Assembly: GCA_903911205.1 (NCBI GenBank) | Contig: CAIWCL010000181.1 | Location: forward strand, 1-41,600 | DNA from: an uncultured bacterium | Lineage (GTDB): Bacteria; Planctomycetota; Phycisphaerae; Phycisphaerales; SM1A02 | DNA length: 41,600 nt | Direction of reading: 5' to 3' | Shown here: piece after piece, positions 1-41,600 of the stretch | Layout of the letters: the number at the start of each line of letters is the position of its first letter | How positions within the stretch are numbered: position 1 is the stretch's first letter | Notes under the pieces: generated by a model | What the model was told of the DNA's origin: nothing | The model's database searches: none | The model's input: the letters and a program-made list of their open reading frames with translations, nothing else | Position numbers and translations under genes: made by a program

Positions 1-1395
1 CCACAGGCGCTCGCCGACGAGAACTCGGCCGAGTTCCGCAAGTTGCTCGGGCCGTTCTGCCTCTCAAACGACGACTTCATCCGCACCACCGAGCCGCGCC
101 ACGAGTCGCAGGTGAAGGCGTTCGTTGAGCGCCTGCTCGCGACCGGCGACATCTATCTCGGTGAGTTCAACGGTTGGTACGACGAGGGGCAAGAGGAGTA
201 CATCACCGAACTCCGCGCGAAGGAACTCGAGTACAAGAGCCCAATTTCGGGCCGCCCGCTCGTTCGCGCGACCGAAAAGAACTACTACTTCCGCCTCAGC
301 GCGTACCAGACGCGGCTTGAAGAGTTCTTCAAGGCGAATCCCGGCTTCGTGCGACCGGCGGGCCGCTTCAACGAAGTGCTCGGACGTCTGCGCGAAGGTT
401 TGCAGGACGTCCCCGTCACCCGCACGAACTTCACGTGGGGCATTCCGATGCCGGGCGCGAGCGAGCACGTGATCTACGTGTGGATCGACGCGCTCTTCAA
501 CTACGCGACCGCGCTCGGACTCGGCGAGCCGCAGGGTGCGCTCGCGCAGGAGCGTGCGAAGTACTGGCCGCCCGCGTACCACGTCATCGGCAAGGAGATT
601 CTCTGGTTCCACGCGGTGATTTGGCCGGCGATGTTGATGGCGCTTGATCTTCCGATGCCGAACTGCGTGTACGCGCACTCATACTGGATTCGCAACGGAC
701 AGAAGATGTCGAAGTCGCTCGGGAATTTCGTCGACCTCGAGACGATCGATGGTTTCTTCGCGAAATACGGCGTCGATGCGTGGCGTTGGTACATGACGAC
801 GCAAGGTCCGATCGGTACACAGGATGCGGACTTCAGCGACAAGCATTTCCACGAGATTTACACCGCGCATCTCGTCAACACCTTCGCGAACTGCGCGAGC
901 CGCACGAGTTCGATGATCGAAAAGTACTTCGGTGGTGCGATGCCTGCCGCCGAGACGGCGTCAATGCCAATCTCAGCAGCCGCAGGTGCGCCGACGTGGA
1001 GTGTGTTCACGGAAGCGACCGCCGCGAAGGTCGCGAAGCACTACGAGGCCTTCGAGCTCGCCGAGGCTGCCGACGCTGCGCTCTCGATCGTGCGCGCGGT
1101 AGACCTCCTCATCAACGAGACGGCGCCGTTCAAGCTCGCGAAGGATCCTGCGAATTTGCCGCGCGTCGCCGAGATTCTCGCGGCGTGCGCGGAGGGCGTC
1201 CGCGTTGCCGCGGTGCTGCTCACGCCGATCATGCCGGGGAAATGTGCGGAGGTGCTCGCGGCGTACGGCTCAACGCTCGACGGCGCGGCGGCGACCAGCG
1301 GCGTGGTGGCCGCTGCGCGCTGGGGCGGGCTCAAGGCGGGTACGAAGATCGCGAAGTGCGCGCCATTCATGCGCGTCGACGCGCCCGTCGCGTGA
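1..1395 (+). CDS. metG: Methionyl-tRNA synthetase, 3' part (5' end outside window)
   Basis: Charges tRNA-Met with methionine in the cytoplasm. The frame is already open at base 1 (PQALADENSAEFRKLLGPF), so the ORF-track ATG at 43 is internal and the gene is truncated by the window edge. Visible class I features are the SNDDFIRTTEPRH segment of the connective region, the FRLSAYQ segment, the WIDALFNY region, and the KMSKS loop as GQKMSKSLGN around base 700. The helical anticodon-binding domain follows and ends in PFMRVDAPVA. The connective region shows SPISGRPLV rather than paired CxxC zinc knuckles, which suggests a knuckle-poor form; this is inferred from this fragment only. The catalytic HIGH motif must lie upstream. 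The next feature is the REP/RAYT unit on the other strand. Confidence 0.96.
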   Translation, partial: PQALADENSAEFRKLLGPFCLSNDDFIRTTEPRHESQVKAFVERLLATGDIYLGEFNGWYDEGQEEYITELRAKELEYKSPISGRPLVRATEKNYYFRLSAYQTRLEEFFKANPGFVRPAGRFNEVLGRLREGLQDVPVTRTNFTWGIPMPGASEHVIYVWIDALFNYATALGLGEPQGALAQERAKYWPPAYHVIGKEILWFHAVIWPAMLMALDLPMPNCVYAHSYWIRNGQKMSKSLGNFVDLETIDGFFAKYGVDAWRWYMTTQGPIGTQDADFSDKHFHEIYTAHLVNTFANCASRTSSMIEKYFGGAMPAAETASMPISAAAGAPTWSVFTEATAAKVAKHYEAFELAEAADAALSIVRAVDLLINETAPFKLAKDPANLPRVAEILAACAEGVRVAAVLLTPIMPGKCAEVLAAYGSTLDGAAATSGVVAAARWGGLKAGTKIAKCAPFMRVDAPVA

Positions 1396-1415
1396 TTGAA
1401 CGGTGCCGCGCAGCG

Positions 1416-1455
1416 ACCCGCTTGCACCCGCTTGTACCCGCCAGCTACCCGGCAC
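1416..1455 (-). repeat. REP-like repeat, left copy
   Basis: A 40-bp element that matches 2188-2227 at 37 of 40 positions in direct orientation. Read on the minus strand it contains GTAG followed by an imperfect palindrome (CTGGC ... GCAAG). This is the layout known for REPs served by RAYT transposases (a GTAG/GGAG tetranucleotide plus hairpin). It lies between the metG stop and the transposase stop. Confidence 0.75.
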
Positions 1456-1456
1456 G

Positions 1457-2065
1457 CTATCCCGCAACCCCACAGAAGTGCGTGTCTGAGTGCACCGACA
1501 TCGAGGCCCAGGGAATGTGCAGGAGCTCCTTCTCGGTCAGCGCCTCGCCGAGGATCCTTCTCCATGTGAAGGGGTCCATCCCGTCGCCGCGGACGTCTCC
1601 ATGCACGAACCGCCACCCCTCTCCGACTCCGCAATGCTGGGGCGCGGTGGACCACTTCCAATCCCATGGCTGGAGCACGACGCCCGCCTCAACCGGGTTA
1701 CGCTCGATGTATCGCATCGCATTTCGTGCGTGGTCATGGTCCATGTGCGCCGAATAGAAACGGCCCTCCCAGTTGCTCCCGTTTGTTCCCCGGCGTGCAT
1801 TGAGAAACATCGAGTATCGGCGGTGAGTACAGCCGATGCACACGCTGAGGCCCGCGAGGCTCGAGGGAATCGCCACAATATGAACGTGGTTGCTCATGAG
1901 GCAGAAGCCGGCGATCGTGGTCGCCGTCATCCGACTGAATCGATGGAGCAGAGATAGGTAGTACAGGCGATCTCCGTCGCTCTCGAAGAGCACCTGCTTG
2001 TGGTTCCCGCGGTGTGCGATGTGATACGGCGCGCCGATGACGAAGTTCCGGTGCTTCCTTCCCAT
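1457..2065 (-). CDS. REP-associated tyrosine transposase (RAYT, Y1/IS200-like HUH family)
   Basis: A 202-aa single-strand HUH-type transposase of the Y1_Tnp superfamily. Visible landmarks are the N-terminal YHIAHRGNHKQVLF segment, the HUH metal-binding motif in SNHVHIVA, and the RNPVEAGVV segment with downstream W residues seen in RAYTs. The family is thought to act on REP hairpins as single-stranded DNA. The ORF track starts at a TTG (2071). The ATG at 2065 is preferred because a strong purine-rich Shine-Dalgarno (AAGGAAGGGG) lies just upstream. The flanking sequence carries one REP-like repeat on each side, as expected for a RAYT, and no accessory genes. RAYTs are usually single-copy domesticated genes rather than mobile insertion sequences. 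The exact catalytic Tyr cannot be assigned without alignment. Confidence 0.88.
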   Translation of the reverse strand: MGRKHRNFVIGAPYHIAHRGNHKQVLFESDGDRLYYLSLLHRFSRMTATTIAGFCLMSNHVHIVAIPSSLAGLSVCIGCTHRRYSMFLNARRGTNGSNWEGRFYSAHMDHDHARNAMRYIERNPVEAGVVLQPWDWKWSTAPQHCGVGEGWRFVHGDVRGDGMDPFTWRRILGEALTEKELLHIPWASMSVHSDTHFCGVAG

Positions 2066-2187
2066 GATCAACCCCTTCCTTCAAAGTTGACGGACGACAG
2101 TGTCCGGCAATCGAGCCTAATGGCGCGTGCGCGGTTGACTCGAAACTTCGGCAGTTTTTCCGCGTGAATTTTCTGTACCGTGAAAGC

Positions 2188-2227
2188 ACCCGCTCGCACC
2201 CGCTGGTACCCGCGAGCTACCCGGCAC
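2188..2227 (-). repeat. REP-like repeat, right copy with hairpin
   Basis: Direct partner of 1416-1455 (3 mismatches in 40 bp). On the minus strand it reads GTAG, then CTCGC, a 14-nt loop, then GCGAG: a perfect 5-bp stem at 2193-2216 with the tetranucleotide at 2217-2220. The loop contains the palindrome GGTACC. The arrangement matches a RAYT substrate. Confidence 0.75.
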
Positions 2228-2258
2228 CGTTTGGTTAGCTACCCGGCACCGTTTGGTT
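2215..2258 (+). repeat. 22-bp tandem duplication at the REP edge
   Basis: AGCTACCCGGCACCGTTTGGTT occurs twice back to back (2215-2236 and 2237-2258) without mismatch. The first copy overlaps the right REP. It lies in the 5' leader of the gene starting at 2333. Confidence 0.85.
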
Positions 2259-2332
2259 TTTTCAAACATTTTCGATCACACACGACGCAAGTGCCGCGTC
2301 GGTGCTGTTTGACTGTGGAAGGACCACACACC

Positions 2333-3400
2333 ATGTACACGATCGCCTGCACACTCGCCGCCACAACCTCCGCGCTGGTTCTTTGGGGCGCCGCACCGCT
2401 TCAAGACGCGCAGACTCCCGCAACCACATCCGGCGCGCCCACTGCCTCACCCACGGCCCCACCTCCACCAGGGTCACGCCCGACGATCGCGGAACTTGTT
2501 GCGGCCCGCAAAAACATGTCTGATCTCTTGAAGCGTGCAGAAAGCTCCGAAGTGAGCGACGATGACAGAGCCGCGTTCATCCGACAAGTGACCGACCTCA
2601 ACACATGGCTCGATCGCAACGCCGACCCTGCGCCTGTCCTTGAACGCATCGAGGTTCCGAAGTCAGTGCAGCAAGCTGGCTACGACACCGTTGCCGGCAT
2701 CCAACGCGCGCTCGCCGACGACGGGGCACGGCTCCGAATCAACTACGACCCAGGCCAGCGAGTCGTGACGATTGCGGGGCGACGGTGGGAAGTCACCGAC
2801 GCGAGAGAGCAAATCGAGGCCGCGCTTCGTGAACTCGAAGTTCGAATGCGAGATGAAGCCGCACTCGCGCTCAAGGCTGCGACGGTCGAACTCGACTGGG
2901 GCGGTGGGACGCTCGAACAACTCGTCGCGCTCATTCAGAAGCAAAGTGCTTGCAATGTGGTCTTTGCAACACCATCGACAAGGTTGGTTGATATTCCGCC
3001 CTTCCAGATTCGCTTGGTCACACCCGAGGTGCTCTTCCAAAGCCTCAATATTCTCTCGGCGAACGGCACGGCGCCGCTCATGGTTGAAGTCGTTAAGGAA
3101 ACCGAAAAGCAAAGCGCGTCCGATCCGATCGCGTCGAAAACGAAACCAGTCATCGTGATTCGTCAGCGTCTCCCAGAATTGAGGCATGCGTTGCATGACT
3201 TGGGTGATTGGAATGGCGCGGACGAAAAAGGTATTGCATCACTTGTCGAGGCGATCGATTTTGCAATGCAGAATGCAGGCTCCGCCGAACTTGTCAGCCT
3301 GCGCTACCACGAGCCCACAAGACTGTTGTTCGTCAAGGCTCCTGCGGATTCGATCGCGCTGGTCAACGAGATCGTCAACACCATTCGAACCAGGAAGTGA
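2333..3400 (+). CDS. Exported protein with secretin N-domain-like segments
   Basis: A 355-aa protein. The start at 2333 is chosen over the ORF-track start at 2180 because GGAAGGA lies 9 nt upstream and a signal-peptide-like stretch follows (MYTIACTLAATTSALVLWGA). A Pro/Thr/Ala-rich linker spans about residues 25-50, then a helical region. A segment around residues 180-250 (LVALIQKQSACNVVF, then DIPPFQIRLVTPEVLFQSL) resembles the short N-terminal domain of secretins and TonB receptors. The C-terminus (LLFVKAPADSIALVNEIVNTI) resembles secretin N1-type folds. No beta-barrel domain is present, so it is not a full secretin. The family resemblance is by eye only. It overlaps the downstream sigma factor start (GTGA), which implies one transcription unit. 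Confidence 0.7.
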   Translation: MYTIACTLAATTSALVLWGAAPLQDAQTPATTSGAPTASPTAPPPPGSRPTIAELVAARKNMSDLLKRAESSEVSDDDRAAFIRQVTDLNTWLDRNADPAPVLERIEVPKSVQQAGYDTVAGIQRALADDGARLRINYDPGQRVVTIAGRRWEVTDAREQIEAALRELEVRMRDEAALALKAATVELDWGGGTLEQLVALIQKQSACNVVFATPSTRLVDIPPFQIRLVTPEVLFQSLNILSANGTAPLMVEVVKETEKQSASDPIASKTKPVIVIRQRLPELRHALHDLGDWNGADEKGIASLVEAIDFAMQNAGSAELVSLRYHEPTRLLFVKAPADSIALVNEIVNTIRTRK

Positions 3401-3933
3401 GAGCCGAACTATCCGCGAACTCCGACGACGAGTGGGCCGCGCGTGTCACGCGTGAGGTCCGCCTTGGTTCGCGTGAGGCACTGGCGGAAATCTACGACCG
3501 CTGCGCAGAGGATGTCGTCGTCTCGGTCCGACACATCACACGCCGCGACGAATCCTTCGCACTCGACTGCCTTCAGGAGATGTTCATGAGGCTCGCATCG
3601 AACCCGCCACACTGTGAAACGCGCGCATCGCTCATGGCGTGGATGCAAATCGCCGCGCTCAATGTTGCACGCAACACACTTGTTGCCGAAGCGCGTCGCG
3701 CACGACGAGAGCAATTACGAGAACACCACGCGCATAACTCCGATCTCAATCAAGATGAGCTCACGGCGATTCTGACCAAACTCGACGCAGAAGAACTCGA
3801 ACTTCTTCGCCTCCGCCATGTGGAAGGTTTGCGTCTTCGCGCCATCGCACATGCACTCGACGCAACACCTCGCGCGATCGAAAGTGCACTTCGTCGGATC
3901 GTCGCTCGGATTCGCGAAGGCGGTGCTCGATGA
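3397..3933 (+). CDS. ECF-type RNA polymerase sigma factor
   Basis: A 178-aa protein. The start is taken as GTG 3397, which overlaps the stop of the preceding gene; the longer track ORF (from 3208) would read through that gene in another frame. Region 2 is visible as SFALDCLQEMFMRLASNP, and region 4 as ELELLRLRHVEGLRLRAIAHAL followed by a helix-turn-helix ending RRIVARIREGG. The size fits ECF sigma factors with only regions 2 and 4. The last four bases (ATGA) overlap the next gene, so the three genes 2333-4382 are translationally coupled. By context, the exported upstream protein and the one-TM downstream protein may form its signalling partners; this is inference. Confidence 0.85.
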   Translation: MRAELSANSDDEWAARVTREVRLGSREALAEIYDRCAEDVVVSVRHITRRDESFALDCLQEMFMRLASNPPHCETRASLMAWMQIAALNVARNTLVAEARRARREQLREHHAHNSDLNQDELTAILTKLDAEELELLRLRHVEGLRLRAIAHALDATPRAIESALRRIVARIREGGAR

Positions 3934-4382
3934 ACACACCGGACACAGTGCATGCGCGCCGCGACGCGATTCTCACTGCAGCAAACGAAGCAATGCGTCG
4001 CGCACGTGCGCAACGTGTGCGATCTGCACGGATCACATCGATCGCCGCCGTGCTGTTGCTCGGCGCGATCACCGCTGCCACTTTGCCTCGTACGTCTTCC
4101 TCAAATGAAAGCCGACTGGAAGGAACGCGTGCGCTCGCGATTGATTTCCAATCGGTCGCCACACAAGCACCGACAATTGATTTCGCGATTGTTCGTTCCA
4201 TGGACCACCAGACAACACGAACACTCACGCTCGAGATAGTCACCGACGAAGAAGCCGAGCAGTCGCTCCTTGAAAGCGGCTACTGCGTCAAGATCTTCCG
4301 CGTGCGAAACCAGCCGGTGCTCGTCGACTGTTCGACGGGTGCACCGGCTGGCTTCGGCGTATCGCGCAGTCTCATTCGCTAG
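3930..4382 (+). CDS. Single-TM protein downstream of sigma factor, possible anti-sigma or sensor
   Basis: A 150-aa protein that starts within the sigma factor stop (ATGA). Residues 1-33 are basic and probably cytoplasmic, then one hydrophobic segment (ITSIAAVLLLGAITAATLP) and a soluble domain of about 95 residues, probably outside the membrane. No zinc-binding HxxxCxxC motif of ZAS anti-sigma factors is seen, so an anti-sigma role rests only on gene order and topology. The soluble part has two cysteines (YCVKIF, VDCSTG) that could form a disulfide. Its stop codon shares the palindrome CTAG with the stop of the convergent minus-strand gene. Confidence 0.72.
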   Translation: MNTPDTVHARRDAILTAANEAMRRARAQRVRSARITSIAAVLLLGAITAATLPRTSSSNESRLEGTRALAIDFQSVATQAPTIDFAIVRSMDHQTTRTLTLEIVTDEEAEQSLLESGYCVKIFRVRNQPVLVDCSTGAPAGFGVSRSLIR

Positions 4383-5401
4383 TTCGACTTCTTCGCTGCG
4401 CGGAGAAGTTCCCACGCACTCGCGGGGCCTACGTCGCCGTGATGTCGCCCAGGAACATCGAGACCGAAGACCTGGTTGATCCAGACAAGTTCACGCCGAA
4501 CTTCATCCGCGATACCAGCATCCATCATGTTGATCGCGAAGCCCGAACACACATGCGTCGCAAGAGCCGGCGGATTCGTTGGCCACAATGCGCGAGCGCG
4601 TCCGCGGGCCGAGCCCATGAGCCATGTCGCGCGCGTCAGTCCTCCAGAACCGCCCCACATCCCGAACTCGATGATCTCGTATGTGTTTCGCAGCGCCATC
4701 TCCAGCATTTCCGCGGCCTCATCTTCAACCAACCAGCGCGGGAATGGCTCAGTGGCGAGACACACGCAATCAGCCTCGTCGACCTCGTCGTGACCCGAAC
4801 GCGGATTGCCGCGATGAACGCGCATCACAGCGTGCTTGCCACGCGCTGCATCGATCGGTTGACCAGCAAATCCGCGTCGCGAAATCACCATGCTTCCATT
4901 CCATCGACGGCGAATGGACACTGGCCCGATACGCTTGAGACGCGGCAACGGCGATCCGTGGAAGAATCCTGGATCCGTCTCGAGACCGTACCGGCCTTCA
5001 TCGAGTTCATCCGGCCTGTAGTGCATCCGATCGTCGAGTAGATGCGCGATTCCATCGAACGACGAGTTGCCGCCGAAGCGGCGACCAAGCAGATCGTGGA
5101 GCGTCGACCCTGCGACATTCACCTGCGTGCCTTCGCCGAACAACGTGTCGTCCGACACGAATGGACACTCGCGTAATTCTTCGCCACGTTCCGCAAGCTG
5201 CGCGATACGCGCGCGCATCGCGCGCACCCGTTCCTTCACGGGCTTCTCATCATCGTCATCGACGTCGGCGGTCGAAAGCGAGATGCGCAACCCGCTCCGC
5301 AGGAACATCGTGCCGTAGATTCCTGCCGCGCGAACCTCCTCAGGGCTCATGATCTCCACGCCAAGTTCTCGAAGGTGCTTCTCGCTTTCTTCCCACGACA
5401 T
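4379..5401 (-). CDS. Hypothetical protein, 340 aa
   Basis: Not recognised. ATG start at 5401, with a GGAGAA about 13 nt upstream. Residues 45-60 hold an acidic run (TADVDDDDEKP), then a helical Arg/Glu-rich stretch. The C-terminal third contains ATHVCSGFAINMMDAGI followed by GPASAWELL. Such a Cys followed by a helix and a late Pro/Ala-containing turn is reminiscent of NlpC/P60-like (YiiX-type) peptidases, but no matching His was identified, so this is a weak guess. No signal peptide or TM segment is obvious, suggesting a cytoplasmic protein. It lies 128 bp downstream of another unrecognised gene on the same strand. Confidence 0.75.
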   Translation of the reverse strand: MSWEESEKHLRELGVEIMSPEEVRAAGIYGTMFLRSGLRISLSTADVDDDDEKPVKERVRAMRARIAQLAERGEELRECPFVSDDTLFGEGTQVNVAGSTLHDLLGRRFGGNSSFDGIAHLLDDRMHYRPDELDEGRYGLETDPGFFHGSPLPRLKRIGPVSIRRRWNGSMVISRRGFAGQPIDAARGKHAVMRVHRGNPRSGHDEVDEADCVCLATEPFPRWLVEDEAAEMLEMALRNTYEIIEFGMWGGSGGLTRATWLMGSARGRARALWPTNPPALATHVCSGFAINMMDAGIADEVRRELVWINQVFGLDVPGRHHGDVGPASAWELLRAAKKSN

Positions 5402-5529
5402 CGCTTGTTCTCATTTCTCCGTGCAGCAGTTTTTCACGCGAACTCGCACGGGCACGGGCCGCTGCGCGTCGCGTTCACTCCACACCAAACACGTTGCGTC
5501 CTTGCAAAGACGCGTTTCTTGATCCACGC

Positions 5530-6465
5530 TCAATCCGCAAACGCAACGCGAAGTGCGTCGGGAAACGTCACCGTCCACGTGGCACGGACGATCGCGCGAA
5601 ACAACGTTTCCTCGGGTAGAAACACCGCGTTGATTGGTGCGGGAGCTCCGTGCGGAAAAATCGGCGCCGACGAACCCGACGAGCGATCCGGTTTGAGGTA
5701 ACTCCAACCCGAAGGCAAGAGTCGCGTCTGTGGCCATGACGAGGCATCTTCATCGTCCCAATCGAAGGTCGATCCAACGCCCGTCGGCTGACCGACGACG
5801 ATCGCGGCAGCACCACGATGCGCGATGAACATCGCATGCATGAAACTCGTTGGATTCGGTGCGAGTTCAACGGCGATCGGCAAACTTGTGTTGCAGAACG
5901 AAGGAAGTTCACAACGCCACACCGACGTTTCCGCGCCCGATGATTGCATGCGCTCAATACGCGCCAACGCACCGCCAACATGCTCCGCAGTGAGCGTCTT
6001 GAGACGCGTCGCACGAACGCAGACCGTCTCGTTGAAGCCAGAAATCCACACGCGCGCTGCTGCGACCTCCGCTGCACCGGGTATCTCGGTCGGAACGCAC
6101 ACGATGAGATTGCCCCCACTCCAATGCAGCACCGGAGACGGAGTGTCACGCGGCACATCGATGCGACGCGCGAGCGATCCTCGAGCAATCAAAATCGCGC
6201 GCTCACGCCATGCAACGCACTCATCCAATCGGAGGGCTTTGGCAATTTCGAGCGCTTGTGGGTTGTCTCGATCGATGATCGCTCGCGCTGTCGTGAGAAG
6301 TGGCTCGAGCGGACTTCCGAACTGATCAGGCGCCATCAAGAACACGCGATCGACGAAGCCGCCACGCCGGTCGTGAGTTCCGCCATGCGTGGCGCTACTC
6401 AACCCGTTGCCGAGATAGACGTCCGCCGCAAACGGCAATCTTGGATCGATTTCGCTGACATCCAT
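5530..6465 (-). CDS. Hypothetical protein, 311 aa
   Basis: Not recognised. ATG start at 6465 with GGAGAG 7 nt upstream (a good Shine-Dalgarno). No signal peptide or membrane segment is seen. The protein contains an N-terminal GGTHDRRGGFVDRVF stretch, a central run of beta-type sequence (VLHWSGGNLIVCVP), and FDWDDEDASSWPQ near residue 235. It precedes the 340-aa gene on the same strand with a 128-bp gap, so the two may be cotranscribed. Confidence 0.75.
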   Translation of the reverse strand: MDVSEIDPRLPFAADVYLGNGLSSATHGGTHDRRGGFVDRVFLMAPDQFGSPLEPLLTTARAIIDRDNPQALEIAKALRLDECVAWRERAILIARGSLARRIDVPRDTPSPVLHWSGGNLIVCVPTEIPGAAEVAAARVWISGFNETVCVRATRLKTLTAEHVGGALARIERMQSSGAETSVWRCELPSFCNTSLPIAVELAPNPTSFMHAMFIAHRGAAAIVVGQPTGVGSTFDWDDEDASSWPQTRLLPSGWSYLKPDRSSGSSAPIFPHGAPAPINAVFLPEETLFRAIVRATWTVTFPDALRVAFAD

Positions 6466-7124
6466 CGTGCACTCTCCAATCGCGTGCGTGTCATCGCACG
6501 GAGGTCAGTGCATCCAGAGCGACGCGCACGCCGCCCGATCAGAAGAAGATCGGGGCAGCACACAGCGCTCGCAATCGCGAGGTTGACGGCGCGTTTCCCG
6601 CGCGCCGCCCGCATCGATGTGGCACCTTGCCTCGCGGCCGGTTGCCGGAGCGCACGCCGCGTGTTGCGTGGCGCGCGCATCGCTCGGGATGCACTTTGGT
6701 TGTTGCGGTGTGCTCGGCCAACGCCACATGCGTCGGGCTCACCGACACACCGCATCAGACTCAAGAGCAGGGGCAGCCATGATCATCATGGTCGCTGCGA
6801 TCCTCGATTTTGCCCGTTTCTGGCTGTTTTTCGCCAGTTTTGGGCCGCATCGAACTAGCACCGTGGTCGGATTCAGGACTCGGTTGCCGAGCGGGCGAAC
6901 CCGCTGCTCTTGATGCTGACCGGAGGAATTTATCACCATTTCCGCATGAAGCCAACGTGCGGGCGTGGAGAATCGCGATATTTCCGCGTTGCGCTCCGAT
7001 GAGCGTCTCCCCGACAACACTGTTCCGCGACACGTTGAAGTCTTCCGAAGTCTGCCGAAGTTTGCCTTCGCTGGATTGAGGCTGCTTCCCCTGACGTGCC
7101 GATAGCCCACCAACCCAATTGCGT
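6466..7124. other. Intergenic region, 659 bp, divergent genes on both sides
   Basis: No ORF here has a credible start, composition or family resemblance; the track ORFs overlap one another on both strands. It must carry the promoters of the 311-aa gene (left, minus) and the pyruvyl transferase gene (right, plus). A perfect 6-bp stem with a UUCG loop on the minus strand (AGCGGG TTCG CCCGCT) lies at 6890-6905. A weak TGGC...GCCA hairpin before TTTT lies near 6830. No tRNA fold was found. Confidence 0.6.
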
Positions 7125-8432
7125 ATGACTTCAACTTCACGGCCCATCATCGCCGGCGTCGATTTTCGCAACCCAAACCTTGGCGTCAGTGCGCTTGGGT
7201 TGAGCGCGGTCGCACTCCTGTATCCGCGACTTGGCGCATGCGACGTCTTCGATTGGCGTCGGGGACATCGTCGTGCGGACGCTGAGATTTTGCGTCATGC
7301 CGGGATCGCGCAGTCGGGTGCCGCACAAGCCGCATTCGACATCATCGGTTGGAGTCAGACGCGGAAGTTTTGGCAATCCGACTCCTCGCTTCACGCCGTG
7401 ATCGCGCAGTACACGGGTCTCCCAATTGGGGTCGGCGCGAGCGCCATCGCTCGATCCTCGGGACTCCTCGACGCGAGCGGCGGCGATAGCTTCGCGGACA
7501 TTTATGGTTTGCGACGCTTCGTGCGCGTCACTCGCCCGAAGCAAATCGCGCTTGCGCTCAAGCGTCCCCTCGTACTTCTTCCACAAACCTACGGCCCATA
7601 TCGCGACCCGAAGTTGCGTGCGATCGCTGGTGACATCGTCGCGCGCGCGACATGTGCCGTCGCGCGCGATGCGCGCAGTTACGAAGTTCTCAAGGAAATC
7701 GTCGGCAATCGTTTTGATCCAGCGAAGCATCTTGTCGGAACCGACATGGCGTTTCGTCTGCCAACGATTGACCCTTCGGCACAGGCGCTCGAGGTTGTTG
7801 AGCGTGCGCGCACGATCGCGCGCGGCGCAGCGGTTGCGGGCTTCAACATCAGCGGCCTCATCGCGAATGCACCTGAGAGTTGGCGCGAGTACCGCTTCCG
7901 CGATGACTACTTCGCGACATGCGTCAAACTCGTTTCGCGTTTACTCGCCACAGGTGCGGGCGCTGTTGTGCTCGTCCCGCACGTCGTCATTCGCGGCAGC
8001 GCAGAAACCGAATCAGATATCCACGCGAGCGAGAAGTTGCTTGCAGCGCTTGCACCAGCGGAGCGCGAGCGCGTCGTCATCGCGCAGGGGTATGAATTCC
8101 CGACGGAGGCGAAAGCCATCATCAAGCGGCTTGATTGGTTCAGCGGCTCGCGGCTGCACGCAACAATCGGTTCTCTTTCGAATGGCGTCTCAACCGCGAC
8201 TATCGCGTACAGCGATAAGGCGCGCGGCATCTTCGAGGCTCTCGGCGTGGGCGACACCGTCGCCGACCCGCGCGTCCTTTCGAGTGATGAAGTGGTCGAG
8301 CATCAAGTGCGATGTTTCGCAGAGCGCGATCGACATCGCGCGGCCATCGCTGAGCGCTTGCCGGGAATTCTCGCCATCGCGGATCGGCAGATGGACGACA
8401 TTGCGCGTCTGTTGAAGACGCAGCGTGCGTGA
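7125..8432 (+). CDS. Polysaccharide pyruvyl transferase family protein
   Basis: A 435-aa protein resembling the PS_pyruv_trans family (CsaB/WcaK type), which transfers pyruvate ketals from phosphoenolpyruvate to sugars of surface polymers. Visible landmarks are GVDFRNPNLGVSALGLSAV near the N-terminus, GGDSFADIYG, the LPQTYGPYRDPKLRAIA core, a series of ARDARSYEVLKEI type, and a C-terminal SGSRLHATIGSL followed by YSDKARGIFEALG. The track begins at a TTG (7119); the ATG at 7125 is preferred. No signal peptide is present, consistent with a cytoplasmic enzyme. The gene opposes cysS and lies at the left end of the EPS locus, so it probably modifies that polymer. Confidence 0.85.
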   Translation: MTSTSRPIIAGVDFRNPNLGVSALGLSAVALLYPRLGACDVFDWRRGHRRADAEILRHAGIAQSGAAQAAFDIIGWSQTRKFWQSDSSLHAVIAQYTGLPIGVGASAIARSSGLLDASGGDSFADIYGLRRFVRVTRPKQIALALKRPLVLLPQTYGPYRDPKLRAIAGDIVARATCAVARDARSYEVLKEIVGNRFDPAKHLVGTDMAFRLPTIDPSAQALEVVERARTIARGAAVAGFNISGLIANAPESWREYRFRDDYFATCVKLVSRLLATGAGAVVLVPHVVIRGSAETESDIHASEKLLAALAPAERERVVIAQGYEFPTEAKAIIKRLDWFSGSRLHATIGSLSNGVSTATIAYSDKARGIFEALGVGDTVADPRVLSSDEVVEHQVRCFAERDRHRAAIAERLPGILAIADRQMDDIARLLKTQRA

Positions 8433-8445
8433 TGATGCTGGCGTC

Positions 8446-8465
8446 GCGCGCTTGAGTGTGCGCGC
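8446..8465. terminator. GC-rich hairpin between convergent genes
   Basis: GCGCGC, 8-nt loop, GCGCGC between the pyruvyl transferase stop (8432) and the cysS stop (8485). It has no U tract, so a terminator role is only suggested by position. Confidence 0.35.
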
Positions 8466-8466
8466 T

Positions 8467-8498
8467 CCCTAGACCGCACGTTCCCTAGACCGCGCGTT
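8467..8498. repeat. 16-bp tandem repeat spanning the cysS stop codon
   Basis: CCCTAGACCGCACGTT and CCCTAGACCGCGCGTT are adjacent (8467-8482, 8483-8498; one mismatch). The right copy contains the cysS stop, so the end of the gene has been duplicated downstream of the functional stop. Confidence 0.8.
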
Positions 8499-9984
8499 CC
8501 CACGTCGTTCCTTGCGGCCCGTCCTTGATGCGCACACCAAGCGCCGTGAGTTCATCGCGTACGCGATCACTCTCAGCCCAATCTTTCGCCGCGCGCGCCG
8601 CACGTCGACGCTCAAGCAACGCTTCCACTTTCGACGCGAGATCATCGGCCGCCGCCGACTGGAGTGCCTCGTTCCGCTCAAACACACCGAGGACGGAATT
8701 CATCGCATCGAGCGCGGCCAACTCAGCGAGCAGATCGCCAGCGGCGACTTCAGTAATCGCCATGTTGAGCGCTGCAATCGCGCGCGCGACATTCAAATCG
8801 TCCGCAAGCGCCTCCTTGAACTCGATCAACGCGCGTTGGAATGGACCCGCTCCGCTGCCCGCAGAGCGTGCGGCAAGCGAACTCCGCGCAGACGACCAAC
8901 GATCAATCATGCGCTGGCAATCGCGAAGCCCCTGCAACGTGAAGTTCGAATTCGTGCGGTAATGCGTTCGAACCAACTCAAGCCGCAACGCTGCGGGCGT
9001 CACACCCTTCGCAAACAAATCGCGTGCCGTGAAGAAGTTGCCCTTCGACTTCGACATCTTCTCACCTTCAACCTGCAGATGCCGCGTGTGAAACCACATG
9101 CGTGCGAACGCGGGTCGACCACTCGCGCAGCAACTCTGTGCGACCTCACATTCGTGGTGCGGGAAAATGTTGTCCTCACCGCCCGAGTGAAGGTCGATTT
9201 CGTCGCCAAGCAGCATGCGCGCCATCGCGCTGCACTCAAGGTGCCAGCCCGGATATCCCTCGCCCCAGGGGCTCGGCCACCGCATCAAATGCGTTGGATC
9301 AGGCTTCCACAACATGAAGTCGGCGGGATGGCGCTTGACCGCCTGATGCTCCGCGCTGATACGACCGCCTTCACCCTCGCGGAGTTTGTCGAGCGTGTTT
9401 CCTGAGAGCCGGCCATACGCCGAGAAACTCTCGACGCTGAAGTACACAACCCCGTCCTTCGCAACGTACGCGTGCCCACGCTCGATGAGTTGTTCTACAA
9501 GCGCGATCATCTGCGGCACGCAGCGCGTTGGACGCGGCATCAATTCGGGATGCGTGCGCTCTTCGATCGCTACTTGCAGTCCAAGGTGCCGCGCGTCCTC
9601 GAGGAATCGATCGGCGTAAAACGACGCGATCGCATACGGGTCCGCAGGATCAATCTCTGCACCCGCAGGCAACTTGCCCGATTTCTTCGCCTCTGCGATA
9701 CGACGCCCCGCGACCGCCATCTTGTCTTCCCCACCGCCGTCGGCCGCATCGTCTTCCGTCATGTGGCCAACATCCGTGATGTTCATCACATGCTTGACGC
9801 GGAAACCGTGGAGTTGCAGCGCGCGACGCAAGATGTCGGCGTTCAAGAACGAGCGGAAGTTCCCGATATGCGCGTCGTCGTAGACCGTTGGGCCGCAGGA
9901 ATAGAACGTCACGGTTCCGTCCGCAGCAATCGGCGAGAAGTTCTCAATCGACTTCGTGAGCGTGTTGTAGAGGCGCATCGTCAT
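8485..9984 (-). CDS. cysS: Cysteinyl-tRNA synthetase
   Basis: A 499-aa cytoplasmic class I aminoacyl-tRNA synthetase that charges tRNA-Cys. The zinc/active-site region reads SCGPTVYDDAHIGN (the HIGH-type motif as HIGN, with the Cys ligand before it). HSGGEDNIFPHHECE carries further zinc ligands, and the KMSKS loop is GEKMSKSKGN. The C-terminus RIKDGPQGTTWER is typical. The track extends to 10059, but MTMRLYNTLTK is the normal family start, so ATG 9984 is used (ATG 9978 is an alternative). An insertion after the KMAVAGRRI region is longer than in Escherichia coli. The gene is 71 bp downstream of the acetyltransferase on the same strand, so it may be read from the EPS operon as well as from its own promoter. 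Confidence 0.97.
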   Translation of the reverse strand: MTMRLYNTLTKSIENFSPIAADGTVTFYSCGPTVYDDAHIGNFRSFLNADILRRALQLHGFRVKHVMNITDVGHMTEDDAADGGGEDKMAVAGRRIAEAKKSGKLPAGAEIDPADPYAIASFYADRFLEDARHLGLQVAIEERTHPELMPRPTRCVPQMIALVEQLIERGHAYVAKDGVVYFSVESFSAYGRLSGNTLDKLREGEGGRISAEHQAVKRHPADFMLWKPDPTHLMRWPSPWGEGYPGWHLECSAMARMLLGDEIDLHSGGEDNIFPHHECEVAQSCCASGRPAFARMWFHTRHLQVEGEKMSKSKGNFFTARDLFAKGVTPAALRLELVRTHYRTNSNFTLQGLRDCQRMIDRWSSARSSLAARSAGSGAGPFQRALIEFKEALADDLNVARAIAALNMAITEVAAGDLLAELAALDAMNSVLGVFERNEALQSAAADDLASKVEALLERRRAARAAKDWAESDRVRDELTALGVRIKDGPQGTTWERAV

Positions 9985-10055
9985 GGCGGAGCGCGAGAAT
10001 AGCACGACCGTTGAGGTTCGCTCACGTGGGATGAAGCACAGCCGATGAGACGTCG

Positions 10056-10664
10056 TCACGACCGCGTGTCAAACGCGCGCTCTCGAACAGGCACGGCCGG
10101 ATTCCCCGCGTAGATTTTCCACGCCGCGAGATCGCGCATGGCAACACCGCGGGCTCCGAGAATCGCGCCGGCGCCAACCGTCACGCCTGGGCCTACGAAT
10201 GCATCCGCGGCGATCCAGACATCATCACTGATCGATATTGCCGACCGGACAAGTGGCATCGATGCTCGCCGGTGATCGTGCGTTCCAGCGCAAAGATGGG
10301 CACCTTGCGAAACCGTGGTTCGATCACCAATCGTGACGGAACCAAGGCAGTAAAGAATCGCGCGATCGCCCACAGAACTCTCCGAACCGATCGACAGATT
10401 CCAAGGACACTCCACGAGCACGGTTCGACGTACGTTCGCCGAAGGAGCAAGGCGCGCGCCAAACAGACGGAGAAGGAACCGTCGAAATCCGTACCAGTTG
10501 TGAAAACTCGCACGGAAGAACGTTGCTTGCACCACTCCCCAAAGAAGTCGCTTGAGCTTCTCACCAAAGGAATATGGACTGACACGACGCGACTCGAGTG
10601 CACTCTCGGACGGCATCGCCTGCTGAAGAATCTTCCGATCTTCCTTCGGCGCATCGTCGTTCAT
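10056..10664 (-). CDS. WcaF-like putative colanic-acid-type acetyltransferase
   Basis: A 202-aa left-handed beta-helix (hexapeptide repeat) O-acetyltransferase. It has the long N-terminal lead seen in WcaF-type enzymes (SFGEKLKRLLWGVVQATFF, then FHNWYGFRRFLLRLFGA). The repeats follow, including LSIGSESSVGDRAILYC, VTIGDRTTVSQGAHLCAGTHDH (with the likely catalytic His), and VWIAADAFVGPGVTVGAGAILGA. It ends with the standard YAGNPAVPVRER. Acetyl-CoA is the expected donor and a lipid-linked sugar the acceptor. Its ATG overlaps the stop of the upstream glycosyltransferase (ATGA), which places both in one operon. Confidence 0.88.
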   Translation of the reverse strand: MNDDAPKEDRKILQQAMPSESALESRRVSPYSFGEKLKRLLWGVVQATFFRASFHNWYGFRRFLLRLFGARLAPSANVRRTVLVECPWNLSIGSESSVGDRAILYCLGSVTIGDRTTVSQGAHLCAGTHDHRRASMPLVRSAISISDDVWIAADAFVGPGVTVGAGAILGARGVAMRDLAAWKIYAGNPAVPVRERAFDTRS

Positions 10665-11920
10665 CGCGTCGTCTCCGAACTGCTCCGCGTCGCACGCACA
10701 CCGCCATGCTCATTGGCGACCTCTGTGAGCAACTCGAGCCATCGACGCATCGCATGTGGTGCACCAGCACGTTCGACGATGTGTTGTCGTGCACGCTCAC
10801 CCATTTCGGCCGCGAGCGCACGATCTGACGCGAGCCGCCGCAGTGATCGTGCAAAGCCATCGACGTCTCCTGGCGCAACGATGAACCCGCACCGCTGTTC
10901 TTCAATCGTCCGCGCAACCTCGCCAGTTCGCTCGCCGACGTACAAAATTGGGCGCGCAGCGGCCATGACGCCGTAGAACTTGCTCGGCACCATGATGCCG
11001 GTTGTTCCTTCAAGCAAACTCGCGAGGTGAATGTCTGCCGCGCCGAGCAAGTCATTGATCTTCTCACGCGGCTGGTATGGCGCCTCGATGAAGTTTGTCA
11101 GGCCTTTGGAACGAAGAATTCCCATCAACTCGTCTTTGCGCTTTCCGCCGCCGACAAACGCGAAGAGAACATTTGAATCCTCGCGGAGTGCCTCCACACC
11201 TCGTGCAATGGTCGTGACATCGTGACCAATTCCGAAGTTCCCCGAATACATCACGAGGAGGCGGTCGCCGACATTCCATTGCGCGCGATATGGATTCATC
11301 GCGCGATCGACCGGTCGCACCTCGTCGGGATCGGCCCAAACGTTGATCATCGCCAATCGACCCGCTGCGATGCCCTTTGCAGCAACTCGAGATCGCATGC
11401 ATCGGCCAAGCACGACTGCGCGATCCGCGCGTCGAATGCAAAATCGGTTCAGCCGCTCTAACACCCAAGTCAACGGTGAATGCGCGCTCATCACGCCACA
11501 TGCAACCGGAAGGTCTGGATAGAGATCCATGACCCAGTAGACACTGCGTGTTCCACGCACCAGTCGCAGCAACCAACCAATCAGCGCAACGAATGGCGGT
11601 GTTGTGAAGCAGATCACAACATCTTGCCGGCGCATATTGAAAGACCGCCACAGCGCCGCTGCGTAGAAGAGACCGAAGTCAAACATACGCGCCGCGATCG
11701 ACGACTTTCCGAAGATGCTCTTTCCGACGCGAACGATGCGAATGCCGTCGACGATTTCCTCGCGCGGAAGCACGGCTCCCTTTTCACCGTAAATCGATCG
11801 CGATGAAATCGCCGTGACCTCGTGGCCCTGTGAAACCAGAAATCGAGCAAGGTCATGCGCATGTTGCGCCGTCGCCGCAATATCCGGATAGAAGGTTTGG
11901 TTGATCAGGAGGACGCGCAT
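10661..11920 (-). CDS. Glycosyltransferase, GT4 family (WbuB-like)
   Basis: A 419-aa GT-B fold glycosyltransferase. The start at 11920 (MRVLLINQTFYPDIAATAQHAHDLA) is chosen over the track start at 12022 because GGGAGG lies about 5 nt upstream and the family begins this way. The N-terminal acceptor domain contains VYWVMDLYPDLP. The C-terminal GT4 domain shows VMYSGNFGIGHD, EAPYQPREKINDLLGAADIHLA and the EGTTGIMVPSKFYGVMAAARPILYV nucleotide-sugar region. It resembles WbuB-type transferases of O-antigen and capsule loci, probably using an N-acetylated aminosugar; the exact substrate cannot be read. It overlaps the fcl stop by 16 bp. Confidence 0.9.
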   Translation of the reverse strand: MRVLLINQTFYPDIAATAQHAHDLARFLVSQGHEVTAISSRSIYGEKGAVLPREEIVDGIRIVRVGKSIFGKSSIAARMFDFGLFYAAALWRSFNMRRQDVVICFTTPPFVALIGWLLRLVRGTRSVYWVMDLYPDLPVACGVMSAHSPLTWVLERLNRFCIRRADRAVVLGRCMRSRVAAKGIAAGRLAMINVWADPDEVRPVDRAMNPYRAQWNVGDRLLVMYSGNFGIGHDVTTIARGVEALREDSNVLFAFVGGGKRKDELMGILRSKGLTNFIEAPYQPREKINDLLGAADIHLASLLEGTTGIMVPSKFYGVMAAARPILYVGERTGEVARTIEEQRCGFIVAPGDVDGFARSLRRLASDRALAAEMGERARQHIVERAGAPHAMRRWLELLTEVANEHGGVRATRSSSETTR

Positions 11921-12978
11921 GGAGCCTCCCCAAGACGCTGGCCGTTCGCGCCCAAACTTGAAGCAGGGTGTGTGGTTGGGTGTGTGGTTGGATTCGAGGC
12001 TTGGAGCGTGGCTCGGTACCACTCAACGGTCTTTCGCAGTCCATCGCGGAGCGACGTCTTCGCGCTCCAACCTAGGAGCGCGGCGGCGCGCGCACTGTCT
12101 ACACAGCGGCGTGGCTGACCGTCCGGCTTCGATGCATCCCAGCGGATGTTGCCCTTGAACTCACAGATCTCTGCGACAAGTTCCACAAGATCACGGATCG
12201 TGATTTCACCGCCCGTGCCAAGATTGATCGGCATCGGATCATCGATCACTTCCGCCGCACGCACGATGCCTTCTGCCGCGTCGTCGACGTACAGAAACTC
12301 ACGGCTCGCAGAACCTGTTCCCCAACACTCGATCTCCGCGCGCGCGGCGAGCTGTGCTTCAAGACATTTGCGCACGAGCGCCGGAATGACATGTGAGGTC
12401 GCTGGATCAAAGTTGTCGTGCGGCCCGTAGAGATTCACCGGCAAGACGTACGCCGATGCAAGACCGTACTGGCGGCGGTAGCTATCCAACATGACCAGCG
12501 CGGCCTTCTTCGCTACCCCGTACGGCGCGTTCGTCTCTTCGGGGTACCCGTTCCAGAGTTCGTCTTCACGGAAAGGAACTGGTGTGTATTTGGGATAGGA
12601 GCAGATCGTTCCGGTATGGACGAACTTCCGTATCCCCGCACGACGCGCTGCTTCAATGAGATGAAGCGACATTGCCATGTTGGCGTAGAAGTATCGACCC
12701 GGGTTCGCTTGGTTCGCGCCGATTCCACCAACCTCTGCCGCGAGATGAATGATGACCTCCGGTTTTGCATCGTCGAAGAGTCGTGCAACCCCATGTTCAG
12801 TCGTGAGGTCGTAGTCGCGACGCCGTGGAACAAACGGCTCTGGCAACCCGCGCGCCTTTAAGGCGGCAAGCACGGCCCGACCGAGAAAGCCTGCGCCGCC
12901 GGTCACGACGACGCGCGATCCGGCCAGAGTTCCGCTCGCGGAAGAGGAATTGAACGAGGCATGCGTCGACATCGACAT
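11905..12978 (-). CDS. fcl: GDP-L-fucose synthase (NAD-dependent epimerase/reductase family)
   Basis: A 357-aa short-chain-dehydrogenase-like enzyme that epimerises and reduces GDP-4-keto-6-deoxymannose to GDP-L-fucose. The NADP-binding motif is VVTGGAGFLGRAV. The family segment EVGGIGANQANPGRYFYAN and the catalytic tyrosine and lysine in YGVAKKAAL are visible, as is LYGPHDNFDPATSHVIPALVRK near the substrate site. The track start is a GTG at 13032; the ATG at 12978 gives a normal N-terminus (ATG 12972 is an alternative). The C-terminus ends in an unusual PTTHPTTHP tail made by a 12-bp tandem duplication. The partner gene gmd lies divergently at 14398 rather than adjacent in the same operon. 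Confidence 0.9.
   Translation of the reverse strand: MSMSTHASFNSSSASGTLAGSRVVVTGGAGFLGRAVLAALKARGLPEPFVPRRRDYDLTTEHGVARLFDDAKPEVIIHLAAEVGGIGANQANPGRYFYANMAMSLHLIEAARRAGIRKFVHTGTICSYPKYTPVPFREDELWNGYPEETNAPYGVAKKAALVMLDSYRRQYGLASAYVLPVNLYGPHDNFDPATSHVIPALVRKCLEAQLAARAEIECWGTGSASREFLYVDDAAEGIVRAAEVIDDPMPINLGTGGEITIRDLVELVAEICEFKGNIRWDASKPDGQPRRCVDSARAAALLGWSAKTSLRDGLRKTVEWYRATLQASNPTTHPTTHPASSLGANGQRLGEAPCASS
11967..11990. repeat. 12-bp tandem duplication in the 3' end of fcl
   Basis: GGTGTGTGGTTG occurs twice in a row (11967-11978, 11979-11990). On the minus strand it gives PTTHPTTHP in the Fcl tail without shifting the frame. Confidence 0.85.
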
Positions 12979-13033
12979 CCACAAACCAGCTTTCAGACTC
13001 CAGCGCTCTATCGGCCACCACACCAAGCGCACT

Positions 13034-14194
13034 TCATCTCATTCCCGGGTATACGACGCTCTGCCCCATGGCCTTCGCGTAGGACTCGTCAGCGAAACGA
13101 GCGAGAGCCTCCCAGTCGAGATTTGTTCGCACCCACGATTGCGCCCGCGTCCCGAGATCGCGTGCGGCCGCGTGGTCACCGGTGTATCGAACAAGTGCGT
13201 CAGCGAAGCCCTCGTCGGTATCCGGTGCCACACAAAGCGCTCCCGCCTCACCCGCCCCGTCCAACTTGCATTCCTTGGTGGTCACCACCGGCTTGCCGGC
13301 AGCCATTCCCTCCACCACCGTGATTCCGAAGCCCTCGAATCGGGGCCGATGCGCGAACACGGAACAGGCCGCGAATGCCGATCGCTTGATCTCGCCGAAG
13401 AGCCCGCCGACCAGATGAACGTGCTGGCGAAGGGAAAGGGAGTCGATCAACGCGTCGATTTCGGCTTTGCAGCCATCATCCGGGCCGGCAATGACGAGGG
13501 CATGCGTACAACCTCGCGTTCGCGCCAGGCTGTAACTCCGTATCAATTGATCAATACCTTTGATTGGGTGAATACGTCCAACAAAGAGTATGAACGACTG
13601 TTTTGAGAACTGCGGGAACTTCTCAAGGAAGAGATTCGGGCTGGCGTGGCTGTACTCGCCCGCATCAATTCCATTCGCGAGAACAGAACTCCTGCATCCA
13701 AATCGCTTTGCGACGTAGTCGGCCTCTTCCCGGTTCAGAGAGTACAACTCGCGCGCACCGCCAATGATCTGAGGAAATAGGGTTAAATACACCCATTTCT
13801 TCAGTCGCTTTTGGGAGAGAACGTAAGGATGTAGCATTCCATGAGTCGAAATGACGTACGGAACATCTCGTCGACGGGCCTTTGCGGCGGTTGTCCGGAC
13901 AAAGGACTCCCACATGCAGTGGATGTGGATGATCTTGGGCTGAAGGCGCTCGATGTGCCGGTCCATCGCTCCTCGACGAGCGGAAGGATCCAAAAGCGAG
14001 AAGTCCGTGAAGTCGATTGGAAGTCCACTCCACGTCTCCATCAGCGCGGCGCGCTGCTCTGGCCTCCGAGGACCGCGGTTGCAGATGACGGCAACTCGTC
14101 GTCCAGAGCGAGCCTGATGCCGGGCGAACTCAATGACCACGGTCGGGGGTCCGCCGCTTTCTGGGAAGAGATTTTCGATGACGTGCAGAATCAT
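13034..14194 (-). CDS. Glycosyltransferase, GT4 family
   Basis: A 386-aa GT-B glycosyltransferase. The N-terminus MILHVIENLFPESGGPPTVV is the usual lead with a Gly-rich turn, and IIHIHCMWESF is the acceptor-domain edge. The C-terminal GT4 part shows FVGRIHPIKGIDQLIRSY, AGPDDGCKAEIDAL and the EX7E region FEGFGITVVEGMAAGKPVVTT. It presumably adds a sugar to the lipid-linked repeat unit on the cytoplasmic face. The start ATG at 14194 has no clear Shine-Dalgarno. It is the first gene of the minus-strand run 14194-10056 and lies 55 bp ahead of fcl. Confidence 0.9.
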   Translation of the reverse strand: MILHVIENLFPESGGPPTVVIEFARHQARSGRRVAVICNRGPRRPEQRAALMETWSGLPIDFTDFSLLDPSARRGAMDRHIERLQPKIIHIHCMWESFVRTTAAKARRRDVPYVISTHGMLHPYVLSQKRLKKWVYLTLFPQIIGGARELYSLNREEADYVAKRFGCRSSVLANGIDAGEYSHASPNLFLEKFPQFSKQSFILFVGRIHPIKGIDQLIRSYSLARTRGCTHALVIAGPDDGCKAEIDALIDSLSLRQHVHLVGGLFGEIKRSAFAACSVFAHRPRFEGFGITVVEGMAAGKPVVTTKECKLDGAGEAGALCVAPDTDEGFADALVRYTGDHAAARDLGTRAQSWVRTNLDWEALARFADESYAKAMGQSVVYPGMR

Positions 14195-15444
<1,250 letters not shown>

Positions 15445-15506
15445 TGCATCCGACAAGACGTCATGCGTTTCACGACTGAAAGTCGCTCGTTGGGGGGGGA
15501 ACTTCA

Positions 15507-17111
15507 ATGCACGTACTCGCCACCGTTCTTGGTGCACTCGCCTGTGTCTTTCCTGCAACGTCATGCGTGGGCATGGAGCAGAGCCAAGTTGGGCAGCCAA
15601 AGGCACAGCTCGAGCGGAAATCGCTTTGGGCTGCCACTTGGAAGCCTGTTCCGTCGGATTGCGTGACGTTGACGGAGATGATCTTCGTCGAGGGCCAATT
15701 CGTTCCGGGTCAACCAAGCGCCATGCCGGATCCTCTCGCGGCCGCGCGGCGGAGCAAGATGCTTCCTGAGGGTCGTGCTGCGTTGCACTGGTGGCGATAT
15801 TCCAACAGTCTCTTCACCGCGCGCGTTGACAACGCTGTGGTCGGAGGAGTTCCGAGTCCAACAATCCCATCACCATGGGCTAATTTCGCAGCCGTTGAGA
15901 CGCGACGCGAGTGGACCGAGTGGCTCCGTCAGTTCCAGAGCGCCGGCGGCAAGCTGGACTACCTCATCGGTGACTATGAGCAATGGGGAGGACTCAAAAA
16001 CTGGGGCCTCAAGCCGGGCGCCGCGGCGACAATTGCTGCGGATCCGCGCGCGAGCCGACCAATGTGGGGCGCGCAACCCTTGTCAGTTCTGCTTCAAGGT
16101 GTCCGTCTCGATCGCATTGACGACTTCACGAATTCCCCTGATTACCTGCAGTGGAATCGCGCGATCAGCACTCTGACAGCGGCGGCGATGAACTATGCGA
16201 TCTTCGAGCCCGCACGCGCGATGTTTCCCGCCGTGAAAGGCAGCAACTACGCTGGCATGCGCATGGTCGATCAACCAGGACCGGATGCGAATGGGCATCC
16301 TCAACCTTGGGACAACCTTTTCGGCACAGCATCCGCACCCGCTGAGTACGGGATGATTGAGGGTTCTGCGCGAGCGTGGTTCATCGATCCCACCGATCCA
16401 ACAAAGTTGTCGAAGCAAGGCACGACCCGGATCACGTTCGAACCGTGGTTCTCCTTTGTCACCGACATCCAACAAGCACGCTCCTGTCGACGAACAGCGC
16501 CGCGAGTACCGCTCCAACCGTGGGTCGCGTTCGCACACTGGCCTGGCACTACTGGTCAAGTCGCGTATCCATCCGACCAACGTTACTGGGATGAGATGGT
16601 TCGACACTTCGCGTTACTCGGCACCGAGATGTTCAACTTCTGGAATCCGACCACCGTCGACAATCCCGATACAGGGCCATGGGCCACCGTGCCAGATCGC
16701 GATGGTGGCGCGAGGCGACTTGATCGCGTGCTGCGCGATCTCAATACACGCCTGCAAGGAGTCGTGGTCCGTCACGCAAGTGCGGCGCCTATCTCGTATC
16801 TCGCCGATGTTGTAACGAGTGGTGGACAACGACCGGACGGAACATGGCTCTGGCGTACAACGGTGCGCCCTGGAGTGATTGCGCTGCGAGATCGCAAGAC
16901 AAAGGTGATGGTGTCACTCGAAGACAATTCGGTCGGACGTTGGGATGTCACAGCCGAGCCAACAGCGCCCGACTATGAACCCATCAAGGGACCTGTCGGA
17001 AAGGGCTCAAGCAGTACTGTGCCCGCTGGCGCACCAAGCAGGACGCCAATGAAGACCCCCAGCAAAACGTCGAGCAAGACTCTAAGCAAGGCTCCCACCA
17101 GTTCGCGGTGA
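15507..17111 (+). CDS. Uncharacterised exported protein within EPS locus
   Basis: A 534-aa protein not assigned to a family. The Shine-Dalgarno is a long G run (GGGGGGGGA) 6 nt before ATG. The N-terminus MHVLATVLGALACVFPATSC is hydrophobic and signal-like, with Cys13 and Cys20; a lipoprotein is possible but neither Cys sits in a standard lipobox. The mature part is rich in Trp and aromatic residues (ALHWWRYSNS, GDYEQWGGLKNW, FEPWFSF), with acidic residues that could be catalytic. This look is typical of carbohydrate-active or carbohydrate-binding proteins. The last 30 residues are a Ser/Thr/Lys tail built from 12-bp repeats. Its position right after gmd suggests a role in polymer processing or export; this is inference. 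Confidence 0.8.
   Translation: MHVLATVLGALACVFPATSCVGMEQSQVGQPKAQLERKSLWAATWKPVPSDCVTLTEMIFVEGQFVPGQPSAMPDPLAAARRSKMLPEGRAALHWWRYSNSLFTARVDNAVVGGVPSPTIPSPWANFAAVETRREWTEWLRQFQSAGGKLDYLIGDYEQWGGLKNWGLKPGAAATIAADPRASRPMWGAQPLSVLLQGVRLDRIDDFTNSPDYLQWNRAISTLTAAAMNYAIFEPARAMFPAVKGSNYAGMRMVDQPGPDANGHPQPWDNLFGTASAPAEYGMIEGSARAWFIDPTDPTKLSKQGTTRITFEPWFSFVTDIQQARSCRRTAPRVPLQPWVAFAHWPGTTGQVAYPSDQRYWDEMVRHFALLGTEMFNFWNPTTVDNPDTGPWATVPDRDGGARRLDRVLRDLNTRLQGVVVRHASAAPISYLADVVTSGGQRPDGTWLWRTTVRPGVIALRDRKTKVMVSLEDNSVGRWDVTAEPTAPDYEPIKGPVGKGSSSTVPAGAPSRTPMKTPSKTSSKTLSKAPTSSR
17037..17096 (+). repeat. 12-bp repeats encoding a (S/T)K(T)-rich C-terminal tail
   Basis: Five diverged 12-bp units (AGCAGGACGCCA, ATGAAGACCCCC, AGCAAAACGTCG, AGCAAGACTCTA, AGCAAGGCTCCC) at the 3' end of the exported-protein gene. 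They translate to a four-residue periodic tail. Confidence 0.75.
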
Positions 17112-17234
17112 TCGAGATCGCGTATCGCTTCCACTCCGCGCGACGCTTCGGGACTGTTCGGTGCGCAGTCACCGCATCCACTCGGTTCTATCAACGCCGC
17201 AACTCAACGCGGCCAACCACGAGCGTGCTGTCGA

Positions 17235-18785
17235 TCAGATTGGCGATGGTCCACGCGCAATCGCCGCGCCACCCATGTGTTCAGGAAGCTGCGTCGCGTT
17301 GTCGCTGTGAGCGTGCTGCCCACTCGTTCGAGCGCCTTCGTCGAACTCGCCGTCCGAAACGCCGTCGAACTCGGTTTCAAGCGATGCATCGTGTGATGCA
17401 TGTCCATTGATTTCTGCGATCTCTTCATCGCTCATGCGGAGACGCTCACCGAAGAACGTACTCATGCCAAGGATGGCGTAGTTCCACACAACGGCGTACG
17501 CAAGGATGCCGAGGAAGAAGCCCTCGAACACCGATCCGACGAGCATGATGGCCACAGATGCGAGCATGAGATCGGCATGGTCAGGATCGACCTTGCCCGC
17601 ACGTCGAGCTCGCAGCGCGGTGACACCGACACCAATCACACCAAGAATCAAGAAGGCAAGCGGGATACCACCAGAGATACCCATGAGCGAGAGAGTCGAG
17701 AGGTACGTCGACTCTGCACTACTGATGTTCTCGTCGGACCGCATGTTGATGGTGCCGAACAGTGGCGCCTGACGGAAGTCATCCATGAGGCGGAGCCACA
17801 CGCCGCGTCGCGTGTTTTCTCCACTGACGAAGCGCCCAATACCCTCAAAGCTCTCGCTGAAGAGCGACGCACCAATGAGTACGACAATCGCACCCACACC
17901 CATCACGATCGCAAATCGACCGATGCGGAATCGGAAATAGGTCAACAAACCCGCCATCCCGCAAAGGAGCGCTGTTCGTGAACCCGACCATAGTAAGAAG
18001 AGCGCGAGGAAGCCAAGCGTCACGCCGTAGACCCATCGAATGGTCGATCCGAGTGGCTTGCGAGAGAAGAGGTGCGTCAGCACGAGAATGAACGTCGCGC
18101 AGATATAGCCAAGGAGCTGGGGGTTTCCAGAGATACCGAGGAGGCGATTTCCAGCGACCGCGTTTCGATACCCGAGGAGTAACTGCGTGACATTGAGCAC
18201 CACGAAAACGGCTGCGGCGAATCCGAACATCCCGAGATAACGGTCGACGTCATCATCCTCGCCAATCTTCTTGGCGAATCCAACTCCCAACGTCGCGAAG
18301 AGAAGAAGGTCTGCAACCCAGCCAAGACCTGCACGCGTGGTATCCCCGTTCATCGCAAGACGTACGAGGAAGAGTGTCTGGAAGAAGAAAAACGCAACAA
18401 GCACAAAATTCACTTTGTGCCGTCTCACCCCTGCCGGCGCGATGAGTAGGTTCAAGGCAAGGGCAAACAACACTCCGAACGTAATCACCTTCGTCAGGTT
18501 GCGCACCGTATTGAGCGGCTCAACGAGTGTGTTATCGAAGTACTTGTTGTCGTGGTACATCATGGTCATACAAGTGATGACCACTGCGCCACCGATGTAC
18601 GCGCCGTCTCTGCGAAAGGCGATCGCCGAAAGCAGCAACCCACCCAGGATTGCGCCAAGCATCCCGATGGGCGTCAGCAAAAGCTGGAACGCCAATTGAA
18701 TGACGCCCGTGACCGATGCCGCTTGATCTTGCCCTTGGGCAAGAATCATGGCTGGAAAAATGTTCGACGAGACCTCGAGTGACAT
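17235..18785 (-). CDS. O-antigen ligase/polymerase-like membrane protein (Wzy-like)
   Basis: A 516-aa multi-pass membrane protein with about 10-12 hydrophobic segments, for example LLLTPIGMLGAILGGLLLSAIAF, FVLVAFFFFQTLFLV and GVTLGFLALFLLWSGSRTALLCGMAGLL. The WSGSRTALL motif and the long periplasmic loop (FSESFEGIGRFVSGENTRRGVWLRLMDDF) are typical of the Wzy_C/WaaL superfamily, which polymerises or ligates undecaprenyl-linked repeats. The C-terminal tail of about 70 residues is soluble and acidic (DGVSDGEFDEG). GGGAG lies 8 nt upstream of ATG 18785. It follows the flippase gene on the same strand with a 75-bp gap. Confidence 0.85.
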   Translation of the reverse strand: MSLEVSSNIFPAMILAQGQDQAASVTGVIQLAFQLLLTPIGMLGAILGGLLLSAIAFRRDGAYIGGAVVITCMTMMYHDNKYFDNTLVEPLNTVRNLTKVITFGVLFALALNLLIAPAGVRRHKVNFVLVAFFFFQTLFLVRLAMNGDTTRAGLGWVADLLLFATLGVGFAKKIGEDDDVDRYLGMFGFAAAVFVVLNVTQLLLGYRNAVAGNRLLGISGNPQLLGYICATFILVLTHLFSRKPLGSTIRWVYGVTLGFLALFLLWSGSRTALLCGMAGLLTYFRFRIGRFAIVMGVGAIVVLIGASLFSESFEGIGRFVSGENTRRGVWLRLMDDFRQAPLFGTINMRSDENISSAESTYLSTLSLMGISGGIPLAFLILGVIGVGVTALRARRAGKVDPDHADLMLASVAIMLVGSVFEGFFLGILAYAVVWNYAILGMSTFFGERLRMSDEEIAEINGHASHDASLETEFDGVSDGEFDEGARTSGQHAHSDNATQLPEHMGGAAIARGPSPI

Positions 18786-18860
18786 TCGAAACTCCCGAAG
18801 GACATCGGCTCCAGCGGAAATAGACTGCAGTAGTTTTCTAGGAACGTCCGAGAGCAGCCG

Positions 18861-20456
18861 TCAATTGGTGCGCCGGCGCGCGAACTTGCTGACGATCCTT
18901 CTTCCGTGAACGAGGAAGTCTGATCGTACGCCTGTGTCCGTAAACACGTTCGCCAGAATGGCCGCAAGAAGGACGAGCGGTCCGGCGACAAGGAGTGTCG
19001 CCAGTGGACCCCAGGACCCAGGCAGTGCATCACCAAGGAATGGCCCAAGTATCAGCAATGCAGCCATAAATGGAAGTGTCACCAGCCAGGGACGTGCGAT
19101 CTGGATCATGACGGATCCCAATCCGAGATCGGCGCGCCGTCCGCAGAGATACATCCCAACCACCGAAGAAACGCCCCAGCCCGCTCCACTCGCAACAGCA
19201 ATCGCGGTTGCGTGCCCCGCGGCAGAGCTCGCGGGAATACCGATCGCGAGCATCGCGTGAGGAATGGTCTCGTCAAAGTACCGAGCGAAAATGGCGAACA
19301 AGCCCGCGGAAAAGAGAAGTTGTCCGAACTGCCAAAAGAGAGCGGTACGGAACCTTCCCTGTGCCTTCAGCATGGTGAACGAAAGCGTCACGACAAAGAC
19401 GGACGCCTGTGCAATCGAGAGTGCGAAGAAGACACCGATGGAGCTCTTCCACTCCGGTTCAAACAGCAGCTGAAAGAGTGGCTCGGCGAGTGCCGCTTGG
19501 ACGAGGGAGATCGGAATGATGACTGCCGCGGCCATCCGAAGCACACGGAGGAAAGCCTCGACTTGACGCTCTGCATCATGGGACAGATGCGAAAATATCG
19601 GCTGCAAAACCGAGACAAACTGCGAATTCACCAGTGCATTCGCCTGCACCGCGAGTTGAAACGCCAGCGCGAAATAGCCTTGCTCGACTTGCGTGGCAAA
19701 GGCCCAAAGAATCAGTGGTTCCAGCGTGCCGACAACATTGTGCGCATACTGCCCAATTCCCGCGAGTCCAGACCGATGAACAATGTCTGCGGTCACTCCC
19801 GGAACGATGCGGTGATCAATGCGCGCGCGACAGATTCGCTGGAAGAGCACCGCTCGAATAGCCAACGCGCCAATCGGTGGGAGAACGATTGCGATCGGAC
19901 CCGCACCTCCCCACGCAAGCAGCACTGTTCCACAGGTCCCTAGGAAAGTTGCCAGACCATCAATGAGAGCGATGCGACGGTACTCAAGGTCGAGACGCAT
20001 GCGCGCGCTTGGCAACACCAAGAACGCGTCCGCAAGTGGACGAAGCGCAACAAAGAGAAGGACAAAGGCGATTCCCGCGGTTCCACTGAACCACTCGATT
20101 GGATAGGCGATCGCAACAAGCAGTAGAAAGAGACCGCCCCCTGCGAAGTATGCGAGTCTTCTCGCGGCACCAGACAAGTCGTGAAAGCGGCGTGGCTCCG
20201 AAAGCAGAACATCGCCAAACACCGTCGGCGAGACGAAGAAAACAAACGCTCCGACGGTCACTGCAACGTTGGCAAGCCCAACCTCTGCTGGCGACAAGAG
20301 CCGCGCAACGATCCACATGGCGAACAAGGTGATGACCTTGTTGCCGATGGTTTGTGTGGTTGTGAAAATCGAACCCGAGAGCGCTGGCTTCGCGAAACCG
20401 CTTTGGCCCACCGTTGGGCTTGAGTCTGTTCCAAGCGCATCTTCAGTCGGGGTCAT
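18861..20456 (-). CDS. Polysaccharide flippase, Wzx/oligosaccharide exporter family
   Basis: A 531-aa integral membrane protein with about 12-14 hydrophobic segments. It starts SGSIFTTTQTIGNKVITLFAMWIVARLLSPAEVGLANVAVT, the usual opening of WzxC/PST-type flippases, which move undecaprenyl-linked repeat units across the inner membrane. The second half shows LEPLILWAFATQVEQGYFALAFQL and similar paired helices. A soluble, basic C-terminus ends KFARRRTN. The start follows the UDP-sugar dehydrogenase stop by 4 bp, so translation is probably coupled; no separate Shine-Dalgarno is seen. Confidence 0.88.
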   Translation of the reverse strand: MTPTEDALGTDSSPTVGQSGFAKPALSGSIFTTTQTIGNKVITLFAMWIVARLLSPAEVGLANVAVTVGAFVFFVSPTVFGDVLLSEPRRFHDLSGAARRLAYFAGGGLFLLLVAIAYPIEWFSGTAGIAFVLLFVALRPLADAFLVLPSARMRLDLEYRRIALIDGLATFLGTCGTVLLAWGGAGPIAIVLPPIGALAIRAVLFQRICRARIDHRIVPGVTADIVHRSGLAGIGQYAHNVVGTLEPLILWAFATQVEQGYFALAFQLAVQANALVNSQFVSVLQPIFSHLSHDAERQVEAFLRVLRMAAAVIIPISLVQAALAEPLFQLLFEPEWKSSIGVFFALSIAQASVFVVTLSFTMLKAQGRFRTALFWQFGQLLFSAGLFAIFARYFDETIPHAMLAIGIPASSAAGHATAIAVASGAGWGVSSVVGMYLCGRRADLGLGSVMIQIARPWLVTLPFMAALLILGPFLGDALPGSWGPLATLLVAGPLVLLAAILANVFTDTGVRSDFLVHGRRIVSKFARRRTN

Positions 20457-20460
20457 CGAT

Positions 20461-21819
20461 TCAGGCGCGGGTCAGCCGCGGTCCCATCTCGCGCTCAAAC
20501 GTGCGCATGGCGTCTCGAGTATCGACGCAGAGTTTCGCGTTGCGCGCGATCACTCCGTAGTCCATCTTCGAGTGTGCCGTCGAAATGAGCACGCAGTCAT
20601 AGCTTGCGATGGTCTTCTCGTCGTACGCAACAGACGTCATCTTGAGGTCGTGCTTGCGGCCCGCCCACGTTGCTGGCACGAGGGGATCGTAGTAATCAAC
20701 CTGCGCGCCGCGCGCTTTACAAAGCTCGATGAGTTCGAACGAGGGGCTCTCGCGCACGTCGTCGATGTCGGCCTTGTACGCAAGACCGACCACGAGAATG
20801 CGCGAGCCCTTCATCGGCTTGCCTTGATTGTTGAGCGCCTCGGCAGTGCGGTCGACAACGTAGTGCGGCATCGATGTGTTGATCTCGCCGGCGAGCTCAA
20901 TGAAACGCGTCGAATGTCCGTACTCGCGTGCCTTCCATGTGAGATAGAAGGGATCAATCGGAATGCAGTGTCCACCGAGACCCGGGCCTGGATAGAACGG
21001 CATAAATCCGAATGGCTTCGTTCCCGCGGCGCGCACGACATCCCAGACATCGATGCCCATCGCGTCGAGAACAACCTTCATTTCATTCACGAGTGCGATG
21101 TTCACCGCGCGGAAGATGTTCTCAAGCAACTTCGCACTTTCCGCGATTTCCGCGGTCTTCACCGGAACCACTGTCGTCACGCCCTTGCGATAGACCGCGG
21201 CAGCCAGTTCTGTCGATGCGTCATCAAGACCGCCGACAAGCTTCGGAATCGTGCTTGTGGAGTGAGACTTTCGACCTGGATCTTCGCGTTCCGGGCTAAA
21301 CGCACCGAAAATCTCTCGGCCAATCTCAAGACTCTTCGCACGATCGCCAGCCGCAGCCATGATTGCCGGCATCATGTCGTCGCGCGTTGTGCGCGGATAG
21401 GTTGTCGATTCCAGGATGACGAGCTGGCCAGCGCGCAGCGTTTTGCCGATCGCTTCTGCGGTCTGCAGGATGTACGAAATGTCTGGTTCCCAGTGCTTAC
21501 CGAGTGGAGTCGGCACGCAGATGATGATGACATCCGCCTCGCCAAGACGTCCAAAGTCTGTCGTACCTTCAAAGCGCTTGGAATCGCGCAGCGTTGTGAT
21601 CAATTCATCACCAAGGTGAACGAGGTAGTTGCGTCCCGCCTTGATCGCGTCAATCTTCGCTTGATCGATATCGAAGCCAAGGATGGGCAATCCGCCTTGG
21701 TGGAGCGCGTGCGCGAGCGGCAGGCCGACGTAGCCAAGACCAATGACACCGATCTTCGCTTCACAGCGCTCGATACGGGCGAGAAGATTCGACGCGATGC
21801 TGTTCATTGCTACGGACAT
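20461..21819 (-). CDS. Nucleotide sugar dehydrogenase (UDP-N-acetylhexosamine 6-dehydrogenase type)
   Basis: A 452-aa enzyme that oxidises the C6 hydroxyl of a UDP-sugar to a uronate using two NAD. The Rossmann motif is GVIGLGYVGLPLAHAL. VPTPLGKHWEPDISYI, ESTTYPRTTRDDMMP and SPEREDPGRKSH are typical of the WbpA/TviB branch, which uses UDP-GlcNAc or UDP-ManNAc rather than UDP-glucose. The catalytic Cys is in GPGLGGHCIPIDPFYLTW. The C-terminal domain has GLAYKADIDDVRESPSFELI. AAGGAA lies 6 nt before ATG 21819. It leads the run dehydrogenase-wzx-wzy on the minus strand. Substrate choice cannot be fixed from motifs alone. Confidence 0.92.
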   Translation of the reverse strand: MSVAMNSIASNLLARIERCEAKIGVIGLGYVGLPLAHALHQGGLPILGFDIDQAKIDAIKAGRNYLVHLGDELITTLRDSKRFEGTTDFGRLGEADVIIICVPTPLGKHWEPDISYILQTAEAIGKTLRAGQLVILESTTYPRTTRDDMMPAIMAAAGDRAKSLEIGREIFGAFSPEREDPGRKSHSTSTIPKLVGGLDDASTELAAAVYRKGVTTVVPVKTAEIAESAKLLENIFRAVNIALVNEMKVVLDAMGIDVWDVVRAAGTKPFGFMPFYPGPGLGGHCIPIDPFYLTWKAREYGHSTRFIELAGEINTSMPHYVVDRTAEALNNQGKPMKGSRILVVGLAYKADIDDVRESPSFELIELCKARGAQVDYYDPLVPATWAGRKHDLKMTSVAYDEKTIASYDCVLISTAHSKMDYGVIARNAKLCVDTRDAMRTFEREMGPRLTRA

Positions 21820-21941
21820 GTCTATTCCTTGCGGTCAGATGACACAACGCTGAAGGACGTCGTGAGAGTGGCCACTCTATCGGCGCATTGATCGAGAATC
21901 GTCAGCAGGAAATGGGACTCTTTCGCGAACTTTCGGTGTGG

Positions 21942-22424
21942 TCATCCCGTTATCGAGACGCGGGCACGTATCTCGCCGCCATCGGAGGGCGATGGCGACG
22001 CGGTCGGCAATTCCTGCATGGTCGACGCCGAGCGATTTTCCTTCGCAAGTTCGCCGATGCACATGCTCCACGTCTCGCGCTCAAAGCGGAGGAGCGAGAG
22101 TGCTTCGTCGACCTTGGACGGATCGCGTCCGGAGCTTGCCTCAACAAGAAGGCGGTACAGATAGGTGTACAGCGAACTCAGGCGTTGGCAAAGTTCTGGC
22201 GCCTGATCTGGACGGAGCGCATTGATGAGCTCCATCAAAATTGCCTGCGTCTTCGTTGTCCCGTCAAAGCTGAGTTCGAAGTCGCGCGTTTCGTAGCCCC
22301 GCTTCGTTTGCTCAGCGAAGCGGATGGCGCCGTCGAGAAGCATGAGCCGGAGCTCCGCGGGGCTCGCGGTCATCACTTTCGTGCGGAGGTACGCTTGGGG
22401 TCCGGAAGAGGTTTGCATAGCCAT
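21942..22424 (-). CDS. fliS: Flagellin chaperone FliS
   Basis: A 160-aa cytoplasmic export chaperone that binds flagellin. The start ATG 22424 (MAMQTSSGPQAYLRTKVMTASPAELRLMLLDGAI) is chosen because FliS proteins begin with a YLxxxV helix; the track start at 22502 adds 26 unlikely residues. The four-helix core is visible: LMLLDGAIRFAEQTKRGYE, the KTQAILMELINALRPD helix, LCQRLSSLYTYLYRLLVEAS and a final helix LLRFERETWSMCI. The C-terminal 30 residues are low-complexity (TASPSPSDGG). It lies 106 bp downstream of fliD on the same strand. Confidence 0.9.
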   Translation of the reverse strand: MAMQTSSGPQAYLRTKVMTASPAELRLMLLDGAIRFAEQTKRGYETRDFELSFDGTTKTQAILMELINALRPDQAPELCQRLSSLYTYLYRLLVEASSGRDPSKVDEALSLLRFERETWSMCIGELAKENRSASTMQELPTASPSPSDGGEIRARVSITG

Positions 22425-22530
22425 CGGCTCTCTGATCGGCGGTTCTGATCGACAACTTTCGTCACTTGACCGAGGCGCGCGGTGATCTTGAGGTTGATCC
22501 ACAGGTCACAAGCAATGCGACGCCATTCGA

Positions 22531-25500
22531 CTATCCCATCATCGCGACGTTCGCCGACAGTGCGCCGAGCGACGACTGCTGCGTCTGCAACTTGGCGAGC
22601 GCGGACTCCATCGCGGCAAACTGCGCGACGTAGCGCGCACGCTTCGAGTCGAGCCGAGCGTCATATCGCTCAAGACGTTCCTTCAAACCATCGAGTTGTT
22701 CTTGCATGCCACGATCAGCAACCGTGGTCACGCCGTCCACCGAGTTGGTCAGCTTCTTCAGTAATTGATCGAACAGATCGCCAAAGCCGAGTTTGGAATA
22801 GGACGTCGTTGTCTGCTCGACGGTGACGCCTGCGACAGGTGAGTTCGACGATGTCGACTGAATCTCGAACGCCGTGAAGAGTTCTTCGACCGCGCCAGGA
22901 TCTATGTCATACGCAGCGCGGAACTTCGCCTCGTCAAACTGCAACTGCCCTTCTTTACCGAAGCGGATTCCAACCTGCGAGAGATAGCGGTAACGACCCT
23001 CAACACCCTTCGCTGGACCCTGCGCAGTCTGAATGATCTGCTGACGGACGCGCGCAACAACCGGGTTGCCGAGGAGTGGGCCCTTCTTCTTTGTTTCGTC
23101 GTCGTACTTGTCGTAGTCGCCGATACGTCCAAGTGCATCATTGATGGTCGTGACGAGTTGCTTGACGCCATCCACCATGCCGGTCACATTGCGTGCGACA
23201 TCGACATTGACTGTGGCTCCAGCCTTCTTCGCATCGATCTCAAGTCCCGACACAACGTCTTTGAATGAGTTCGTCGAACTTGTGTAAAGAAACGCAGTCG
23301 CAGGATCGCCTGTTCCAAGAAAGAGCGACGCATCAAGACCTTCGCTCGTACGAACCATGCCGAGATCGACGGAACCCGTGTCCATCAAGAGTTGACCACG
23401 AGATCCCCCGACCGTCGAACTCACACTGAGTCGGAAGGGCTGGGTTCCAGTACCTGCGTTCACGATCGATGCGGCAAGCGGGATCTTCGCTTCATTCAAT
23501 TTGCGAACAACATCCGCAAGCGTGTCGGTCGTTTCAAGATCAACCGTCTTCTCGAGTGAGCCCACCAAATTCGCGCCCGCAGATGCTGCTTGACCAGCGA
23601 GGCCAAGTCCTTTCGATACCGCGCCGCTCACATCTGCGACTTTGATGGCGGTGGATGGTGTTCCTGTGTTGGTATCGACGAGTTCAATCCCGTCGCCGGT
23701 CGCGTTCAAACGAGCCTCGACGAAGAGTCCGCGCGAATTGATTTCACTCAAGACGTCGTAGACTGTTGTCGCGCTGGCATCGATATCAACCACGGCACTT
23801 TCGCCGCTGGAATCGGTGATTCGAAACGTACCTGTTCCAACGCCCTTTCCAAATGCGAGCGAAGAGAGCTTTGTGCCGAGCGCAAAGTGTTGACGATCGA
23901 GATCGCCGCCGCGAACCACATCGCCCGCCACACTTGCAGAGAGGCCCAACACCGACGCGGCTGCGCCTGTGACACTCATCGTGCCGTTGCCGTCGCCAAT
24001 GTCACGAGCCATGAGGCCACGGCCGCTGTCGGACACCTCAAGGCGGACATCAACACCATTGTCCTTCGCTAACGCGTTGATCGCGTGAACGAGTCCCGCC
24101 ACCGTGTCGTGGGCTGCGAAGTCCGTAAAGTCGAAGGTGTTGCCGTTGCGATCCGTGAGCGTCAACGGTCCCGGCGATCCGATACCACTTCCTCCGTACA
24201 AGCGCGTGAGGCGCACGGTTCCCACCGCAGCTGCAATGCGCGTACTCGTGACGGAGCCCGTTCCTGACAAACCGAACAATCCGAGATCTCGAGCGGTACG
24301 TTCCCCCACCGCTGTACCGAACGATGAACCGTCTGTTGTGCCGGCGAGGACCTCAACCGTCGATCCGCCCGCGACAGAGAGTGTGAGGCTGGTTCCACTC
24401 GACGCGATCGATGCCGTGACTGCACCTGACGTCTGGTCCGCGATGCGCGCAATCACATCTTCAACTGTGGATGCACGTGGAGTCGCCACCTTGTTGCGAA
24501 CGACGCCTCCAGTAAGCGTCGTTGGACCCGTATCAATCGCGCCCGTGAAGATGCCAAGATCCTTCGCTGCGCGATCAAGATTGGGTCCTGAACCTAAGAC
24601 CTTCACGGGGCCAGAACCACCCGTGTTGTCGGTGACGACAAAGCCCTTGCCGTCGCCGCGCAGTGAAACAACGACTTGTCCCGCACCGAGATCGCTCTCA
24701 AGTTCGGAGTTGATGCGTGTGAGCATCTCCCCCACGGTCTTCACCGCTTCGTCCTGTACTTCGCCATCAACAACGACCGCGCCGAGATTGATCCCAACTG
24801 TGACGCCCGTGGATGTCACGATCTTGAAATCATCCGCATCAGTCGTATTGATCTTGACGCCAAGCCCGTTATTGAGATCGGCGAGCTTTGTTGTGTTCGT
24901 GATCGGTTGGTCTTCGCGACCGAGCGAGATGTCGTAGGTCGTTCCGTCGACTTTGATACGGAAGTCAACGACTCCGTCGCGTACGAAGACGCCTGTGCCA
25001 TCATTCAGTGAGGCCAGCGCAGTGGAGGGACCGATTTGGTTGAGCTGTGTGCCGCTGACTTGCTGAGAAACGTGTGTGCCACGAATACCAAGCTGTGCAG
25101 CGATCAATCCACTGCCAACATCTGCGATCACGAGTGCGCCAGTACCACCGGACGCATCGTTGATCACGAGTCGCTCATTCTCGATGTACGCGTCAAGCTC
25201 TGTATTGCTTGCAGCGTTGATGCGATCTATGACATCTTTCAATGTCACCGCCGTCGAGAGATCAATCGTGTCTTCGCGGCCGAGCCCATCTTTGATCGTG
25301 ATCTTGCCACGCGCGACGCCCTCGCCACCTCGAAGATCAGAAAGCGCTAGGTCGCGCTCCAAACCGGCATCACCCCACTCGAAACTCAGGTTGTCGAGTC
25401 CAAGTGGCGTCGCATCTTTCGTCGCGAATCCTCGCGAGAGAATTTGGCTTGTCGAGACGAGCCGTCCAACCGTGAATTGGTAACTTCCGGGCGGCGTGTC

Positions 25501-25770
25501 TTTTGACGCACGAGCCGCGAGCGATGTCTCATCCGCGCTTGTCGCGGTCATCGCGGTGAAGACGTTTCCAATACGAAGGTTCGACGAGGCGTTCCTCAGG
25601 TTCAACAGACGTGCGTTGACATCGAGCAGCGCGGTCTTTGCCGTCTGCAGCACGCTGTAGCGCTGTTGGATCGGGAGTTTTCCACGTGACTCCAGTGCCA
25701 ACAACTGCTCGATGATCTGCGTCGAGTTGATGCCACTGACGAGTCCAATGCCTGTCGAGATCCCAGACAT
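22531..25770 (-). CDS. fliD: Flagellar filament capping protein FliD, unusually long
   Basis: A 1079-aa hook-associated protein 2; the cap protein in enterobacteria and pseudomonads is roughly 450-670 aa. FliD_N is at about residues 8-108 (GLVSGINSTQIIEQLLALE, SVLQTAKTALLDVNARL). FliD_C is at about 835-1070, ending with a coiled helix (LKERLERYDARLDSKRARYVAQFAAMESALAKL). Between them lie about seven flagellin-hook IN-like motifs, near residues 178 (TLKDVIDRIN), 297, 347 (TVGEMLTRIN), 438 (TVEDVIARI), 557, 670 (TVYDVLSEIN) and 750 (TLADVVRKLN). Each is followed by a beta-rich segment, so the outer part of the cap is expanded. The family assignment is firm; the repeat count is by eye. Confidence 0.93.
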   Translation of the reverse strand: MSGISTGIGLVSGINSTQIIEQLLALESRGKLPIQQRYSVLQTAKTALLDVNARLLNLRNASSNLRIGNVFTAMTATSADETSLAARASKDTPPGSYQFTVGRLVSTSQILSRGFATKDATPLGLDNLSFEWGDAGLERDLALSDLRGGEGVARGKITIKDGLGREDTIDLSTAVTLKDVIDRINAASNTELDAYIENERLVINDASGGTGALVIADVGSGLIAAQLGIRGTHVSQQVSGTQLNQIGPSTALASLNDGTGVFVRDGVVDFRIKVDGTTYDISLGREDQPITNTTKLADLNNGLGVKINTTDADDFKIVTSTGVTVGINLGAVVVDGEVQDEAVKTVGEMLTRINSELESDLGAGQVVVSLRGDGKGFVVTDNTGGSGPVKVLGSGPNLDRAAKDLGIFTGAIDTGPTTLTGGVVRNKVATPRASTVEDVIARIADQTSGAVTASIASSGTSLTLSVAGGSTVEVLAGTTDGSSFGTAVGERTARDLGLFGLSGTGSVTSTRIAAAVGTVRLTRLYGGSGIGSPGPLTLTDRNGNTFDFTDFAAHDTVAGLVHAINALAKDNGVDVRLEVSDSGRGLMARDIGDGNGTMSVTGAAASVLGLSASVAGDVVRGGDLDRQHFALGTKLSSLAFGKGVGTGTFRITDSSGESAVVDIDASATTVYDVLSEINSRGLFVEARLNATGDGIELVDTNTGTPSTAIKVADVSGAVSKGLGLAGQAASAGANLVGSLEKTVDLETTDTLADVVRKLNEAKIPLAASIVNAGTGTQPFRLSVSSTVGGSRGQLLMDTGSVDLGMVRTSEGLDASLFLGTGDPATAFLYTSSTNSFKDVVSGLEIDAKKAGATVNVDVARNVTGMVDGVKQLVTTINDALGRIGDYDKYDDETKKKGPLLGNPVVARVRQQIIQTAQGPAKGVEGRYRYLSQVGIRFGKEGQLQFDEAKFRAAYDIDPGAVEELFTAFEIQSTSSNSPVAGVTVEQTTTSYSKLGFGDLFDQLLKKLTNSVDGVTTVADRGMQEQLDGLKERLERYDARLDSKRARYVAQFAAMESALAKLQTQQSSLGALSANVAMMG

Positions 25771-25838
25771 GCGCGAAAACCGCCTTTCAGGCGTTCCGGG
25801 GCAAGGGTCGTGCCATCATTCGGAGCGCGATTTCTGCC

Positions 25839-26048
25839 TCACGCTGCCTCGTTCATCGGCTCAAAGCCGTCGCGACCTTGCTCGTTCTCGCTCATCTCTC
25901 GCCCGCGCCACCGGGGAAGAAGTCGGTTCGTCCGCCGAAGTTCAAACACATCGCTCGCCCAACAGACAAGAACGCGCTGGTACATGCTCTGCGCTTGTTC
26001 GACTTGTCGCTGCATTCGGACGGCGGTGAAGTTGATCGGTGCGGCCAT
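25839..26048 (-). CDS. Small hypothetical protein upstream of fliD
   Basis: A 69-aa ORF, not recognised. ATG 26048 is preferred over the track start (26087) because AAGGA sits 9-10 nt upstream. The sequence starts MAAPINFTAVRMQRQVEQAQSMYQRV, an amphipathic helix, then a basic middle and an acidic tail. It lies 68 bp upstream of fliD on the same strand, so a flagellar role is possible by position only. It could also be non-coding leader. Confidence 0.5.
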   Translation of the reverse strand: MAAPINFTAVRMQRQVEQAQSMYQRVLVCWASDVFELRRTNRLLPRWRGREMSENEQGRDGFEPMNEAA

Positions 26049-26070
26049 AGGGACGTCCTTGTGTGAGATC

Positions 26071-26114
26071 GCGTGACACTGCGTCACGCCAAGACCCCTT
26101 CCTTGGGGTCTTGG
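26071..26114. terminator. Two adjacent stable hairpins between parB and the flagellar genes
   Basis: The first is GCGTGAC, 5-nt loop, GTCACGC (26071-26089). The second is CCAAGACCCC, TTCCTT loop, GGGGTCTTGG (26089-26114), a perfect 10-bp stem. They are about 80 bp beyond the parB stop and just upstream of the 69-aa ORF. No U tract is present on either strand, so this is a probable but unusual terminator, or a leader structure of the flagellar transcript. Confidence 0.5.
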
Positions 26115-26164
26115 GACATCGGCGGTGTGGTGGACCTACTCAAGCAGGACTGAGAAAATCCACT

Positions 26165-26178
26165 CCAATCGCGATTGG
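26165..26178. repeat. 14-bp perfect palindrome just past the parB stop
   Basis: CCAATCGCGATTGG is its own reverse complement, and lies 16 bp beyond the parB stop. It could be an operator for the flagellar unit or a simple symmetric site. Confidence 0.4.
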
Positions 26179-26194
26179 TCGCTTTGACGTATTG

Positions 26195-27286
26195 TTATCG
26201 GCCGCCAAAACCGATCTTTTGCATCAGCCCGTCGAACTGATCGAGCGTGTAGAAGTCCAGGACGAGTCGTCCTGACCCTTTCTTGCGCCCCAGTTGGAGG
26301 CTGACGCGTGTTCCAAGGTAGTCTGCGAGCTGTTTTTCGAGATCCGCGACATTGGCATCTCGGGCAGTCGGTTCCTTGGATGTGCCCTGAGAGGTTTCCC
26401 CTCCAACAGATGGACGCTTGTGACCGGACTGGACCTGCCGTTCCAGCTCTCGCACTGACCAATCGTTGGCGAGCACTTTGGCCGCGAGCTCTGCGCGACG
26501 GGCGATATCAGTCACTCCGAGCAAGGCTTTCGCGTGACCCTGGGTGATTTTCCCAGCTCGAACGAGATCCGAAGTCGAACGATCAAGATCGGCGAGACGC
26601 AGCAAATTCGTGACGGACGCCCGATCCAATCCGACACGATCAGCAATCTCCTGATGTGTCAGGTTGAAGTCACTGGACAGCCGCTTCAGCGCAACGGCAC
26701 GCTCCATGGGATTCAGATCTTCACGCTGAATGTTCTCAATAAGGGCGAGTTCAGCAGCGGTTTGGTCGTCGATGTCCTTGACCACCGCAGGGATTTTGGA
26801 CATCCCAAGCAGCTTCGCAGCACGCCAGCGACGCTCTCCCGCGATGAGTTCATAGCCCCTGTCAGTGCTGCGAACCACTATGGGCTGCATAAGCCCAGCC
26901 TGCTTGATGGAGGCAGCGAGTGACTGAAGGGCTTCTTCAGAGAAGTCCGTTCTAGGTTGGCGACGGTTTGGATAGACCTGTTCCACGTGGATGTCACGGA
27001 CGAACGAGCTCTCTGGCGGCGAAGAGGCGATTCCATCTGTCCCCTCCTCGGTCGTTTCTGCCATGGAACCACTGGTGGAGGCGGCTGAAATCGACGACGG
27101 AGACTTGGGGATTGCCTGCGATGGTGCACTGGTTCCAACGGCCGGAACAGGGGTACGAGCGGCAGGAAGCCCAGGGCTCACCGCCGGCCCAGGGACCTGG
27201 ATCTGCACCGGCGACCCCAGGAGGGCACTTAAGCCACGGCCAAGTTTGCGAACAGGACTCTTCCCACTTTGATCTGTTTGGCTCAT
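26195..27286 (-). CDS. parB: Chromosome partitioning protein ParB
   Basis: A 363-aa parS-binding CTPase clamp of the chromosome segregation system. ATG 27286 (GAGG about 8 nt upstream) is preferred over the track start at 27346, which would run across a parS site. The N-terminal ParA-contact motif is KLGRGLSALLG, then a Pro/Ser/Thr linker of about 90 residues, longer than usual. The ParB N domain shows VYPNRRQPRTDF, the CTP-binding AGERRWRAAKLLG, and ENIQREDLNPMERA. The helix-turn-helix reads HQEIADRVGLDRASVTNLLRLADL. The C-terminal dimerisation part ends SGRLVLDFYTLDQFDGLM. parA is not in this window although the ParA-contact motif is intact, so it is presumably encoded elsewhere. Confidence 0.96.
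   Translation of the reverse strand: MSQTDQSGKSPVRKLGRGLSALLGSPVQIQVPGPAVSPGLPAARTPVPAVGTSAPSQAIPKSPSSISAASTSGSMAETTEEGTDGIASSPPESSFVRDIHVEQVYPNRRQPRTDFSEEALQSLAASIKQAGLMQPIVVRSTDRGYELIAGERRWRAAKLLGMSKIPAVVKDIDDQTAAELALIENIQREDLNPMERAVALKRLSSDFNLTHQEIADRVGLDRASVTNLLRLADLDRSTSDLVRAGKITQGHAKALLGVTDIARRAELAAKVLANDWSVRELERQVQSGHKRPSVGGETSQGTSKEPTARDANVADLEKQLADYLGTRVSLQLGRKKGSGRLVLDFYTLDQFDGLMQKIGFGGR
26979..26994. other. parS-like site inside parB
   Basis: TGTTCCACGTGGATGT keeps the left half and the CACGTG core of the parS consensus (TGTTNCACGTGAAACA) but has a degenerate right arm. It lies in the coding sequence of parB; parS sites inside spo0J/parB are known in other bacteria. Confidence 0.55.
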
Positions 27287-27306
27287 ATCAGCGCCTCGCT
27301 TTGAGA

Positions 27307-27322
27307 TGTTCCACGTGGAACA
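27307..27322. other. parS site
   Basis: TGTTCCACGTGGAACA is a perfect 16-bp palindrome and differs from the widely conserved parS consensus at one position. It is 20 bp upstream of the parB start, where bound ParB could also affect parB transcription. Confidence 0.9.
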
Positions 27323-27385
27323 GTCGGTGTTATCCCGAGGACCCACACGACTGTCAACTCTTTCGGCTGGTGAATCTCAAGACAT

Positions 27386-27445
27386 GGTTCCACGAGTCAG
27401 TGTTCCACGAGGAAGGGTTCCACGAGGAAGGTTCCACGTGGAACG
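27386..27445. other. parS-like tandem cluster
   Basis: Four units spaced 14-15 bp apart start at 27386, 27401, 27416 and 27430. Each begins (T/G)GTTCCACG. The last, GGTTCCACGTGGAACG, is a near-perfect parS core. The first three have CACGAG in place of CACGTG and degrade in the right arm. They fill the space between parB and the TMTC-like gene. Confidence 0.65.
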
Positions 27446-27482
27446 TTGTTCTCGGACTTTTGCGAGGTGGTAGGGTGTCCAC

Positions 27483-29576
27483 GTGTTGCCTCAACACCAC
27501 ACAACCCTCCTCAACGTGCCGCGCTCCGCGCTGCTCCTCGCGCTCGTCGCGATCCTTGCGCACGCCACATGCCTTTGGGCAGGCTGGATTTGGGACGACG
27601 ACTCCTACGTCACGGCCAATTCTATTTTGTCTTCTCCTTATGGTTATGTTGACGTATTTATACCGGGAAACACGCCGCAGTACTACCCGTTGGTGTTCGC
27701 GGGATTTTGGATCGAGCATGCGATCGTTGGTGTCGAACCGTTTGCGTATCACCTCGTCAATCTCATCCTCCACGCAATCAATGCAGCATTGCTCTTCGTC
27801 GTGCTCACGCAACTCAAGATCCGAAATGCATTTTGGATCGCTGCGATTTTCGCGGCACATCCGGTGGGTGTGGAGAGTGTTGCGTGGGTCACTGAACGAA
27901 AAAATGTTCAATCGATGATGTTCGCCCTCGCGAGTATCTCGCTCTATCTCCGACATCTTGATGCGCCGCAAGGACGAGTCATTGGAACGTGGTGCGCATC
28001 ATTTCTGCTGTTTCTCTGCGCACTGCTCTCCAAGACGACCGCGATCTTTGTGCCACCATGTCTGGTGCTTGCGTTGCTATGGATGAAGAAGCCACTCCAG
28101 ATGCGAGTTGTTGTAGGCATCGTGCCGTTCTTTGTTGCAGGAATTGGAGCAGGGCTCTTCACCGCGCACATTGAGCGGAGCATCGTCGGCGCGACTGGAA
28201 GTGAGTTCGCGATGACGTACTTCGAACGGCTTCAACTTGCCGGACGTACCGCAGCGTTTTACATCCGCCAATTCGCGATTCCGGATGAGCAGATCTTTAT
28301 CTACCCGCGATTCACCATCGATGTCGCCAGCATTGTGGACTGGCTGCCATTCCTTAGTGGGCTCGCCGTACTTGCGTGGGGTGTCCGCTGTTGGAACCAG
28401 CGTCGTGGTCCGCTCCTTGTCACACTCTGGTACGGCGCGGCGCTCTTTCCGGCCCTCGGCTTCTTTGATGTGTGGCCGTTCCGATACTCCTTTGTCGCAG
28501 ACCACTTCGCATATGCGGCGATGCCTGTGCTTGCACTTCTCATCGTCACGTTCATCGCCGGAATCACGGCTGGCCTGACTGAACGGCAACGCCTCGTGTC
28601 GCTCACCGTACTGATCACGATCTTTGTTGCGCTCTCTTGGCGCGCGACCGCGAAGTACGACAACGAAGAAACTCTTTGGCTCGATACCGCTCGACGAAAT
28701 CCGAATGCCTGGATCGCGCACAACAATCTCGCGTCGATCGAACTGCGCAGAGCAGGGGAGTCGATCGGGCGAAGCGACTCCAGTTCAATGCGTGTTCATG
28801 CGATGAACGCGCTCGAGCGCGCGCGTCGAGCCGGTGAACTCAAGCCCGACGAAGCATCCAACGCTGCGAATCGCAGTGAAGCGTTGCGCCTTCTTGGAGA
28901 CCTCGACGCAGCGCTTGTCGAGATCGACCAAGCAATTGCGCTTCAACCGAACTACGGCGAGTTTCGTTGGTCGAGGGCGCGGATCCTGGAACTCCTCGGC
29001 CGAACCGACGAAGCACGCGCAGAACTTGAAGCATGTGTCAAGGTCGCAGCCGGAGCGCGCGATGAGATTCCCGCGCGACGTGATCTCATGCGACTCGCGC
29101 TCGCGCGCAATGATGCGCAAGAAGCGTTGCAGCAGTGTCGCGCATTGATCAAACAAGATCCGCGCAATGCAGATTTGATTGCGAACCTCGGGTCGATTCT
29201 CGCGAGCACTGGGGATATGGAGCAGGGAAGGCGCGAACTACGTCGAGCCTTACAACTGCGACCCATGTTCTCAAGCGATCAAGCACTCTTGCGCGCCGCG
29301 GTTGCGTACCTCCGACTTGCGATCGCCGTGCGGCTTGACGCAGCAGAACTCGCGGAAGCGGCGGCAGCGGTTGAAACACTTCGTACATTCGCGCCCAACG
29401 ATCCCGGAACGCGCTTCTTCGAACTTGCGGTTCAACTGAACGGCGGCGACCAATCTGCTCGGGCGAAAATCGAGGCGATGGAAGCAGATGCCCGTGCCGC
29501 AGGAGGGCCGGCGGCAACCGCGTTCGCCGAGGAGGTCGCGGCGTTCCTCTCGAAGCGACCCACGGGTACTCCGTGA
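27483..29576 (+). CDS. TMTC-like multi-pass membrane protein with C-terminal TPR repeats
   Basis: A 697-aa protein. The start is a GTG; GAGGTGG and AGGG lie upstream. Residues 1-400 contain about nine to eleven membrane segments with PMT/TMTC glycosyltransferase signatures: WIWDDDSYVTAN (the acidic motif in the first loop), HLVNLILHAINAALLF and AHPVGVESVAWVTERKN. Residues from about 410 form TPR helices (AWIAHNNLASIELRRAG, GELKPDEASNAANRSEALRLLGDLDAALVEIDQAIALQPNYGEF and further). Eukaryotic TMTC proteins are O-mannosyltransferases; bacterial members are mostly uncharacterised. A polyprenyl-sugar-dependent glycosyltransferase is inferred from the fold. Its promoter must overlap the parS cluster. 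Confidence 0.85.
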   Translation: MLPQHHTTLLNVPRSALLLALVAILAHATCLWAGWIWDDDSYVTANSILSSPYGYVDVFIPGNTPQYYPLVFAGFWIEHAIVGVEPFAYHLVNLILHAINAALLFVVLTQLKIRNAFWIAAIFAAHPVGVESVAWVTERKNVQSMMFALASISLYLRHLDAPQGRVIGTWCASFLLFLCALLSKTTAIFVPPCLVLALLWMKKPLQMRVVVGIVPFFVAGIGAGLFTAHIERSIVGATGSEFAMTYFERLQLAGRTAAFYIRQFAIPDEQIFIYPRFTIDVASIVDWLPFLSGLAVLAWGVRCWNQRRGPLLVTLWYGAALFPALGFFDVWPFRYSFVADHFAYAAMPVLALLIVTFIAGITAGLTERQRLVSLTVLITIFVALSWRATAKYDNEETLWLDTARRNPNAWIAHNNLASIELRRAGESIGRSDSSSMRVHAMNALERARRAGELKPDEASNAANRSEALRLLGDLDAALVEIDQAIALQPNYGEFRWSRARILELLGRTDEARAELEACVKVAAGARDEIPARRDLMRLALARNDAQEALQQCRALIKQDPRNADLIANLGSILASTGDMEQGRRELRRALQLRPMFSSDQALLRAAVAYLRLAIAVRLDAAELAEAAAAVETLRTFAPNDPGTRFFELAVQLNGGDQSARAKIEAMEADARAAGGPAATAFAEEVAAFLSKRPTGTP

Positions 29577-29893
29577 GACGCTACATTCCTCCCGTTCGGT
29601 TGTCCTGAACACGCGCACGGGTCCGAAGGCGGTGTGATTCCGCCACGAAGGCGTCACCGTGAACCTTCCCACAGCTCGCTGTGGGTTGGCACAGTCGGGT
29701 CGAGTCCCGCGCGCGTCGTACTTCCTGCCTCCGCTCCTGAGGTGTGGTCGTTCGCTCTGTGCGTCGCCTGTCTGCGATCGCATGATGCGTACGAACTTCA
29801 CAGCAGGGGAACCTCCTCGGATGCGGGCCTGTTGGTTGACCGCGTTGGAGTCGCGGTGTACGCGGCCGCTCATGCCGCAAGAAGGAGACGCAC
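29577..29893. other. Intergenic region before the PEP-CTERM gene, 317 bp
   Basis: No credible ORF. A compact hairpin CCCACAG-CTCG-CTGTGGG lies at 29668-29685, not followed by a U tract. A T-arm-like GTCGGGTCGAGTCCCG (about 29695) was checked, but it lacks the rest of a tRNA. A strong Shine-Dalgarno (AAGGAG) at 29882-29887 serves the next gene, so its promoter should lie here. Confidence 0.5.
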
Positions 29894-30442
29894 ATGATGT
29901 GCGCATGGGTTCGTTTGTGTTCCACCCGTAGAGCTTTTGGAGCCGTGTTGGCGATCGCCGCGTGTGAAACGGCGAGTGCGTCGCTCGTAGGGAACTACGT
30001 TGTTGGCTCGGGCACGAGCGCGAGCTTCGTCCAATTCCAGTTCACGAATGCGAACACGTATCTCTACGAAGTTCGATACGACGGCGCGATGACCGGCAAG
30101 GGCCTCTTCGCAATCATCGGCTCCGCGCAACCGGGGTTCTTCGCCTACACCTACGACACCTACAGTTTCGGCGACTTCGTCACCGGCATCACTATCGGCG
30201 CCGACAGTGACTCGGGTTACGGCACGCCACCCGACTACCTCGACTACTGGCACTATTGGACGCGCACGTCCGTCGGCGACGCGTGGACTGAGTCGTTTGT
30301 CGGCTTCGGCGACCGCACTGTGTCGAATGGTTCGTGGGACGGCTGGGTCTTCAACTCGGCAGCAGCGCCCGCGGCGGTTCCGGGGCCTGGCGCGATCGCA
30401 CTTCTCGCGATGACAGGGATGGCCCGACGACGTCGACGTTGA
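29894..30442 (+). CDS. Exported protein with PEP-CTERM-like sorting tail
   Basis: A 182-aa protein. AAGGAG lies 6 nt upstream of ATG 29894. The N-terminal 30 residues form a signal peptide with Arg before a hydrophobic core (AFGAVLAIAACETASAS). The mature domain is Gly/Thr/Tyr-rich, predicted beta. The C-terminus VPGPGAIALLAMTGMARRRRR has the proline/glycine motif, a short hydrophobic helix and an Arg cluster, as in PEP-CTERM substrates of exosortases; the planctomycete variant has VPGPG in place of VPEP. Such proteins are sorted to the envelope and linked to exopolysaccharide in many bacteria. No exosortase gene is seen in this window. Confidence 0.85.
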   Translation: MMCAWVRLCSTRRAFGAVLAIAACETASASLVGNYVVGSGTSASFVQFQFTNANTYLYEVRYDGAMTGKGLFAIIGSAQPGFFAYTYDTYSFGDFVTGITIGADSDSGYGTPPDYLDYWHYWTRTSVGDAWTESFVGFGDRTVSNGSWDGWVFNSAAAPAAVPGPGAIALLAMTGMARRRRR

Positions 30443-30468
30443 GTTAACGATGCCGTTCCCAAACGAAG

Positions 30469-30506
30469 GACAACAGGCCTCGCATGACGCGGGGCCTGTT
30501 GTCTTT
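30469..30506. terminator. Intrinsic terminator between convergent genes
   Basis: GACAACAGGCC pairs with GGCCTGTTGTC (11 bp), with a further CGC/GCG stem inside the loop, followed by TTT on the plus strand. It lies between the PEP-CTERM gene (plus) and the cytochrome gene (minus) and probably serves both. Confidence 0.85.
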
Positions 30507-30558
30507 CGTGTTGATGTCGGTTCGCGCAACGAGCGCGGAAATCGTGTTCGACTTTGGA

Positions 30559-33500
30559 TCACTTCAGCGTCTTGAGGTACGCAACAACGTCGCGTATCTC
30601 GGCGTCCGAAAGAACGCCCGACATCGATGGCATCGCGCTCGCGCCAGCGTTCGCGTAACCCTCGACGATCCGCTCGTTCGGATTGATGAGTGAATGCAGG
30701 AGGTAACGCGCATCGCCGCGCGATGCAACGCCGTCCAGTGAGGGCGCCGCGTTACCGCCGCTTCCTCCGATCGCGTGGCACTTCATACAGACAGCACTCA
30801 TGTGATAGAGGACGACGTTTCGACCGCGCGCAACGTCGCCGCCGTCAAGCGTGAGCGACTCATATCGCGCGGTCGCATCGTTCCCGAGTGACGTCTTCCA
30901 GCGGTCAAGCGCCATGGCAACGGGGCCTTCAGTCCGCGCGCTGCCGGCGTCAACAATCTCAAGTCGCAGCGCAGGATCAAGCGAGCCATCGGCGAGTTGC
31001 TGCGCGATTGGCGCGAGTGCCTGGTCGGCCGCCACACCGAAGAACGCGAGATCACGAATCGCGCGCTGTCGCTCGAATGTTGAGCCGTGTTCGGCAGCGT
31101 CAGCGAGCGCAGCAAGGGCGCGCGTGTCATTCAACTCACGCAGCATGGTGCGCGCTTCCGCACGGAGTTCCGCGGCATCAGACACGAGCGCGGCATCGAC
31201 GGCACTCGCCAGCCGACCACTCTTGTCACCCGCAAGTGAACGCAGACTGGAGACGCGCTCAGAGGGCGAAAGACGCGTGTCGGACACCGCGCGTAGTGCA
31301 GCCTCTGGGTCAAGCGACACGCCATGCTTTGCAGCCACATCACGAGCGACAGACCGGAGGATCGGGTCAGGATTCTCTGCAAGCGCGGCGAGCTTGCGTG
31401 CGAGCGTTGCCTTGAACGCACTCTCATCGCGTGTTTGTGTTGCAAGAACACGGAACGCACCATTCACGCGATTGCGGGGTGCACCATCGTTCCAAGCACC
31501 GAGTGCTTCGAGTGCCTCAACGCGCATTGGAAGCGGGTTCGCGGGCGAGAGTGCAACGTCACAAAGGAGCGCGGCGGTTTCGTTCGTGCCCTCCGCGAGA
31601 CACGCTTCGATCGCACGGCGGAGATGTGGAAACTCGCTGCGATCCACAGGCGCCGCGCCAATCGGTGCTTCGATACGCCCACTCGGTAGGCGCCACATGA
31701 GGGAGCAATGGTCACCGCCTCCGCCCTCCGCGTGGAGCGCTTGAATCGCGTAGCGCTTGCCTTTCTCAAGTGAAATCGGCTTTGAGCGCTGTGCGGGCTG
31801 ACTCTCATAATCACCGGGGTTTGCATAGCCCTCAACGTGTGCGATCTCCACGAGACTTGTCGGATCGTCACTCGACCCAAGGAAGAGGATCGAATCATCG
31901 TCGCTCGCGATCGCAAACTCATACGCGCCAGTTTCAGGCGCTTCAACGACTCCACGGATCCGGGCGATGTATTGATTGCCCGCGTTCTTCGGCGCTTCGC
32001 CAACCGTGAGCGCTTTTGATTCGTCGGGCGTGCGTGTGAAGACTTCGCCCTTGCGAAGATCATCGACGGTGCCCGCACGATTGAGCTTCCAAACCTCACG
32101 CGTGAATTCGTGATTCACCCGCGGCGCATCCGCGACGGTCGTTGATGGTGGCGCTGCGAAACGTGCCGCGCTCGCCGCGAGTTGCGGACGGAGCGACGCC
32201 AGAGGGATGTCGTTGATGGCGCGTGCGGCTTCGAGTCGGATCACCCGTTCAGGATCATTGAGGAATCCCGCGATGCGTGGATCACGCAATTTGCGCATCG
32301 CGAGGCACGCGGCCATGCGAATCGATGAGGCGGGATCGGCGGAAAGTTCACCCAGGCGCGCACGGTCGTTCATCCACGCGAGTGCTTGGACGCCCGCGTG
32401 ACGAAGGAACGGATCACGATCCGCGTTCTCCGCGATCATGGAAACCACGAAGGGTGCCTTGTCGCGTGCGCCCATTCTTCCAAGCGCCATCGCCGCAAAC
32501 GCGCGAACGCGTGCATTGTCATCCGAGCAGAGTTCGGCGAGCGCGTCGGCCGAAGCAATCGCGCGTGCCTCGCCAAGCATGCGTGCGGCTTGTGCGCGAA
32601 TCTCTGCGTCGCGATCCGCGAGTACGGGCACGACAAACTCCCACGGCTGTTGATCGCGTGTGAGTGATTCCGCCTCGAGCGTGCTCGATCCGCGAAGTTT
32701 TGTCGAAGCCTGTTGACCCAGCGCCCAAATCGCATGAATTCGCGCAAAGCGATTGGAAGACGATGTGACGATATCGCCGAGCAGTGCCGTTGTTTCGCGA
32801 CCACGCACGGCGAGCGCGAACTGTGCACGTTGACGGACGCGACGATCCGCATGCGAAAGGAGCGACGCGAGTTCATCGGCATCGCGACGGGCAAAGCCAT
32901 CGCGGAAGAGTTGTGTCACTTCCGCGATGCGCGGATCCGTCAGTCGCGATGGGTCCCACACCGCGTAGAGCTCGCCTTTGTCACCAGAACCCCAGCCACC
33001 ACCCCAGTCGGTGATATACATCTTGCCGTCGTATCCGAAGTCGACGTCCGTCGGCAGGACGTTCTCAACGAACGGATGTTCATCGACCACTTTGAAACCG
33101 GCGCCAACAGGTTCCACCGCAAACGCGAGGATGCGCGAGTAGCTATCACCACCGAGAAAGTCGCAGAGGAAGAAGTGGTCGTTGTAGCGCTCGGGTAATC
33201 CAAGCCCGGGATAGAAAACAAGCCCTGACGGACCAGCGCCCACGTGATCGAGCGGCGGAAGCGTCCATGCTGGTTGCAATGGATTCGCTTCCTTCACCTT
33301 CACATCCTCGAACCGATGCGGCGCGAGATCGGGCCGGAGATGCCAAATCCCTTCTTGATTCCATGGACCACGCTGATTCGCGCCCTCGAGCGTTTGGTAG
33401 TCCATCGACCAACCGGTTTCGCCACCTTCCATGCAGTAGACAAAGCGCGCCTTATCACCGCCGTCCGAGTTGTTGTCGCCGGTAAAGAGATTGCCGTAGT

Positions 33501-34410
33501 TGTCGAACGCGAGCTCTTGCGGATTGCGCAGTCCCGTGCAGTACAGCTCGAGCTCGCTGCCATCTGGATTCATTCGAAAGACCGCGCCTGAGCGCGGATC
33601 ATGCATCAGGATGCCGTCCGACGTGCGCACGTCGTAGCCGCGGTCGCCGATGGACCAGTAGATCTTGCCGTCGTAGCCGAGGACGAGACCGTGCATGTCG
33701 TGACCGCGCAACGCAACACGAACGCCGTAGCCAGAGGAATCCTTCGCGACGAATTCAGCGACGCCGTCGCCGTCCTTATCGATCAATCGCCAAAGATGCG
33801 GAATGTTGGTGTAGAAGATGTCGCCATCGAGCGCGAGCAGTCCTGCGCCTGTGCCATCCAACGGATCGTTGAATGGGCCTGCGAAAACGGTTCGGGTTTC
33901 AGGCGTACCGTCGCGGTTCGCGTCTGCGAGTTTGGCGACGCGGTCCGCGTACTTTGAGTAGTACGCCATACCACCCTCGCGCTTCGACGCCCACTTCTCA
34001 TACATCTTGAGGCGGTCCGCGACCGTCTCACACGCGAGGTCATCGAGCAACCAATATGAGCTGTGTCGATTGTCTTCGACGCCGAGGTCTTGTCGATCGC
34101 TCTCTGCAAAATAGAAGTCGCCGCGTTCGTCGATGCAGAACGCGACAGGATCGTCGAGCAAGGGATACAGCGCGATCGTGGACTTCGCGAGCCCAGCCAC
34201 AGGTTTGATCTTGCACGCAGCGTCGTCGGTCTTCGGTGCGACAGTGCCTGAGTTGGTGCCCGAGTTGGTGCCCGAGTTCGTACTCGAGCTCGCGGCGGAA
34301 CCATCGCCGTGTTGGGAAGGCGGCACCGTCGCTGCTGTTGCAGTGCCCAGGGAAGACGCAATGACCGAAATCGGCAGGGTCACGATGAACGACGCAAGCG
34401 GAGCGTGCAT
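30559..34410 (-). CDS. PVC-type membrane-bound dehydrogenase: propeller, HEAT, PA14 and heme-binding cytochrome c
   Basis: A 1283-aa exported protein of a family abundant in Planctomycetota and Verrucomicrobiota. Signal peptide at residues 1-27 (SFIVTLPISVIASSLG). A Ser/Asn/Gly/Thr linker with TNSG repeats is at about 45-56. A beta-propeller of the NHL/sugar-dehydrogenase type spans about 70-490 (GLRNPQELAFDNYGNLFTGDNN, CDFLGGDSYSRI, DVDFGYDGKMYITDWGGGW). HEAT repeats cover about 510-740. A PA14 domain follows at about 763-920 (TGAYEFAIASDDDSILFLG, HCSLMWRLP), then further HEAT repeats. The C-terminal cytochrome c domain carries CMKCH near residue 1207 and the MPSM segment for a distal ligand. 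The substrate is probably a sugar or sulfated polysaccharide breakdown product; this is inferred from the family. Confidence 0.92.
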   Translation of the reverse strand: MHAPLASFIVTLPISVIASSLGTATAATVPPSQHGDGSAASSSTNSGTNSGTNSGTVAPKTDDAACKIKPVAGLAKSTIALYPLLDDPVAFCIDERGDFYFAESDRQDLGVEDNRHSSYWLLDDLACETVADRLKMYEKWASKREGGMAYYSKYADRVAKLADANRDGTPETRTVFAGPFNDPLDGTGAGLLALDGDIFYTNIPHLWRLIDKDGDGVAEFVAKDSSGYGVRVALRGHDMHGLVLGYDGKIYWSIGDRGYDVRTSDGILMHDPRSGAVFRMNPDGSELELYCTGLRNPQELAFDNYGNLFTGDNNSDGGDKARFVYCMEGGETGWSMDYQTLEGANQRGPWNQEGIWHLRPDLAPHRFEDVKVKEANPLQPAWTLPPLDHVGAGPSGLVFYPGLGLPERYNDHFFLCDFLGGDSYSRILAFAVEPVGAGFKVVDEHPFVENVLPTDVDFGYDGKMYITDWGGGWGSGDKGELYAVWDPSRLTDPRIAEVTQLFRDGFARRDADELASLLSHADRRVRQRAQFALAVRGRETTALLGDIVTSSSNRFARIHAIWALGQQASTKLRGSSTLEAESLTRDQQPWEFVVPVLADRDAEIRAQAARMLGEARAIASADALAELCSDDNARVRAFAAMALGRMGARDKAPFVVSMIAENADRDPFLRHAGVQALAWMNDRARLGELSADPASSIRMAACLAMRKLRDPRIAGFLNDPERVIRLEAARAINDIPLASLRPQLAASAARFAAPPSTTVADAPRVNHEFTREVWKLNRAGTVDDLRKGEVFTRTPDESKALTVGEAPKNAGNQYIARIRGVVEAPETGAYEFAIASDDDSILFLGSSDDPTSLVEIAHVEGYANPGDYESQPAQRSKPISLEKGKRYAIQALHAEGGGGDHCSLMWRLPSGRIEAPIGAAPVDRSEFPHLRRAIEACLAEGTNETAALLCDVALSPANPLPMRVEALEALGAWNDGAPRNRVNGAFRVLATQTRDESAFKATLARKLAALAENPDPILRSVARDVAAKHGVSLDPEAALRAVSDTRLSPSERVSSLRSLAGDKSGRLASAVDAALVSDAAELRAEARTMLRELNDTRALAALADAAEHGSTFERQRAIRDLAFFGVAADQALAPIAQQLADGSLDPALRLEIVDAGSARTEGPVAMALDRWKTSLGNDATARYESLTLDGGDVARGRNVVLYHMSAVCMKCHAIGGSGGNAAPSLDGVASRGDARYLLHSLINPNERIVEGYANAGASAMPSMSGVLSDAEIRDVVAYLKTLK
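34244..34291. repeat. 12-bp repeats encoding TNSG in the linker
   Basis: GTGCCTGAGTTG, GTGCCCGAGTTG, GTGCCCGAGTTC and a diverged GTACTCGAGCTC, back to back. On the minus strand they give (G)TNSGTNSGTNSG in the exported cytochrome's linker. Confidence 0.85.
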
Positions 34411-34459
34411 TTCGTCATGCTACCGATCACCGACATCGATCCGAAGCGCAGAGGGGATT

Positions 34460-35698
34460 TCAGCGGGAAGTTGCGCGAGAGTTCGATGGCACTTGAATCG
34501 GGACGGTCGTCGGCAACGCAGGCGGAGCGATCGAACCACCATTCCGACGAAGAATCTCGCCAAGGTAAGGGGATCGCTGCATTTGCTCGAGGAGAACGCG
34601 TTCGAGGGCCTCGAGAGACCTCGGCACCTCCGCGCGCTGAGAGGAGATGGTCAGAGACTCAAGCCCATCGTTGTAACTGGCACGGAGAAAGTGCCAAGCC
34701 TCGTTCGATCGCCCTTCGTACACGAGTTCAAGGAAGGCATCGAGGACGAGACCAAGCGCCTCGTCGGACTTCGATCCTGCAAACGCATCAGTCTCAGAGG
34801 CCGCGGCAAGCGTACGAAGTTTGGCTCGCACGCCCTGCAGTCGCACCTCGTCTGGAGCGGCGGAAGGATCCGCGTCACTCCAGACGATCTTCGACGATGT
34901 GGGAGTACCGCGAAGTGCAACCGACGGGCTATTCACCCCGGTTGTCAGCCAGTACTTGTAGGTCAGGTCGTAGGCGATCCAGATGTCGGGCTCTGCCTGC
35001 TCGGGCGTCGATTTGATGAAGGCACCTTCGTGAAGCACTGCGAAGGGGAGGAAGTCGGGAAGCGGGGCATCCCCGCCGCCAATACGAAACGCGTAGGTCT
35101 CGCTCAGACCGAGTGAACCCCCCGAGTCGGATCGAACCCAAAGCAGCGTGACAGGCTCCTCACAGAAAGGATCTTGAAGTCGCGCGCTCCCCACAGAGGG
35201 GTGAGACATGGTCGACGCGAAGACGACGCGACCGGATTGTCGAACTTCAACAAGTGGCGAGGCGAGGTCGTCGGACCAGCGAGGTTGGGAGACCACAACC
35301 TGGCATCCAAGGATCGTTTGCGTGTTTTCGACTCGATAGCGCGGAAGCAGAAGCCGTCCAAAACCCTCGAAAGCGCCATTCCAGAGCCAAAACGCGACAC
35401 CAGAACAGATCAGAATGCGTCCGAACCACTTTATGTAGGGCCTCGGAAGCGTCTGCCGTAAACCCCCCGCGACCGACAGACTGTGCCCACATTCGGGACA
35501 GAGGGCCCCGGCGGCGATTGCGTCCGGGCGGGTTTGAGCGAGAGCGTGAAGGCACTTACCACAGTGAAGACGGTCCGTTCGCCGACCACGCAAAGCCCAC
35601 CACGCCGCGATGATTCCCAAGATTGCGAGCCCGACGCTCCACCAGTCCACGGGGCCCGACCAAAGAGCATGGAGTGACGCGAGCGAGAGTGGCATCAT
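34460..35698 (-). CDS. Membrane protein with N-terminal zinc ribbon
   Basis: A 412-aa protein with no assigned function. ATG 35698 is preferred over the track start at 35770 because a clean membrane helix follows (WWSVGLAILGIIAAWWAL). A ribbon with CGKC...CPECG spaced for one zinc is next, then a second helix (FGRILICSGVAFWLWNGAF). The remainder is a soluble, probably extracytoplasmic domain of about 300 residues with no known fold by eye. The CxxC-ribbon/two-helix opening recurs in the gene at 39829 in this window. The gene is 49 bp upstream of the PVC-type cytochrome gene on the same strand. Confidence 0.75.
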   Translation of the reverse strand: MMPLSLASLHALWSGPVDWWSVGLAILGIIAAWWALRGRRTDRLHCGKCLHALAQTRPDAIAAGALCPECGHSLSVAGGLRQTLPRPYIKWFGRILICSGVAFWLWNGAFEGFGRLLLPRYRVENTQTILGCQVVVSQPRWSDDLASPLVEVRQSGRVVFASTMSHPSVGSARLQDPFCEEPVTLLWVRSDSGGSLGLSETYAFRIGGGDAPLPDFLPFAVLHEGAFIKSTPEQAEPDIWIAYDLTYKYWLTTGVNSPSVALRGTPTSSKIVWSDADPSAAPDEVRLQGVRAKLRTLAAASETDAFAGSKSDEALGLVLDAFLELVYEGRSNEAWHFLRASYNDGLESLTISSQRAEVPRSLEALERVLLEQMQRSPYLGEILRRNGGSIAPPALPTTVPIQVPSNSRATSR

Positions 35699-35860
35699 CG
35701 AGAACGTATCGACCGAGTTCGGTCTGAGGGAACAGCAAGTTGCCGGCGCAGCAGGCACAGGGACCCACATTGAACCTATCGTCCGCGCCCTCGGCGCATG
35801 TTTGCGTTGACCGATCGAAGCAACACCCTGACTTCACAACAGTCCACGAAAGGAACTTCC

Positions 35861-36484
35861 ATGTTTGGCAAGACGATTGGCGTTCTCTCACTCGCAACTC
35901 TCTCGACCTTCGCGGTCGTTGGCATCGCCGCCACGCAAGATTCGAAGCCCGCTACATCCGCCCCAGCCAAGGCAGATGTCGCTGGCGCGTACAAGATCGA
36001 CGATGTCCACTCAAGCGCCTTTTTCCGCGTGATGCACGCAGGCGCCGGACAGTTCTGGGGGCGCTTCAACGATGTCTCTGGTTCGATGAGTTTCGACGCA
36101 GCGGGTGTACCCACCGCATTCGACATCTCCATTGCGATTGAGAGTGTTGACACCGCGAACGAGAAGCTCGACGGCCACCTGAAGAGCCCAGACTTCTTCA
36201 ACGCGAAGGAGTTCCCGGCGATGACTTTCAAGTCGACCGGCGTGAAGGAGCTCGAGAATGGCATGTATGAAGTGACGGGTGATCTCTCGATGCACGGCGT
36301 GACGAAGGCGATCACGGCAATGATCGAAGTCACAGGCCACTCGAACATGATGGGGAAGCGCGCGGGCGTCGAAGCAACGTTCTCCGTGAAGCGCAGTGAG
36401 TTCGGTATGAACTACGGCGTTGAGAAGGGTGTGCTTGGAGATAACACCCGGGTACTCGTCAACCTTGAGGCAGTCGCTGGCTGA
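35861..36484 (+). CDS. YceI-family protein
   Basis: A 207-aa exported lipocalin-like protein. ATG 35861 is used (AAAGGAA just upstream), not the track start 35798. Signal peptide: FGKTIGVLSLATLSTFAVVGIAATQ. The YceI domain starts GAYKIDDVHSSAFFRVMHAGAGQFWGRF and contains the hallmark KLDGHLKSPDFFNAKEFPAMTF and DLSMHGVTKAI. The family binds isoprenoid-type or amphipathic lipids in the periplasm, and often occurs near quinone or cytochrome genes; here the neighbour is a heme protein on the other strand. A strong terminator follows. Confidence 0.95.
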   Translation: MFGKTIGVLSLATLSTFAVVGIAATQDSKPATSAPAKADVAGAYKIDDVHSSAFFRVMHAGAGQFWGRFNDVSGSMSFDAAGVPTAFDISIAIESVDTANEKLDGHLKSPDFFNAKEFPAMTFKSTGVKELENGMYEVTGDLSMHGVTKAITAMIEVTGHSNMMGKRAGVEATFSVKRSEFGMNYGVEKGVLGDNTRVLVNLEAVAG

Positions 36485-36566
36485 ACAATGAAGCTCACCA
36501 GACACACATGAACTCCCGCGTAGGTTGGAACCGAGCAGGATCCACCCGCGAATGGAATTTCTACGA

Positions 36567-36617
36567 CCGCCCGACTGAATCCGCACGGCCCCGCGGGTTC
36601 AGTCGGGCGGCGTGCTT
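36567..36617 (+). terminator. Strong intrinsic terminator after the YceI gene
   Basis: CCGCCCGACTGAA pairs with TTCAGTCGGGCGG (13 bp), extended by a T-G wobble and CCGC/GCGG inside, with an 8-nt loop. CGTGCTTTT follows on the plus strand. It begins 82 bp beyond the stop. Confidence 0.93.
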
Positions 36618-36620
36618 TTG

Positions 36621-36674
36621 GGTGGATGCTTCGTGATCTGGTGGATGCTTCGTGATCTGGTGGATGCTTCGTGG
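36621..36674. repeat. 19-bp tandem repeat, about 2.8 copies
   Basis: GGTGGATGCTTCGTGATCT occurs at 36621-36639 and 36640-36658, followed by a partial copy to 36674. Directly after the terminator. Confidence 0.9.
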
Positions 36675-36704
36675 AAAGGACGCCAAAGCACTCGCGCGAG
36701 TCGC

Positions 36705-36752
36705 AAGATAAGTCACAAGATAAGTCACAAGATAAGTCACAAGATAAGTCAC
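36705..36752. repeat. 12-bp tandem repeat, four perfect copies
   Basis: AAGATAAGTCAC x4 without mismatch. The minus-strand translation (VTYL x4) belongs to a 63-aa track ORF with no other support. Confidence 0.92.
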
Positions 36753-37326
36753 AAGGCAGGCCGTAAGGGACGCACTTGAACCTCGACCACCCGCAAGAAG
36801 AGCCTTCGAAGCGTCGTCAAAATAACTTTCGTCAGGACGACGCGTGAACGACCCAAGCCACGCTTGCTTTCTGACAAACGACTCCTACCATCGCGCCCGC
36901 TGCGAAGGGAGTCGTAGCGCCTTTCAGACTTCAGCCGTGATTCCAACACGTCGGCTCTTCGAGTGCCTTCAGGGGTGTCTCGAAGATCAACGCGAGGACA
37001 CGAACTGACGCCGAGAAAGACGGCTGCAACAACCGACGTACGCACTCGGACAGACACGGAAGTTCTTCAGACACCTCAGTCGAGGCATTGGTGGAAACGA
37101 TGGTCGCGCCATGCGCGGTAGTTCGACGTGTCGTCCTTGGACGCACCAATCGATCTATCACATCGTGCGATGCAACGTCATCGATGAAAAACCTGCGACG
37201 AAAACTGGGGATGAGACCGCTTGGGAAGAAACGCTCTTCGACGCGAGGTCGCGTCGATATGGCGGACTGATCTGATTGCGTGCGAGAGATACGACGAGAT
37301 TTCGAACTCACACAAGGAGGCAGAGC
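36753..37326. other. Intergenic region before the RuvB-like gene, 574 bp
   Basis: No gene is supported. An 8-bp stem ACGACTCC...GGAGTCGT with a 22-nt loop lies at 36878-36915. The long minus-strand track ORF 36931-37914 overlaps the RuvB-like gene antisense and has no recognisable content. The promoter of the gene at 37327 should lie in the last 100-200 bp. AAGGAGG at 37314-37320 is its Shine-Dalgarno. Confidence 0.55.
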
Positions 37327-38853
37327 ATGGTTGACTGCGTGCATGGTGGAAATGATGGGGAAGAGTTGAAGGATGTGCGCGTGACCGAGGAAAATCCGTG
37401 TGGTCGGACAGTCGAGAGTCCTGCGGCACCAACCGAAGATTGTGTGCGTGAGAGCACCACGACCGTCGATCATGGAAAGGACGCCGTGAATCCGACGCAG
37501 ATGATCGTCACCAAAGTTGTTGAATGTCGAGAGGAGCCACTGGTGGCATGTGCAAGCACTGATGAGTTGCTGCACGACACGACACACGTTCAAAGTGATC
37601 GCGATTCCGACGCAACGTCGCAATCTCTCACCGCCGTTCAATCGACCGACGCATGTAGTACCAGCGGAGAGCCCGCTGCCAGTTCCCCGCAGACGAAGCA
37701 ACCCGATCAAGCGGTCAACGGAGAGTCCACGCTCCCAGAGGACCAATCGGAAACAACGCGCGATGTATCGCCTCCGAACGGTCGTCCAAAAAAGCGGCCA
37801 ATGCTCCATATAGCATCGGAATTGGAACGCGTCGACGGCGAGTTCAACATCTCCCGACCACGACGCACAACGACTCCACGCGGTGAGATCTTCAGCATCC
37901 CGACGCTCTTCCACTTCGCGAGCTCAGTCGGTGTCACACGTGTACTTGAGCGGCTTGTCGAAAACGCGCTCGCGAACAATCGGCCACTCGATCACATTCT
38001 GCTCCATGGTCCTCCAGGATCGGGAACAACCCTCGTCGCACGCGCGATTGTCCGCGACCTCGCACCGAAAAACTTCGTTGAACTCGATCTTCTCGACGGC
38101 GTCGACCAAGACACGCTCCGCCGCGCTCTTCGTGAAGTTCGCAACCAGGGTGTGCTGCTCATCCGCCACATCGAACTTCTAAGTGGGGCGAACGAGCAGT
38201 TTCTGATGTCCTGTATTGCGCGAAAGACTGTTCGTGGGACTGGGTCGTTCGCGCGCGAGACGCCTCCAAGCACGGAAGGTGTGGCCAAGCAGAAACGACC
38301 GATGGATGAGTACGTCGCAGACGCTGTTCGCCGACCACCTCTACGCATCGATGGCAACTTCACACTGATCGGAACAGCCCATCTCACACAGCAGATCGGC
38401 TACCAGTTACGCGGTCGTTTCGATCACATGATTCACCTGCGCAGCGATCCGGTCGGTATCCGTATCGCGATGCGCCACGCCCTCTCGCGCTTCGGACTCA
38501 CTCTTGATGAGAGCGCACATCGACCCATCGAGCGATTTGTCCGGACCATCGACGACATTGCGGAGCAGTTTGTTCAGGCGATCGTGATGCGAGCCCAACT
38601 CGAGGAGACGTGTCATCTCAATGACACGATCATTCAGACCGTCGTGACGGACGATATGCCCGGCCGCATTGCCGACGAGATCTACGCATGGGCGCTTGTT
38701 CGGCATCTCGCCGGACGGCGGGTGACCTCTGTGACCGACAATGAGGTCGAGCGACTCGAGAGCGAGACTGGCTGGGGCGAAATCGCTGTCCGCGCTGCGC
38801 TTGGTTTGGTTGTGCGAAACCAAGCGACGCGCGCAATTCCACCTGCGGCATAA
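37327..38853 (+). CDS. RuvB-like AAA protein with degenerate ATPase motifs
   Basis: A 508-aa protein. ATG 37327 is preceded by AAGGAGG at 6 nt. Residues 1-165 are Thr/Ser/Glu/Gln-rich and probably disordered. From about residue 190 the order of RuvB segments is clear: a helix before the nucleotide site (LDHILLHGPPGSGTT), ELDLLDGVDQDTLRRAL, GVLLIRHIELL, FTLIGTAHLTQ and YQLRGRFDH. RuvB normally has GPPGLGKTT, a DE pair in Walker B, and RDRFG. Here the Walker A lysine is Thr234 and the Walker B acids are Arg280-His281, while the arginine-finger-like GRF is kept. The family assignment by eye is probable; loss of ATPase activity is inferred. Confidence 0.8.
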   Translation: MVDCVHGGNDGEELKDVRVTEENPCGRTVESPAAPTEDCVRESTTTVDHGKDAVNPTQMIVTKVVECREEPLVACASTDELLHDTTHVQSDRDSDATSQSLTAVQSTDACSTSGEPAASSPQTKQPDQAVNGESTLPEDQSETTRDVSPPNGRPKKRPMLHIASELERVDGEFNISRPRRTTTPRGEIFSIPTLFHFASSVGVTRVLERLVENALANNRPLDHILLHGPPGSGTTLVARAIVRDLAPKNFVELDLLDGVDQDTLRRALREVRNQGVLLIRHIELLSGANEQFLMSCIARKTVRGTGSFARETPPSTEGVAKQKRPMDEYVADAVRRPPLRIDGNFTLIGTAHLTQQIGYQLRGRFDHMIHLRSDPVGIRIAMRHALSRFGLTLDESAHRPIERFVRTIDDIAEQFVQAIVMRAQLEETCHLNDTIIQTVVTDDMPGRIADEIYAWALVRHLAGRRVTSVTDNEVERLESETGWGEIAVRAALGLVVRNQATRAIPPAA

Positions 38854-39204
38854 CAGTTCAGAAAAGAGCGCTCGCCGTGGTCAGGAAAAGTCTGGAGACG
38901 TACAGGAGAAGGTCTGGAGAAGGTCTGGAGAACGGCAACAGTCACCGTCACGGAGACGACCCTGCAAAGCATGGCGAACGTCATCCATTCCGACGTCCGA
39001 GTTCGACACGTCGTTCGACATCTCGTTCGACATCTCGTTCAACATCTCGTTCGACATCTCGTTCGCGACCCAGTGCAACACCAAGATTGCCACTTCGTGT
39101 CAAACCGAAACATCGAACACCCATGACCGGTGAAGGTTGACGATACCAATCCAACGTCAAACCTCGCGATCCACGCGAGAGTAACTACCCACAGGCGCAA
39201 CCGC
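38854..39204. other. Intergenic region, 351 bp, repeat-rich
   Basis: No gene is supported. It holds two 11-bp AGAAGGTCTGG units (38907-38928) and the six-unit 12-bp repeat. Plus- and minus-strand track ORFs through the repeat read SFDI and NEMS periodic peptides, as expected for any open 12-bp repeat. Confidence 0.55.
38999..39070. repeat. 12-bp tandem repeat, six units
   Basis: GAGTTCGACACG, TCGTTCGACATC x2, TCGTTCAACATC, TCGTTCGACATC, TCGTTCGCGACC: a decaying array with near-perfect units in the centre. Confidence 0.9.
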
Positions 39205-39657
39205 TCAATCACGCATGTTCGCAAGAACCTCTGCACGAAGTGCACGTCGTGCAAACTCCCGTTCAAGGATACATCGCGAGACCCAGAGAGCCTCGCCCGG
39301 TGCAACTTCGCACCACGCGTCGACCAGTTGATCGCGCTCATCGTCGCTCAACGTTGCGAACAGTGCATCGGTCCACTTTCCCCACCCAAATCGCCGAGCG
39401 ACCGCACGTCGGACTTTCGCATCACGAACGCACTGATCCCGGGTGAGGGATCGCAAGCACTGACGCGCCTCACACTCGCTCGTGAAAACGGAGACGTCCA
39501 CACCAAAGGCATGGCTGTACAGCGCGACGAAGACCTCTGGAAGACCTCGCTTCCATCCGTCCTGCTCCCACTGAACCACTGATCGCCCGATCGCGTCTGC
39601 GTATCCGCGATAGATCTCCGTCGCCAGCTCCCGCTCTTCTCGTGTGAACGCCACCAT
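39205..39657 (-). CDS. Hypothetical protein, 150 aa
   Basis: Not recognised. ATG 39657 (GGGGGA upstream) is preferred over the track start 39735. The protein begins MVAFTREERELATEIYRGYADAIG, is mostly helical and charged, with two Cys-containing helices (SECEARQCLRSLTRDQCV). No signal peptide or membrane segment. A plus-strand ORF overlaps antisense, but its composition is less protein-like. Confidence 0.6.
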   Translation of the reverse strand: MVAFTREERELATEIYRGYADAIGRSVVQWEQDGWKRGLPEVFVALYSHAFGVDVSVFTSECEARQCLRSLTRDQCVRDAKVRRAVARRFGWGKWTDALFATLSDDERDQLVDAWCEVAPGEALWVSRCILEREFARRALRAEVLANMRD

Positions 39658-39828
39658 CTGTTCCCCCGTGTCAGCTTTGACGTTTTCGTATCTCACTCCC
39701 GAGATACGACGCGGTGTTTCACCCGTGGAAACCACCTCGCACGAAAGTACATGAGTTCACTGTGGCAAATTCAAACCATGGCAGTTTTTTCATCGCGAAA
39801 GATTCGCGCAAGATTCTTTGTGCGATTT

Positions 39829-40485
39829 TTAGTGTGGGTACTGGTCGCGCATCTTCCGCAACACTTCACGACGCATCTCTTTCGGTCCATCCACATAGAG
39901 CACGGGTGTCGAACCGAGCGGAACCGAAAGCGTCTTCACCACCAACACGAATTGTGACGTCGATCCAAAGAGTGAGTCGCGGCACTCGATGCGCTTGATG
40001 GCATTTCGCGGAATCAATCGACGCGAACCATTGCAGGCGATCTCGATACCTCGGGGATGAAATGTCCACACAATTGGATTGGTGCGAAGCAATCCGGCAC
40101 CACGGCCGCGACGACGCATGAGGCTCCACAGTAACGCCGCGACGACCGCCGCAAGCACTGCGATGAAAATCCAGTCGCCGACATCTGGCGGAGGATTGAC
40201 ATAGTTTGGAAGCAAGCGTCCATTCGATGTGGTGATGGTTGTCGAGTTGCCAATGCGCATCAAAACCCTCGTGCCATACACCAAGAGCATGAGAGTGGAG
40301 AGACACAACAGCGCGATCAACCCAATGTCACCACCAACTCGCGCAATTCCATGCACGACAAGAAGGCCAGAGAAGCCCTCGGCGCCGCACTCAGGGCATG
40401 GCGACTCAGACGTGATACCCGCACGGTCATAACCGCACACGGGGCAGTGGGGGTGTGATGGATCGCTGGCCGTCACGCATCGCAT
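39829..40485 (-). CDS. Zinc-ribbon, two-TM membrane protein
   Basis: A 218-aa protein. The start at ATG 40485 places the ribbon at the N-terminus (MRCVTASDPSHPHCPVCGYDRAG ... CPECGAEGF); the track start at 40821 adds upstream sequence antisense to the sigma-factor region. Two membrane helices follow (GLIALLCLSTLMLLVYGTRVLM, IFIAVLAAVVAALLWSLM), then a basic cytoplasmic domain of beta-strand type (FHPRGIEIACNGSRRLIPRNAIKRIECRDSL) that resembles a bacterial PH-like domain, by eye. The function is unknown. The ribbon sequence CPVCGYD is widespread in planctomycete membrane proteins. Confidence 0.78.
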   Translation of the reverse strand: MRCVTASDPSHPHCPVCGYDRAGITSESPCPECGAEGFSGLLVVHGIARVGGDIGLIALLCLSTLMLLVYGTRVLMRIGNSTTITTSNGRLLPNYVNPPPDVGDWIFIAVLAAVVAALLWSLMRRRGRGAGLLRTNPIVWTFHPRGIEIACNGSRRLIPRNAIKRIECRDSLFGSTSQFVLVVKTLSVPLGSTPVLYVDGPKEMRREVLRKMRDQYPH

Positions 40486-40594
40486 CGTAACGACGAGTGA
40501 CACCGCCTCACACTTCACGATTGTTGGTGATGCCCCTCGTTCCTCGGCAAACAACTCACACGCAGCGGATTTGGGTGCCGGCCCTCTGCTCGAT

Positions 40595-41299
40595 TCACGA
40601 CGACCCGAGGAGATCCTGCATGAATGCCAGTTCGCCATCGATCTCGTCGGGTCGAATGCCGTCACGTTCAAGAATCGAAACAAGTGTCGCACGCAGTCGA
40701 TCGACCACCTGTCGATGCACGCTTGATGCGCTCGTCGCGGCCACGCCCACAATCGGCGCGGCTTGCGCGTAACCCATGCCGTGCAGCGTGTGCAGACGGA
40801 AGAGTTCCCACCACGCGCCACGACCCTCGGCCTGCAACTCAGTGCGCACGCGCTCGTGCGCCTCGGTCACCGTGCGAACCGCCCACGCGCGTTCGAGCGC
40901 GAGCAGCGCATTCGTCTCGTGGTCGACCCGCTGCGCATGAGATTCGTCGAGTTCTCTCGGATCAATCGAGCCACCATGCTCCGCGCGACGTCGCGCTGCG
41001 AGGAGCGTGTTGCGTGCGTGCATCACGAGACCATTCGCAAGCCAACGACGCAGTGGCACACTACTTGACGTCCAACGCGCGAGATACGCGTCGTCCACGA
41101 AGCGTGCGGCGAAGAACGCGTTCACGAGTTCAGGGGGCTCGCCGAGAGCGCGAAGGTTCGCCGATGCGCGTGCGTACGCGCAGAGCGGTTCAAAGTAGCG
41201 CTCGAGCACATGCGCGCGTGCCTCTGCGGGTTCATGCGCGATGCGATCGATGAGCCACGTCGCATGGGTGGTTGGGAACGTTGAGGGCGACGTCGTCAT
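40595..41299 (-). CDS. ECF-like sigma factor
   Basis: A 234-aa protein. Region 2-like helices are near residues 30-85 (VLERYFEPLCAYARASANL, VNAFFAARFVDDAYLARW), and the C-terminal part ends in a helix-turn-helix (LHTLHGMGYAQAAPIVGVAATSASSVHRQVVDRLRATLV). This layout, with a weak region 2 and a longer linker, is common in planctomycete ECF groups. It lies 109 bp upstream of the zinc-ribbon gene on the same strand; no anti-sigma gene is beside it. Confidence 0.75.
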   Translation of the reverse strand: MTTSPSTFPTTHATWLIDRIAHEPAEARAHVLERYFEPLCAYARASANLRALGEPPELVNAFFAARFVDDAYLARWTSSSVPLRRWLANGLVMHARNTLLAARRRAEHGGSIDPRELDESHAQRVDHETNALLALERAWAVRTVTEAHERVRTELQAEGRGAWWELFRLHTLHGMGYAQAAPIVGVAATSASSVHRQVVDRLRATLVSILERDGIRPDEIDGELAFMQDLLGSS

Positions 41300-41356
41300 G
41301 AACGCACCAAGTGCAAAGGTTTGGCATCTCTCGTACTTGTAGATGCGAGTCGCTGC

Positions 41357-41600
41357 CTATTCACACGATCCCCACGAACTGAGCAGTGTGGCGAGATCTG
41401 CACCGTTCACTTCGCCGTCGTTGTTGGTGTCGGCATGTGGATACTTGCCGCCGTCGCTACCCCACACGGCGAGAATCGCAGCGAGGTCGACACCATTGAC
41501 GGTGCCTGATTCATCAATATCGCCGGGGCAGGGTGAGCATGACACGCTTTGCTCGCAGCAGTCGGGGATGTTGTTCGCGTTCACGTCGACGAGTTCGCCC
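41357..41600 (-). CDS. GC-type dockerin domain-anchored protein, 3' end only
   Basis: The reading frame is open to the right edge (GELVDVNANNIPDCCEQ), so only the C-terminus is present. Two Ca-binding dockerin-like repeats are visible: GDIDESGTVNGVDLAAILAVWG and ADTNNDGEVNGADLATLLSSWG, with Cys residues on both sides (CSPCPGD ... WGSCE). This CPGD...WG(S)C arrangement is the GC-type dockerin known from Phycisphaerae, attached to large exported proteins. The main body lies outside the window. Confidence 0.88.
   Translation of the reverse strand, partial: GELVDVNANNIPDCCEQSVSCSPCPGDIDESGTVNGVDLAAILAVWGSDGGKYPHADTNNDGEVNGADLATLLSSWGSCE

Follow-up and report, generated by a model that had tools for sequence, protein, structure and literature searches.

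The gene at 15507-17111 (+) of the window, by which we mean the whole stretch of 41,600 nucleotides analysed here, lies in an EPS locus and is genetically paired with one subfamily of Wzy polymerases. Considering its predicted fold, its conserved site, this pairing and the precedents of PslG and WceF, we think it probable that the gene product represents a new family of exported barrel glycosidases and cuts the polymer of the paired Wzy.

The gene and its place in the EPS locus

The open reading frame begins with ATG and encodes a protein of 534 amino acids. The earlier note had described it as an exported, aromatic-rich protein with an acidic DYEQW motif inside an EPS locus. The location was confirmed, with gmd directly upstream on the same strand and a wzy-wzx run on the opposite strand downstream, as was the motif, which corresponds to residues 156-160. 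The aromatic richness held for tryptophan (22 residues, 4.1%, the highest value among the reading frames listed for the window) but not for total aromatics, which at 9.6% are ordinary. A hydrophobic segment (Kyte-Doolittle 2.6) spans residues 3-14, and five homologues from the same genus have one as well; in the window protein, no Lys or Arg precedes it. Judged from its sequence, the protein is likely exported. A scan for promoters and terminators gave signal at or below the shuffled expectation. The surrounding genes are as follows.

7119-8432 (+): polysaccharide pyruvyl transferase, just past CysS (PF04230)
10056-10664 (-): hexapeptide acetyltransferase, WcaF-like (below cut-off)
10661-12022 (-): glycosyltransferase, WcaI-like (below cut-off)
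11905-13032 (-): epimerase, best match GDP-L-fucose synthase (below cut-off)
13034-14194 (-): GT4-type glycosyltransferase
14398-15444 (+): gmd, GDP-mannose 4,6-dehydratase (TIGR01472 above cut-off)
15507-17111 (+): gene under study, exported TIM-barrel protein (open reading frame, homologues and alignment; AlphaFold model; export and barrel predicted)
17235-18785 (-): wzy, membrane protein of the Wzy_C polymerase/ligase family and closest genetic partner (PF04932, E 1.9e-5, below cut-off; family profile and co-occurrence)
18861-20456 (-): Wzx-type flippase (PF13440, E 7.7e-30)
20461-21819 (-): nucleotide sugar dehydrogenase (TIGR03026 above cut-off)

The presence of gmd, the GDP-fucose-synthase-like epimerase, the sugar dehydrogenase, the WcaI- and WcaF-like proteins and the pyruvyl transferase suggests that the polymer may be colanic-acid-like and bear fucose, uronate and pyruvate, several of these assignments lying below curated cut-offs; the pyruvyl transferase by itself suggests a pyruvylated polymer. 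Beyond the locus, fliS and fliD (21942-25770, -) directly adjoin it in nearly all genomes of the same genus examined, and a ParB homologue (26195-27346, -), a possible marker of the origin region, lies nearby.

An unnamed protein family

Orthologues in the same genus share 47-51% protein identity, with one at 34%, and 48 members of the family could be aligned; the reading frame thus belongs, on sequence grounds, to a real conserved family rather than being a chance ORF. The family profile matched 46 of the 181 genomes of the family-level group and, in the wider class, 25 of 397 sampled genomes; it also gave weak matches in two more families of the phylum, and matches were rare outside the class. 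Single-protein scans of genome contigs and viral contigs returned zero relatives, whereas a search with a sister-subgroup alignment did find relatives, among them members in two records titled Candidatus Zipacnadia and Candidatus Paceibacterota, the latter possibly a binning error. The titles of the named relatives are mostly those of MAGs of Planctomycetota, Phycisphaerales or Phycisphaerae.

No credible match to the window protein or to the 48 aligned members was found in Pfam, NCBIfam or the PDB sequences, curated cut-offs not being reached, in keeping with the earlier note, which could name no family; the family has no Pfam or NCBI model and is so far unnamed. Matches to a peptide amidase (weak), HflK_N, Ika8/Ika4 and PRK07486 were single or short and were discarded. 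Elsewhere, family members are fused to heparinase II/III-like domains, to dockerin, or to DUF4838 with a weak CBM9 match. The last of these arrangements was observed in L188:986-4729, which comes from a record titled Candidatus Paceibacterota and may be mis-binned.

Predicted fold and candidate active site

The AlphaFold model built from the 48-row alignment (pLDDT 92.9, pTM 0.92) shows a barrel and, after it, a C-terminal beta domain. The features of the protein, all on the + strand, are as follows.

15507-15572 (+): hydrophobic N-terminal export segment, residues 1-22 (predicted from hydrophobicity of the sequence)
15627-16754 (+): predicted barrel domain, residues ~41-416 (AlphaFold model)
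15972-15980 (+): D156-x-E158, candidate catalytic acids, located where predicted strand 4 ends (kept in 45/48 and 43/48 members; strand from the model)
16041-16043 (+): D179, invariant (48/48)
16245-16247 (+): N247, end of predicted strand 5 (kept in 44/48)
16593-16595 (+): E363, invariant (48/48), where the helix after predicted strand 7 begins
16809-16988 (+): C-terminal beta domain, residues ~435-494 (AlphaFold model)
17010-17108 (+): Ser/Thr/Pro/Lys-rich tail (sequence)

W339 is also invariant in the alignment. Members that have lost E158 (L013, L069 and L077) also lack N247, and this joint loss fits the decay of one functional site; in L011, Asp takes the place of E158.

In the fold search against the PDB (Foldseek), the matches listed with E <1e-3 were glycoside hydrolases of several clans, PslG standing at ranks 3, 4 and 7 (E 2e-5, TM 0.34-0.40). 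Superposition on the PDB matches was poor (TM 0.2-0.4, large rmsd), and since the matches are also spread over several clans, the search supports a fold class and not a CAZy family. The structure prediction called for in the earlier note thus returned a confident barrel with glycosidase fold matches, though weakly superposed. A viral fold library gave low scores only. Where the earlier note had left a choice among a polysaccharide hydrolase, a lyase and a binding protein, the fold and the conserved acidic residues favour a glycoside hydrolase.

Assignment to known families was considered at the level of the site. Enzymes of clan GH-A have one glutamate where strand 4 ends and another where strand 7 ends, the nucleophile being on strand 7. 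In the window protein E158 lies at predicted strand 4, but no acid is present on predicted strand 7 (PWVA) in the members shown, and the glutamate pair of this clan is not matched. The GH18 motif is DxxDxDxE, with a D-x-E pair on strand 4 of the type found in GH18 and GH56, and the window segment DYLIGDYE matches three of its four acidic positions (D at -7, D at -2, and E), but the -4 position is hydrophobic and not Asp. GH18 was rejected on this difference and on the lack of any Pfam match at E<=1 in the 48 members. The resemblance of D-x-E...NW to GH56 was likewise set aside, no Pfam profile match at E<=1 being found in any of the 48 members.

Pairing with wzy and association with EPS genes

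With a profile of the window's wzy (E <1e-130), 11 genomes of the family-level group were detected; in every one of them the family gene lies on the same contig as wzy, within ~2 kb of it. For the presence of the gene alone, its distance from wzy left aside, the chance probability is 1e-7 when counted by genomes, which are not independent, and 0.0025 when counted by genera. The two are collinear neighbours in six genomes (G009, G462, G463, G464, G476 and G477). Within the genus, close wzy homologues were found in four of the six genomes with the gene and in none of the ten without it (p 0.008), eight of these ten having a different type of polymerase; in G002 and G010, the gene lies in an EPS locus without this wzy beside it. 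The tightest genetic partner is wzy rather than gmd, which is also found in genomes without the gene. The fucose-containing polymer to which the earlier note had linked the protein remains plausible, with gmd above its cut-off and GDP-fucose synthase as a best match below it, although wzy is the closer partner.

Association with EPS genes was also seen further out in the family. Among 142 genes called around 27 family members outside the close homologues, GDP_Man_Dehyd and Glycos_transf_1 were each counted nine times, Wzy_C eight times and Polysacc_synt_3 six times, compared with at most one each in a control set of 142 genes taken from these and related genomes. With iterated profiles, seven of the 27 sites proved to have a homologue of the window's wzy no more than three genes away from the family member. 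In the tree, the window protein falls in a clade of 11 rows (support 100), ten of which are flanked by EPS-synthesis genes; for the remaining one, L054, the contig is 3.4 kb long, and the only such neighbour visible is a 22-residue piece of a glycosyltransferase at the contig edge. Other branches show EPS linkage again, the label requiring six changes on the tree, a number as low as which was reached in 0 of 500 shuffles. Because roughly two in three of the distant members sampled are not in recognisable EPS loci, the family as a whole is not tied to EPS; the co-occurrence proposed in the earlier note thus held for the protein's own clade but not for these distant members. Also observed in the same EPS loci was an exported protein that combines an SGNH-like GDSN motif with a dockerin at its C-terminus (L109:3825-5822, with homologues in L019 and L117); it may be a polymer de-esterase.

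A variable centre of the locus

Compared with the window, other genomes of the genus show 80-98% identity in gmd, the sugar dehydrogenase and CysS, and mostly 37-50% in wzx, wzy and the gene; wzx-wzy-gene is, by this sequence comparison, a variable, serotype-like centre of the locus. The close relative G011 has a gmd with 97% identity but neither the gene nor wzy, and its gmd abuts wzx; in G006, the gene and wzy together form a block that is inverted compared with the window. The copy in G009 (L006, L019) groups in the tree with genus g17 rather than with its own genus and shares the gene order of g17, suggesting cassette transfer or mis-binning.

In the sister genomes G005 and G014, the slot between gmd and a polymerase holds an unrelated exported protein (L112:7137-8834 and L111:8634-10451), whose predicted fold matches ZgGH129 (E 1.5e-11, TM 0.54). 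With the motifs WGLWWGH, GLDAF and CTEG, it belongs to a second unnamed exported family, present in 12 of the 181 genomes, and comparison with the window protein indicated no sequence relation (hhalign probability 0.2). Judging from the models, exported glycosidase-like proteins from more than one family can occupy the slot, which holds no such protein in other genomes of the genus.

Proposed function and alternative explanations

We propose the following scenario. After export, the protein would cut the polysaccharide built by the adjoining Wzx/Wzy system, either to trim its chains or to remove polymer left behind in the periplasm; D156 and E158, and possibly E363, would serve as catalytic acids. 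A more specific and rather speculative extension, to which we give a low probability, is that the gene and wzy form an exchangeable two-gene module in which a polymerase-matched exported glycosidase sets polymer length. Such a role is possible because Wzz (PF02706) was found above the Pfam cut-off in 0 of 16 genomes of the genus, though Wzx/Wzy loci are present, and 8 of 14 controls were positive.

The protein might instead be a barrel lectin without catalytic activity, binding the polymer and aiding Wzy or export, for instance as a factor for chain length or assembly. A lectin would suit the single acid pair evident on the strands, the abundance of tryptophan, as in sugar-binding proteins, and the existence of clearly degenerate members (L013, L069 and L077). 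However, the window's clade keeps the D-x-E pair, N247 and E363, with the one exception of an N-to-A change in L006, and binding alone would not demand this. We therefore regard a lectin as unlikely, though it is the strongest of the competing explanations. A transglycosidase, or another enzyme that links or modifies the polymer (e.g. in anchoring) and does not degrade it, would suit a partner that matches PF04932, a family of O-antigen ligases as well as polymerases, and with which the gene travels; the occupation of the same places in the sister genomes by a glycosidase-like protein and another polymerase argues against it, and we consider it improbable.

The distant members outside EPS loci, some of them fused to a heparinase-like or dockerin domain, raise the further question of whether the protein is a scavenging enzyme for foreign polysaccharide that stands in the EPS locus by chance. 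EPS linkage almost throughout the window's clade, its recurrence on other branches, and the loss, inversion and pairing of the gene together with wzy all speak against chance placement, and this explanation appears slightly less probable still. A glycosidase acting on the polymer of the paired Wzy thus remains the reading that we prefer.

Comparison with known systems

Why EPS gene clusters carry glycosidases has been described as an open question (PMC9075953). Here, an enzyme-like, unnamed family is linked to a single polymerase subfamily, and in two genomes with a different polymerase its place is taken by an unrelated glycosidase-like protein, a pairing that makes it testable whether each polymerase needs its own cutter. 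If the proposal is true, the family would add a barrel group beyond Pfam and NCBIfam, in mostly uncultured Planctomycetota.

PslG of Pseudomonas aeruginosa is a glycosidase encoded in an EPS operon and needed for normal Psl production, and its catalytic glutamates are E165 and E276 (PMC9075953). It has been found at the inner membrane and periplasm. Like the window protein it is encoded within an EPS locus and is a barrel, solved for PslG (4zn2, 5bx9, 9g17) and predicted for the window protein; unlike PslG, the window protein has no acid on predicted strand 7 to correspond to a second catalytic glutamate, and the two sequences do not match. WceF of Pantoea stewartii is a glycan-cutting enzyme likewise tied to a Wzy-type EPS cluster, and its loss lengthens stewartan (PMC7949094), though its fold is tailspike-like in contrast to the predicted barrel of the window protein. 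A parallel in position is the ZgGH129-like slot protein of the sister genomes (L112, L111), which is unrelated in sequence and shares with the window protein its place in the locus, between gmd and a polymerase, its probable export and a predicted barrel-type enzyme fold.

Follow-up and report, generated by a model that had tools for sequence, protein, structure and literature searches.

A probable RuvB-derived pseudo-ATPase and its divergent cousins within one family of Planctomycetota

Background

To our knowledge, RuvB is generally regarded as a single, near-universal bacterial motor. Elsewhere among AAA+ proteins, the clamp-loader subunits delta-prime and delta (HolB and HolA) retain the fold structurally, without ATPase chemistry. 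Structural work on T. thermophilus RuvB showed that Arg101 and Arg147 contact DNA, as does an arginine located in the wing (PMC10272136).

The window analyzed here, i.e., the whole 41,600-nucleotide stretch of a Planctomycetota contig, contains at 37327..38853 (+) a gene for a 508-aa protein. The succession of its domains, an AAA+ large domain, a lid and a C-terminal helical domain, is that of RuvB, and its GPPGSG, FTLIGTA and LRGRFD segments are in register. Unlike RuvB, the protein and its close relatives (the window family, 12 proteins) have the Walker A Lys, the Walker B Asp-Glu, sensor 1 and sensor 2 replaced; they lack the RuvA hairpin, the DNA-contact arginines and the wing, and they have gained an N-terminal extension. 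We propose, with a probability of about 0.6, that the gene encodes a lineage-specific RuvB paralog that has lost the ATPase cycle, kept the AAA+ body and acts as a nucleotide-independent adaptor.

The gene, its orthologs and its neighborhood

The reading frame consists of 508 uninterrupted codons starting with ATG, and a Shine-Dalgarno sequence, AAGGAGG (37314..37320, +), lies six bases 5′ of the start codon; the same context recurs in two orthologs (L002 and L003). A minus-strand ORF at 36931-37914 overlaps the N-terminal half of the gene and is probably a chance occurrence. Residues 1-182 (37327..37872, +) form an acidic, fast-evolving extension of disordered composition, with 76% disorder-promoting residues and a net charge of -16. 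Extensions of the same composition, 46-216 aa long, are present in all window-family members. The preliminary description had recognized the disordered character of this region and had put its length at about 165 residues, which we revise to about 182.

Among the 61 genomes searched, 11 of the 15 congeneric ones gave a strong match (E < 1e-40), the four others being G013, G010, G003 and G008. In G013, which is 96% complete, the YceI gene and the gene for a convergent 176-aa protein adjoin with nothing between them; the presence of these flanking genes without the gene itself indicates that it is dispensable there. In G010, the contig stops 410 bases past YceI. The matching records are metagenome-assembled genomes, several of them from lakes and ponds, mostly labeled Planctomycetota or one of its subgroups (two are labeled otherwise or unlabeled).

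The eleven ortholog contigs largely share the arrangement of genes surrounding the locus. The neighbors comprise YceI, a cytochrome-type protein, uncharacterized genes and an ECF-sigma-like gene, and despite their shared order they provide no functional link from which a function could be read. The convergent 176-aa protein (39205-39735, -) has relatives in most congeners and belongs to no Pfam family. The ECF-sigma-like gene (40595-41299, -) has no Pfam match and is part of a multicopy family; four congeners each encode 7-11 relatives. Also conserved beside the locus (30559-34410, -) is a 1283-aa protein in which DUF7133, HEAT repeats, PA14 and cytochrome c domains occur together. Farther away in the window (21942-25770, -), fliS adjoins the gene for a 1079-aa FliD, in which a long stretch separates the N- and C-terminal domains.

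Compared with the L002 ortholog, pN/pS is 0.22 for the core and 0.69 for the N-terminal extension, with synonymous sites near saturation, while the true RuvB of the same genome pair gives 0.07. Because of this near saturation, the closer pair L002/L003, with 3 nonsynonymous and 16 synonymous changes, gives the cleaner, though smaller, value (core pN/pS 0.065). Judged from these coding sequences, the window-family core is under purifying selection. At the same time, the family evolves much more quickly than RuvB: relative to the window genome, identity ranges from 33 to 75% for the window-family protein and from 79 to 95% for RuvB, and in most genomes it is 33-42% vs about 80%.

The loss of catalytic residues, the fast divergence and the absence of the gene in G013 are what would be expected of a decaying ruvB duplicate. 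We consider this explanation highly improbable, since the frame is intact, orthologs in 11 of 15 congeners carry the same replacements and the core is under purifying selection. The earlier opinion that the gene is not a pseudogene thus agrees with our results.

Relation to RuvB and to other known systems

All 12 window-family proteins match RuvB profiles. Among named families, the 508-aa protein matches RuvB best (TIGR00635, E 2.4e-9), with a score of 36.7 bits that does not reach the RuvB equivalog threshold (NCBIfam cut-off 299). The matches to Pfam RuvB_N (PF05496, E 7.7e-8, 32.7 bits) and Pfam AAA (PF00004, E 8.9e-10, 39.6 bits) are above their cut-offs of 27 and 21.2, respectively. Since RuvB_N passes its cut-off, domain-based annotation would mislabel the window family as Holliday-junction helicases. 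RuvB is also the best PDB match by sequence, and an HH alignment of the window family with RuvB of the same order gave E 5e-13 over 250 columns.

An AF2 model built on the 12 sequences (pLDDT 78.7, pTM 0.75) was compared with the PDB using Foldseek. The top 35 matches were all RuvB (best E 3.8e-14, 284-335 alignment columns), in agreement with the relationship initially proposed for this protein, and the three-domain RuvB fold is present, its third domain without the wing. Whole-chain TM-scores to RuvB structures are moderate (0.45-0.55), which means that the domains match RuvB better than their arrangement does. The next-best structural matches were RFC-type clamp-loader ATPases, with weaker E-values and larger deviations.

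A normal ruvB elsewhere in the genome, whose search had been recommended, was found at C101, with ruvA at C255, both away from the pseudo-ATPase gene; a ruvC-like match, likewise elsewhere, at C102 (E 7.7e-28) falls just below its curated cut-off. The presence of ruvA, ruvB and the ruvC-like match rules out that the protein is a stand-in for a missing ruvB. Canonical RuvB is present in 11 of the 12 genomes carrying a window-family protein, and it was not found in the exception, G005, which is 88% complete.

The likeness to clamp-loader delta-prime and delta would be one of working only, by analogy, with an AAA+ fold serving as a structural part. HH similarity to HolB of the same order is restricted to 40 columns around the P-loop, with a probability of 21%, and a missing clamp-loader subunit was ruled out by separate holA and holB matches in the same genome. 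As an anti-phage gene, the candidate was rejected because the PADLOC hits are at P-loop level only (IetA, E 0.003). A phage origin was likewise rejected, as 0 of 10 pattern matches in viral contigs encode relatives.

The nucleotide site

Residues were mapped through a profile alignment of the window family to 28 RuvB sequences from the same order. Pairwise core identity within the family is 32-99% (median 41%), and 31 of 305 gap-free core columns are invariant among the 12 proteins. The P-loop, GPPGSGTT (residues 228-235; 38008..38031, +), reads GTT where RuvB has GKT. Its glycines 228, 231 and 233 are invariant, and the Walker A Lys, Thr234 in the 508-aa protein, is replaced by Thr or Ser in 12/12. 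The former Walker B Asp-Glu pair is Arg280-His281 (38164..38169, +), invariant throughout the family. These two assignments coincide exactly with those made from the sequence in the preliminary description, which missed two further losses. The former sensor 1 Thr is His352 (38380..38382, +), with His or Leu across the family, and the former sensor 2 Arg is Asp410 (38554..38556, +), an invariant Asp. Hence, relative to RuvB, charge is reversed at both the Walker B Asp (Arg280) and the sensor 2 Arg (Asp410). The arginine-finger position is Arg364 (38416..38418, +); Arg is found there in eight of the proteins and Q, A, K or N in the others.

The window-family ATPase is judged dead because AAA+ chemistry is established and the losses are invariant. 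Lys, Asp-Glu and the sensor 2 Arg are replaced in all 12 proteins and GKT with DE is kept in none, so this is not one decaying copy, and the earlier proposal of a pseudo-ATPase appears, on sequence grounds, well supported.

Weak nucleotide binding is possible, since the P-loop retains its glycines and has Thr or Ser in place of the Lys. An alternative reading is a cryptic nucleotide switch, in which ATP or another phosphate ligand would sit on the glycine-rich loop, with residue 283 partly replacing the Walker B Asp. Consistent with it, residue 283, three positions past the old Walker B Asp, is Glu or Asp in 12/12, as invariably retained as the three glycines and Thr/Ser234; the divergent cousins described below have an acidic residue at the equivalent position wherever it was read, and many keep the P-loop GK. 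Nevertheless, both sensors are replaced as well, and with the Mg-coordinating Asp changed to Arg, binding of Mg-ATP is difficult to envisage; we therefore regard such a switch as improbable.

Counterparts of the RuvA- and DNA-binding surfaces of RuvB

The RuvA-binding beta-hairpin that precedes sensor 1 in RuvB is unaligned in the profile alignment. Its place is taken by an insert (residues 300-339; 38224..38343, +) that is modeled without strands and with pLDDT <50 (core 118-157), and which is presumably disordered according to the model. A stretch resembling LDREIAESAR lies within the insert in most family members. Residues 450-503 (38674..38835, +) correspond to a three-helix winged-helix remnant, with AF2 helices at core 268-279, 289-299 and 303-321; wing strands are absent from the modeled C-terminal domain, and the RuvB profile alignment extends as far as the first of the three helices. 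The positions taken here as counterparts of Arg101 and Arg147 in T. thermophilus RuvB, based on motif position and a constant one-residue offset vs the chain numbering, are each non-Arg in 11/12 family members.

These observations bear on two roles suggested in the preliminary description, joining a RuvB ring and binding DNA without hydrolysis. In the first case, the protein would enter the RuvB hexamer of the cell as a non-hydrolyzing subunit or inhibitor and modulate branch migration, as could be suspected from its RuvB-like AAA core and lid, the co-occurrence with canonical RuvB in 11/12 genomes and the arginine finger kept in 8/12. We consider this role unlikely: the finger is lost in 4/12, the RuvA-binding hairpin is replaced and the wing absent, the DNA-contact arginines are substituted in 11/12, the gene does not adjoin ruvB, and a divergence far faster than that of RuvB argues against a tight fit. 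In the second case, the C-terminal three-helix segment, which corresponds to the RuvB winged-helix domain, would make the protein a DNA-binding regulator. With the wing absent, both other contact arginines lost and an acidic N-terminal tail, DNA binding in the RuvB manner finds little room, and a regulator of this kind seems quite improbable.

Divergent cousins in the same taxonomic family

Although the 12 related proteins are in line with the proposal of an undescribed protein family, that proposal had missed that they belong to a larger group of divergent paralogs within the bacterial family. Our profile searches detected cousins: of the 45 genera in this taxonomic family, 5 gave matches, and among 397 sampled genomes of the class none outside the family did. 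With the threshold at E <= 1e-24, matches are confined to 5 of the 275 genera sampled in the class, all inside this one family. The cousins lie in genera g2, g18, g41 and g60, and some g60 genomes encode at least three. Two cousin proteins, L172 (G032, g18) and L173 (G199, g60, on a 3.2-kb contig), are nearly identical, which reflects either misbinning or recent transfer, so that G199 may encode one paralog fewer than counted.

The P-loops of the cousins vary (GKQ, SKR, GKR, GRT), with GK kept in many. The Walker B Asp-Glu pair is missing in every cousin read there, with segments such as RRVE, RNID, HNID, SGID, SQID, THLE, GNLE and DGLE. One cousin, L175, keeps the Asp alone, and every cousin read over the region has an acidic residue three positions past the Walker B Asp. 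Since the lid alignment of the cousins is uncertain by one position in either direction, we draw nothing from covariation of sensor 2 with Walker B among the cousin groups. By eye, five cousins from g60 and g18 (L171, L172, L173, L174 and L178) have a long C-terminal hydrophobic stretch that resembles a membrane helix.

HH comparisons of cousin groups B, C, E and F with the window family gave E-values of 6e-13 to 7e-19, and groups C and F on their own reach RuvB weakly. In the one cousin that was modeled, from an alignment that included window-family rows, RuvB was again the best match, with the same fold. A tree separates the clan from the RuvB of the order with full support, by a branch of 6.3 changes per site; it drew long-branch warnings, and neither origin nor internal order is claimed from it. 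The cousins and the window family likely share one origin.

Two other loci were observed during these searches. A CARF and PD-(D/E)XK nuclease-like gene (L042:3913-5310, -; PADLOC CARF_PDDEXK, 2.3e-13) shares a 5.3-kb contig of G016 with a RuvB-like cousin. In G111, a 721-aa frame (L183:482-2644, -; contig C122) encodes an HNH-like nuclease segment together with a RuvB-like AAA+ region in which GKT and DEVH are intact, a possible HNH-RuvB fusion.

Proposed role and significance

In the reading that we favor, that of a lineage-specific RuvB paralog turned into a probable nucleotide-independent adaptor, the former nucleotide pocket would be held without ATP by new contacts. As read from the alignment, the charge swap between Arg280 and Asp410 would permit a salt bridge from the large domain to the lid. 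Partners could be bound through the acidic N-terminal tail and the insert; the claim of one specific partner is weakened by the poor sequence conservation of both.

More tentatively, and at less than even odds, a clan of RuvB-derived pseudo-ATPases may have diversified inside one Planctomycetota family, with an Arg280-Asp410 lid lock in the genus of the window, some cousins anchored in the membrane, and the proteins serving as adaptors unrelated to recombination. Searches of the open full text, several of them with narrow phrases, returned no description of RuvB-derived pseudo-ATPases, which is weak evidence that the family is undescribed. A conserved dead RuvB together with its divergent paralogs would provide a natural case of an AAA+ motor turned into a non-motor part.
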